From Ectocarpus siliculosus (Eukaryota > Sar > Phaeophyceae > Ectocarpales > Ectocarpaceae): 64,000 nucleotides of DNA. The notes beneath the pieces are model-generated. The model was not told the DNA's origin. It did not search any database and saw only the letters and a list, made by a program, of their open reading frames with translations. The translations under genes and the position numbers were made by a program. The DNA lies in assembly GCA_000310025.1 (NCBI GenBank), contig FN648574.1, forward strand, positions 68,694-132,693, given 5' to 3'. Shown in pieces: positions 1 through 64,000 of the stretch; position 1 is the first letter of the stretch, and the number at the start of each line of letters is the position of its first letter.

Positions 1-5
1 CTTAG

Positions 6-3000
6 GAATACGCTGGGCGGGGAGGGTACGAGTTGTCCCCGGATGACCGGGAGGACGACGGGTTGGGGTGTGGCACAATCTTCTCCGACGAATCGGAGGT
101 GGACGCGTCGGAAATGGAAGCTCCGCTGCTCGAAGACGCCACCGGAGGGGACTGGTGAGGACATCGCTCTACCGTGGGATGTACTCATAGCCGTGCACGC
201 CGTAGTCGTTAGACCATTGACCTCGCATCCCTACAAAGCCGGGACGGAGCACGCCTGGTTTTCACCGGAGCAGGCTAGCACATCAGCTAGAGGGGTGGGG
301 TGGGGGGGCATCTGTAGTGCATCAGGCGGGAGAATATGGTTATTTCGCGGGTTTGTTTTCGGCCGCTTTTTCTGCACAGAGCAGGATTGGCGACATGCTT
401 GTCTTGCCTCTGGCGGCACTCCGCGGCTCGTGAGAGGCGTACAGGGACGTTAATGATGACGGCGGCTCTGAACCCCTGCTGCTTTTGCTCGCCGTTCCAT
501 GCAAGTATGCGGCGGGCAGGTTTGTGTGTGCCCGTGGCACGGCCCGGTAAGAGCCCTGTTTTCGTGGGAAGATTGTGTCCGCGCGGTTTAACCACGAGTG
601 ACCGACCATCTCGTCCCCCCAGGACGTGTTGGATCCCCATGCACATTTCATTACGCCGACTACATGTTCAGCTTATTGCGTTCTTCATATTGTAAGAGCT
701 TCAGTTGCTTTTCTGCTCCACACAGGAGCTGCGGCGGGGGGGCCGACGAAGAGGAGGAGGGTGTGGGGATGAGTACCGCGCTGCTGACGGAAGCTACGCC
801 CGGGGACAATGGAGTTCTTCGTGCGAGGGGACGGCAGAACCAGCCGCCGGGGCCGCAGGTGAGGCCTTCCCTATGATCTTCTGGTGTGCCAACATACACG
901 GAAAGCGGGTTGGATGGGTCGGACAAAAAGATCCGGGCTGTGATGAATACGGCGGATGAAATCAGGGGGGCGAAGCTCTTCAGCGGGAGATATTGTGCGT
1001 TGCTATGTATGACTCTTCTCTTTGTTGTCTGGCACGACCTTTTTCGGCGGTATTTCTGGCCACACTTGGCAGCGTAAGCGCGCTTTTTTGCGGGGCTTTG
1101 CTGCCCGCCGCTGTTGCGGCAACCGCCGCACCAAGTGTTTTGTTCTCAACGAAAATGCCGCACCATGTGTGTTTGCTTTTTCTCCGTCCCTCCCTTGGGC
1201 AGGAGTTTATCTTGAGGCGGGCACACTCGTCATCAGCAGCCCACTACGGAGGAAACTCGGTCGCCAGGACCGTTGTCACCTACTTGAAGGGGATGGTGGG
1301 CTCGTACGTTTTGTGAGTCAAAAATGGCAGTTCATATTCATCGCATAAATGGTCCTCCATGTTTACCGGTTCCGTGCTTTGAAGCGGACCGCGGCGTAAT
1401 TTTCACCCCGAGACGTTTCCCTCTCGCTCCCCTGGTGTGGTTCCCGCCCGTTGGGTACATGGTCGTTTTTGGGCTGCCTGGTATTTTCGTGCCTGCCTTG
1501 CGTGTTTGGGGTTTTAACGCAGCGGCCGCGCTTGGGGCGCACGAACAAGAAATAACGGTCTCTGGCGACGACCCACCAAGTTTTGTTGAATCAACCGAGA
1601 AGAACCGACGTGGTGTGACTTGCGACTGTTCAGCCCGGAGCGTGGCGACGATGCGTACCTCTTATGAGATAACAAAACACATCCAATGGGCACGTTGTGC
1701 GATGTTTGAATCATTGAGGTTACGTAGAGCTAGAACGGCCGTGGGGTGTTCCCCAACTGGGAGAATCCCAGCTTTTCTCGGGGCGGTATGCATGTATGCT
1801 CTTGCGCGAGGGCTGGCCATACTGTACCCCCGTGTTTTTGCTTTGCCGCCGTGAGTGTACGCTGAGTGTACACATACATCTCGTATTTGTGCTGCCGGGC
1901 TGCCGGCGGGAAACAGCCCGCTCTCCAACCGAGTCGTCGAGCCCATCCATGTACGCGGGTCGTCGTGGTCTTCCGACCTCGGCTAATGGTCATAACCGCC
2001 GATGATTGCTCGATTCCACACGCGTGTTTTTGTTCCGGTGCTGCAGATACCTGCCGCGGATGTTTGCCCAGGGAGGGATGGTCTTCTCAGCCGGCGCGAT
2101 AATCCTCCTCTCCGTGGCTTCCACGTAAGTTCGTGTTGTTGCTGCGGGGTGGCGGATTGGCCTCGAATATGGACGAGGGCGGTCTTCATTGTGACCTGCG
2201 TGCGGATGGGCTGCTGTTGTCAGACGAAGCGAGAGCATTCAAGGCTGGATTGTTTGCATATTTGGGCGTGTTTTTAGTCTTTGGGAGGACACGCACATGC
2301 ACGTGTGTCAGTGCTTCTTGAGCTCTATACCCCGAATTGGCTCAAAGTTGTTTGTTTTTCGGCAACCCCACCCCCCACCCCCCACCTGGCTATCTGCGCT
2401 GTAACGGGCGGCGCGCAGGTACAACATGCTCCTGCTGCTGCGCTGTCGCGAGAGGCTGGTTCGGCGAGGCATCCCGACGGTGTCCTACGGCGAAGTCGCC
2501 CTCGCGGCAGTGGGCAGGTACATCGATGTGGCGTGTACGGCTTCTCCGTTGGGCGGTCGGGGGGTTGAGGTGGCATGTGTCCAACTGCACTTGCGTGGGC
2601 TCCGGCGAAGCGTTGTTCCACACTGCAGTGTTCCCGGAGAATGGTCGTTCGTGTTTAACGTCGAGAAGAGGGTTGCGTTGAAGTTTTTAGGGGGACTAGT
2701 TTTGCAGATCTCTGGAAGGTTTTGCACCAACTGGAACAAACATTGGCGATTTGGGCAGGCTCATCGCTGTTGAGGGCGTCGCGTTGCTGTGCTCAGAGCG
2801 ACGTTTGGCCTGCAAGCAAAGCCTCTCTTCGTGAATCCCGAGGGCATAGAGATCCCTCGGTGAATTACCCCCCCCCCGCCGCCACGGCCGCGTACTCCTG
2901 TTTCATATCGGTTGCCACGCACAGGGTGGGCTACGTTGCAGTGGATGTGAGCCTTTTTTTGTCCCAGCTGGGCTACTGCGTGGTGTACCTGATCTTCGTA

Positions 3001-6000
3001 CAGCAGAACATCGGTCCCAGTTTGAGGGAGGCGTTTCCGTCGCAGCCGGCCTGGCTTACCGGCACGATGGCGCTCATGATTATTCAGGTGAAGGTTGGAG
3101 AGAATTGGGGCTTGGTTGTTGGTTTTGAAATCGATTTTGTTCGTTGGCAATTCTCATGGTGTCACTGTTTGGTCCGAAGCACTCACTCGCTGTTGCAAAA
3201 GCCGTGTGGTATATCGGCGTGTAATCGCATGTGTTTTATTCGAATGGTTGCCCGACGGGGTTCGTCGCCTGCGTGCACCACGGTGCTGCTGCGGCCACCG
3301 ACGTTAAACGGGAGCAAGCGCGGCATGATCGCGCAGTGCGGACGCCTTCGCTTGGCGTTTACACATGCGTCATCACCGATACCTGTCTCGGTAGCAAGCC
3401 GTAGCTGAGGATGTGCAGATGATTCAGTCATTCCTATCCCCGAAGTTGGTTCTTGAAAGGCTCTATGAACGTCGTTCTTACCGGCCTTCTGGCAAGTACC
3501 AAGCATTCACAGCACAGAGGGCGGACCGTCTTTGCTCCGCCGCTGACCCAACAAATTCTCCTCGGGCGATTGTTGGTTTTCCATCGAGCAGGCGTGCATA
3601 CAGATACCTTTGTCGTGGGTGAGACAGCTCAAGTACCTCGGAGCGGGGATGCTGATCGCGAACATCTGCGTTTTCGGAGGGCTGTTGCTGATCCTGTTCC
3701 AGGTGAGAGAAGCAGAGACGTGTTGTCCTTGACCTCTATCCAGTACAAGCAAACGGACGTGAGTATCGTACCGAAAATAAGTCCCACTTCTAGCAGAGCA
3801 ATCAAAATTGCCAGGGTAAGTCTTTCCTTAAACATCACTCGCACGAAACCGCGTACACAATAAATTGAAGAAATTCGCTTCCAGCGCTTTGTTGCTTGGG
3901 ATAGTTGCTGTTCCCCGGAACCCGTTGTTTTGTCCCTGCTGGCGTGCTTTCAGAAAACGGTAGCTCGCCGTCAGACCCGTCCGACCTATGTGTCTCTCCT
4001 TGCCTCCCTCAACCCATGGTGATGATGCTGTCGATTGTGTCTGCGTTTCAACAGCCACCCCCTACCCTGGTCTGTTTCGAAACCCGTGTATGTTTGTGTT
4101 GTCTCTTTCTGGTCGTCTCAATCTCTCTCTCTGTGTTTTGTCTCCCTCTCCGTGTATATCGGTGTATCAATCGTTCTCTCTCTCCTCTCTCTCTCTCGCT
4201 TTCACTCTATTTCTCTCTATCTCCGTCCCTCTCTCTCGCTTTCTCTCTCTCTCTCTCTGGTTGACCCTGTTTATGTGTCTGTACCCCTCCTTTTTCCTTG
4301 ATTGGCCGTCGTTGTAGGTGGTGGACCAGTTAATTGACACCTTCCCCCCAGAAAACGCCGGCGGAATTGTCCTCATCAACACGTCGGAATGCCTGATCCT
4401 TCTGGGGTCCGTGGTGGGCTGCTTCGAGGGAATCGGACTGGTCCTCCCAATTGAGGTGATCGCGATTCAGGCGGGGCCGTCCGTAGATCGCATAACGTAA
4501 GATGCCACACCCCCTGGACAGATTTTCGAAGCTCGATATCTCGGCAGGAAAAGCATTGACGGTGCCGAAAATGGCGGCGTTGGGACCGTCTCGTCGAGAG
4601 CTTTCCGAAAACGTATACTTCGATTTCGGCATCCTCTTCGTCGTGGAGTAATCGAGCTTTGAAAATCGGTCCAGGGGGTGTGATATCTTATGCAACCTGC
4701 GGTACAGAGGGAATTCCGTGTCGTGATTAGGCATTTTTTGGCGGAAGGAGCGTTAAGCTGACCAGTAGCTTGCGTGCGACGAAATGTTTGAAACAGGCGG
4801 TCGTTTGAGACGAATTTTTCGTCGGTTGCCAGTTTCAGCGAGGGAACGTCGGGTTGTGATACAGTCGGTCGGAGTTTTTCAGCTTCGTCATTCCTTAAAG
4901 CGGCTCGAACGGGTAGGTGGTAACTAGTGCTGCCTCCCACCGCGCCACTGGTCCATGTTGATGTCAACCAGGGGACCTCACGATATTTGCGCACGCTACG
5001 CACAGTAGATGGGCAATATCTTAAAACAAGACCTAAATAGACACCACCGCGAGAATATGTGATGAGGTTTTCTATCTGCGCAAGAGGCCGAGTATGTTGT
5101 TGTCACGCAAACCCCCGGCATCAGTTCTCGGTCAATGTCTCCGCCAACAAGCTTCAATATATAACAGCGGTCCCGGTATGATGCGGGTGGAATCCAGCAG
5201 ATATCACCGGCATTATTGCGGGCAACCGGCATTGTTGAGAGTATGAAACAGCGTTAATATCCCATCTGTGCCAGACGACTTCACCGGCATTACACCGGGC
5301 GACCGGCATTACGCCGGGGCCACTATTGTATGGTTAGCAAGTCATGTAGACTGACTCGTACGAGCGTCGGACAACCGAGCAGGACGCCATGGACCTGAAG
5401 GTGCGACACCGGCTGCCGGCCGCGCTGTGCTGGACCATGGTCGGCATCTCTACTTTTTTCGTCATCTTCGGAGCGGCCGGGTACCTCACCTACGAGCAAG
5501 AGGTGGCCAACTTCATAACGATGGTGAGAGGGTGTGAGGGGGCTGAGAAGACTATTTAGAGGAAGGGCTTCAGTTCTGTCCTGTTCTTCGCACAGCGGGA
5601 AAAATGACAAACACATCGATTCGCAACACTGGTTGTCTTCAGAGAACCACTACCGATCGGGTTCTCCGAAGCAGAAACCAGGAGAATTATGGAACAACTC
5701 CCAGACTCCGCCAGAGGATGGGCGTCGTCCATGAGAGCATTGGGCATTGACGTATGGGTTCCCTTGCCGACGTGCACGACACGCGGTCACCAAGCCGTGT
5801 AATGCTTAGAAACTACAGTACATACGCATAGTATCCCAGTTTGTTTTTTATGGCTGTTAAAAGAGTTGATCAACACGGCCTGCGCAAAGCTCATGCTATG
5901 TAGCTAAGCCACGACGGCTATTCTTTTTTCTCTTGCAGGATTTGCCCCAGGACACGGTGGCTGCAACGATCGTGCGGGTTATGTACAGCGTGGGCCTCAT

Positions 6001-7224
6001 CTTGACGTCGCCCCTTCAACTCTTCCCCGCCATCAAGGTCAGTTAAACTCTCTTGAGAGTTTGGGGATAGGCTGGAGAGGGGCAGGGCAGTTGGCAAATA
6101 TGCTACTTCCTTTTGTTGTAGCGTGTCTTTCACGGCTACCGCAAATTGGATTCGTGAGCTGCTTCTGTTGCTGCTCACACTTTGGTGGCCGCTTTTCCTC
6201 GTTGTCCTTTAGTGGCCGTCATCGGAACTTGAACTCGTTTTGGAACGGCTCCGGAACAATGTTGGCTCCAAATAATCACATTATGATGCGTGCGCAATCA
6301 TGCACGGATTGGCGCGTAAACTGTTTGATTTTCTGTCGGCGTGCTTGAGGGCCAGCAGCTCGCAGATCCCCCCCGGAACGTGTATCTAGCTGAATGATTT
6401 GTTGGTGTGAGGCACACTCAATTTTGTCGCCGTGTGTCGTAAGCTGTAGTCACATGTCGTACGTCCGGAAGTCGTGGTTGCCCGGTGGCCATGTAGGCAT
6501 CGTGTGGCTTATTCTTAACTCCACGGCACGCGTACACCAGGTTCTCGAGAGAATTTTTTGGCCGGTTGCGCCGGGTGGGTCCAAGAAGGACATGCCGGAC
6601 CGGACGAGGAAGTGGCTCAAGAACTTGCTTCGCTCGGTGGTGGTGGTCTTCACCGTCCTCGTGGCGCTGGTGCGTTTTGTTCAATGCGACAAGAGAATTT
6701 GCTTTGCACGGAGCGGACGGTCCGTGAGCGAAGTCCATCGTTATAAGGGGCTGGCAATCATCGTTGTCGCACATTCTTTTTGTCGCTGAGTCCATCGCGT
6801 AGTAAGACCAATGGAGTGGTGTGGTCGAATTGAACAATCGCCGAATGCGGCGCTTTGCAAACCAAAACGACTCGGCCAAGCCAGGAAGAGCCGCTTAGAA
6901 GCATTTTTGCTTGGAATCGTCTTTTCCGACCTCCCTATGTCCTTGCCTGAACCGAAACCTGACTCTGTATCTGTCTGATCCGCACGCAACGCTGTGCAAC
7001 TGCTGCTTGTGGCGTGGCAGGTGGCGGGCAGCCGCTTCGACAGCTTCACCGGCATCGTGGGAGGCCTGTGCTCGGTGCCTCTAGCCCTCGTCTACCCTAT
7101 GCTGTTCCACATGAGCCTCTTCGGCGAGCTCGACAGCCCCCGAAAGCAGGCGATGCACTGGGTGTTGTTGGTCGGAGGCGTGTTGTCAGGGGTGGCGTCA
7201 ACGGTGGTTGCCATGATGCTCTAG
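6..7224 (+). CDS. AAAP-family amino acid transporter (5' end outside window)
   Basis: Predicted multi-span membrane symporter of the amino acid/auxin permease family (SLC36/AVT-like), likely moving amino acids across the plasma or vacuolar membrane. Exons: 6-154, 726-858, 1203-1312, 2047-2124, 2419-2517, 2925-3087, 3628-3702, 4318-4455, 5383-5523, 5939-6037, 6541-6669, 7021-7224; all borders are GT/AG and phases match, giving 505 residues and a TAG stop. The first two exons form an acidic soluble N-terminus. The first helix carries TYLKGMVGSYVLYLPRMFAQ, matching the family KGxxGxxxLxLPxxF signature. Later hallmarks are SLFLSQLGYCVVYLIFVQQN, CFEGIGLVLPIE followed by DAMDLK, and LTSPLQLFPAIK. 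About ten or eleven hydrophobic spans are visible. The exon at position 6 starts after an acceptor, so the initiator Met lies upstream. Substrate cannot be told from sequence. Introns hold a CT-rich tract, an inverted-repeat element and a LINE tail. Confidence 0.87.
165..258 (-). repeat. LINE 3'-tail fragment
   Basis: About 85 bases of the minus strand match, with few changes, a stretch at about 46290-46385 on the plus strand; both share GTCAATGGTCTAAC and a GAGTACA-C-rich end. The same core closes the LINE reading frame at about 26100-26180. Read as a 5'-truncated LINE tail within the first intron of the transporter. Confidence 0.5.
4101..4262 (+). repeat. CT-rich simple-sequence tract
   Basis: Imperfect (TC)n run on the plus strand inside the transporter intron between 3702 and 4318, ending about 55 bases before the acceptor at 4318. 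It doubles as an extended polypyrimidine stretch. The short reading frames across it are artefacts of the repeat. Confidence 0.9.
4498..4690. mobile_element. Small inverted-repeat element (MITE), copy A
   Basis: About 190 bases bounded by imperfect inverted repeats of about 30 bases: the left end runs through CACACCCCCTGGAC and GATTTTCGAAGCTCGAT, the right end is its reverse complement. It lies in the transporter intron just after the exon ending at 4455. Inverted, its interior matches copy B at 22155-22345, including TACGTTTTCGGAAAGCTCTC. It has no coding capacity. A TA target duplication is possible but not certain. Confidence 0.75.
5201..5320. repeat. Repeated ACCGGCAT-type motifs
   Basis: Two blocks about 77 bases apart, at 5204-5240 and 5281-5318, each carry TCACCGGCATTA followed by a second ACCGGCATT. 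Similar ACCGGCACT words recur at 52490-52600. They may be remnants of a small non-autonomous element in this intron. Confidence 0.4.
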
Positions 7225-9037
7225 TCGTACATAAAAAATAGACAGATGGCTCCGCTGTGTGTTGTTTGATGAATTTTCGGCTCAGTGAAGAGTGAATTGT
7301 GAAACGGAATGTGGCTTTTATATACCTGGGCAGAAAGGGTATACACGCCCGGTCCATTCGACGTCTTTATTTCTGACGCGAGGAGTGAAGTTATGCGGAT
7401 TTGAAAGAACCGGGATTTTTTTGTCTTGACACGAAAAAGTTGCTATGGGTTGCACCGTGAGCAACGTAACGATGTGCTGTGTCGACTTGGAGCATGTTAA
7501 GAACGGCAAGGGACTATTTGGGCATTTTCATTCAGGATGTCGAGAAGAGTGAAGGCGGGGTGGCGGGGCGGGGCTTTCTCGCCAAGGTTTACGTTATTTT
7601 TTCGCCGTCTTCGCCATTCCTCTTCCAGTGTAAGGCCTTTCCGAAAAATGCAACTCCGTCTTGTTCTTTGTCGTCGAGGTCATGGGCCTGGCCTTCAAAT
7701 GTAGATGTTTTCAGATGTTTTGTACATCCAACGCTGATTAGGAGTCACCCTATAATTGTTGTCGTGGCTGATTTGTGTTAAACAGTTTAAAGCTTGATAG
7801 ACTGCTGGTCCCCGAAATTGCGGGAACGAGAGGTGACGAGATGGGTCGGGGTGTAGGGAGACTACGTTTGGGGAGACTGCGTTGTGTGGAATGAAAATTC
7901 TATTCGTTGGTGCTGATCAAGGGGCTCCAGCCCGCTTATTCGGTTCTCAGCGTGAGTGCTGTTCACCACTTCCTTGGAACCAGGAGGATAGCATTGGTGG
8001 GAGAAGTTCGGGACGTCATTAATACTCCCGGATATCAGTCGGGAAGCGGGAGCGGGATTAGGGAGGCTTGCCAAGCAAGAAGAGTGCGGGTTGGACGATT
8101 CGAGCAATCCAGTTTGTGCGGGGAAAAAGTTGGGACGGGATGGGATACATGGAGCAGCAGTAATGGGCAGGGAAAACGTAGAAAACAGACGTGATGCAAT
8201 CAAGTGGCAGGAGATAGACCTAGCTGATTCAGGATGTAATTCGTTGGTGAAAAATGAAGTACTACAGTGGTGGCAAGCGAGAGTGAGACCGATCGCGCAC
8301 AGTGGTCGTTACGTGGGGGTCATCACAATTGCGCGCAGATCATCACAAAAAGAGTATTTTGGGATTTGGTCATAGGTCAAAGAGCCCCACTGCACCGTGG
8401 TACACACGCTCTTTTTGTTTGAGAGCACCACCCCTTGGCAGGAGTTTCCTTCTTGAAGCGATAGCACAGTCAGCACACTGCGATGCAGGCGTAAGCAGCG
8501 ATTTTCGCTGTCCCGTCACCTCATCGTTCGTCCTGAAAGAATAGGCCGTCGTTTGAAAAGTATAGGAGCAAGCATTAGGTAGGGACTGTTTCAACGTTTC
8601 AACCCAGTGTACACCCCGAAGACACCGGTCGACGACACCGCTAACAGCGCGAAGACAGCTTAGCACAGCTAACTGCACTGAAAACGAATGGGTGGTAGGG
8701 GGATGCACCCCTGAACGGTGAATGCAGCAACGTCCCTTGGTCAGAACGCAGCGGCTATCATCCGTAGAATCCTGCGAGTCGGAGGAACGAAATGCTTGCT
8801 CGGTGCACTTGATTCCATTGTCACTACAACAGCACAAATCCAGTAATTTTCGAAAATGGTCAATATCTTCCGGAACTATATCTGCGTACATGTCACGCCT
8901 ATCATGATCGATCGTCTGTAGACGTCAAAGTTCTGTCCACGCCATTCTTGGTACCCTCCCTCGCGAAGAAAAGGAAAATTCAAAATTGATGACAAGCTCT
9001 ACTGCATTCCCCGAGCTCGAAAGAGCCATGAACGGTT
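7225..9037. other. Intergenic region between convergent genes
   Basis: This is the 3' flank of the transporter (plus) and of the dioxygenase (minus). No exon chain with splice sites and a recognisable protein was found. A 173-codon minus-strand frame at 8370-8891 has no recognised motif and lies in the probable dioxygenase 3' UTR. No clear polyadenylation signal could be assigned. Confidence 0.5.
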
Positions 9038-10873
9038 TCACTTGGCATCTGGGGTGAAGTTCTTGGGCAAGTAAGTGACGCCAGCATTCGAGGTATTCCT
9101 GGTCGCGGTGTTTCCCCTCCGTCGCGGACGCTGTCAGTTTCAGCTGGTACTTCGTCTCGAACATAAACGCGAGTCCCTTGTCAAACTTCACAGGAAGAGG
9201 CGCCTGTCATTCAGGCGATTCACAATGCAGCTCTTTGAAATGATCGATCACCGCTGTGGCATAGATGGTGGTATATACGGATCGTCTTGTCGCAAAGCGA
9301 GGATGACACTCTTCTTGCGTTACGTGCAGCTAACATGGGTTCTAACCAAAAGCATCACGGCATGTTGTACCTTTTTTTCGTCCGAGGCCCCGATAAAAGT
9401 TGCGGCGTCGGGTCCATGCGCGCTCATGCTAGGATGAAGGCTAGAGCCCCCCGGCAAGAAACCTTGTTTCGCGTCATACTTCCCCCATACCATGCCCATG
9501 AACTCCGTCATGGTGTTCCGGTGATACCATGGTGGCCGAAAGGTGCCTTCCGCCACCATCCAGCGTGGCGGGAACACGACGAAGTCGACGACGGCCACGC
9601 CGGGGGTTGCCGCGGACGGGCACGTCAGAACGGTGTAGATGGAAGGGTCCGGGTGGTCCTTCGAAACGGAATTGATGCAGATGAACTTCCGCAAGTCGTA
9701 CTTGTAAGGCGTCATGTTGCCGTGCCAGGCCACCACGTCGAACGGGGAGTGGTCCATGGCAGAAGAGAAGAGTTTCCCGCCAAACTTCGTCAGGACCGTA
9801 TATGGTACGTCCCGGTCCTCATACCATGCCACCGGTGATTCAAAGTCGCGTGGGTTCGCCAACCCATTGGAGCCGATGGGTCCTAGTTCAGGCAACAGGA
9901 AGTGCCCTTCGAAAGTCTCCAGCACGTAGCCGCGTGCGCCCGACTCGGCAATCCCGAGATCCACACTAAATTTCACACCGCGGGGAATCACCAGAATTTC
10001 ATTGGGGACTACCAGCAGGATGCCCATCTCTGTTTTCACACGGAGAGATCCTTGCTGAGGCACCAGGAGCATCTCCCCGTCCGCGTTGTAGAACGCTTTG
10101 TCGCCCATGTCAGAGTTCATCGCGTACAGGTAGATCCCGAGCCCGCTCTTTGCCGCCGGGTCACCCACCCCGCCCATGGTTGAAATGCCCTCGATGAAGT
10201 CCACCCGCATTTTTTGTTTTACCCTCGAAGGAATCGGGAGTGGTGACCAACGCATCTGCGACGGGTCGTTTTTCATGGCAATAAAGTCATTCTCGAACGG
10301 GTTCGCAGCGACGGACTGGAAGGGTCGGTGTGAAACGGAGGGGCGGATCCTGTAGCACCATGTTCTTCTGTTTCTCGCGCGAGGCGCCGTGAAGGCTGTG
10401 CCCGATATTTGCTCCGCGTACAGGCCGTAGGGGCATCTCTTGGGGTTGTTCTGCCCTGCAGGCAGTGCACCCGGGAGCGCCTCCGTCGAAAAGTGATTGC
10501 CGAAACCACTGTTGTATGAAACGGAAGTGGCAGTAGCCACCGCACTGCCATTTCTGGCAGATCCGTTGTTGTTGTCAACACGAGCGCTGCCATCCCTAGC
10601 AGACCCGCTGTTGTTGTCAACACGAGACGGCTGTTGTTTCGGGTCAGTAGTCGAGGTCGCTAACAGGAGGTGTTGCTTCCACGCATTGCTCCATCCCGTG
10701 CACACTGAGGCGAAGAAGAGGCGTTGTGTGGCGTCCGTCAGCGCTGCCAGGCGTGCGGTCACTGCCATGCTTGCGACCAGAGGGTTCTCCATGTATAGAC
10801 CCGTCAAGTTTCCGCGATGTGCGTTCCCTAGGCAGATGGGGCGATGGATGGCGGTGTTGGCATTGTCGTACAT
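9038..10873 (-). CDS. HGD: Homogentisate 1,2-dioxygenase
   Basis: Fe(II) ring-cleaving enzyme of tyrosine/phenylalanine catabolism: homogentisate plus O2 gives maleylacetoacetate. Exon 1 is 10873-9371 and exon 2 starts at 9203; the intron is GT/AG and in phase. Core identity is plain: [19 protein letters not shown] near residue 120 and [11 protein letters not shown]. By alignment to the human enzyme from memory, the catalytic His is H407 (KDHPDPSI) and the iron ligands are H451, E457 ([11 protein letters not shown]) and H486. About 116 residues precede the core, including a repeated Ser/Asn/Gly-rich 15-residue unit; M36 or an upstream Met may be the real start, and a targeting leader is possible. 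The frame shifts near 9080: the expected C-terminus ([11 protein letters not shown], stop at 9038) lies in the next frame after ECW, whereas the frame as written runs on to a stop at 8925. A sequencing error or a real mutation are both possible. Confidence 0.95.
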
Positions 10874-12836
10874 ATGTGGATCGCACGACCTACAGGCCAG
10901 TAGTAATTCCGCCGCCAGTGCTAAGGGCGCAAGGAAATTGTTTTATTACTGTACTGAAGGAGCATCCCACGCAAGGAAATTTCCCGCTCGAGACTCCGGT
11001 ACTGGAAGAGCTGGCATTATTCACACATACATGTGAATTGTTTGGCAGAAAAAATTCAGTTGAGAAAAAGAACGACAAAAGAACATCATCAGTTGGTCCG
11101 CAAACGTTCAGTCGTTTAAGCAGTGCATCCAACTTTTGTCAACAGGTAAGATATCTCTCTGCAATCTACAACAGTAGTAGTTAGTTCCGGCGTACGGCTG
11201 TTATTTCCGAGACCTTTTCGTCCATACCGCGCCCCAGGCACGCGCCTGGTTAATGACTACTCCATGCAACCACATGCAGCAGTGATCCAAGAACGTATTT
11301 TGTTCGATACATCATTCATTTCCGCGAAAGAAGTGACGGTGCACGCAGTATCACACGCGTCTCGCGTCTGTCTGATCACGTCCAGTAGTGAGGTTATGGC
11401 CCAGGCACACAAATGGTGCCCGAGCCGGCAGTTTTTTTACATTGTTTTGGCTGGTTTTGTTGGCCAGCCCGTTTCAAACGAAAGCATCCAACAGTCGGAA
11501 CATATCCATCGACGATAAGTGAACGCGTGACAAACGAACTGGTCATTAATGAAAAAAAAGGTGATGAGTTCACACAATAGGAGGGAATGAACGCGCTTCT
11601 TCAAAAACGAGCGTAGAGTATGTTTGTCATCTCGGTTGTCTTCATATTCATTTTCATTCATCATACGGTAGCTGGCATCTGGCATCCACCTTCACTTTTT
11701 TTCAAGGAAGTTCGACTTTTGGTGGGCTGTTTCACTCTGTCCAACTGATGCATTTACCTGTGAGTAGCCGCTGTTCTGGGATTTGGAGATAGCCATCTAC
11801 AGTATGGGTGGTGGTGTACATCACCATCGGTACCTGGTGTTGTCAGATGGCGATGCTGGAGTTATGCCGCACCACATCCTGTGAATAATATCTTACGGCA
11901 TTTTGATTCTAATTCTGCGTTCACGACGTTTATCCACAGCGTCAAGACTGCCTAAACGAGGCACATCACCCTGGATATATGTATTTCCACAGCTCCAGAA
12001 AGGAGATATGTATGTGAGCTGTGATTCAGGATCATTGGCTATGGGACATATCCTTTCTACAGTGACTGGCGTCGTCGGCAGGACTGGAACCGCTGCAAGT
12101 GAAATCACGATGGGTTCCGAATCCATTCCCACAACCACCATCTCTAATTCTCAGCAGACATGGATTACCACCTCTAATAACCCAGCCGGAGTGGAGAGGA
12201 CGAAACGGAGGGGGAGCAAACGTTGAACGGCCAATTCGGCCTAAACCTCGGGTCCACTACCCACAGCAAGACGCACGTCCAGATTGCAAGAGATCTGGCC
12301 TTGAGAGAAAGTCATGCAGTCTTAGCTGCCGTGCACACCGTTCACTGGAGGAACGGTTTCGAGATTTTCGTATTGAGTGGGGGCGGTGTTCCTTATGAAA
12401 TGGCTGTGGACGCAGGAAGGGGATGTGAGCCGGTTGGGTAGTAAGCAGAGAAGTCAATCGACTTCCTACTTTCCGGCCGTTCTTCGTCCGCTTGTCTTGA
12501 ATGTCATGCCTTCGAACATTCCGGCTTGGGTCGTATTTCTACTGACCCTGCAGTCCTCCCTTCCCCGCTCCGATCCGGGGTCACACGGAAGATTCTTTCG
12601 TGGGCCTTGGTTTCATTCTATGCTTTCATTCGAACACGGAAAACAAAATCATTCCACTTGCCTCCTTCTTCACGAACAGGACTCCTGATCCTTGAACAAC
12701 GAACGAGTGCTACAACACCGTGGGTCAAAATCGCGCTCAAGAGTTCTAATGCGTTTGATGTCATTGTGAACATCCTTTCCCCATGGGTCCATCAAGAGGA
12801 CCACAAAACCGCTTGCATCGCCAAAGTCCAATCAAT
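10874..12836. other. Intergenic region upstream of the dioxygenase
   Basis: It lies between the 5' end of the dioxygenase and the 3' end of the ABCF gene, both on the minus strand, so it should hold the dioxygenase promoter and the ABCF terminator region. No protein-like exon chain, RNA gene or strong repeat was recognised. Confidence 0.5.
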
Positions 12837-15800
12837 CTACTCCAGGTCTGCGAGCTCCAGCCATCGCTCGGTCTTGGACTCTGTCTCGACTTCTATTCTC
12901 GCCTGCTCCTCCATCCATGCAGCGATTTCATCGTACCTGCAACAAACAGAGTGGCAGCGCCTTAGAAGTGGGCGGGTAGCCCACAAGTCGCAGCTCCACA
13001 CTTAATATATTCGCAACACACATCACTAGTTCAAATCCACACGGGAACCTGTTCTCTACGTCAGCAATCACACCCTCCCATAGAGCCTGGCCAAGAAGAT
13101 GCGACACTAGACTCTTACTATCGTCGCGTGGCCCCACGCAACAACAGATTATCACAGATATGGAGAAAAATGGACAATTCCATGGATGAGGTTATCATCG
13201 TATACCCCACAAACAAAGGTGGTCGAGGTATCCTGTATTTCTTGCATCTGCAGTGGGGCAACATTTACACCTGCCGGTATATAACCACGCAGCCGGGAAA
13301 AAGCTGGAGTGGTTCGTTTGCCGTCTTCCTGAAAATTGTGCGCTTGATTTCTCGCCGAACTATTTTCGTTTCCGATAGCCAAAGCACGCGTCCTAACTCA
13401 CCCTGCCGAAGGGTTTTCCGCCTCCGCCGCTAGCAGCGCGTCCAGCTCTCGCCCTCTCTCCCCCAGCGACTCGATGTCCTTTTCCAAGTTGCTGAACTCA
13501 AACCTCTGCTTGTTTGACATCTTCTTGGCCTTCTTTCGCGGAGCGGGAGTGGATGGGGTCGGTGCATCTACCGCCTGCGAGGACCCCTTGTTTTGGGCCG
13601 CCTCTTCCGCCTCTAGCTTGACCGCCGCGGCTTTGGAGCCCCCAACGCCTCCGGCCTGAAACGTGAACGGTCAGTCGCGTGCGGGGCGCACAGAGACGTG
13701 ATCTCTCTGACACATGGCGAGGGAACCTTGACGTTGACAATACACGAAACTCTCCCGTTTCAACTGTAAATGAACTTGGCACATGGAAGGAATAGACACG
13801 ACCTTGCTGGTATGTGGAAAGGGGACCCTCTTCATATGTTAAGAATACAAGATTACAAGAAACTCTCCCGTTTCCAATGGAAATGTACATGGCAACATGG
13901 AAGAACTCATAGAGGAACACCCGCGACGCATTCCGCGTCCCAGGTTCACATGACGTATGATACCCGGCATCCGAAATGCCAACCGGAAACAATGGCTTGA
14001 CCAGAGCTTCTATTAGCACCAACGTACCCCAGGCTTCATAAAGTCTTGTCGGTAGTCAAGGTACTCGGTGAAGGTGCCCTGGAAATCGCGCACGACGCCG
14101 TCCCCCTCGAACAAGAACAGGTGTTTAGCGACCTTGTCTACGAAAAACCTTCAGGAAGGCAGGCATGCCGGGGGGTGGAGACGGTGGTTGGTTCATCATT
14201 AGTCATGCATCGCCGAAGCCTTCATTCGGACAACCAACGTCATGCATGGCCGAAGCCTTCATTCAGACTGCCAACGTCATGCATGGCCGAAGCCTTCATT
14301 CAGACTGCCAACGTCATGCATGGCCGAAGCCTTCATTCGGACAACCAACGTCATGCATGGCCGAAGCACTGCCAACGTCATGCATGGCCGAAGCCTTCAT
14401 ATGCAGACCACACGAAGGTGAAGGTGCCGGTCGGCCAAACTTCGAGGAAAACAGCGCAGGGACATAGACGGCTACAAAGACATGCGCGCGGCATTGGCAA
14501 AAAAAGCACGCGGAGTATGAGGCGGAGCACAACCATCTAGACTCCCCCTTGTTTACGAGGGCGGGAAAAGAGCCCTCACCTGTCGTGGGACACGATGACG
14601 AGGCACCCCTTGTAGTCGTTCAGCAGGAAGTCCTCCAAGATCTGGAGCGACAGGATGTCCAGGTCGTTGGTGGGCTCGTCGAGCACCAGGAAGTTGGGGT
14701 TCGTCGCCAGGACCTTGAGAAGCTGCAGCCGCCGCTTCTCGCCGCCGCTGAGCCGGCCGACTCGGTCGTTCCACCTCGCCGCCGGGAACTGGAACAAGTT
14801 TAACAGGCGCCGTGCCTGTACCTGTGGAGGAACCGGCTCCTCGTCCTCGCCCACCTCCGCGCCCGCGCACTGCAGGTTTTCGGAGCAAGCACACGCGACG
14901 GCAAGGGAGGGGAGACAGTGAACAATTACGTCGACAAATGGGGGAGATTTGTTGAAGGACCAGGCGAAAAAAAATCACGTTTTATGGTGAAGCAATCGAA
15001 CTGTTATGTCGTTTGGTTAGGGTATGAGAAAAAGCGTCACGAGGAGATTCGAAAGAGAAACAAAAAACGTGTGCTTCTTTTTCGAATGACAAAAATAACA
15101 GAGTGTGCGTATTCTCCCCGTTGTTGTTGCTCTCGTGTCAGACACTCGTCGAGGGGAGAAAACAACCTCCCTTTTCTCTCGGGCATGAAGACGCTGCTCT
15201 TGGCTCACCGTGTCTTCGACCAGCTCCATGACCCGAACGTCGTCGTCCATGTCGACCAGCCCCCCCTGTTCGTAATACCCGTACCTGTCACAACGAACAG
15301 TCACGCGGGCACGATGAAACCTCCCTAGCGTTGCGCGGAGCATCTTGTCGGCATCTAATTTTCATTCGCATGCCAGGACCTGATCGCAAATCGTGGGCCA
15401 AGCGGAACCAGTCGCAAGGGCAAGGGCACAAACCTTGACACGGGCGTCTCAGAATGCATCCCCCCCGTGGTTTCACTCCTGTCAACCCCCCCGCCCCCCC
15501 GCCACTTGCCGTAGCGGTCTCTGGTTGTCCTTCCATCCCTATCTCCACTCACCCTCCTCCCCTCCCGTCTCTACAAGCATACAAGCGATATGTGATCGAA
15601 ACCGCGAAAACAGAAGCACCAACCAACACTCCCCCCCTCCCTACAGCGAAACGCGCTTCACCTCACGGTGCCCCCCGTCACAACCTCCCCGGTGTCGAGT
15701 AGCTGCTTTCCCATGAGGACATTCAAGAACGTCGTCTTGCCGACGCCGTTCCCCCCGACGATCCCGATGCGGTCCCCCCTGTCGAACTCGTACGCGAAGT

Positions 15801-18800
15801 TGTCCAGGATCTTGGCCGAGAACTTGAGCGACGCGCCTTTAGTTCGTTTCCGTTCGGTGGTCGAACCGGCACAAGGGAGAATACGAACCGGCACAAGGGA
15901 GGATACATAGGAGGAGAGGCAACAGTTAAACGTAGGAGATCTGTTGGGGGGTGGTGATACGTCGGTTTGTGGAGGCATGCAACCACACGCAATACAGGGG
16001 ACGGGGGGGGTTCTTCGAGCTATACCACACCCAAGTATAATACGGGTACGGGCGTCAAGGAAAAACGCCACACACGGCAAAAGGTCCGTCCACGACTTGC
16101 GTTCGGCTGGAGGGTCCGCAGCAACAGTAGTGTAGTGCACTCTTGACAGGCCTAGCACAGCGACCACGTGGATACCGTCAAGCCTACGGGTAGGTTCACG
16201 GTCACCAAAGCTACACTGAAGCCAAACAACTTGGCGCTGCAGGTGTCTCCAAATCATGGGAGGCTTCTGCCGGTCCGAACAAAAATCCACAGACTATGTA
16301 CCGCTGACTCTTTGGTGCCAAAAGCAACGTGGCCCCTAGTGCTGGATTAGTATGAAGTTCACAGGTGGCTCTGAACAGAGTTTTTGGGGAAAAGCAGCAG
16401 ATAATACATGGGCATCGAAGCATGCAGATGTACGTCGGCGGAGGCTTTCCGAAAACCGAGTCGATTCAACTTGCGCGGCGCGAAAAAAAAAAAAAACTCC
16501 CTTGTCGAAAACTTAAGACGTGTGCGGTGTACGAGCACGGAACCGTGCTAAATGTATGATACCATACCATGTGATGTGAAGACAAACGCAACATACCCTT
16601 AAGGTAGACGACCGTCTTGCCAAGCCTCTGAGTCTTCGAAGAGAGGGTCAGTCCCTTGTCGCTCGCACCGGCTGGCGCCGCCGCCTGCGCTCAAAGGTGG
16701 AACAAAAAAGCGGGGACGCGTCGGCAGCAGTAGAGACAAAAGTACAAGCAACGGTTGGACGGTACATCTGGGTTGAGCCGAATATCGGTTTTAGAATGCC
16801 GCGACCTTCGTTCTTTTTGCATCTTTTGAACAAACGATATCTACGAAGCCATTTCGGGGCAATTGGGAGAACCGGCGGTGTTTTCTGCCCCGCCAACTAC
16901 GACCGTTGTAGATACGGTATTGCTGAATTATCAAGCATCGCCGCTTCCAAACGATGACGACGAAAAAATGAGCACACGTTTTAAGGCGAAAGCTGAAGCC
17001 ACACACTTTCCCACCGCATTTCATGGAAGTGCGTCAAAGAAATGCGTACGAAACGCAGCAGCTGCTGGATCTTGCGCTCCTACGGCGATCAAAATATCAC
17101 CGGCTTTCGTCGAACAACAGGAGAACAACCAAAACAGCCATGAGACGAAGAAAAGGCACCGTCAACAACTAAACCGAGGACAAAAATAACAAGGTCCTTC
17201 GTGCGCAGCAGGCCCTTCAAAAACCGCCACGGCACGCGGAGAAACAAGGCGCACACCTTAGTCTTGAGCTCGAAAACTAAAAAAAAAAGGTCCATCGTGC
17301 GCAGCCAGCCCTTCAAAAACCGCCGCGATAGCAACAAAAGAAACAAGGCGCACAGCTTAGTCTTGACCTCGAAAAATAAACAAACAAGGTCCATCGAGCG
17401 CAGCCGGCCCTTCAAAAACCGCCACGGCAAGAAGAGCGCACACCTTAGTCTTGAGCTCGTAGAACCTCTCCTCTCGGGCCTTGCTCTTTGCCTGCCGCGC
17501 CTTGGGCTGCTTTCGCATCCACGCCAGCTCCCCGCGCAGCTTGTTCCGGGCTCTGTCCCGCGCCGCCCCCTCGGCGTTCATCCTCTCTTCCTTGAGCTCC
17601 AGGAAGCGCTCGTAGCTTCCGGGGTACCTGTAGATAGTATACACGCGGGGGGGGGTAAAGCCATCACACAACAGTGCAGCACTCACACTGAATTGGTGTG
17701 TCGCGCGGCGAAATGACTTTTGATCGTATGGACATGCAGCGAACCCCCGACAGCGAGCAGCGTCTTGAACTGGCATGCTCAACCTCGCCCTTCAAAAGCA
17801 AGCTGCCATTGCGGAGCCGAATGCACCGCCATGTTGTTCGTCTCCGCAACGAAGAAGATGGCACGTCCATAGTAGCATCTTTTGTACATAACTCCGTACG
17901 GAAAAAGAACAGCGTGCGGGAGAATTGGACGCACCGTTCTCCGAAAACATGCCTCGGCTGCCAGAAAAAAAAGCGTTTCGCCGCCATTACTTCCTGGAAT
18001 CGACACTAGCCCCTTCAACAGCACGGGGCAACATCGGCTATGGTAGATTTTGTATTGCCGGTATCATTTGTGGGACGGGCGACAAAACGGGTCCACAGAA
18101 GTCAAATGAAACGCCAATTTTCGAAGGACAAGGAACACTTGAGATGTAACCAAACCTGTACAGCTTGGCGGTGTCGAGTTCGATGATCTCTTGGCAAACG
18201 TTCTCCAAGAAATAGCGGTCGTGCGTCACGCACACGAAGGTCAAGGAACGCTCCGCCAACAGCTTTTCCAACCACTCGATCGCTTCCACATCCAAATGGT
18301 TCGTTGGCTGAACGTACGGGACGGGACGGGGGAGGCGGAGGAGCGACAGAGCAGAAAGCAAACGTGGCAAAAGGAGGGGGCTCAATTAGCACCGCCTGTT
18401 GCCATGGGCAACATTTTCTTCTCTCGCGTTAACGATAACAGAAACGTTAACGATAACAGAAGCGAGTGTGTCCGACGGTTCCCTTTTCGTAGCGAAAAAG
18501 CTGTATGCGCGTGTCTTAAACCTCGTCGGGCATGATTCAAGCCACCGTCCAGCTTCTCAAGGATAAAACAGCGAACAGACTTATTCCTTCAACGCATTTA
18601 GCAATGGGCGGCTTGCGTGTGTTACACTTCGTCTCCACTCAGGCCGTGAGAAATTCGGGGAAAACTGCGGTACAGGTTTCGGGTCTGGGAACCGCTTCCC
18701 ACGGGTACAGCAGTCTGCAACGAAAAACGAAACACGCTCCAAAACATATCCAAAGATCAAGTTTGTTGCCCTAGACGGAAGAACATGCTGGAGTTGATTG

Positions 18801-21800
18801 CGCAACGGCAGAGATAACTGCGAAAAGTAGCATGGTTACCGGGAAAACGGGGTCACAACCTACACCTGTTTAGGCTTCTTGAACTTGCCATACTTTTGGC
18901 AACAGGTCCGTTCCCCGGGTGTTTCCGGGCCTAATCCGCCTAGCACGCCAACGCCTTCACCACAAGCACGGAGCGTACAGAAGCACCACCCCCCACGGAA
19001 GCTCCTCGTCTGGCACTACCCAAGCCTCAGGGAGGGCCGAGAAAAAAAAACACAGCGCCCTAACCCCAACACATTAGTAGTCCCCCGTCACAGCACCTAC
19101 AAGCGATTTTTCGCTCACACCTCGTCGAGAAGAAGCACGTCAGGCTTCTGTACCAGGGCTGCCGCCAGGGCGACCCTCTTGCGCTGCCCCCCCGACAGGT
19201 TGACCACCTGCGAGCCCTCCAGGGACATCACGCCCAACCGAGACATGACCTGTGGGGGGGATGGGCGTCGAGCGGGCGGGCGGCGGGTAACTAACCGACC
19301 GGGCGTGCGGGTCCCAAAAGCGGGATGTGTGTGACGTTCCGCAGAAAAGAAAAGCAAGGCCGGTAATACGGCACGGAATTCAGTTCTTGGGACCGTCGTG
19401 CGTGTCGGCCTCCCAACCCGTGCCGTGCTCGGGCAGATCTCGTCGTCTGGGGTATCTATCGCAGTGACCAGTGCGTTGTTCTAATACGTCGAAGGCGCTC
19501 GAACCCCGACAAACAAGAGCGACGCGGCGTGCACAATGACGGCGTTTGCTTGATAAAACGAGTGAAAACAAAACAACAGCAACGCTGCAGGAAGCCAGGC
19601 CGGAGGATGGTAGAAATCTCATTCTTCCCCTCTCTCACGTGGAAAAAATGACTAAAACTTTAACGCAAGTTGGCAAGAACACGCACAACATAACTTTCTC
19701 TCTCGTGCGCAATATGGCACCCCATCCCGTCCAATCTGCACGCCTCCCTATACGTTGGAAAACCTCGTCAAGATGCACGTGAAAGGTCACGGGTCACCTG
19801 CTGAGCGTACGTCTCTACGTCCCACCCCCCGACTCTGTCCATGGTTGCCGTCGCCTTCTCGAACCGGTCCATGGCTTTCTCTAGCGCGTCGGGGTCCGCG
19901 CCCGCGCCCTCGATCGCCTCCGTCGCCAGCTGATAGGCCCGCACGGCGCTGCGATATCGGTAGAACAAAAAAGTAACGAACACAAAAAAAACAATTTCAG
20001 CCGAAAATGAAGAGCCAGGTGATAGACCAGCATGGCTATACGTTGTCGGGGGGCGAAACATAGACAAACACGAAAAAAACACAATCAGCCGAACCATGAA
20101 GAGCCAGGTGATAGGCCCGCACTGCTCTAAGGTGTTGGCGGGGGGGGGAAGCTACAGACACGAAGAGGTGAAAACTGAAGAGCCGGGTGATCGGCCCACA
20201 CGGCTCTGAGTTGTCGGCAGAAACAAAGCAACAAACACGAAAACAAATCAGCCGAAAATGAAGAGCCAGGCGATAGGCCTGCACGGTTCTAAGTTGTCGG
20301 TGAGGGAAAAAGCGACAAACACGAAAAAAACGAAGGGCCGGCCGAGGTCGGCAAGTCGGTACAGTATTGGGCAAGAGAAAATCAACCTGGCAAAACACCA
20401 CGGCGCATGTACGTACGTCTGCTAGCTAGGAATATGTCACTACAGCGTATCTGTGAGGAGGGACATAGGGGCAAGAACAAACGCAGCTGGTGCAATCTTT
20501 GCGCCTTGCCCAAAACCGAAACAAGCAACCAAGTAGCCGCATCCAACCAAACCTTAGATTCAGGTTTCGGAGTACAAGGAGGAAAAGGAACCATCACAGA
20601 CAACAGGCAAGGGAAGAGCATCGAGCACAGAACCAAGAGGAACCAACTTCGCCCACCTCCCCTTCCTCCCCCAATGCCCAACCAGGATGTGTATCCTCAA
20701 GTTTGTTTCATTTTCTTTTGGTTAATGCACACCCTGAAAAAAAAAAGGAAAGTTGTCCAGCCGTCCCATTTTCCCTGCAAGACAGAATAGAACCGGGACT
20801 GTCACAAGAAATCCCTTATTGGGCATGAACTATGAAACTGTGCCCCGAGGTCTCCGAGAGGGATTAGGACTAGTGTGTCCAGCAGTGTCAGGGATGGGTG
20901 CTGGGCACTGTGTCCTCTACTACGAACGCACAAGAAACTTAACTGAACCTTTTCGCTTTGCGTTGAACATAACAAGCTACAGAAAACTCACAACAAAAAC
21001 AACAACAACAACAACAACAACGACAACAAGTAACGGATGCATCAACACACACACGAACAACCTATTTCTGGTAATCAATTTGGTGGTCGGTACTGCTATA
21101 CACGCAACGCAGAACGAGGAGGACCCCCCCCCTCGACTGGTTTTCGCCGACGATCAGGTACCCAGCAAGTGGGACCCTAATCGACACGTCTGTCTACGGA
21201 AACCTCTCCACAAGGGTTTGTAAAGCCAACTTAAAGGCATTGGCGCCCCCTCGAGTATAGAGCAACAATTGAACTACTGTGCCGTCATTATCCACGCACC
21301 GCATGAGAGGGTTGTCCGCCCCGTAAACGGCATCCTTGACGGTGGACCCCGTCGGAAACTCGGGGTCTTGCTCCACGTACGTCACGACAGTTGCCTTGGG
21401 AGACTCGATCGTGCCGGAGTCACAACTCTCCTTCTTTCCCAGCACCTTTCATTGCGACGGGCCAGACAACCAGTAATTTAAGTGTGCTTCGCAAAGTCGT
21501 GGTATGTTTGACTGCCCGAAAAGTCTCGTTGTCAAGCGTGATTTTCGTGACCGCACTCGCCGTTGCGCGACATTTCAAGACGGCTCCGCGTAGGCTGCGC
21601 GGGGCGTGTACTAGCTGCCGCTTTGTTCTCGCTCTCGTTCCCCCAAGTCTCCCTACATGCCATGGCAGGTGGTGCTCATAAACAGAATGGCAGGTGGTCA
21701 TTGCAGGTGGTGCTCATAAGTGCGGGCCGAAGGCCACCGCACACCTAATCGCGAGGATGCGCGTCGACACTGTTGCGAAAATCTACCGACTACGCGTCAA

Positions 21801-23227
21801 CTCTTTCTATCGCAAGGCACGAACTAGACTCATGACAAAGGCGATGAAATCAGATCAGAGAGAGACAAGAGAGGAAAAGAAATGACGAACCAACGGCAAC
21901 AGGAAAGCGAACCAAAGATCACCTTGAGAAGCGTCGACTTCCCGCAGCCATTGATCCCCACCAGACCCAGCTTCTGCCCCCGGCAAACCGTGAGCTGCAA
22001 GTCCTCGAACTGGAATCGGGCACCGTCGAAGGTGTTGGTGAGGCCGTCAGCCACCAACACCTGCGGCGTGCCTGTCACCACCTTTTGGGAGAAGGGCAAG
22101 GAGCAACAAGTGTTGCTACAGTAGTTCCCATGCATATGTACGGTGGGCGACACAAGATACCACCCCCCCCCTTGGACCGGTTTTCGAAGCTCCATCGCCC
22201 CACGACGAAGAGGAAAAATGAGTGACAACCATACGTTTTCGGAAAGCTCTCGGTCAGAGGGCTTCAACACCACTGCGGTTTGGGCAGCTGCTCTCTCCGC
22301 TGTGGAGCAATCGAACGTTGAAAATCGGTCCAGGGTGTGTGATCTCCAATGTCACCCCCGGTCGGTATTGTAGTCCAATAGGATGTTCTGGTAAGGAGAA
22401 CCGCCGTATCCGGTGCTTGTCTTGGTCCGCCAAGGTTGTCACACCAACACGCTGAGCTGTCCACGAACAGCTGCTACTACCTTTCAAGCAAACAGCCACA
22501 CGCAGTTCCTGCTGTTGGTGCAGCAAAACTGGCAAAACTTGGTCTTCTACAACACTGGCCATGGTTGGTGCGTGCGCATTTTTTTTTTTCGGAATGCGGT
22601 ACAATAAAACAATAGAGATGGTTTCGTTGTGTCATATTAAGAAAAATAAAATAAATAAAATAAAACGAGAGCCCTCTTATACGAAGCAACGCTCTTATAC
22701 GAAGCGACGTGTTGTAGTGTTGTAGTTGCCATCTCTCGATCGATGCCAACACCACGCTGCAAAAGCGGAGGGAGGTACACCAGGTACGGACTGCACCGAT
22801 GTACTGAGGATGTACGGCGCCCTACGTGGTGCCCGCTTGCTCCACGTGTGTGTGCTCGGCAGCGGTCGGCAAGTTTAAAATGTGGGGTGTACGTCGCAGT
22901 TTTGCACATGATTGATCGCGGCTGGCTCCATCCTGATGGCTGTCTGGTCTCGCTCACATTGGCAAGAGCAGCAGCCCGAATCGCCTCTTCCTCGTCCACT
23001 GTCGCCATGGCCAGACTTCTGCTGTCTCTTCTTCTCCATCCTGTTGCGACGCCGCTACGCACAGCACGTTCACTTACCCCGTGCAGTCTATCTGCTGCTC
23101 TCGATTCAAACCCAATATTTCTCATCCGTGTCATTGAACCTACACCAACAAAGGACACGGCTCTCGGAGTGCTGACCAGGGCCACCGCCAGCACCATAGC
23201 TTGCGATAATCGGGCGCCTGTGCTCAT
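12837..23227 (-). CDS. ABCF (Uup-like) ATP-binding cassette protein, likely plastid-targeted
   Basis: Soluble twin-ATPase of the ABCF family, ribosome-associated translation factors without membrane spans. Exons (minus): 23227-22958, 22508-22481 (tentative microexon), 22071-21923, 21445-21300, 19948-19798, 19249-19121, 18307-18156, 17627-17444, 16684-16597, 15836-15662, 15284-15209, 14869-14580, 14148-14028, 13655-13402, 12936-12837. Phases match; total 770 residues. Domain 1: Walker A GINGCGKST (138-146), LSGGQ (266-270), LLLDEPTNHLD (about 287-297). Between the domains lies the basic ABCF linker (KARQAKSKAREERFYELK). Domain 2: GGNGVGKTT (460-468), LSGGE (556-560), LVLDEPTNDLD, SHDR. A charged C-terminal coiled coil resembles Uup. 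The N-terminus has a hydrophobic run (10-18) then AVS-F26, like the heterokont plastid ASAFAP cleavage site, followed by an Arg/Ser-rich stretch. The junction after exon 1 needs 3n+1 extra bases, which the microexon supplies. Confidence 0.9.
14204..14404. repeat. 37-base intronic minisatellite
   Basis: Four complete 37-base units beginning CATGCATGGCCGAAGCCTTC are followed by a 27-base shortened unit and a partial one. Two unit variants differ at the CGGACAA / CAGACTG positions. It sits in the ABCF intron between exons 14869-14580 and 14148-14028, about 55 bases from the acceptor. Confidence 0.95.
17193..17463. repeat. Tandem array copying an ABCF exon end and 5' splice site
   Basis: CCCTTCAAAAACCGCC recurs at 17213, 17309 and 17408 (periods 96 and 99 bases). 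Each unit also carries the complement of GAGCTCAAGACTAAG followed by GTGTGC, the last 15 coding bases and 5' splice site of the exon ending at 17444. The outermost copy (about 17257) keeps a perfect GT donor; the middle one (about 17355) reads AAGCTGTGC and has lost it. The array lies in the intron downstream of the real junction. Confidence 0.9.
19925..20340. repeat. Tandem array copying an ABCF exon start and 3' splice site
   Basis: The exon edge at 19925-19950 (GCCAGCTGATAGGCCCGCAC on plus) is echoed at 20014, 20103, 20182 and 20265, spaced 89, 89, 79 and 83 bases. Each copy retains AG before the transcribed-strand GTGCGGGCCTATCA-like segment and is separated by A-rich sequence with AACACGAAAAAAA. 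All copies lie in the intron upstream of the exon 19948-19798. Confidence 0.88.
20991..21029. repeat. (CAA)n microsatellite
   Basis: About a dozen near-perfect CAA/ACA triplets, ending in CGACAACAAG, inside the ABCF intron between exons 21445-21300 and 19948-19798. No coding role. Confidence 0.9.
22155..22345. mobile_element. Small inverted-repeat element (MITE), copy B
   Basis: Same family as 4498-4690 but in the opposite orientation. The ends are inverted repeats built on CCTTGGACCGGTTTTCGAAG and GTTGAAAATCGGTCCAGG. The interior shares CCACGACGAAGAGGA and ACGTTTTCGGAAAGCTCTC with copy A inverted. It lies in the ABCF intron between exon 22071-21923 and the proposed microexon at 22508-22481. 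Confidence 0.75.
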
Positions 23228-24311
23228 GGTTTCAGCGCGTTACTGCGTTGCTCAGTGCAGAGTGTCCCTCTGCCCGTGAGATCAAAACCAGGAAAGGGTG
23301 CTCCGTGGGATCTCCACTGGTTCTACAACCATATGTGTGAAACAAGGTTCTGCGAATCTCCGGCCCCCCTCCGTCCGTACTTGCCGTACTTGTCTGTAAG
23401 TGCAACCTAGTGTCCTCGCCAACGTCAGCCACGGGTATCGCACCTACACCGAAGACCTCTACCGTGGCTGCCGATGCCAGAGCTGTGGCATCACATGCTA
23501 TATGGTGGATACGGAAGACCACCCTGAGGGCGGAAAATCGGCGGACACAAGGTGGGACGAAAACAGGGATGTGTCTGATTCCTCTTCGTCGTTCGTGCAT
23601 GTTCAGGATTTTGCTTTGTGGTCGTGTACATTTGCCAACCGATCGAACACAGCACGTGACTAGATGATGATGTGGTTTGATAGGGCGGGCCGCGAGAAGG
23701 AGATTGACTTGAAGAGGCTTTATGGTGGACGAAGTGCAGAACCAACTCCTGTTAGATCAACACCCGCAGCCGGCCGTAGATCTTACCGTATATCTTAGAA
23801 CACTTGAAGATACAGCTCGTCGTCATGTAGATTGAGGTTCTCATCTGTGTCTATATATCCCTCTTCCTGCGGCAGCCAACTGCCCGTGAGGATCCTTGAT
23901 ACCAACCAAAACAAGTGGCAACATGGATACCATCCCTTCGACTTCCCCCCGGACGTCACAAGGTTTAGGCTGGTGAGAGATTAGAGTCGACAATACAAGA
24001 GGAACCTCCTGCCGCGTTTTTTGCCGGCAGGCGTGTTTCGTGCTTTTCGTTCGTCGGATGATGCTCTTACAAAATAGCGTGTGCAGTGGGAAACGAGTCA
24101 ATGCGTCCCTGTCGGCCTCCTAAAAACGCAGGTCCAACTAGTAAGACCATCCCTACGAAGTGCACGCAGTCAACGGAGTCCAAGGGTTTATACTACGGAG
24201 ATGTAGGCAGTCGTCTGGTGTGCGCCATCTTTTTCTTTCCTCTACATTGAAAAGGTGTATGCTGTGCACGCCCTCAGTCGCATCAACACCACCTCCGATC
24301 TGATCTGGCAG
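23228..24311. other. Divergent intergenic region (ABCF / TerD-like)
   Basis: It separates the ABCF start (minus, 23227) from the first recognised exon of the TerD-like gene (plus, 24312), so it may hold both promoters. Undetected 5' exons of the TerD-like gene may also lie here. No core promoter motif or repeat could be assigned. Confidence 0.4.
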
Positions 24312-25747
24312 CCCCATCTACATATCTCCATCTAACTTTGATCCCCGCTCTGAAACGAATTCTTCCATCGTTCTCCCGATCTACCCGTGGAAGGAATTCG
24401 TGTGCTTTGTAGGGGAGAAAGTCGAGAACTTGGACGTCGATATCTCAGCCTTTCTCTTCGACGCCAAGGTGAGCTCGGCTACGAAGGGTAAGGTAGAGTC
24501 ATGATTTTTTATAGAACTACTGATTCGTGTACCTTGCCCTATAATCGCACGAGATGTCTGCGTCTGGCTGCATAGGTCCAAAAACTAGCCATCTGATCTG
24601 TCCAAAACTGGACCTTTGTATATTGTAGCCTCCTTCAGTTGTGGCGAATGGCGACAAGTAGCTGGAGTTCGACTAAGACAAACCGTTAAGACATGATTCT
24701 GTTCGCTGCTGGGACACTAGGTCCCATTGATTCACCTGCGTCGGCCGAAGCCAGGGCATAGGTGTAGGCGCTCCACTTGTAGGAGTGACCACGATCGGGC
24801 ATAGCAGGACCAGTTCATTGTTTTCATTTTTCCGTTGGTTAGCATAAGTTCTTCACCGATTCTCCTCGATGCCCATGCTTTCATTTGTGCGGGGAACATT
24901 TTTCCGGCCAGGGAAGCTACGTTGAAACTGTCGGCTGTGGATGCCCCGCTTCCACTGACGGAGGGATCGTTCACAAGCACGACTCGGTTCAACCCGAAGC
25001 CGGCAAGATATGGGAGGATATGGACTTCGATCTCTCCATGGTGCACAAGAGGGTGAGCACAACAGTACAAATCGCACTCCTGTGTGCGTGTTGCTTGGCT
25101 TGGTATGTTGTCCAAGCACGAGCAGCAAATATTCCGAAGGCATATGTGAGCCAGCTGTACATTGTCTTCGGTAGACAACATACGGACCTCATTAACCAAG
25201 TCAATGCCTTTCAATGCAAGACTCCGATCTAAGGAGCGAACAACACTGAAAGATACCACCATTTCTGCATCACCCCGACAACATAAAAATCGGATCGGCC
25301 CCAGATTTACTCGGCTTGCCTGGTGGCCACCACCTACGGCAAGAATACTTTCTCCGCCCTTCGAAGCATCCAGCTTCGCATACTCGCTCCGTCGCATCTA
25401 CTGTCAGATTCACTGGAGAGGGAGATCGCGAGGGTTGTCTTCTCCCGGGTACGTTGTTTCAAATGTGGTGGCTGTTTTGTTGTTGCTGATGATGCTGATG
25501 ATGCTGATGATGCTGCTGTTGTTGTCATTGCTTTTTGACATGTCGTTGTTGTTTATAGAAAATCCTCTTCCACGAACCTTCTCCTGTCGATACACCAGGC
25601 ATGACACACGACCACCTCCCATCCACAACCACGCCAATAGCGGATCAAAAATTCTTTCGAGAGATTGAAACGTTTCACGTCCTTCCGAAAATGCTCCCCA
25701 CAGGAGGGTTGTTTCGGGACGAAGCGAAACGGCCGCAGCTTACCTAG
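24312..25747 (+). CDS. TerD-domain-like protein (tentative), 5' end unresolved
   Basis: Readable exons are about 24312-24468, 24843-25052, 25305-25448 and 25559-25747 (TAG stop). All junctions are GT/AG and phase 0. The order of features recalls the TerD/TerZ fold, a calcium-binding stress domain linked to tellurite resistance: LDVDISAFLFDA, then DGGIVHKHDS (TerD has DGSVxHxGDN), then an acidic stretch (IWEDMDFDLSMVHKR), then a beta-rich run (IYSACLVATTYGKNTFSAL, IQLRIL). A Cys-rich insert (residues around CPCFHLCGEH and GCGCP) and the Pro-rich C-terminal tail are not typical of TerD. The initiator and any N-terminal exons were not found. The assignment rests on pattern memory only; an unrelated hypothetical protein remains possible. 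Confidence 0.5.
25481..25526. repeat. GAT/GCT triplet microsatellite
   Basis: GCTGATGAT units, repeated about four times and flanked by GTTGTT runs, lie in the intron between the TerD-like exons ending at 25448 and starting at 25559. Confidence 0.85.
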
Positions 25748-26008
25748 CCGACAGTCGAGCATGCCCAATGTTATAGTCCTCGGCGATATCAGGAGATTGC
25801 TTTCTCAGGCTGCGGCAGTAGCGGGTGATGTGGGTGGCGGACCTCCCGGGGTAGGAGGAGAGCCAGGAGCGTGGAACCTGCGAGCACCAAACGTCCTCGC
25901 ATCGCACGTAGACACACCGCAGGAGGTAACTTTACACGTTCTTTTCCGTAGGGTCGCTACCAGTTCTCGGCCGTTCAGGCTGTAAACGTTTGCGTGGGAT
26001 AGGTTCGA

Positions 26009-26640
26009 CTATTTCGTGCTTCGTGCTGTGGATAACCACTGCCATACTCTCGTGGAATGGTGTCTTTTTGCTGACGGCATCGATCCACCGGGGGGGAGGG
26101 GGAGGGCGTACTCTTGTGTTTTGCATGTCTTAGCGGTTAGACCATTGACCACGCGTCCTCGAGAGGACGGAGCATTGTTCCCACAGGACCGATCACCGAT
26201 GGCCAATCGTTCCTTCCTACTTTGCCAAAGGTGGCTCAAAAATGTCTTCCCTAGTCTGTCTATCCTAACGATATCCCTTCCCGCCTTTTCAAACCACTTC
26301 CTACTCCCGAGTACAGCTACCGTCCTCTCCTCTCTATTCCATGTCTCAAAAATCTCCCTGTACGTCCCTTGTATTTTTCCCAGCTCAGTCATGTACACTT
26401 CCCTCTCCTCTTCGTACCACGGACATTCCGCGACTACATGAACACGGTCTTCGCATTCGAAGCCGCAATCACATTTGAACTTGTCGTCTTCGTCGTCTAC
26501 CGTCCTATGTCTTCGTCGACGTTCTCGAAGGCCTATGTCCCCGGTCCTGAATTTGGCCCTAAGCTTTGTCCCTGCATCCATTGGTCCATGTAGGTAATCC
26601 TTGAACCCTATTCCTTCTTTCAACATTCCGTACACATTCT
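26009..26640 (-). mobile_element. 3' end of a non-LTR retrotransposon (LINE), dead fragment
   Basis: An open minus-strand frame of about 200 codons encodes the C-terminal region found after the reverse transcriptase of many LINEs: LRAKFRTGDIGLRERRRRH, a Cys/His knuckle (KCDCGFECEDRVHVVAEC then PWYEEERE), then a charged tail ending in VVNGLTAK. No reverse transcriptase or endonuclease is present in the window, so the copy is strongly 5'-truncated. Upstream it ends near a G-run at 26720. The 3' sequence matches the short tails at 165-258 and 46285-46390. Confidence 0.7.
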
Positions 26641-26719
26641 AGACCCTCCTTATCCTTGGTTTTCTTTCCTTAGATTCTGTTCTTCTCTCTCGGCACAAGC
26701 AACAGATATTTCCAGCGTA

Positions 26720-26736
26720 GGGGGGGGGGGGGGGGG
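26720..26736. repeat. Poly-G run
   Basis: Seventeen consecutive G on the plus strand, close to the 5' limit of the LINE fragment. It is a likely site of sequencing-length error and a possible G-quadruplex. Confidence 0.9.
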
Positions 26737-27275
26737 CTTTCGATGGCGAAGGGTGGCGTTGTGGCATTTTGCGGGGTACGTCAGCAAACGCCCTGGAGGA
26801 GTGCACGGGGTGGTGTACGGACAAAAATGGTATTCGCTGTTATCTAGGTTCAAACTTGAGCAGGGAATGCGGCGGCAATTGGCTCAAAGTCTTAGAGGAC
26901 ATCTGGGTTTATCGAGAGATCAAACAGATAGCCGGCAGAGCATGTTACGGGTGTCAAAAAACCGCCAAGCTTTCTGAGAAGAATCATTCGGTATCTCGGC
27001 AATGACTTTTTTTTTTAGGACACTAGGAAGCAGCAAAAAAAAAGGGTTGGTACGTAGGGCTGCCCTGGGTCAAACTTGCGAGCTCTGAGAACAACAGGTT
27101 GTTGTGATCTGGGTAGTGTTCCAGGACAGACTATTTTTGAACCAGCCCTCCTGGCGAGCAATCATCGTATGTTCTTTACAGATTCCGCAGTTTTGACCAG
27201 GCATAAATGATAGTCTCCGTTCCGCAGTACCTGGGGTGCTGTGAAAAAGTGAGCTTTTCGGGCCGCCACACACAG

Positions 27276-30200
27276 CTTATATCGCACATGTGCTGTCGGA
27301 CGATTTTATGGCATTGGTTGAACAGGTGATACCTCTCGTCCAGTGCTATCTTCGGGAGTGGATTCCCTCCATCGAAGTCATCGGACAGGAACTCCTGATC
27401 AGGTAGTGTGGTCGGTTTACCGTTCGTTTTTTGTCTATGATGCTCATTGTCAAGCCCGGCTATACACTGCGTAGTAGTGGCTGCTGGAGCCGTAGAACAA
27501 GATGAGAATGTGTCTCAACTCAGTGGCGAGTGTCCCTCTTCTTCATGCACCTCAACGTCGTAGACCATGCTCAACTTCGGCCCCGTGTGTATGAAGACCA
27601 CGAGGTTCACCCAGAATCGGGTTCTTTTCGTGAGAGCACCTAAAGTTGTCACAAACGCCCTCCCTTGGCCAGGCGTGTTTATGATATCGTCAGCTTTCTC
27701 CCCGTCGAGGATCTCGAGGCGCTGAAGGCTGATTGGGTGAAAGGAGGGACCTTCGGGGTCACCAAAGAGCTTTTCCTGGGAATAATGCTGCGGGTGAGAA
27801 ACGTTCGGTGGTGGCTTGGGGAATGACAAGCTGTCCTTGCCGTCTGAGGGAGCGTCGCGATGCAGTAGAAGTGCTTCGTTGGTGTAGAAGCAACAGACGT
27901 TGGGCATTGCGCAGGATCTTGCTCGGATTCGACGACAATTGTGCTTCCATGGTAAACCCAGTGCAGGTGGAGTGTTTCGTGACGAATGATGGGGATGAGT
28001 GGGGGCGGACTCCGCTGGCCCCTTTCGAGACGGAACGACTTTCTCACTCCGAGTGGGACCATCATTTCTAGCTCTCCCTTAGTCCTCAATTCTTGAGGCT
28101 GCGGCGGTGCCGCTTAGGGGCCTGATGAAGCTGCGTGAGGGTGGTTCTGTCGGAATAGGGTAGCACCTGCTCCAGAGGCTCGAGACATATAACAACCACA
28201 TTGTTGGGTTTCTTTTCATAGTTCCAGCGGCGTCATATTGCACCAGGTCCTGCTGCGAGCACATGTTCCTCTCCGGGACGAGCGCCAGCGCTTGGAGCTG
28301 ACGAGCCTCCTCTCCGACCTATTTGACCAGATATCACGTACAAAGAGGTGAAAGAGCCATGAACAACAGTGGTCGTTTTTCGTGTTGGCACGGCGGTACC
28401 CCCACAGGTGCCCCTCCATGAAGTTTTCCGACCACCTAGATCCTCTTGTCACCGATGGAACTCTCCTGGCGATTTAGACACACCTTGTTTGGTGCTTGAT
28501 TTGGATACATGCGGGGGTCGCCGAGTGTGATTTCTCTCACTCTCTAGCCTGCCTCCGACAGCTTGACGAGATGAAAGGTCTCAAAAGTCAAGTCAATTTC
28601 AGGCGATGTGCAACTTTAGAGGATGATTTGCTGCGGAATGTTCGCATGCCATGAACCAGTCTCTTCGTTTCCATGCTCAACCAATGACAATGAAAGAGAG
28701 AGAGTCTGGTTCGAAAACCACGACGCGCGCATACATCCGGAAAGGCGTAAGGATTTACCCTATCCCTAGAACTCGGTCAAATATAAGCCACAGCGCTGAA
28801 CAGCGTCAGGGAATCTTTCTCTCTGTCTGTGTTGGTGGTCCTAACAAAACAAAACGAGCAGAGATGGAGCAGAGGCGTTCACGGGATTAAGGTCGGGAAA
28901 GGATGTGCTCGCGTGGGAGCAGTTTACCACCTTTTGGGTTGAGGCAGCGACGATCAACACTCATTCACAGGTAGGCGCGGTCCCGTGCGGTTGTACACCG
29001 GTGCCATCAACGTACCTCCATTCGGATTGATGGACGTCTTCATGTCTAAGGATACAAGCATCGCATGGCTGTGGCCAGAGTGAATGGTGGCCCCCTGGAC
29101 GGTCGTGTAGGCAACGAAGTTTCTTCCTAGGCCAAGTACATTAAAACCCCCACTATCCACCTAGCAGGTCCTCACCGGTTTAACAGCTCAGAAGTCATCA
29201 GACAACCAGCACTTTGAACCCGCTAGGTACTGATATCCAAATCGTTCCAAACTCACTCTGAAAGTTCCCCTAAGTCAAACAATCTAACAGCAACCGAAAG
29301 GTCAAACATGGGAATATCTCACTCATCGACCGCCACATCATACTTCGCTCGACTCAGGCCGTGCGGTGCTGGGCCGACGAGACGCTGCAGTGGGAGGTGG
29401 ACTCGAACTTCGAGTTAGCCGTGAGGAAGCCGACGAAGTTGATAAGTCTGCCTCTCATGCACCTCGTCGTGGGTCTCGAGGAACGAGGAAGCTACGTCAG
29501 GTAGAGGGAAAGTAGTACACATTAACAGACTGTTGATGACTGTGCAACAACCTCTCTGCAGAACCGGCAAAGCTCGTTGTTGGTCTTTGACCCATGCATC
29601 TCGCGGCTCCATTCGAAACTCATTTCCATGCGCTCCAGGAATTGGAGGTTTTTCTCCCTATGAACACCTTAGGAGCCCATTGATGATCATGAATTTTGAA
29701 TATTCTATTCCGGTTGTGCGATCTGTTTGCTAGTTCTTAGAGTGAAAATCGGACTCAGAATGAAGGAACACAGGGCAGATACACGATGGAGGATACGGTA
29801 GACGTTGTGGCACTTGTGAGGATTCTCTAGGTCCGAACGGTGTCTCTGTGTTCCGTGATGCTTCGGACGGCGGAAACACTCTCCGGCAAGAAAATGGAAA
29901 GCTTCGATATCCTGCGCTACAACTCTCTTTGTGAGCGAAGAGATGCTACACACGCGTTGCCAAAGAAACAATGCAAGCGTGGGCCAAGCAACGGACCAAA
30001 ACAACCGCTTGGCCTTGTCTTTTCGCTGTGTATCGACAGCATTCTCAACGGATATACCGGACGGCTACACGTGACCCTATGCCCAAGCACTCTACAGACC
30101 GTCACAACCGGAGGGCTCAACCCTCACGAGTCGTTCCTCACGGTGTTGGATGTCGAGTGCATCGACACCAAGGTGAGAGCAAACCGGAGTGGATACCAGG

Positions 30201-33200
30201 GGACTGGCGACGTTTTCCAGGGCATAACATGTGGCCGCTACCAAGCGACCAGTTTTTTTGTTTCGTTGTTTCTAACTTGTGGTGGCCGAATGAGCCGCGA
30301 GTGTAGATAGAATGGGCTGAATATGGCTGCAACCGCGTGTTTGAGATGGGATGCACAGGGTGGTCCATTTCATCTTAGATTGCTGCCTAATCCGTTATTC
30401 CACACGCTGTGCTTGACCTGCGGGCGTTATTAGCCACCAGCATGCAACCCCGTCGAGCAGCAAGCTCATTCTCGGTTTCACGCATACAAGCAAACACTTG
30501 AAAAATTCCGCACACAGGGCATCGTCGTCATCTCATCAACGGACCATGCCATATCGGTGTGGCACTACAACCATGGAAGCGAGAACGCAATCTGGCGCTG
30601 CAGTTTGCACAGTCGATCCGCGCAAATCTTGGTCACCTGGGTTCCTCACGAACGAGGGTTTCTGGTATCCGGTGAGCCCGAAAGATAAAGGCTGTTGTCC
30701 GATGTTGTCTGAACTATCAACAGATTCAGGAGGTTCCTATCTCTCGAACGCGTTATCAAGGGGTATACAGCCTAGAGTTGGTTCGTCAAGCACAACTGCT
30801 GCCACGACGAAGGATTATCCGACCGCTTTTGCGTGTTGGCAACACAGAGTCGGTTTCTTGCAACAAGCAGCCATCGGAGTGGCCTCAAAGAGAAACACAA
30901 CTTGATTGACATTTCCTTCGATCCACACACCTGCTGTCCCACACGCGTGCCGGTGTCAGCTGGGGTCAACCACGAGGTGACGGCGTGGTGCGTAGACAAG
31001 CAGCTGCGGCTGGCCGTCATGCAGGGCCACCGTGCCAGAGTCACGGGCGTGACGTACATCCCTCAGCATGGACAGTTCGCCACGTGCGCCTTCGACAAGA
31101 CGGTTCGACTTTGGGACGCGGACCACTTCTCTCCTGTCGCCGAGGTAGAAGGATAGCTTGCTGAGAATAGTGGTCTGTATCGTCGGGAGGGCGGGAAGAA
31201 GGAGCATGGTCGCCTCCGATTCGTTTGATGCCACTATGGAGTTCGTTGGAGCTTCGGGGAACCTTGTGGCTAGATGATGCACCTGGTTCGTTTACAGCAT
31301 AGGTTTCCCTGCGGGTAATGCTTCGTTCAAGTTCTCATTCAGGTAAGATATTTTTGCTTCAAATAAGAAACGCTGCTGATAAAGTGCGCATCGGCAGGAA
31401 CATGGGATTTGACATAGAGCTACCTAAAACGTTTCATGAATGTGCCTTCATGTGTCCTGAATGCTTGTAGATGAAACGTCGAAGCCCCGTCAAGTTCGTG
31501 GATGCCCGCGGAGATCTCGTTCTCTGCATCACCCTGGAAATCGAGGCTCACGTAAGTTACACCCACGAACATAACGCCTCCGCCACTCGTTCCTCCACCG
31601 GCGTGATCAGACTGTGCCATGGTCATTGGACTCGTGACGTAAACATGGCGCCATGTTCCGCCCGCCTCAACGCCGATATATGTGGAGCTCTGTGGATGTG
31701 CCCGGTTCGCTTGGACGTCTTACCATCTAACTATGTCTCCGTCTTCTGAATCAACCCATCCGCGTAGCGGGTTGACGGCCGATGACGGCGTCTACTTCAG
31801 TGGGGCAGCGAAGCGTCTCGAACTTGCCGCCCCTGCCTCCCCAACTGGAACAGCGAAGTGAAATCCACATCCTCTTTCCTCCCTCGATTCCGACTAACGA
31901 ACAGGTTCTGAGTGTTTCAACGCGACGTCCATGGTGCCGGCTTATCGGCCACAACCATCTCATCGTGGGGGGTTCAATGGTGCACTTTGTCGACGCTAGG
32001 CAGGGCAGGCAGACAAGAGCCATCACGGGTGATGTGCGGGGAGAGTTTTTCATCTGGGACATCGGAAACGCTCAGGTGACGATGCTGCAAGCGAACCTCA
32101 AAGAGGTCCCTAAGATGTTGATAGACAACAGTTGCTAAGCCTTTCGCGCTGGAATTCTGCCCGGATTCGTGCTTTTGACTGACGAACGCACAATATTCTG
32201 GTTTTGTCTGCAGGCGAAGAACGGCTGCGCCGAGGTGATGCAGACGTTCTGCGTCTACACTTGGCGACCGAACTTGGGCGAGATTGCCGGTTTCGAGCGA
32301 TATCACCGACACGTCTTGACTGGTACCGGTAGCAATAAGGTGATTGAGACGCGGGGGTCGTGCGAGCAGGAAGTTCGCTGAAGGGGCTATTCTCAGGCCA
32401 AGATCTGGGACATGACTTGACATGTGCGCTAGGCCAAACCGAATTGGTTGTGTTTTGCCCTTGTTGTGTTCCGTCGAACGCTCGATACAGCACATCAGGT
32501 ATAAAAGCGGGAGAGGTGCGCAAGAACTGTTGTGACAGTGTTGGGGCCTCGTGTCGTTGCGGATAGGTGTTCCTTTCGTACCTGTTCAATCTGATTGGCG
32601 CCATACTAATTCGTACGGTGGCATTTTGCATGGACCTGGCACGACCTGGCCCACGGTAAGCCTATTGCTTCTACTGTAGTGTGAAATATATGGTATGTGC
32701 CCTTCGCTTAGCGTGCTTTCCAGTAGGTCTGCCCCTTCCGCAGGGCAGCAGCATACCATGTGCGCTTCTCGAACGCATCCCTCGACAACAAGATGGAACA
32801 CACGCGTCAACCCCCCTAGGCGCAATCCAACCGGTCAGAGAAAGCCTCGGACAGCAGCATGTCTCACGTGTGGCCAGACATTGTGGTGCGAGGCGCCGGT
32901 GGCACGATGGTAGTGCGAACGCGGCAACTTGTCAAAGACGCCAGGGCCGCCAACGTTCTCGTTTACAACGGTGGGTATTATGTATGTAGCTCATCCGTTT
33001 CGGTGCCCTTGTGGCATCACTATCGTGGTGTCGCTCACCGTAGGTTTCTCTCACAGCTACAATGCCTGAAACATGGCGAAACTCACTTTTTCCGCGTTAT
33101 TCGCTTGATAGGGCCGGTTTCACCCTGCACCGTGAGTTCTCGGTACAGTGAAGAAAATACTGACGGTGAAATTGTGAATCAAAGATGGGAAATCACTCAC

Positions 33201-36200
33201 CTTGTTGAATGATATGAATAATACCGGGAACCGACTACTGTGTCTCAGCGAGATTGGCTGAGACGCAACAGCGGTACTTCTAGCTCCCGCCACTGTAACC
33301 GCCGAGTATATATCCATCAACACTGTGCGGCTCTCATGGCGAATTGATGTTTCCCGCCCCTTGCGTGCACGTACCCTCTGCCGACGGTAACCAAAGACAA
33401 ATCGATGGACATCATCGCTTCGACGGGACAGCACCTCCGCTTTTGGAACCTGCAGACCAGCGAGCCTCTGAGAATGATAGCCTCCCCGTGTCCCCAGGGC
33501 ATCACGGCCATGACAACCGATAAGCCGGACCCCAAAAAAATCTACCTCGGCACGTCGGACGGAGGGATTGCGGTTGTACACATCGTCACTGGGCAGGTGA
33601 GCTAGGCGCGCCGTCGCCCTTGCTCATGTGATGTCACCTCTAGACGTTCTCAGGCATTAGGGGATCCCGAAACTGCCTACGATTGCGTCGGTTCGCTTTG
33701 TAGAGTATTCTTGCCCATGGTACGACTTTCGCGACCTATGTCTGAGTCCCCAGACCGACTGACGGGATTATCAACAGCACGACACACAACCGTTTTGGGA
33801 CACGTTCTTTCAACAGTTGCTGTTCGAGGCTAAGAACGCCCACAACGGCGCGGTGGTGCTCGTGGTCGTGTGCTCGGCATCGCGAGAGGTGGTGTCGGTT
33901 GGGGTCGATCGGCGAATAGCGGTACACCGCGAGAAGGCTAATGGGCTCGGCCTCGTCCAGGCGGGGGAAATCGAAGAAGCACACGGGGTGATGATCTCCG
34001 CGTGCGCGGTCAGCCAGGACGCGCAGCTGATCGCCACGGCAGCAGGAGGCGAAATTCGCCTCTGGCACAAGCAGGTGTGGAAGCGGTGCTCTCCGTCCGA
34101 ATTTCTCGGATAAACGTTTGAGTCGCAGGTGCTGATATGGTATACTGTGCATATGGCCTGCAGAGATCAAGAACCACACACCCCGTCGGGGATCTGCACA
34201 TCGTGCAACACCTAACCCTAACCCCGACCCCAAGTACGACGCTCGGTCCAGGTGGCAAGACCTGGATGTAGCTGTCGACCTTGCGAAACTCCATTTACTG
34301 GCGCAATATTTGTAAGCAACGCGAACTTGCTCGGAATGACACAATGGGTGCATAGACTACAACCCGCCCGGATATTTTGTGGTGTGTCGGCAGGACCTCA
34401 CGTTTCAAGGCGGGATCTCCGACCTCGACGCGGACGTGCTCGGCTTGGTCTTCCTGCCAGGGACGGCATGCCTGCTTGCCAGCGATTCGGGCGGCGATGT
34501 CGTCTTGTGGGTGGCTGAGTTCAGCAAAGCAGCTGGAGAGGCCCGCGCGGGCAACAAAACAGCGGCAGGTGGAACAAGGTCGACGTCGTCGTCACCGGCC
34601 GTACCAGATACGCGTGGAGCAAAGGCAGCCCTGCCGAGTGACGTAGAAGTGACGGCACAATCAGACTCGCGGCCAAACATTCACACAAGTGGAGCCCGCT
34701 CTGCACCGGCTTGGGAAGCTGATGAAGAGTTCGTAGGGGGGGACGGGGACGGACAGGGGGGCAGTGCAAAAGACGATACTGCTGCAAAGGCAGGCGCTTG
34801 GGCACGTGGGCCGGACGGCGTCGATGGCAGCAAGGCCGGCAAGGAGTGAGTTACCCACCCTGTTATCGCGGGTGACTGTTTCTCACCTGCTGTGACATGG
34901 TGTAGTGATGGGCCGCCAGGATTTCGCTGTGTTTCTGTCCAAAGACGAAGGGAGAGAGGCTTGCGGAATGGTTGCGTTAGAATACTCGGGGCTCAGGTAC
35001 GCCGTGTAGGTCGGCCCTGAACGGGTTTCAAACGGCGTGCTCATGTTCCCCAACGGGTACGTCATTGACCTATTTCTTCCCGTTGCCACGGCGAATTGAA
35101 TCTTGTGGTGTCTACTGCGGCACCTTCCTCTCTTGGCCATCATTCGACCGTTCAAGACCAACAATGTCACATTTCAGCGACCATTTTCTGAAGTTTTCAT
35201 AGTGAGTTTTTCCATGGAACTTGTCTCATCCTCCCGGGATGCTCAACCCCCCCTCCCTCCTGGCAGGCTCCTCTCGAATGCTGAGTTGTCGGATGACTCC
35301 GAATCGATCTCGGCCGTCGACAAAAACAATCCAAGGGAGGAAAGGTCCACAAAACACACGGAAGCGTCACCTGCTTCTTCTCCACAAGAACACAACAAGG
35401 TGGGAAGGAGAGTATGTCTAACCTCGCCTGGCAACGCTCAACGATCGAAACCAGAATGACTTTCTAACTGGCATTTTGCAGGTGATGCGTGTCTCTGTCA
35501 GAAAGCGAAAAGTGTCAGCGGGTCATTACGTCTCCTATTTCAGAATGAATTGCTGTACGAAAAAGATGTGTCGGTGATATTTGCTTTGAACATGCTGTTG
35601 CCTGTGCTGGTGCACGCCGCGGGGCAGGCGCGACCACCGCCCCCTCCCGTTGCCACCGCCAAGCGACAAACGGGGTCTTGCACCCTGCGGCCCGGGCTGC
35701 TCCTTTCAGGCAGGCGGGTGAACCAAGCACACAGGTCGCTCGACGACGAACAACCCCACAACCAACAGCCGCAGCAGCAGCCAAGCCCGGTGTACGAGAT
35801 ACATCTTCACAGCATGTACGACGACCGCAAGCCCACGGAATCGCCGCAGCAGCAGAAGAACAACCACAGCTCCGACGGCACTCCCTCTCGCGACACAAGA
35901 GAAGAGGATACTGGGAAGATAACAGGGGACGAGGCGGGCGCGAACAAAACAGTGGGGGCGTCGGGGGAGCAGTCCACTGACGAGTTCTCGGAAAGTCATG
36001 GTACAGATCGAGCAGAAAGGAGAATGAAGCAAGTGATCGTGACCGGAAGCGCAGGGGGGTGGATCGAGGTCTGGGAGGCGAAAGGTCTTTTGGCTAGGGC
36101 GGGCGTAGACGAGTGAGTATGCGCCGGTCAGGCTCAGACCCCGCAGAACCTTGGATGCTGTAGAGCAGGCAAACACGACTCTGCTGGGACGAAACCAAGC

Positions 36201-39200
36201 CAACAAGAAATAAACCTGCCGGCATTTGACTACCCACACAAACAAACAAGGATGTCCCCTGCAGCAGTAAATGCCGAATTGGTGCCGTAGTCGAGACGCT
36301 ACAGCGCAGATCAAATCGGGTACTCCCTTGACAACTGAGGTAGCGGCGGCTTGCCCATGCCGTCTACACCGCTAAACTGAGACAGGGAGGCAATGGCGGC
36401 CAAGCTTCAACGGCGGCAGCCGCAGGAGAGGCAAGGGGTGCACATCCGGGCCACCAGGCTTCGTCGCTCGGGCCTGACATGTTGTACGCCATCGGCTGCA
36501 TCTGCGTTTGTCGGGGGAAGGTGCGACAAGCGATGCCTTTTCCCTGTACGGCTACCGCCCACCTAAGCCGAGCACAGGGAGAAAGATCGATTCTCGAAGC
36601 ACTTCCCAGGCGGCATATTCCATTGCACGGCCCAGTTTTGGCTGTAGGCTACTTGGTGGCTGTACTCGCCTTTCACGAGGTTTGCGAGCCAGAGCCCGAT
36701 AGAACGTTCATCAGCGTCAAGCATTCATCCTGTGTGACCCCGGCTGGTACATCAAAGAAGTACCCAAATGTGAGAGATTGCAACAGAGGAGATGGTATGA
36801 AATTTCACACTGACGAGTACAAGCTTTCGGTGCAAGGGTTTGCATCCGATCTCCTTAGGCTACCGCCCTCTCGTACATGTGCCTCCTCCTGTGTTTGTCC
36901 CTATCCGCTTGCCAATTAGTACGAAAAGCGCCCTCGAAGCGTTACACTCCGTCCCCCCCTCTCTGCGATGGGAGGCGCATCGCGGGAGCCCGGTGTCGAC
37001 TCTGTGCGCGCTCGATAAGACGCCGCTAGTGGTGACCGCTAGCACCGACAGCACCATAAGGCTATTCTCTCTCGCCGACGTCCAGGTGATTTTCAATGGT
37101 GGAAAACGTCCTGTTGTGTGACAGTTTGGTACAAAACTCAAGAGATTGTTTTGCGGGTGGCAAGCTCCTATCGAGGCAACGCATCTAGGCAACGTATGGC
37201 AACGTTGCCAAATTGCGCAAATGCTCTGTCTGCAAGTAAAACTAACCACTGCACCGAAGAAGCTCACCACTCGGGTAAATGCCTCTTACGTATTGTTTGA
37301 CCATTGGCGCCTTGCTGCAACATTAGGTGGGAGCTCAGCCGTTCAAAGCCGCCGGCACCCTAGGAGAAATTGATATGCGCGACACGGAAAGTGTGCGTAT
37401 CGATCGCGCCGAGATGTGAGAGGGGGTATGAATGAATTGTAGGCCAAAACCGACACATTTCCGCTTGCGCGATGAATCCTCCAAAGAAGGCCGTGTGTCC
37501 GCTTAGTCGCCCGGAAGAGTCTCCCCGCAAGCTTCTTCTACAGGAACTAGCGGTTGTTGATATTCAAAGAGTATACGACGGGCGCTTAACGATGCACACG
37601 TCGCTCGTGTTGCCGTGATAGAATCGGGACGAAAGATGAGTCACGACCAATTATTTCATTCGAAGTTCAATCTTTGCCCCAATCGGTTGCACCTCTCCCT
37701 CACTCCCAGCCGTACCTCATCCGCCCTGCCTACTCCGATTTTCTAGGTGGTCGTGCCCCAGCCTTACCGCTGTGGATGTCAGGCACGCCACAGAAATTGC
37801 GGCGTATCGCGCCTTCAGCAAGAAAATCTGCACCGAGTTAGAAGATCAGGTGATTGCACCCAGTCTCTTCACTCCTGCTGCACCATTTTCCACGGAACCC
37901 ACGCCCGGTGGAGTTGCTGGCGGAAACCTTCTGGCGACAAGTCAATCGGCAGCCAGCACGTCAGGCCGCGGGCCCAGCCACACCGCTTCCCTTCAGGAGA
38001 TAACCGAGCACGGGCGGCCGCCATCGATAGCCGATGATCAAAATGCGGATGGAACTACGTTCCTAACCACTGTGCAACAGGAGCCAGGAGGTGGTGCCGC
38101 TGACTTGGGTCACCATGGTGACACGGGCAACCAGAACAGCCTTTTTCCGGGCAGAGGGAACCATGGTAGTGTTCACGGGGCGTACTGTGCACCGGACGAC
38201 CGTTTCACTGGCGTAGTTGCAGCGCCGCTTGCTGCTGCTCCTTCTACCCAACTGGGAGCTGTCACCACCAAGAAAAACCTAGCCGGCGGCGGCAAGAGCG
38301 GCATGGGGGATCGCGATTGGCAAAAATTGATCGATGTCAACGCCGCAGACCTGGGATTTAGAAAGCCGTCGGCGACAGAGCTAGGGTCTACTGCGGCTAA
38401 GCCGGCCCGAGGCGAACTGGCGGCAGACGAAGCGGGCATTGTCGGACATTCGGGAGAGGGGGAGGCTCGGAGAGGACCGGGTAGCTTGTGGGACCGGGGA
38501 CAATCTCCGTCGGACTCCTTCGACAAGCAACGGATGACTCTCACAAGCGCCCGGTGAGCTGCCCACGAGAGTGTTGTTGTCGGCATGGCTGTTTCGGCCT
38601 CACGCCTGCCACACAACTGAAGGGTTCGTTTTGTGTTGTAAAGCTGAGAAGGCTAGAAGGCTGACTATACGTGGGCCATAGCCCCCCGTACCCCCCTCCT
38701 GCGTTCAGAGAGATTCGTCTTCTCTTCTCCCATTTCACCCATAAAGCGACAACACTACCCATGCCCTCTCACCGGCCACCGCCTGCTGCCAAAAACCAAC
38801 CCCTGCCAGCGCGGCCAAGAATCACCTGGGAAAGGTCCTCTACGGGAACATGTATCACGAGATCAAGTCCGGCGCCGCGTGCAACACCCTTGTCATGGAG
38901 TACGTTCACCGCAAGAACCCGCGGGGTGATGCCGTGATAGACACGGAGGCGTCTCCTTTCTTGAAGGACAACTTAACGGACAGCTTGCCTTCGTTAGCGG
39001 AACGACGGCGACGACAAAGACGCCAAGTCACCGGCGCTGCAAAGGCTTCCAAACCCGTCAACGGTGTCCCAGCTTCGGCAAAGAGCACCGGTGGAAGGGA
39101 CACTTTGCAGTCTTGTTCATGGTCGCGAACGGGTGGAGGCATTAACACCGGAACTTCTGCGAGCACGGATGAAGCTAGAGAAATGCTGGGGATAGCGCGT

Positions 39201-42200
39201 AGAACGGGGGAAGGAGGGTCTGCAGGGGAAACATCCGGTCCTAGCATCGCCGAGAATCAAGAACAAACGCAGCAGACCTTAGAAGAATGGCACGGACACC
39301 CTCAAACCGACACAGACAGTGCAAACGGAGGGCTTCCCAAAAGCGATAGTGGCGTGAACAACAGTGACGACAACGCAGGAAAGCGGGTGCAACGCCGCCC
39401 TCGCTACAAGTCACCTGTTAGCAGTGGTTCTAACATACGAAACATCGGAAATAGGGCAGCGCCCACCGATCAAGATCATACCGAATCTCGGAGAAGCGTC
39501 AGGGGAACGGAGCCTCAACATGTACACGCCGAATCACCCATCCTTGCCGCAGGGCGAAACCGGGCCCCTATCAAACAAGAAGACGCTCCCTACCAACAGG
39601 GAGGCAACCGTTTCGGCAGCATAGACAGACCAGTTGCTGGTAGTGACAGAGATGGAAGAGCAAGACGGCGAAGGGGTGCGGGGATAAAGGAAGATGATGA
39701 GGCAGCGGGCGGTGGCTCGTCCTCTTCACGGATGGATTTGCGGCAGAGGCAAAGACACATCACGACCAGTGCGTCGCTCACGACACTCTCGCTGCAAGAG
39801 ATGGAACAACGAAAAGCTTCTTCTGGAAGCCGGGGTGCCGGCGAAGACTCTTTGGATAGGTGCGTAGCGGGGGGAATGCGATTACCCTTTATTCGACCTG
39901 GTGTAGGATGGAGGCCAACCAACATACAGAACACTATCCGTTTCTACGTTAACTGCCTGCCGATACTACAAACTACATCGAGTTGCCGTAGAAATGTGGG
40001 TGTTTAACGTACAAGTTCCGCCTTCTTGTTTCTGTCCGATCCTTTTTGTGACTGTGTTTTTTGCAACAACTACTGTATATCACATTCTGGTTTGATTTGG
40101 GGCAGGACATACCTGTACTTTTCAAAAGCTCTCGACGGAGCCTCCTTACATCGGGCTGCCCAGCCCTTCGCTTCTTGGATCAATATCAGTTCATTCCGTT
40201 CGTGTATGCTGCTGTCGTTTCTTCTGTACGCGTCGGTCGCATGCCGTCCTCATGCAACAAACGCACTAGCCTTCTCTACCTCAAGTTAGAGCCTGGAGAT
40301 ACGCTGAGCTCAGGAGGACGTACATTGACGAAGTGTGCCTCCGTGCCGTCTGTGGATCTCAAGGAGCGCTGGAAGGAGATGCAGGTGACTAATTGTGATT
40401 GATCGGGTTGATCTTCTCAGTATCTCAACACTCGCCAGTTAGCCCTCGAGGCATGGCCCAGTCGTCCCCCCATAAACTGACATTCATTCTCCATCTCCAC
40501 GTTGGACGACGTGGTTTTTCCTGTCGTTGTTTTTGGGCCCCTTGGGCCCCTGGGCCTTGTACATCAATGTGGTGCGAACATTCCACAAGTCCAATGGCAG
40601 CTTGCTACTGGTTGGTGGAGTTATTATCTTCCACGTACCAGAAGAGTCTACACTACCTTCAAGCAGCCACTAAGTAGCGCTCTTGGATCTCGGACCTCAA
40701 TCTAAGCACTTGACCAATGTTCCAATCTCCATACCCACTCGTCTCTCGATGTTTCTCCTCCCGATAAGGAACGGTTTGATAACGCCATATCTCCGTGTCA
40801 CCTGGATGGTTCCGCGACTACGACGGACGGGAGCACGCTCAAGTCGCAGGTATCACTCGTACGTGATCGGTTGAGAGGGGGGGTATTTGCCTTAGGGTCG
40901 TTGGTTTTCCGCTGCGCACCACGGACCGCGAAGAAGGTCGAATCGAACAAACTCGAACAGTAGTGAAGGGAAGATGCATATACGCCAGCAATGAAATCGG
41001 CAAGGCACTGGCAAAAACAGTCTCGCTTCATGTTCACTGCCCGTGTGCATGCTGTTGGGTCTTGTAGTTGGTGCAGTTTCATCTCCCGGAGGTACACAAC
41101 ATGTTTTCGGTCGTCCGCTGCGTCTGGTTGAGACCGGGGTGTGTGTGGGCTGGATAGACAGCACCTGAAGACAACGCCCGTTTGTGTGCACCAGCAGAGA
41201 ACCCCTCTCACGGCAAAGTTTGCTCGTAAAGATTGAAATCGCCCTTGCGCGCATCATCCTCTGCTATCACCAACCATACGATGCACTCAAGGTCTTGCTG
41301 CGCCGGCTCCCCGTCAACTCGGCCCTACAATATTCGCTTGTATTCTCGTGCCCTTCTTCGTCCCGGAATTACCCAATATTTCTCTTCAACAAGCAACTTT
41401 ATTTTGCACATGCTTTGGTACATGTATCTCAAGAACCGCCTGAAACCGTGCCCTGGGAGGCAAGGCTCTCAACGAAACCTCAACGAGAACGCACGGTCAC
41501 ACAATAAGCTCGACCGGTCTTCCTCTGTTGTCGGTGTCAGAGGCGACTTCGTGGGGGTTAGGTGTGGCATTCTCAACGGTTGTAGAGGGCGTGGCCGCTA
41601 CGGTGCCGAAGGTGGCCGCCCGTCACAACCACATGCTACAACGAGGAAACTTTCTGACTGAAAGATTAAGACAGCCATTGTAGTACTTCACTGAGGCAGA
41701 CATGGCTATTCACCTATTGCTGCACACTGCCTCTTTTCTCTCTGTCTCTGGTGATGCCATCGTCGACATTGTTTCTTACCGGTAGCAGACAAAATCCTCG
41801 GTAGGCGCGTACATCCGTCGTCGAGTACATCCGTCGGAAGGATCATTGGGGTCGAGGTTCGAAGAGACTAACGAGTCCCTTCTTGGCGTGGCCAACTTTG
41901 GGACGTACACCAGAAGCGAGGTGGAAACTCTGGGCGGAGTCTTCCTATTGTGCGCCAGGTAAGAACGACAATGGCAGATCTTTTTCGGTATCCCAACCTC
42001 GAGGCGCAGTATGGCGTTGTCCGCTTCGGGAACCAAGCGCAGAACTCATCCTGGGTAAGATCACGTGTGGCATGCTTAGCGTTCGGCATATGGTCGACAG
42101 GGACCGAGGTGGAAGTCGGTAGGCACGTTCCCGGGTTCGCAAAAACGTTGAGGGCAACAAAGTTCATCCAATGATTTCCGTATTCGTTCGGACCCACGCG

Positions 42201-42784
42201 TGTACCCCTTGCATCCCCTCCAACGTTCACCGGGGTGTAGGGAGGGGTTCCACTTCACGTACGACATGTGGCGAAAGGCCATGCTAAGCAACAACGGGGT
42301 TCGGGTTCTCAAGGGTCTTCAGTTTGGCATGCTGGACGAGGACAACGACGGTGAAGTATCCTTGGCCGACATCACCAGGGCGGTCTTCCGGAGGGCGGGC
42401 AGCCGAGACATTCATCGCATTCGTCGATTCCTGGAGGTGCTCGATGTGGAAAGTGACGGCATAGTCAACTGTGTACTACTGTTTTGGGAGCCTTCTAAGC
42501 GGCTTGAGCCATGGTGTGTTCCGTCAAGCGACTGACACGCGGCAATTTACCGACGTGTGGGCTAGTACGCTCTGAACACCTAACCTCCGAGGAAGGGTCA
42601 AGTTTTACTCCATTTTACGTAAACCCCGCCGCCCCAACCGTTTCATCTTGTCAGTTGTGGCTAAACAGAGAGCGGCAGAAGCACCAACGACGTCAAGTGA
42701 ACAAGGCCCTCAAAGAGACGCGAGGTACCACGGTCCAACTTGCTGCTGGCACGAAAATGCGCGCTTCAAATTTCCGCCAACCAG
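27276..42784 (+). CDS. Giant WD40-repeat / EF-hand protein (WDR49/WDR64-like)
   Basis: Many phase-consistent GT/AG exons: 27276-27402, 27673-27793, 28222-28347, 28892-28970, 29358-29500, 30098-30172, 30518-30671, 30960-31144, 31471-31551, 31905-32075, 32214-32339, 32820-32970, 33397-33596, 33817-34074, 34394-34845, 35267-35399, 35544-36112, 36920-37085, 37327-37415, 37783-38553, 38810-39859, 40106 to about 40384, about 40700-40849, 41786-41958, 42241-42470, 42655-42784. The N-terminal part resembles a degenerate EF-hand region (WVKGGTFGVTKELFLGIML, VLAWEQFTTFWVEA). WD-type blades follow: ISSTDHAISVWHYN, ATCAFDKTVRLWD, IIASTGQHLRFWN, ATAAGGEIRLWH, VTGSAGGWIEVWE, VTASTDSTIRLFS. Low-complexity inserts fill 34540-34845, 35640-36000 and 38940-39859. 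A C-terminal EF-hand loop reads DEDNDGEVSLAD, then a weaker DVESDGIVNF. Such proteins are scaffolds, some ciliary. Start, end and the junctions at 27.8-28.2, 29.5-30.1 and 40.2-40.8 kb are unresolved; two adjacent genes cannot be excluded. Confidence 0.78.
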
Positions 42785-45453
42785 GTACGACTGGAGAGTT
42801 GACTAGCGTGGGGAAGTGGGCCTTTCGGTGCTGCAAGTGAGCTATGTGCGACCTTTGTAATTTCTCTCACCGAGGCGGTGATGGAGTGAGAACCATGTGC
42901 GTGTGGGAACTCATGACAAATAAGGGGAATATTCATGCTTCGATACCCTGACAGGATTTGTTTGCGTAGAAATTGGTATCCGACACGATGTTGTTGTTGT
43001 TGTCTTCACATTAAAACCGTTCCTATCTCCAGTACCTCCCTTTACCCGTACTGATCTAACACTCGATGCTGTCGATTCCCATGGTCACAGCCTAACTTAC
43101 CCTAATAACGGTATTCTCAAATGCCGTGAAGATTATTAATGTTTGGCGAGTGGCGACGCCCTCTGCATCCTCTGCATCTGATTTTCTCCTTTGCTCGGAA
43201 GACGAAGAAGGACAGTGCCCTGGAAACGACGAGTAACCATGTGCCGCCTCTATCAAGAACAAAAATGTATTGCACCCTTGGCACGTTCAAACCCCATCAG
43301 AATTCGTGCTTGTTTACATTTGTGTTCTCTCGAAGGTGCGAGGCGCCTTCTTCGATAGTTTAACCCAATACGTGACGGGCCAAAGTCCCTTTTTTCCGAC
43401 AAGCAAGCAGTTTTTGCCAGTTCCTGTGTGGGTGCAACGTCGCAAGTAGAAACCCGCACCCATCTAGCACACATGTAGCGGCACGGCGGGAGTCAAAGAT
43501 AACATCCCACGTAGAAATCACTACATCGCTGTCGATCGTATAACTTCAATTCGCTCGCCCCCTTAAATTATCTTTTTTGGACTCGTGTCACCACAGGCTC
43601 TGAGGGCTTCGCATCGCCTCGAGAACAACGAGGTACCAGATTGAGCTCCTCTACAACGCCGGCGCCACTATCACCCGTAGACTCCGCATAGCCTTTGGCG
43701 TTCGTATGCCTGTTCTGACCCAGAAATTGTCCTGCCAGAGCGGTCCCGAAGCCTATCCACAATTTTACGGTTTACATAGCTGTTGGCCCGTCTCACAGGG
43801 CATGTGTTTGCTTGGATGTCTAGAGTCACGCACACCGAAATCATGCCCCAAGTCAGACCGCCCGCAACCCCGGGTGTGCACTGGACATAGTGCCTGGCCT
43901 GACCAAGGCATCCTCTACGAATGATGCCCTCGGGTGGAGACTTGGAACATTGCAGTTTTATGAGGAAAGGGAGCAGTTATTCCACAGGAGAAGCGGAAGC
44001 CTTGAAACTGCTAGCTCTATGAACAGGGGGGGGGTCTACTACGTTTTTTTTGTGTCGTACACAAGTGATGTGCGTTCAATGTAGAGTAATATTATTGCTC
44101 CCTTTCAGTACATGATCAAGCCAAGTGCAAAGGCCCGGCTGTGCCCTTGTGCACTCCACGTCCCCTCTTGGTTTAATGCGTCGAGAAGTTGTACAAGATA
44201 CGCCATGCCTTCAGCAAGCATGCACTTGTATGCCTACGGCTGACGTTTTCAGCGATGACGTGCTCAGAGAAGAAAGGCCTGGGCAAAACGAACAGAACAA
44301 AACTGCAAGCTCAGCAACATGGAGGCCCAGTGATGAGGAAAAACATGCACCCACGTACAACGATTTTTTTAGGCTCACGTGTTCATGTCACACAATGCTT
44401 GTGTGCTGCGCTCTCTCTCAGCCGAAAGCATGAACACCCCGCCGGTCCGGCTGTAAAGACTGAGCCGTCCGCGTGCTCTGACACTCAAACCGACATCCAT
44501 CACTCTTTGCGGTCCGCTTGGAATTTAAATATAGTTGCTTGAAGAAAAAATTACGATGTTCAATGGTGCAGCGTTCCCTCCCTGACAGACCAGATTCGAA
44601 ACGATGTTCCTCCACCAGCGGTGCTCGTCGCTAACGCAGCGACCCTCTAGTTTCCTACAAACCTACACGGTTTCTTCCGAGAGCTCAGGACATGCCACGA
44701 AAGATTCGGAGGCATGCGCTTGGTTAGTCGCCCACGCCTGGCTCTTGCGCGATGGTAAGAAGGCCCTGAAAGTTGGAAGAGCCTCAAAACAAACAAGAAA
44801 CGCACGATAGGCTGCATAGCGCAAGCGTGTCCCTGAAAAGATCATTCACATGTAGGGAAGACGTGTCTCGCAGTCACGTTCCATTTACGGGCTTGCTGGA
44901 CGATGCCACCGCTGCGGCAAGGACAGAAGAAATCAACAACCCCAAAAATCACATTTGTCTCGTTCACGTTTCGAAGAACGGCCGGGACCAATCGTCGAGC
45001 TCACTGGCTTCACAAAGCGAGAACGAAGCTTGCAAATTTTTATGTCCCGGTGATGCCACTGCACAAAGAACGCGCGTGCTCGTGTTCGTTCGTTCGTTAG
45101 TTCGTTCGTTCGTTCGTATGTTTCTATCTCATGCTCGTGACTTTGCAAACGACCACGGTTTTGCGACATCGCCAAAAACCTTGAAAATCCCTAGGCATGG
45201 AGGTACCGACGGTACCTTTGGGCGAAGACAACGTAAACGCAGCTGCACCACAGAAAAACATCACAACAGAAAATATTTCAGCAAGCATGCCCTTTTGCCT
45301 GTGGGTTCTCCCTAAACACCGCCAACTCCCGAAAACCGCCACAGTACAGATAGAATGCACAACAGTAAACTCAAGAACCAAGCAGGTGGACACCGTATCC
45401 CTTCCACCCCTCCTAATCTAAAAAACGGTGCACGAGTAGCAAGATGCATCAAA
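42785..45453. other. Region between convergent WD40 and RecQ genes
   Basis: It follows the last recognised WD40/EF-hand exon (plus) and the RecQ stop (minus). It probably holds one or two further 3' exons and the 3' UTRs; a splice donor at 42785 shows the coding region continues. The long plus-strand frame at 44773-45315 spans a TTCG microsatellite and has no protein signature. Nothing else was recognised. Confidence 0.4.
45084..45117. repeat. (TTCG)n microsatellite
   Basis: About eight TTCG units with one interruption (TTAG) lie in the intergenic region near the 3' end of the RecQ gene. Confidence 0.9.
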
Positions 45454-48400
45454 TCAGAGCACGCGAGCAGCAGCGGTGGCGATGGCAACCGCTTCCTCGG
45501 CCCTTGCCAACAGCGCCGGGAACGGGTGGTTCGCGCAGCACCCGAAGGACCCCAGCTGCGCGAGCTTCAGTTTTCCTATTCGAGGGCTGCGGATCCCAGC
45601 CGCAAACCTCGCCAGCAAGTAGGCGTCGTCGCAGGGGATGACTCGGTTGTCGTCCCCTCCGCCCGGTTCCAAAAGGAGATCAAGAACGCCCGCTCGCCAA
45701 CGTTCGTCGATTTCCTCTTCCGAGACCTGCCCGCGTTCGAAGGAAGGGTTACGGACATCATTGCGACGATTTTACGTGGGGTAAAAATGTGACGTACGCT
45801 CATGCGTTGACACCATCATGCATGGGAACAAAAAAAAAAACATCACTAAACAACACACTCGGTCTTCTTGTTTCCCCAAGTTCTCCTGCAAGTGCCCTGG
45901 GGTCTGACTTGAATGCACCAGCGTCCTTGATCCAATTTCTCAGCAGACAAAGCGACCCGACCATACTTCGCGAGCGTGCAAAAGAAATTGACGGGGGGTG
46001 GCGGGGTACGTACTGGTGTCCTCTAGTGCATCAGATATGCCCCCCTCCGATGTTTCTCAAGCGCTGGTCGTTGGTAAAAATCATTGATGAGGGGAAAGGC
46101 CACCTCAGGGGGGGAGGCGGTACCAAGGCCACCGAAACCGAAAAACAACGGACCAATAGTCGGTGAAAATAAGCTGGGATAGAGCTACCACGGGACGCGG
46201 AAAAAAATCCGTGCCGCCCGCTCCTGTCTGATTTGGCACAGCAAACGCAAGGATGACGACCAGCTTCTGGATGATCCCTGTGAAACGTACCCTGGGCTGG
46301 CGAAATCGCTCCGTCCCGGCATTGTAGGAATGCGAAGTCAATGGTCTAACAACTACGGCATGTGTTTACATGAGTACACCCCCCCACACACACGCTCATT
46401 CCTCCCGGGAGCATTGGCCGTGACCGCACCTGCGGAGGCGTTAAAACGTCGGAGAGGAGGGGAGCGCCACGTTCTGCTACGGCAACGGCGGCGGCAGCTC
46501 TCTCGTTCGCCACGGCTTCTGATATCGTTGCCTCCGAGTCGCCGAAGTACTCGGAGAGCCCCGAGCTCACCGCAGTCCCCTCCTGGCTGCACAGTATCTC
46601 CATCACCTTTGGAATACACCGTAAACAACACAAGTTCGGAGGGTCACTTCCGGCCAGCCTCGTGTACGACCTACGGATCAAAACTGCCAGAGACATTTAT
46701 TCGACATCAAAGTGGTCCTTTATTGGCGAACGGCTGACTCTTGGGAGGGGCACGCCATCTGCGCCCTCGAACACGACTGAGTCAAATTGGCACGGGTGAC
46801 TCTGGAATCTCATGTCAACAATAGTGCAAACTCTTCCAGGACCATGCCTGTCGTGCGGTTGCGTGCGTTGGTTTACCCTGCAGGGCCAGTTGGCCCCAAT
46901 ACGGCACGAGGTGAAAGTACACAAACAGGTGTCCATATAAAGAAGAAAGTCACGCTAACCACTGAAACCCGACCCAACCGTCGATTGACACGCTCATTGG
47001 CAACGCGAAATCCCCAAGTGCCCCATCCATTATCGCCACGCGTTTCTCTAGGGCTTCCTTTCTACTGGCTGCAGTGAGTCCTTTCGTTGTGTGCATGCCG
47101 CTCTTTCTTCATTTCGAACCCTCGAACAACATCAGGGTGGACCCGCTACACTCGTTTCAGCGCTGTCGCGTGGGTAGCTGTTCCCTGACAGCAAACTCAG
47201 CCGCTGGACGTGTCATGCCAGGGGGATTTACAAGTGTGCGGGTAGACAGGCAGGGTCTATTTGTCCCACCTGAGTTACCCCTAAGGCAAAACCTCCACTA
47301 ATGGCAGCAGCTGAGCAGCAGCCCAAGCGACAGTATGACACCAACACGTCGTTTGCAGTCCTGTTTCCTAGCATGAAACGACACACATGCACCATCTAGG
47401 CGTGTTTACACACATATCCAGGCGTGGTTGATCGGGTAGGCAACAGTGGGGGGGGCTGCAGCTCGAACGATGGGGTTGGTTCCAGTGTTCACTGTGTCTG
47501 CCAAAACCCGACCAGGTACTTCCTGGACCTACCCGGGGGCAAATAAGAAATGCGTATCAATGCAAAAACCATTTGAAACATCATTGGAACGAGCGGGCCT
47601 GAAAAGGCCCTACAACTCGGGAACAATTCGTGAAACCGTACGAACATTTCTGGGTTTCCCCAGAAGATTCTGAGTGTTTGGGTCTTACGGTGTCGAGTCT
47701 TCCGAGCTCTCGATCCTGCAAGTCCATGGCCATCGCGTGCAGATCCCTGGATAGAGCCTGGGCTTGCTCCCGACTGGCGGGCCGGCGGAGCACCTGATTT
47801 AACCGGGGTTTCATGGGGCTCGGTGTCGAGATTTTCGGATGGAGGTGTTGACCAGTGCCGTCGACTACGTAAGGTTCTTGGGAAAGAGGCAGGGCGGTCG
47901 AGCACAGAACCCGGGCTGTCAAAACGCTAACCCAAAGCCGGTAGTAAATATGCGCACAAACACCCGTGGTGCATGCAACAGCAAAATCGAAGTTCGGATA
48001 CGATGTGAAACGTACTGCCGGGTTGTTCGATGCCAGATGCCAGAAAACAGGCACTATGCCAAACGCAATTGGTACCAGCAGCGACAGGTTGCGAAAGAAG
48101 GCCAGAAAACAAAACACGTAGGCCGAGAGGAGGAGGAGGTAAACCCGCCATCCCCTTTTGCAAGCGTCGCGGGAAACGTACCTGGAACCTGGCCCTGACT
48201 TTGCCAGGCTTGCCCAGCGCGATCAAGCCCTCATACGTCATTCCGGACAGCATGCGCGCGATCTGGGGTCAACGCAGATGGCAAACATCACGGAAGGGAG
48301 AAGGGGGACACGAGGTGCTCGAGTTGAGCGGAGCAGCACCACGATCGGGCTGGAGCCTACACGCAGCCCTCGGTTGTGCCAACGGGCTGTCCTAAGCTTC

Positions 48401-50243
48401 GGAAACTTGCTCAGAAACCACGCTCGCGTTCGGCACACGTCTCTTGGGTTCTCACCACGACCGCGCAGGCGATGGTGATGGCGAGTTCACCCACTCTACC
48501 TACCGCGGACCTCCGTCAGGTCGACTGGTACCCCCACCGGGACCCTATATTCATGCCTCCCACCTGCTGTATAGGAACACCCAGCGCTTCAGCGGTTTCA
48601 TCCACGCGCAGGGTTGCCCACTTCGCGTTGGCGCGCTTCTGCTTGAGCTTCGTGTCAGCCATCCCCAGCGCGGCAACCCACCTGTCGCGAGGATGCACCC
48701 GAACCCAACGTTCGCGGGGAAACCACCAACACCATTCAGACAGAGCGCGAGGCTCATGAGGGCGACACATTGCCCCTTCTCCACAGATACGTAGAACGCA
48801 TGGGCTACCTTTTTCGCACCGATGGCACTCAATCTCTTCAGGGCGGGTACTCTAGGAATCGCATGTTTGCGGGGAAACAAATCAGACCCTGCCCCATCCG
48901 CCCTCCGAAAAGAGTACTAATGCCGGAGAAGCATCGCCCCCCCCGCTCTCTCCCTCGCGGACGTAGTGTCGCCGGTATCACGACGCGAGTACGTCTTTCG
49001 CGGGCCCAAGGCTCATGTTCACTGTTGCTCTGTGGGGTATCAACACCCACTCCATGTTCAACGGTCTTGCACGTACCACAGGTCGTGTCGGGACGCTTGA
49101 TCGGGCATCACAAACCAAGGGCTAGATCTGACATATTGAAAAAGACTGCTTGCAAGCCTCGATGCCAAAGTTGGTGGCGTTGTCTGCTCACTCTCTTGGC
49201 ATGTCGCCAATTGCCTCCTCCGTTCCATCGTCAAGGATAGCCATCCCGGCGTCCAACAACTGGACGTCCGCCGTTTCGAAGTACGGCGTTAGCTCTCGCA
49301 CGAGGCCTCTGATCTGGAGATGGGCCACTAGGGTCTTGAGCACCAGGTCTTTTGTGTCCAGCATCTGGTTCAACAGATTCGACGCTATTTCAGTATGGAG
49401 AAGAGAGGGAAAAAATGCGTGTTTTGTCGTCGTGTGCATCGTGGTTGGACCAAGAGGGCAGACTAGCTTGACGCTGTCCGTACGCCTCGAAGTAAGCTCC
49501 GCGGAGTAGTACTCGTGCGCTCCGTGGTTGCGTATGTAACTCGGGATACCCTCTCCCCTTCTCCAGCATCCTTGCTTTCTCCACGACAAGAACACCCCCC
49601 CGCCCGCCGCCTTTCTCTCGATCTCTCCCTCTCATTCTCTATCTCTCTTACCAACACAAACACAAACATTCGTTAGCCGATTAGCGCGGTCAAAGCTGTT
49701 AAACAAAGAAGCACACGCAGCACACACGCACACGTCCCACTACCACCCCTCCTGCTCCCGCAGCACCTGCGACAGGTCGTAGAAGTTGAAGTCAGCCTCG
49801 TCCTCCCCGCTGGCGAAAATGGCCCGAAGCAGACCCCGCACTGCCGCCTCGCTAGGAGTTCCACCGTAGATCATAGACCTAAGGACGGGGAGGTCTGCAG
49901 CGGACACGAGAGTCGTACAGGAGGCGCGTTCCCCGTCTCTGCCTGCCCTCCCCACCTGCGACAACGTGGGAGGAGTTGGAATGATAGGGAGGCAGGGGGG
50001 AGAGGATCAAACGCCTCGCAGGCCGTTTTGTCAACTATGTAGTCATCTGCCGCGTGTCCTGGCTCTTCCTTCCATCCCCATGGGTGGGCCAAGCGGAGCG
50101 GGGCGGCGGGGGGAGTCACGCCAGGAAACAAGCGCATATCACACACGGGCCCACTGGTCGCACAGCAGCCTAATACTCCCGCGCGGACAGCAAAATCACA
50201 AGAACGAAATAACCCCGGCTACGACAGCGACGACAATAACAAT

Positions 50244-50295
<52 letters not shown>

Positions 50296-53200
50296 GCTGC
50301 TTCGATAGAGTACCTGTTGCGCGAGATCCTCCGGCGATCTTGGCAAGTTGAAGTGAAATACTCGCCGCACGTTCTTCTTGTCCAGACCCATCCCGAAGGC
50401 TATCGTCCCCACCACAACGGGGGACTCATCGTCTGGCGCATTCATGAACCAGTCTTGGGTCTCCTGTCGGCAATGTAGCACACAAACGTAATGTGCTCGA
50501 AAGGGTAGGCGGGGGCGCGAGGCTGCTCGCGAAAGAGAAAGGTGTCCCACGCTGTCTCCAACAGAAAGTTTGTCCTCTGTCGTAGACTTCCTCACTTGAC
50601 GCCTACGCAAAGAAAGAAAGTTTACTACGAAAAAATACAGGGGGGTACGCAGACCCTCCTTATCCCTAACCCCAACCCCCAACTTTACACCCGATTATAT
50701 ATTGTATCCCATATGATTACTTACTTAGACAACCTGCGTAGACTGCTGCCCAAACGTGATTGCCGTGCAACCAAACACCTATCCCCTCGCACGACTACCA
50801 TTCCAACTCTTCGAGCTGTGAACGCCAAAGTGAAAAGACAGGAGCGAAGAAGGAAAAGCAGAGACACGAAATTGTCCCCCGGCCACGACGCGCTCCAAAT
50901 CGAGCCCACCAAGCAAACTGCAACCCGAGTCGTAGTGCAACACCAGTGAGGCCTTCCACAGACCCTCTCACACACACATCACCGAGAGGGGTCAATCGAA
51001 CAAACAAACACAAATAATCATTGGCTTGCTAGGTTCGGGAGAGAGCATGTGTAGAGCTGTGGTGTGCGTCTCTCAGAAAAGATCAGTAGAGAGATTCGCA
51101 GTCGCATTCAGCGCCTTGCACGTTCTCGAATTTGGGCTCCTTTCCAATGACCTTGATTCTTATCCTATGTTCATCGGCCAGCCGGTCGATTCTAATTACC
51201 ACAACACCCACTACCTCCCGCTGAAGAGGCGGCAGTCCAGCGTGGTAGGGGCGAGCGTCGATCCCCGCCGCGGCGAGCGCTTGCGCCACCTCCACGGCCG
51301 TCTTCTGAAGCGTCACGTATACCACCGCGGCCCCTGAACCCGCCGCCGTACCTCTTCCCTGCTGGTGGTGTTCTCCGCGGAGCAGGATATCGGCGAGCAG
51401 ACGGGCTCGCTCCTCTTGATCATCCGGAGCGCGAACGGCGCCGAGGGTCAGCATCGGGCGGTAGAACGGTGTTCTGTTGGCGTAAACGTGGACAAGAAGG
51501 TTGGGGGTGGCGGGTTTAGACCATTGAGTTGAGGATTTGGGCGGGGGGGGGGGGAGGGCGTTGCGTAGCGGGACGCTTGTTTATAGCTGGCGATGCGCAA
51601 TCATCCTGAGTCTCAATTTTGGGTAGTTGTCGTCACCGACAGAAGCAACAGCCGCAGCAACAGCCACAGCAGCAGTCGCATACATTGTCGATACCAACAC
51701 AAACCACCGTCAGCAGCAACAAGAGACAACAGCATCGCCACCTCACCTGTTGACGTTTGAAGGCGGTATGTCGAGACGGTTGGCGATATCCACGGCAACC
51801 TGTGCGATCGGGGTGGAAACATACAGGTTTCGATTATGCTCACGGAATACATCCAGCACATGGGTCTTCAAGACCCCCACTCTCTTGCTTTTGCTCCATG
51901 TCGTTGATTCACAGTGAAAAGAAAACACAACCCTTTGTCCCGAGAAGGGTCAGACTTAACAAAGAAGAACCATTGGGCCATTTTTTATTGGGAGCCAGAC
52001 ACGACAAAATCTCGGGAGCCTAACGTATTCCTCCGGTAGGACTTTAGTGCTCCGGTGGTTCAGTACCGCTGCCCACTTTCACTACAACCACGACCCTTTT
52101 GAACACACGGAAACCTTCCTTGGTGTATATAGGAGGCAGCCAAGAAAGAACGGTTCTCGGTTTCGGCGATGTCGCCTGATCAACATACGACAACAGACTT
52201 CGCGGGGAACGCCTACTTGTATACGAGTTTGGAGGAGCCACCCTGCAGTTGTATACGAGCTTGGAGGAGCCACCCTGCAGTATTGCCCACCCAGCCCCGC
52301 TTACCCACCTTAGGCGTTGCCGTGGCCGTGAGAGCCAAACGCGCGTTCGCCCGCGCAGCCTTCGCAAAGTCGGCTAGGCGCAAGTAGTCCGGCCGGAAGT
52401 TGTGCCCCCACTGTGGGGAGGCCAGGAGATGCAACACAGGTTCAGTAGCGGTCTCTCTGTTTAGTGCCGGGGTGTGCGCCGAAATTTCACCGGCACTAAA
52501 CCGGACACCATTCGAAGTACAGAACGACTTGGTATTCCAGTGTGTGCGAGCCGAAAACACCGACGCTCAACCGGCAACCGGCACTATTCAACCGGCCCTA
52601 AACAGGGAACTCCACTGTTTTCGTACTATTTTTTAGGCTCGTCTCGTAACATCGGGGGGTGGCGGTGGGGGATCGTTGACGGCTGGCTGTCATGACAACA
52701 TCGGGGCAGCGAGAACCACGGCGTTGGGCAAAGAAGCGCGGAATCGGGGGAGAAGAGGGGGGACGGCGTACGCTTGGCCTCAACAGGTGGCGGCATCTGA
52801 TGCTGAGCGCCGCAGCACACCCGTCGCTGCCCAAGGCGAGGGGCAGGCAGCTAGAAAATCTATTGAGCGTGGGGCAAACTCCAATCGCCGAGCTCCTGAC
52901 CACCTACCTCGCTGATGCAGTGGGCCTCGTCCACCACGAAGAGGGCCACCTTGATCCCCTTTAGGGTCCTGACGAAACGCTCGTTGTTGAAACGCTCCGG
53001 AGACACGTACAGCAGGGCAACGCTTCCCGCGCGGATCTGTGGCCGCATTGCAACGTATTCGACATCAATAATCTCAGTGAAACGCTTGTTTATTTGGAAA
53101 GCATATGCTTCCAGAAATCGCGAGCGCCGAGAGCGTTTCAACCCCCGACTGCAACGTCTGTTTGCAGACTAAGTTCCAACGCATGCGGATGGTGTAGGTA

Positions 53201-55879
53201 CGTGCAAGCCGCAGCCGGCTAGAGACAAACAACAGGCTGATTGGCATGCCGAGAGCGCAATAATAGGCCATGAAACGACGGGGAGGGCAAACCTTGTCTT
53301 AGTCAACAGCGCAAGCAGCGCGACGGCACCCACCACATGAATAAAAGACAACCGTGGGCATGCACATTATCGGAGTGAGCGACAGGTCTTGCTCATCCGT
53401 GTGAGCGAGTGTCAGACAACAAGAGCCTGGGAGAACGTCATACTACCAGTATAAGAGACGCAATTGGATAGCCACAGCACGCCGCCATGCCTCTACAGTA
53501 AGGGTCCTGATCTCCGGACACGGAGGTAAATAAAAATCTCCACACTTTCTAGTCCCCAGAAAGAACGGGATCCCGCAGAGGTGCGGCCATCTTACCTTCA
53601 CACCTTACCGCCAAATCCTGGAACCCCATACTGCTCAACAAACCTACGTCCCGCCGATGTCGTTGTCCGTATGTTACCTGCTCGTAGATGTCGTAGACCT
53701 CATGCGCCTCGAGGGTGGAATCCAGCTTGGCGCATGGAACTCCCGCTGCAATCAACGCGTCGGTCTTTTAAGGATAGCGCGAAGGCGAGCGATGAAGTAC
53801 AGAGGGAGTTCGCGGTGGGACTGCGAGTATCTATGGCGTCTAGAGGCATGGGTAGATGACAAGCAATGACGTGGTGCAAACGGGGCCAAAAGGGCTTGGA
53901 AGCGTTTACTTACGACTGAGAATGGACACGTGGGCACGCCCGCAAACGAGTAGTGGTCTTTCGAATTGCAAAAGGTTCCTTGGGGAGGAAGGGTGCTGTG
54001 GCCATCTGTGATCCGGACGCCAGCCCCTTTTCTATTTTGGCAAACCTCTTAATCTTGTTCGTATGTTATCACCGCGAACGAGGTCGTTTCCTGGAGGAAA
54101 GCAGGCATTTCCCACTCCCGAGCACCCTCCAAAGGCCGAGGAGGCTATTATAACATACCACTGCACCCGCGGGAAGAAACAGCTCAAGAAATGAATTTCC
54201 GCAGTCACTCCAACTGTGCCCCATGCGTAATGTATGCTGCACACCGCTAGCATGAAGTGGCGAAATAAACGTAATCGGTGGGGCGCGTGTGGGATGGAAT
54301 GGCGGTCAAACCAGCTCAAGACAGCGGTGCCAGCGCCCAACCTATCCCTCACGCGGGCCCAACTTATCCCTTACGCCGGCAACTGTGCTCAATCCCACCC
54401 ACAGAAGAACCAGAACTGCAAGCTGTTTCCGACAGAGAGCAATGTCTTCACGCGCACTCAACAGAACTCAGAAAGGTTGTCGTTCAATAACATATACCGC
54501 ACCTGGTCTTTCATGAGAGCGATTAGTGGAGACACCACGAGAGTCAGCCCAAGCCCCTGCCTGGCCATCAGGGTGCCCGGGAGCTGGTAGCAGATCGATT
54601 TCCCTGCCCCCGTTGGGAAAACGCCTGCGCAGGACTCTCCCGCGAGGAGCTTCGCAACCACTTCCTCCTGGTACAGCAAGAGGAGCGTGCGACGGCGGCA
54701 GCCGAGGGTCGTGTGCGTCGCACTCATGGCTACCTTTCGGACCCAACAGGCCTTGTTCTTACTCGAAAATTTCGGTGGAGGGGTGTTCTGTCACCGCCTT
54801 GCTTCACCAACGAACTTGACGGGGAGTTCAAGTCGAGTTCATCATGNNNNNNNNNNNNNNNNNNNNGCGGGGGGGCGGGGGGCAGCAGTCTGGGGGCTTT
54901 CTAGGGTCAATTTGATAGGGTAGGGAAATTGACAGGACAATTGAGTGTGTATGATGGGCGCAAAGATATTGACAGGAGAGGATGTGGTGCTGGGACTTCG
55001 TCCACTATTGCACTGACGAGGGAAGGCGCTGGATGAGAATCGGCCCTGGAAGCGTTGGTTTAAAAAATCGGATTAGTTATAAGCAAGTGGCATCGCTATG
55101 TCGTTGATCATGTTGTCTGTGCAGCTGTTACTACGTGTAATTGTACGCTTGTCTTGTGTGTCGTACAGGCTTTCAGTAGCGCGTCAATACCGGTGTCGTC
55201 GTTCTTCACGATATTGCCATCCGTCACTGCCGTCGTGAGGAGGCTCTACTTCGGAAGACCAGGCGGCTGCCCCTTGCGGATGATCTCTCGTCTATATACG
55301 CAGTACTTACCTCTTTGGTTGACGTTTGAAAAGACAACCCAGGTTTGTAGACTAATGCGTACCACCGCCGTGAGTGCTGATCCTTTGCCTGTACGGCTAA
55401 AACCCAAGGCACAGACTGTCCCCATTCAAATAGGCCGTGAGGCCGTGTACCCACAAGGCAACCAGCATCCCCACCTGCCCGTCCCGAAAGTCGTCGTGTC
55501 CGAACAACGACCTAAGAGCCTCGCGTGCATCCTCCATGCCTAACAAACCCTCAGCGCTGGCTCCTTCCGTCTTGCCAGGCGCTGCGCTTTCATCACCAAC
55601 TGCTAGCGTCCGTGTTGACACTATGAGTCTACCCCTAGTGTTGCCAGCGAGAGAGTGGGGGCGTGGTCTTCTTCGTTGAAGAAATGAGCGGCTGGTGGTG
55701 CTGGTGCCGGTGGTGCTACTGCTTCTTCTGCTGCCCGCAGCAGCACCTGGAGCGTTGCTGGCGGTGGGTAATGCGGAGTTCGGTCGGGGATATCTCGCTG
55801 TGAAGGCCACCACCCTGCCTTCCAAGCGACTGAGAATCGGTACCAGCGTCATCATGATACGCAACCGATGCGTGACCAT
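45454..55879 (-). CDS. RecQ-family DNA helicase, bacterial type
   Basis: ATP-dependent 3'-5' DNA helicase of recombination and repair. Exons (minus): 55879-55475, 54667-54503, 53764-53678, 53036-52908, 52410-52309, 51799-51747, 51473-51215, 50463-50314, 49955 to about 49755, 49384-49192, 48681-48564, 48262-48182, 47793-47689, 46606-46430, 45726-45454; about 830 residues. Motifs in order: Walker [16 protein letters not shown] (about 150-164), [20 protein letters not shown] (255-262), [59 protein letters not shown]. The rest follows the long bacterial RecQ type: a winged-helix-like [41 protein letters not shown], and [12 protein letters not shown] near the end. The CGHC-type zinc cysteines expected after EYFGD are absent. 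The leader has VVA-F26 and an Arg/Ser-rich stretch, so organelle import is possible; the frame is open to 56143. The junction 49755/49384 does not match in phase, so a small exon is missing. Confidence 0.9.
46285..46390 (+). repeat. LINE 3'-tail fragment
   Basis: It shares CTCCGTCCCGGCATTGTAGG-like sequence, then GTCAATGGTCTAAC and a GAGTACACCCCCCC end, with 165-258 (inverted), and the core with the LINE at 26009-26640. It lies in the RecQ intron between exons 47793-47689 and 46606-46430, antisense to the gene. Confidence 0.5.
50233..50295. repeat. (CAA)n microsatellite next to a RecQ 5' splice site
   Basis: About 20 uninterrupted CAA/ACA units. In the RecQ transcript this is a (GUU)n run starting about 19 bases after the 5' splice site of the exon ending at 50314. 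Confidence 0.95.
52217..52280. repeat. 32-base tandem duplication
   Basis: Two adjacent copies of a 32-base unit beginning TTGTATACGAG and ending CCACCCTGCAG, with one base difference, in the RecQ intron about 30 bases past the 5' splice site at 52309. Confidence 0.9.
52457..52608. mobile_element. Possible second small inverted-repeat element
   Basis: The ends CTGTTTAGTGCCGG and CCGGCCCTAAACAG form a near-perfect inverted repeat about 150 bases apart. The interior carries further ACCGGCACT words, like those at 5201-5320. It lies in the RecQ intron just upstream of the exon 52410-52309. No target duplication was identified, so this is tentative. Confidence 0.4.
54847..54866. other. Assembly gap (20 N)
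   Basis: Twenty N in the first RecQ intron, next to a G-rich stretch. The true gap length is unknown. Confidence 1.
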
Positions 55880-56449
55880 GTCGACTCTACGACTCTGGTG
55901 CTTGTTCACGCTATGATCTTTGGTACCGTAGCCCGCCGCACATAGCTGTCCAGCTTTTCTTGAGAGGCGGTGAGAAAAGAGGGCACCCAAATCAAATGTG
56001 CGTCGCCCCCGCCGTCGAACATGAGCTGGGCAGTACAACACAATACACTGCACTGAGTTGTGGGTCCAATGTATGTAGTTGTGGGCACACCTCGATACTG
56101 GCAAATGGCAAATGGTGAACGGTTGAAGCGCCCACATTGCCATGCCTCTTTTGTTGACGCTGTTGAAGGTTGGGGTTGGAATTTAGAGAATCCGGTGATG
56201 GTGGCATAAGTACGTGGTACAACACAGCAGCGTACAACATCATCTATCTGTACACATCAGCGGTGCAACAAATAAATGAAGCGTAAATAACGTAGCGATG
56301 GCATATGGATTTGCGAGTGTGTCATCTGCTGAAAAGTAACTCTAAACCACAGTAGGTCGCCAGGATCCCGCCACTAACGACTAGAGTTCGGTAGATGCAC
56401 GACCTCCGAATCCCCTCCCATGGGAGTTTTTGTGTTCATGCGTTGGAGT
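55880..56449. other. 5' flank of RecQ
   Basis: It holds the RecQ upstream region. The reading frame stays open back to 56143, so an upstream start is possible. No defined promoter motif was seen, and no gene was recognised between here and the copia target-site duplication at 56445-56449. Confidence 0.4.
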
Positions 56450-56794
56450 TGATCGATAATTCGGGTGGCTCAGTTCTTTGTGTTGGGAGTGGAGAGCATG
56501 TCGTCCACGACGGGCCGTGGATGGGTAGAAAACGTGTAGGGAAAACGTGTTGTATTATTCGGGGGCGTGCTTGCGCTCGTAAATCTGTCACGGCATCAAG
56601 CACGCGTCACGCTCATCACGGTTGAAGTACCAAACAGACCTATTATCCGAATCTCCATCAAACTCTTCTCACTTCCAAGGAAAATGTCTAGAAAGTTCTG
56701 GTCCCTTCGTACCTCATCACTGCAATTTCCGTAGGTATGTGTACCAAAGATAACCCGTCATACTATGCTACGAGTACCCCCAATATATCTAATA
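56450..56794 (-). repeat. Copia 3' LTR
   Basis: About 345 bases matching 63364-63685 except for a few substitutions and one insertion of about 23 bases. It borders the GGAGT target duplication on its outer side and a GC-rich polypurine tract (minus strand) on its inner side. Confidence 0.92.
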
Positions 56795-59700
56795 GCCCCC
56801 CTGCTCGTATGCATCCTCATGCTTCGGCAAATATCAATCCTCTTCTGTACCATCATCATCTCCAAAACAAAACAAAATGTACTCCAAGATAATCACAAGA
56901 AAAAATCCCAACACTACCAAAACTCCTCCAAAACAAACAAGAAAAATCCCAACACAACCAAAACTCTTACCACCTTCACCAGACTCTCTCTTTCTCTTGT
57001 TCGATCTCATCTCTCTCTTTCTCTTTCCTTACAGAATACGAATCGACCCCAAACACCCCCTTTGCTGCAAGTTCATCACAAAGTCACGGTGCAGCGCAAA
57101 AGACTCCTTGCTAATTGCCTTCGTCAAGAAATCTGCATGCTGAAATTGCGTCGGCACATGAGCAATTGAAATCTCTTTCCTCTCTACCAGCTCCCTGATA
57201 AAGTGATGCCGTACATCGATGTGCTTCGAGTTGGAGCTCGTGATTGGGTTGTGCGCAATCTGGATCGCTCCCTGATTATCCTCGAACACCGGGATGCACG
57301 GCATACCCGCACCTGGCAACATAAAACGCCACACCTGCCTCAAGAACAATACTTCCTTCAAGACGTCAGCAATTGCCACATACTCTGCTTCCGTGGTGGA
57401 AAGCGTAACGCACTTCTGCGTCCTCGAAAACCAAGTTACACACCCACCCCCACACATCACTAGCCCCCCGGACACCGATCTACGGTCTGTCGCCTTGCTT
57501 GCATAGTCGGCATCCACAAACACCTGCATGCTCATCCCTGTCACTACTCCCCTCTCAAATGTAATCCCCATCCAACTCATCCTCCTTACGTATCCTAAAA
57601 TACCGAGTGCTGCCTTCCAGTGCACCATTTAGGGAGATGCACAATACCGCGCTACTGCTCGTACCGCGTTCGCGATGTCCGGCCTTGTTTGAGTGGCCAA
57701 CCACATCAGAGATCCTACCAACTCGCGAAAAGGGACATCAGCGCACGCTTCGTTCTCATCGAAGTCGGTGAGCTTCACGCTCACAGGCAAGGGCACACTC
57801 CTCCCCCACTCAATGCCGTACTCTGCAGCCAACTCTTCGGCAAACCTCTGCTGCGAAATCTTCAACAGCCCTCTCTCTACGTCTCTCTCGTAAAAGCACG
57901 TGGAGTACCACCTCAACTCTCCAAGGTTCTTCACGGGGACCATCTCGTTGAGATCCCTGCCAAACTTGTCACCCCTCTCCTTCTGCCCTACAGCAAAAAT
58001 GTCATCCACGTGGACCACGATGATCATGATCACACGTCCCTCCTCCATCAATCGAAAAACACATGCATCCGCCAGACTCTGCAAAAAACCTAAAAGTAAC
58101 AAACACCTCGTCAGGTGCGCATGCCAATGTCGTGATGCCTGCTTCAAACCATACAGACTCTTGCACAGCTTCACGATCAGGCCAGATAACCTACCACACC
58201 CCTGCGGTAAGCGCATGAAAACATCCTCATCAAGCTCAGACTGCACAAAAGCCTGCTGAATATCAAAATGGCACAAGTCAAGATTCTGCTCACATGCTAA
58301 TGCTGCCAACAAGCGCACACTAGACACTGATACGGTGGGTGCAAACAATTCTCCAAAATCAATCGAAGCCCTCTGCATGTCCCCCCGCGCTACAAGTCTT
58401 GCCTTGAATTTCGTCGGCCATCCGTACTCGTCTGCCTTACAGTTGAATACCCACTTAGCATTGATGGCGTTCTCTACTGGTTGCTTCACCGGACTAAAAG
58501 TTCCTGCATCCAACAAACCGAAAAACTCTCGACCGACTGCATCATCCCACAACTCTGAATGTTGAGACCGCATGGCCTCCTTTAACGTTTTCGGCACGCG
58601 GAGGTCGCTGGCGAGGCAGTGAGGAAGGTCTGGCATCTTATCGGGCGGGCGCTCGGCGCGAAGAGCGGCGTCCACATCCTCGCGGGTGGCGAACATCGTT
58701 GCGAACATCTGCGGTCTCCCCCCCCCCCCGGAATCCATGGCCCCCCCAGCTCCCACAGCCCCCCCGCTTCCACGGCCTCCAAGACTCGGATCCGGCTGCG
58801 GCGGGGGCGGTAGGTCGCGGCGTCCTTGGTCTACGGCCTCCCGGGTGGCGAGCGACGAGATGAGGGTGGCCTTGTCCATCATGTCCAACAGCCCAAGGCG
58901 GTGGTGGAGAGCGGTGCCGCCACCTGGTGGTGACGGCGGTTGTTGTTGCTCATCCATGAACCGCACTCCATCGCCGCGCGTGCGGCCGTGAACCCTCGTG
59001 TCCTCCCGTCCCAACTCCTTGACGGCTCGTTTCGAAAGCGGCGGGTGCGGAGGAGCTGGGGCGGCGGGCTGCGGCGGCGGCGGCGGCAGGCCCGGGGGCG
59101 AACGGGGCGGCGTGGCTGCGGTCGACGGTGGGGCTGATGATGGGGCGACGGAGACCGGCGACGGGGCTGAGGATGCTGTCAAGATTGGCGGGGAAGCGGG
59201 CGGCGGCAGTGCAGTGGTCGCTGGTGCAGGCGGGGTGAACGTGCATGTCCTTGTTGGCGGGGGCGGCGGCGGTGCGGCATCGGCCGGAGGTGCGGCGGCG
59301 GTCGGCGAAGGCGCCGCGGTGACCGAAGACCCCCCCCCCGATGCCCGGCACCGGCGCCGGTGCTCCCGCCCGGCGGTTGACCCACACGACGTTGTTGGTG
59401 AGGGCGAGGCGACCGGTGTCAGCGCGAAGAACGACGGCGGTAGACGTGGAGTGGTTGTTGGCGCCGTGCAGGTAGAAGCAACGCACGGATTGGACGTCCG
59501 CTTTGATGGCGCGCTTGACCCGCATTCTCCCCTCCTGGAAAAAAGGGACGACGTTGAGCGGCGGCTTCCTGCCGAAGAAGGCCTCGAACGGCGACATCCA
59601 GCCCTGATTGGCCTTCGTCGCGGAGCGGTTGAAACAACCGGATGCCCAGAGCGCCGACGAGAGCCACAGGCGTTGTCCGTTGGCGCCGATGTTGGGGACG

Positions 59701-62700
59701 GAGGCGAGGTCGACGTGGGCCATGGAGAGGATGTGGCGTCGCGCGGCGTGGCCCCCCTTTATCGCACGCCAGATGGCGCTCTCGGCGACGGCGTTTTGTT
59801 TGGGGGTGTCGGGCGCGGTGTACTCGCCCCGGATGCCAACGGCGTCGCAGAACTCGATGAAAGCGGCGCCGGTGAACTCGCCGCCGTTGTCCATGCGGAA
59901 ACATCCCAGAGTGCCCATGCCGTTCATGTCGGCCAAGAAGCGCTTCACGTACTTCAGGGTGTCGCTCTTCGCCCGCATCCCGTACGCCCGTTGCCACCGC
60001 GATGCGCTGTCCACGAACATGATCAGGTACCGGGAGCCGTCCATCGCCTCGGTGAACGGGCCCGTGAGATCGATGTGGACCTTGCCGAACGGCACCGCCG
60101 CGCGTGTCCCACGCCGCGGCACCGGGGCCCTCCTGCCCTTCGCCTCCACACAGCCCACACATGGCTGCAGCTCCCCGACCAGCCTAACACCCTGCTGCTT
60201 GGCAGTCTCACGCATCAAAAACTCGTTCACGTGGCCGGTGGAAGCGTGGAACAGATTAATATCGATGTTTGGCGTGGATTTACCGATCGCAAACGGGGAA
60301 GCACCGGGGGCGATAATCGCCAACGCGTGGGAAAGAGACGGAGGGGCTGCGGCCTGCTGCTCATTGGACTCGGAAAGAAAACCTCTCAACACCTCCAAAT
60401 CATCATGCTGCACAGTGAAAGCCAGGGGAGGGGGCTCCGCAGGCTCAGAGAATTCAAGCGCATCCGGAAAAAAATCATCCGGGGGGACCGTGTCTTTGCT
60501 ATCCATCAACCCAACATCCAGAAACATGCTCATGTCCATGATTGGTAATGCATCCATGGGAGAAAAGGGGGTTGATCTCGATCTCGCGAAAGTCTGTCAG
60601 CTCTACGGCAGTGGGAGACACAATCGAAGACGATTCTACGGCAACCGTAATCACAGGCTGAAAATCGGGGATCGTCGTGGGGGTTGGGTCTACGTCGACG
60701 GACGAAAAAGCACACATCGGAAGCACTACACCGGAAGTGGTAGAGGGGACGCTCGAACTCGAAGGTACTACACCGTCGGATCCGGTGGGCTGGACGTCTG
60801 CAGTCGAAGGTACAACGCCGGCCGGTGCGACGGACTGGAAGCCAGAAGTCGCAGGTACAACGCCGGCCGATGCGACGGACTGGAAGCCAGAAGTCGCACT
60901 CGCACTCGCACTCGTGCCCGTTCCTGCACTCTGGAAAAGGGAGGGGGTGGCCGCAACAAATCCTGTGCCAATGCTAGGCGGGGACGCTTGGGCAGAAACA
61001 CGGGGGGGGGGCATCGGGGCTGTATGTCACAGCACTACCAGAATATTCCGCAGGTAGGCGAGTCGCCCAAAGAGAACATCCTACGTCGCAGTAAGTGAAT
61101 GAAAGTCGGCCATCGAAGAGGTGCACGCCATGTTCGTCTAACGTAATCTTCTGCCTACGCTGCGTATGGTGCACGGAAAACAGGTTGAAGGAGATGCCGG
61201 GGACTACGTACACGTCCGACATCTGCACGCAAAAATCGGTCTCACCCGAAGGACCGGGCATGTGGAACGCCATGTTTACCTTCCCAACACAATGCACGCG
61301 CAAATAGGCACCGTTACCTACTTGGATGTACTCCTTACCGGGCGGCACTGGCCTCAAGTCGAACATTTGATGGCTGCTGCTAACAAACGTGTTGGTCGCG
61401 CCGCTGTCGGCCCAAAATTGCTCTCTGCCAAAATGCGAATTCGGGTTTCGTGCAGCCAAAGCAAATCCATTACCACTCTCACGCTCGGTACTCGCTACAA
61501 CACCACTCGGAACGATCTCGCCTGCAGACACGAAACGTGCCATCAAGAAGTGAAGGGAGCCCGGGGCCGGTGCTGCTGCTCCGGGAGGAGATGAGTGGGG
61601 CGGGGCATGAGTCGAGTGCTGCTGCTGCTGTGGCGGGTAGTACAGCTGCTGCTGCTGGGTGTAGTCAGGCGGAGGCTGCTGGTACTGTGGCTGCGGCTGC
61701 TCCCAACCCCCATACTCGCTACTATTTGCGGGCCCCCCGTAGGGCGTGGCACCGTAATCATGGTGCATCACGTTTGAATGCCCGTGCGGGGGTCGCCATT
61801 GCTGCTACTGCGGGCGAGGGGGGGCTGAGTTTCCATACCTTTGCTGCGCTCCGCGTCCGCCGTGGGGTCCGTGCTGGGGTCCACCATTCCACCCCCCCCA
61901 CCGCGGCCGCCTTGTTGCTGTTGCTGCTGCTGTTGAGGACGCGGATGGTAGTACTGCTGTTGCTGAGGCTGCTGCGGCTGTTGTTGTTGCTGCTGCGGCG
62001 GCTGTTGCTGTTGCGATGACTGCTGCTGCCGCTGCTGATGCTGCTGCCTTTGCTCTTTCTTCCGCTGCTGTTGAGAGCACTCCGCGTTGGTGTGGGTTCC
62101 ATACGGATGAAGGTGACAGTGCCGTTCTCCTCTGGTCTCGTCGCTCCTGTTCCGACCGTCGCCTTTGCCGTCCTGTCCACCGCCGTTCCCACTCGACCCA
62201 TTTGGGACACGTCCGTCGCCCCGGGGCGCACCGGAAGCGACGAAGGCGTGCCCCACGCCACTCTTTTGTTCCTCCTCCCGTGCGCGCACCAGGTCCGTAT
62301 GGGCCTCCTTCACGGAATCCTCTATCTGCTCAAATGTCAAATCAGGGGTGCGGTCCAACAGTTTCTTCTCTAATTTGTAGTCGGATGACAGGGCGGACAC
62401 CAAGTGGTCGTTGGCTTCGTTGTCGGGATACACTGTCCCGTGCGACGCTAGCCTACTCCGCAAAATAGAGAACCTTCCGAAGTATTCTTGTGGGTTTTCA
62501 CCCTCATGCATCGCGAAGCTATGGTACTCCTTCAAGAGTCTCTTTTTCTCGGCTTTCGCTTGGGGCTCGTAATAATACTTGAGGAAAATCCTCCATCCCC
62601 CACTCGGGCTTCCGTCTGACACGATTTCCGACAAGATCGGCATGTATGAGATTGACGTGATGAGTAAATTCCACGCCACTACAGCCTTAGCTACCTTCTG

Positions 62701-63363
62701 ATCGCCATACTCAGTCTTCAGGTCTACCATGCTGATTCCTTGCCTCCCTACTGGGATGTCCTGGTGGCTCATCACTACTTCCTGGACATCCTCCTGTGCA
62801 AACCGTGCTACCATGCTCGATCTGAAAATCAAAAGCTTCTGCTGCCTATTGTCCCCCGACTTAAACACACCATCCCAAGGCTCAATGCGTCTACTCTCAG
62901 TCATATGGAGAGTTGCAGGGTGAGGTACTGCACCGATATCCCCTGATGATGAGGTCTGGAGGCGACCGGCCATGGCAGTCGCAATCGCGTTGGCCAGCTC
63001 GTCTGCGGAGGGGTTGGGCGTTGGGCCCCAGTTTCTTGCTGGTGTGGTACACCTTGTTCCTCGTTCCCGCTCCGGAGATCTTCTGTGCTCTGCTGCTCGG
63101 CTCGATGCCGTACCTCCATCTCGGCCATCTTCTTGGCCAGTTTCTCCTCCATCATCTGCTCCATCCGAGCTGCTACTCTCTCGTTGACCAGTTCTTCGAT
63201 CCTGGCTTCCTCCGCTGCTTGGCGGGCCTCCGCTGCTTGGCGGGCTTCATCTTCGCGCCTGGAGGTAGCCATCTTGACCCTGCTCTCGATCGCCGCAAAG
63301 CGATGCTCCTAAACCAAGCTCGACCGCGAATGAATCTCGTAGACGACGTGTCATACGCTAGCG

Positions 63364-63685
63364 TGATCGATAATTCGGGTGTCTCAGTTCTTTGTGTTGG
63401 GAGTGGAGAGCATTTCGTCCACGACGGGCCGTGGATGGGTAGAAAACGTGTAGGGAAAACGTGTTGTATTATTCGGGGGCGTGCTTGCGCTCGTAAATCT
63501 GTCACGGCATCAAGCACGCGTCACGCTCATCACGGTTAAAGTACCCCATCAAACTCTTCTCACTTCCAAGGAAAATGTCCAGAAAGTTCTGGTCCCTTCG
63601 TACCTCATCACTGCAATTTCCGTAGGTATGTGTACCAAAGATAACCCGTCATACTATGCTACGAGTACCCCCAATATATCTAATA
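63364..63685 (-). repeat. Copia 5' LTR
   Basis: About 322 bases, nearly identical to the 3' LTR at 56450-56794, with the GGAGT target duplication directly outside it at 63686-63690. Confidence 0.92.
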
Positions 63686-63690
63686 GGAGT

Positions 63691-64000
63691 AGCGTGGTAG
63701 ACTGACTGTACTGCTGCTGTGTGTTGATGTGCCATTATTAGTAAGCCATCATCGCCTCCTGTCCCTTGGCGGGGGGGTTCCGTATTTCCCATCCCGTCGC
63801 ATCACGCCCGAAGGTTGTGCATCTTCACAATTAAGGAATAATAAAAACACACACAGAAAGACTACCCATTCGAGATATACCCACAGTCGAACGGGATGTG
63901 GTGGAGTCTGACAATTGAAACGGGAGAGTCAAAGCTGGTTGTTCGTCCATTTTCATCCTTGCGACCTTGCGCGTGCATTGTCATCGCCCACACAAAAAAA
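63691..64000. other. Flank beyond the copia element
   Basis: Host sequence right of the target duplication up to the window end. No exon, RNA gene or repeat family was recognised; the window ends in a short A-run. Confidence 0.4.

Follow-up and report, generated by a model that had tools for sequence, protein, structure and literature searches.

We asked how an intron of Ectocarpus siliculosus came to contain copies of the end of its own upstream exon together with the adjoining 5′ splice site, and whether these copies may have consequences for splicing. The locus lies in a window of 64,000 nucleotides (the whole stretch of DNA that was analysed), where an ABC-F (EttA/Uup-like) ATPase is encoded on the minus strand and the exon end in question is at 17444. 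The exon (17444–17627, minus strand) closes with the 16 bases CGAGCTCAAGACTAAG, hereafter E1; next comes GTGTGC, presumed to be the real donor. The host intron (16685–17443, minus strand) is a GT-AG intron of 759 bp in phase 0, and the next exon (16597–16684, minus strand) encodes AAAPAGASDKG...VYLK. When exons 17627–17444, 16684–16597 and 15836–15662 were joined, the alignment with EttA and Uup ran through the junction. The best protein match of the three joined exons was an EttA (E 6e-25), and exon 17627–17444 matches PF12848 (ABC_tran_Xtn, E 2.8e-7). The splice site at 17444 is the one predicted by this protein alignment, and we infer that the 17444 donor is the only one in use. The modelled part of the gene (21408–14028) has 12 exons, acceptors that include 15836 and 14869, and introns of 336 to 1351 bp; for Ectocarpus autosomal introns, PMC12477816 gives a median of 524 bp.

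The preliminary description had reported an intronic array of three units of 96–99 bases, each with the exon end and its donor. Copies of the exon edge were indeed found on the minus strand with ends at 17444, 17356 and 17257. Their spacings are 88 and 99 bp, so that the reported unit size holds for one spacing but not for the other. Unit 1 (17372–17459, 88 bp, minus strand) contains the real exon end, the donor and the first intron bases, and shows a gap of 11 bp when aligned with unit 2. Unit 2 (17273–17371, 99 bp, minus strand) contains the copied exon end E2 (17371–17356), which differs from E1 at a single one of its 16 exonic bases (GAGCTC to GAGGTC) and in which the donor GT has become CT. 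Unit 3 (17183–17272, minus strand) contains the copied exon end E3 (17272–17257), which is identical to E1 across 16 exonic and 8 intronic bases and is followed by an intact GTGTGC. The array was thus correctly described as having one extra copy with a perfect donor (17257, GTGTGC) and another without the GT (17356, CT). To the left of the 16 shared bases the likeness to the exon stops, with two of the next four bases differing. Past unit 3 there is no further repeat in the intron, which runs about 500 bp beyond the array. The units match pairwise at 72/88, 75/88 and 80/96 positions in gap-free columns and carry private indels; outside the edge, units 1 and 3 match in 57 of 68 columns. TRF reports a period of 99 with 2.6 copies at 17183–17430, and self-BLAST stretches the array to 17180–17459, reaching into the exon. 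A donor-edge query of 21 bases (15 exonic and 6 intronic) found a 21/21 match within the host intron. The best match among 40 shuffles was 14/21, so the exon-edge match is beyond chance. For the 8 other modelled introns of the gene, the donor edge found no more than 14/21.

The array consists of head-to-tail imperfect copies at one locus, as is characteristic of tandem repeats on the minisatellite scale. Its unit holds a coding exon end and the donor of the adjacent intron, as a junction-crossing tandem duplication would, with the splice site predicted from protein alignment. It does not behave as an introner element, which would have many dispersed near-identical copies: the host array gave one match in the assembly (189,456,909 bases in 492 contigs) in a search that skips simple repeats and scores the best candidates only. 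Nor does a recent ABC-F paralogue appear to be the source, as a 149-aa query returned three matches at E ≤0.001, all within the same ABC-F gene. Frame 1 is open through the array and was not taken as coding because it does not share the exon's reading frame. An assembly or sequencing artefact was also considered, since the assembly is in 492 contigs with gaps and 20 N occur somewhere in the window. However, the interval 16200–19000 is free of N, and edge copies are likewise present on two other contigs (loci L010 and L022, described below). Moreover, the copies are told apart by both substitutions and private indels, and this divergence makes a simple assembly duplication unlikely. We regard an artefact as extremely improbable.

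We propose that the array very probably arose when some 99 bp across the exon-intron junction were duplicated in tandem, an event that was then repeated once, and that it is a by-product of a genome rich in tandem duplications that land on edges by chance. Tandem duplications with lags of roughly 60–500 bp are frequent in this genome, and some would hit exon edges by chance. The duplicated block would have comprised 16 exonic and about 83 intronic bases (~99 bp) spanning the junction, and a second round would have followed. The copies probably derive from the exon, since its edge is coding. They lie downstream of the original junction, which leaves the original exon and donor unmoved. With these in place, normal splicing could go on and the copies would only make the intron longer. 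As fossils, the surplus exon ends and donors may then be free to decay, one having lost its GT and one still retaining it. The measurements agree with the earlier suggestion that the intron grew through duplication of its junction: with the two extra units, 187 bp separate the first and last donor copies of the 759-bp intron. Both the order of the duplication events and their neutrality are presumed. The unchanged donor region of E3 (16 + 8 bases), set against a body with 57/68 matches to unit 1, is a point against this reading in that it is compatible with constraint.

A duplication that lands on an exon edge is not surprising, and the locus on its own is ordinary. When a random 99-bp segment was placed at 7283 positions in the modelled gene, it contained a donor only in 11.7% of cases, an acceptor only in 11.7% and both in 0.4%; it lay entirely in intron in 69.1% and entirely in exon in 7.1%. 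Given that 11.7% of such segments hold a donor alone, and that edge-crossing repeats recur in the same gene and at two other loci, the statement in the preliminary description that ordinary minisatellites do not explain the arrangement is not supported.

The possible consequences for splicing were explored using donor scores from a matrix built from the other 10 donors of the ABC-F gene. Donors 17444 and 17257 tie for the top score among the 59 GTs of the intron. If splicing started from 17257, 187 nt with an in-frame stop in unit 2 would be retained, and a longer protein through this donor is ruled out by that stop. A possible 20-nt microexon (17257–17276, minus strand) lies between CCTTTTTTTTTTAG upstream and GTGTGC downstream; inclusion of this putative exon would cause a frameshift leading to an early stop. 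The 17257 donor or the 20-nt exon could act as an alternative splice site, with non-productive mRNA tuning the level of the ABC-F protein. The top-scoring AAGGTGTGC at 17257 would suit such a role, but an identical donor lies nearer and adjoins the real exon, and the sister copy E2 has no GT. The stop codons that result from both the donor and the microexon are in keeping with it as well, but stop codons are expected from most out-of-frame insertions. The microexon acceptor is plausible in its composition, with a run of ten T and then AG just upstream of E3 and 11 pyrimidines in 16 positions, where the 10 modelled acceptors range from 5 to 12. On balance we find such regulation quite unlikely. 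The earlier idea that the array could seed alternative donors therefore holds insofar as 17257 scores equal to the real donor, but its use would lead to an in-frame stop and the potential is latent at most, with the copied donor no more than a decoy.

The abutting AG and GT at E3 raise a further scenario of nested or recursive splicing. Here the real donor would be joined to the AAG of E3 (CTAAG/GTGTGC), which would recreate a donor, and the intron would be removed in two steps with the mRNA unchanged. The recreated junction would be the same as the original, and the would-be acceptor has 9 pyrimidines in 16 positions, within the range of 5–12 for the 10 modelled acceptors. However, two AGs occur within 20 bases upstream of this acceptor, an interval in which 9 of the 10 modelled acceptors have none, and the intron is a mere 759 bp. 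We therefore consider recursive splicing to be very unlikely.

Tandem duplication across an exon edge, the origin that we prefer for the 17183–17459 array, may have occurred more than once in the ABC-F gene. A second and decayed array, recognized by self-BLAST (19925–20331, minus strand; E 3.8e-34), contains four intronic copies of an acceptor and the start of the next exon. The copies begin at 20288, 20205, 20126 and 20037 and the real exon at 19948, with spacings of 83, 79, 89 and 89; besides the acceptor they take in the pyrimidine tract and the first 23 or so bases of the exon. The AG is retained at the aligned position in three of the four. Comparison of the exon edge with the intron gave a local score of 36, against a maximum of 33 in 1000 dinucleotide-Markov resamplings. 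All four decoy acceptors would lead to stop codons if used. Judged from sequence, any use of the copied donor, the candidate microexon or these decoy acceptors would be non-productive and constitutes a potential only. With this array included, exon-edge arrays are present in 2 of 9 modelled introns of the gene. As TRF did not list the second array at 19925–20331 even at a score of 30, self-BLAST was used for the tandem survey described below.

Edge copies were found elsewhere in the genome at 2 of 21 ABC_tran loci, L022 and L010, on two other contigs. The 21 loci represent 19 separate places, with L014/L018 and L019/L021 overlapping. At L022 (1560–1760, plus strand), the end of an ABC-transporter exon and its donor are copied 128 bp downstream in the intron and GTGAGTG is intact in both; the exon end reads ATGCACAAGCGCC/GTGAGTG and the copy GTGCACAAGCGCC/GTGAGTG. 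At L010 (1658–1802, minus strand), an acceptor-side repeat with about 8 exon bases and a lag of 72 is found at an ABC_tran exon whose acceptor is predicted. Self-matches are present at 8 of the 21 loci, and L010 and L022 were counted as edge copies. The self-match of L016 was set aside as it is outside the Pfam exon and beside N; for L008, L011, L013, L019 and L021 the self-match is at a distance from the Pfam match and did not enter the count.

The frequency of edge-crossing arrays was compared with random placement by a self-BLAST survey that covered the window together with 20 stretches, each of 10 kb and all taken from one contig, and that amounted to 264,000 bases of which 257,548 are non-N. 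The survey was run on 2-kb pieces at a lag of 35–600 and E up to 1e-3, and pieces with more than 500 N were skipped. It yielded 41 tandem clusters, to which the window contributed 6 and the stretches 35. Ectocarpus tandem repeats are said to be rather evenly spread across the genome (PMC12477816). Coding segments were predicted with a codon-usage score trained on 1835 codons, those of the ABC-F gene included, which gave 93 segments; the window accounts for 27 of them and the stretches for 66. A predicted exon edge is inside 2 of the 41 clusters, both within the ABC-F gene, and none of the 35 clusters of the 20 stretches crosses one. Random placement predicts 1.22 edge clusters (20 clusters with a lag up to 120) or 5.24 (all 41), and these expectations are rough, as the score at the threshold used marks 9 of the 12 modelled ABC-F exons and the predicted edges are approximate. 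In the window alone there are two edge-crossing arrays against 0.44 expected for its 6 clusters. A general excess of edge-crossing arrays is thus absent and the local one is mild; chance placement is compatible with these counts, not proved by them. When the 93 codon-score segments were pooled with the 21 ABC_tran loci, which were scored differently (by Pfam match), a repeat lay over an edge in 4 of 114 exon segments, two on the donor side and two on the acceptor side.

Several known systems resemble this locus. In potato, a tandem duplication across an intron-exon boundary was reported in 2016 (PMC4974935). As here, a junction-crossing duplication copied splice signals, but there it gave rise to a novel intron that is spliced and to an insertion of exonic sequence, whereas here an existing intron seems simply to have grown. 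The same potato gene is also described as having an 83-bp intronic duplication that left the gene structure unaltered. The fission yeast genes SPOG_01682 and SOCG_00815 (PMC3629103) have introns of imperfect tandem repeats whose units contain a proto-splice site and extend into the exon; those units are 24 nt and the introns were gained, whereas the units here are ~99 bp and mostly intronic. In the formation of stwintrons in Lipomyces (PMC7138796), a functional donor is likewise copied inside the host intron, as a proposed step to nested introns. The duplications there are put at 4–7 nt and splicing was followed by RT-PCR, in contrast to the 99 bp seen here in sequence alone. In Drosophila genes (PMC2891723), tandem duplication with a proto-splice site also acts on splice motifs, but produced novel intron positions, whereas the intron position here shows no visible change. 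Our locus would be a bystander form of these cases, in which the intron grows, splice sites multiply and the product shows no visible change. Neither this locus nor a survey of edge-copying in such a genome was found among the open-licence papers listed.

It is conceivable, although we are more inclined to doubt it, that introns in this genome commonly grow by edge-straddling tandem duplications and that many hold rows of decoy donors and acceptors, intact or in decay, next to the real site. If this is true, such genomes would be natural material for studying on what basis the spliceosome selects one of several identical sites that lie close together. Each case places at least two splice sites that are, or once were, identical within a few hundred bases and amounts to a natural competition experiment. 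If the rate holds genome-wide, introns would lengthen, and decoy splice sites would arise, by a route that can be measured.

Three further clusters from the survey touch a predicted coding segment but were left out of the edge count. L041 8358–8534 is a pyrimidine-rich repeat that abuts a segment without entering it. L029 2644–2815 is a CAG-type repeat over a marginal segment with a score of 19.5 (thresholds 18, then 22). The cluster at 61912–62073 of the window is a CTG-type repeat and lies inside a predicted coding segment (61888–62331, plus strand). The window also contains a tandem cluster with a lag of 113 at 13741–13903, and an array of 4.5 copies of 37 bp at 14202–14367 that is wholly within another intron of the ABC-F gene.
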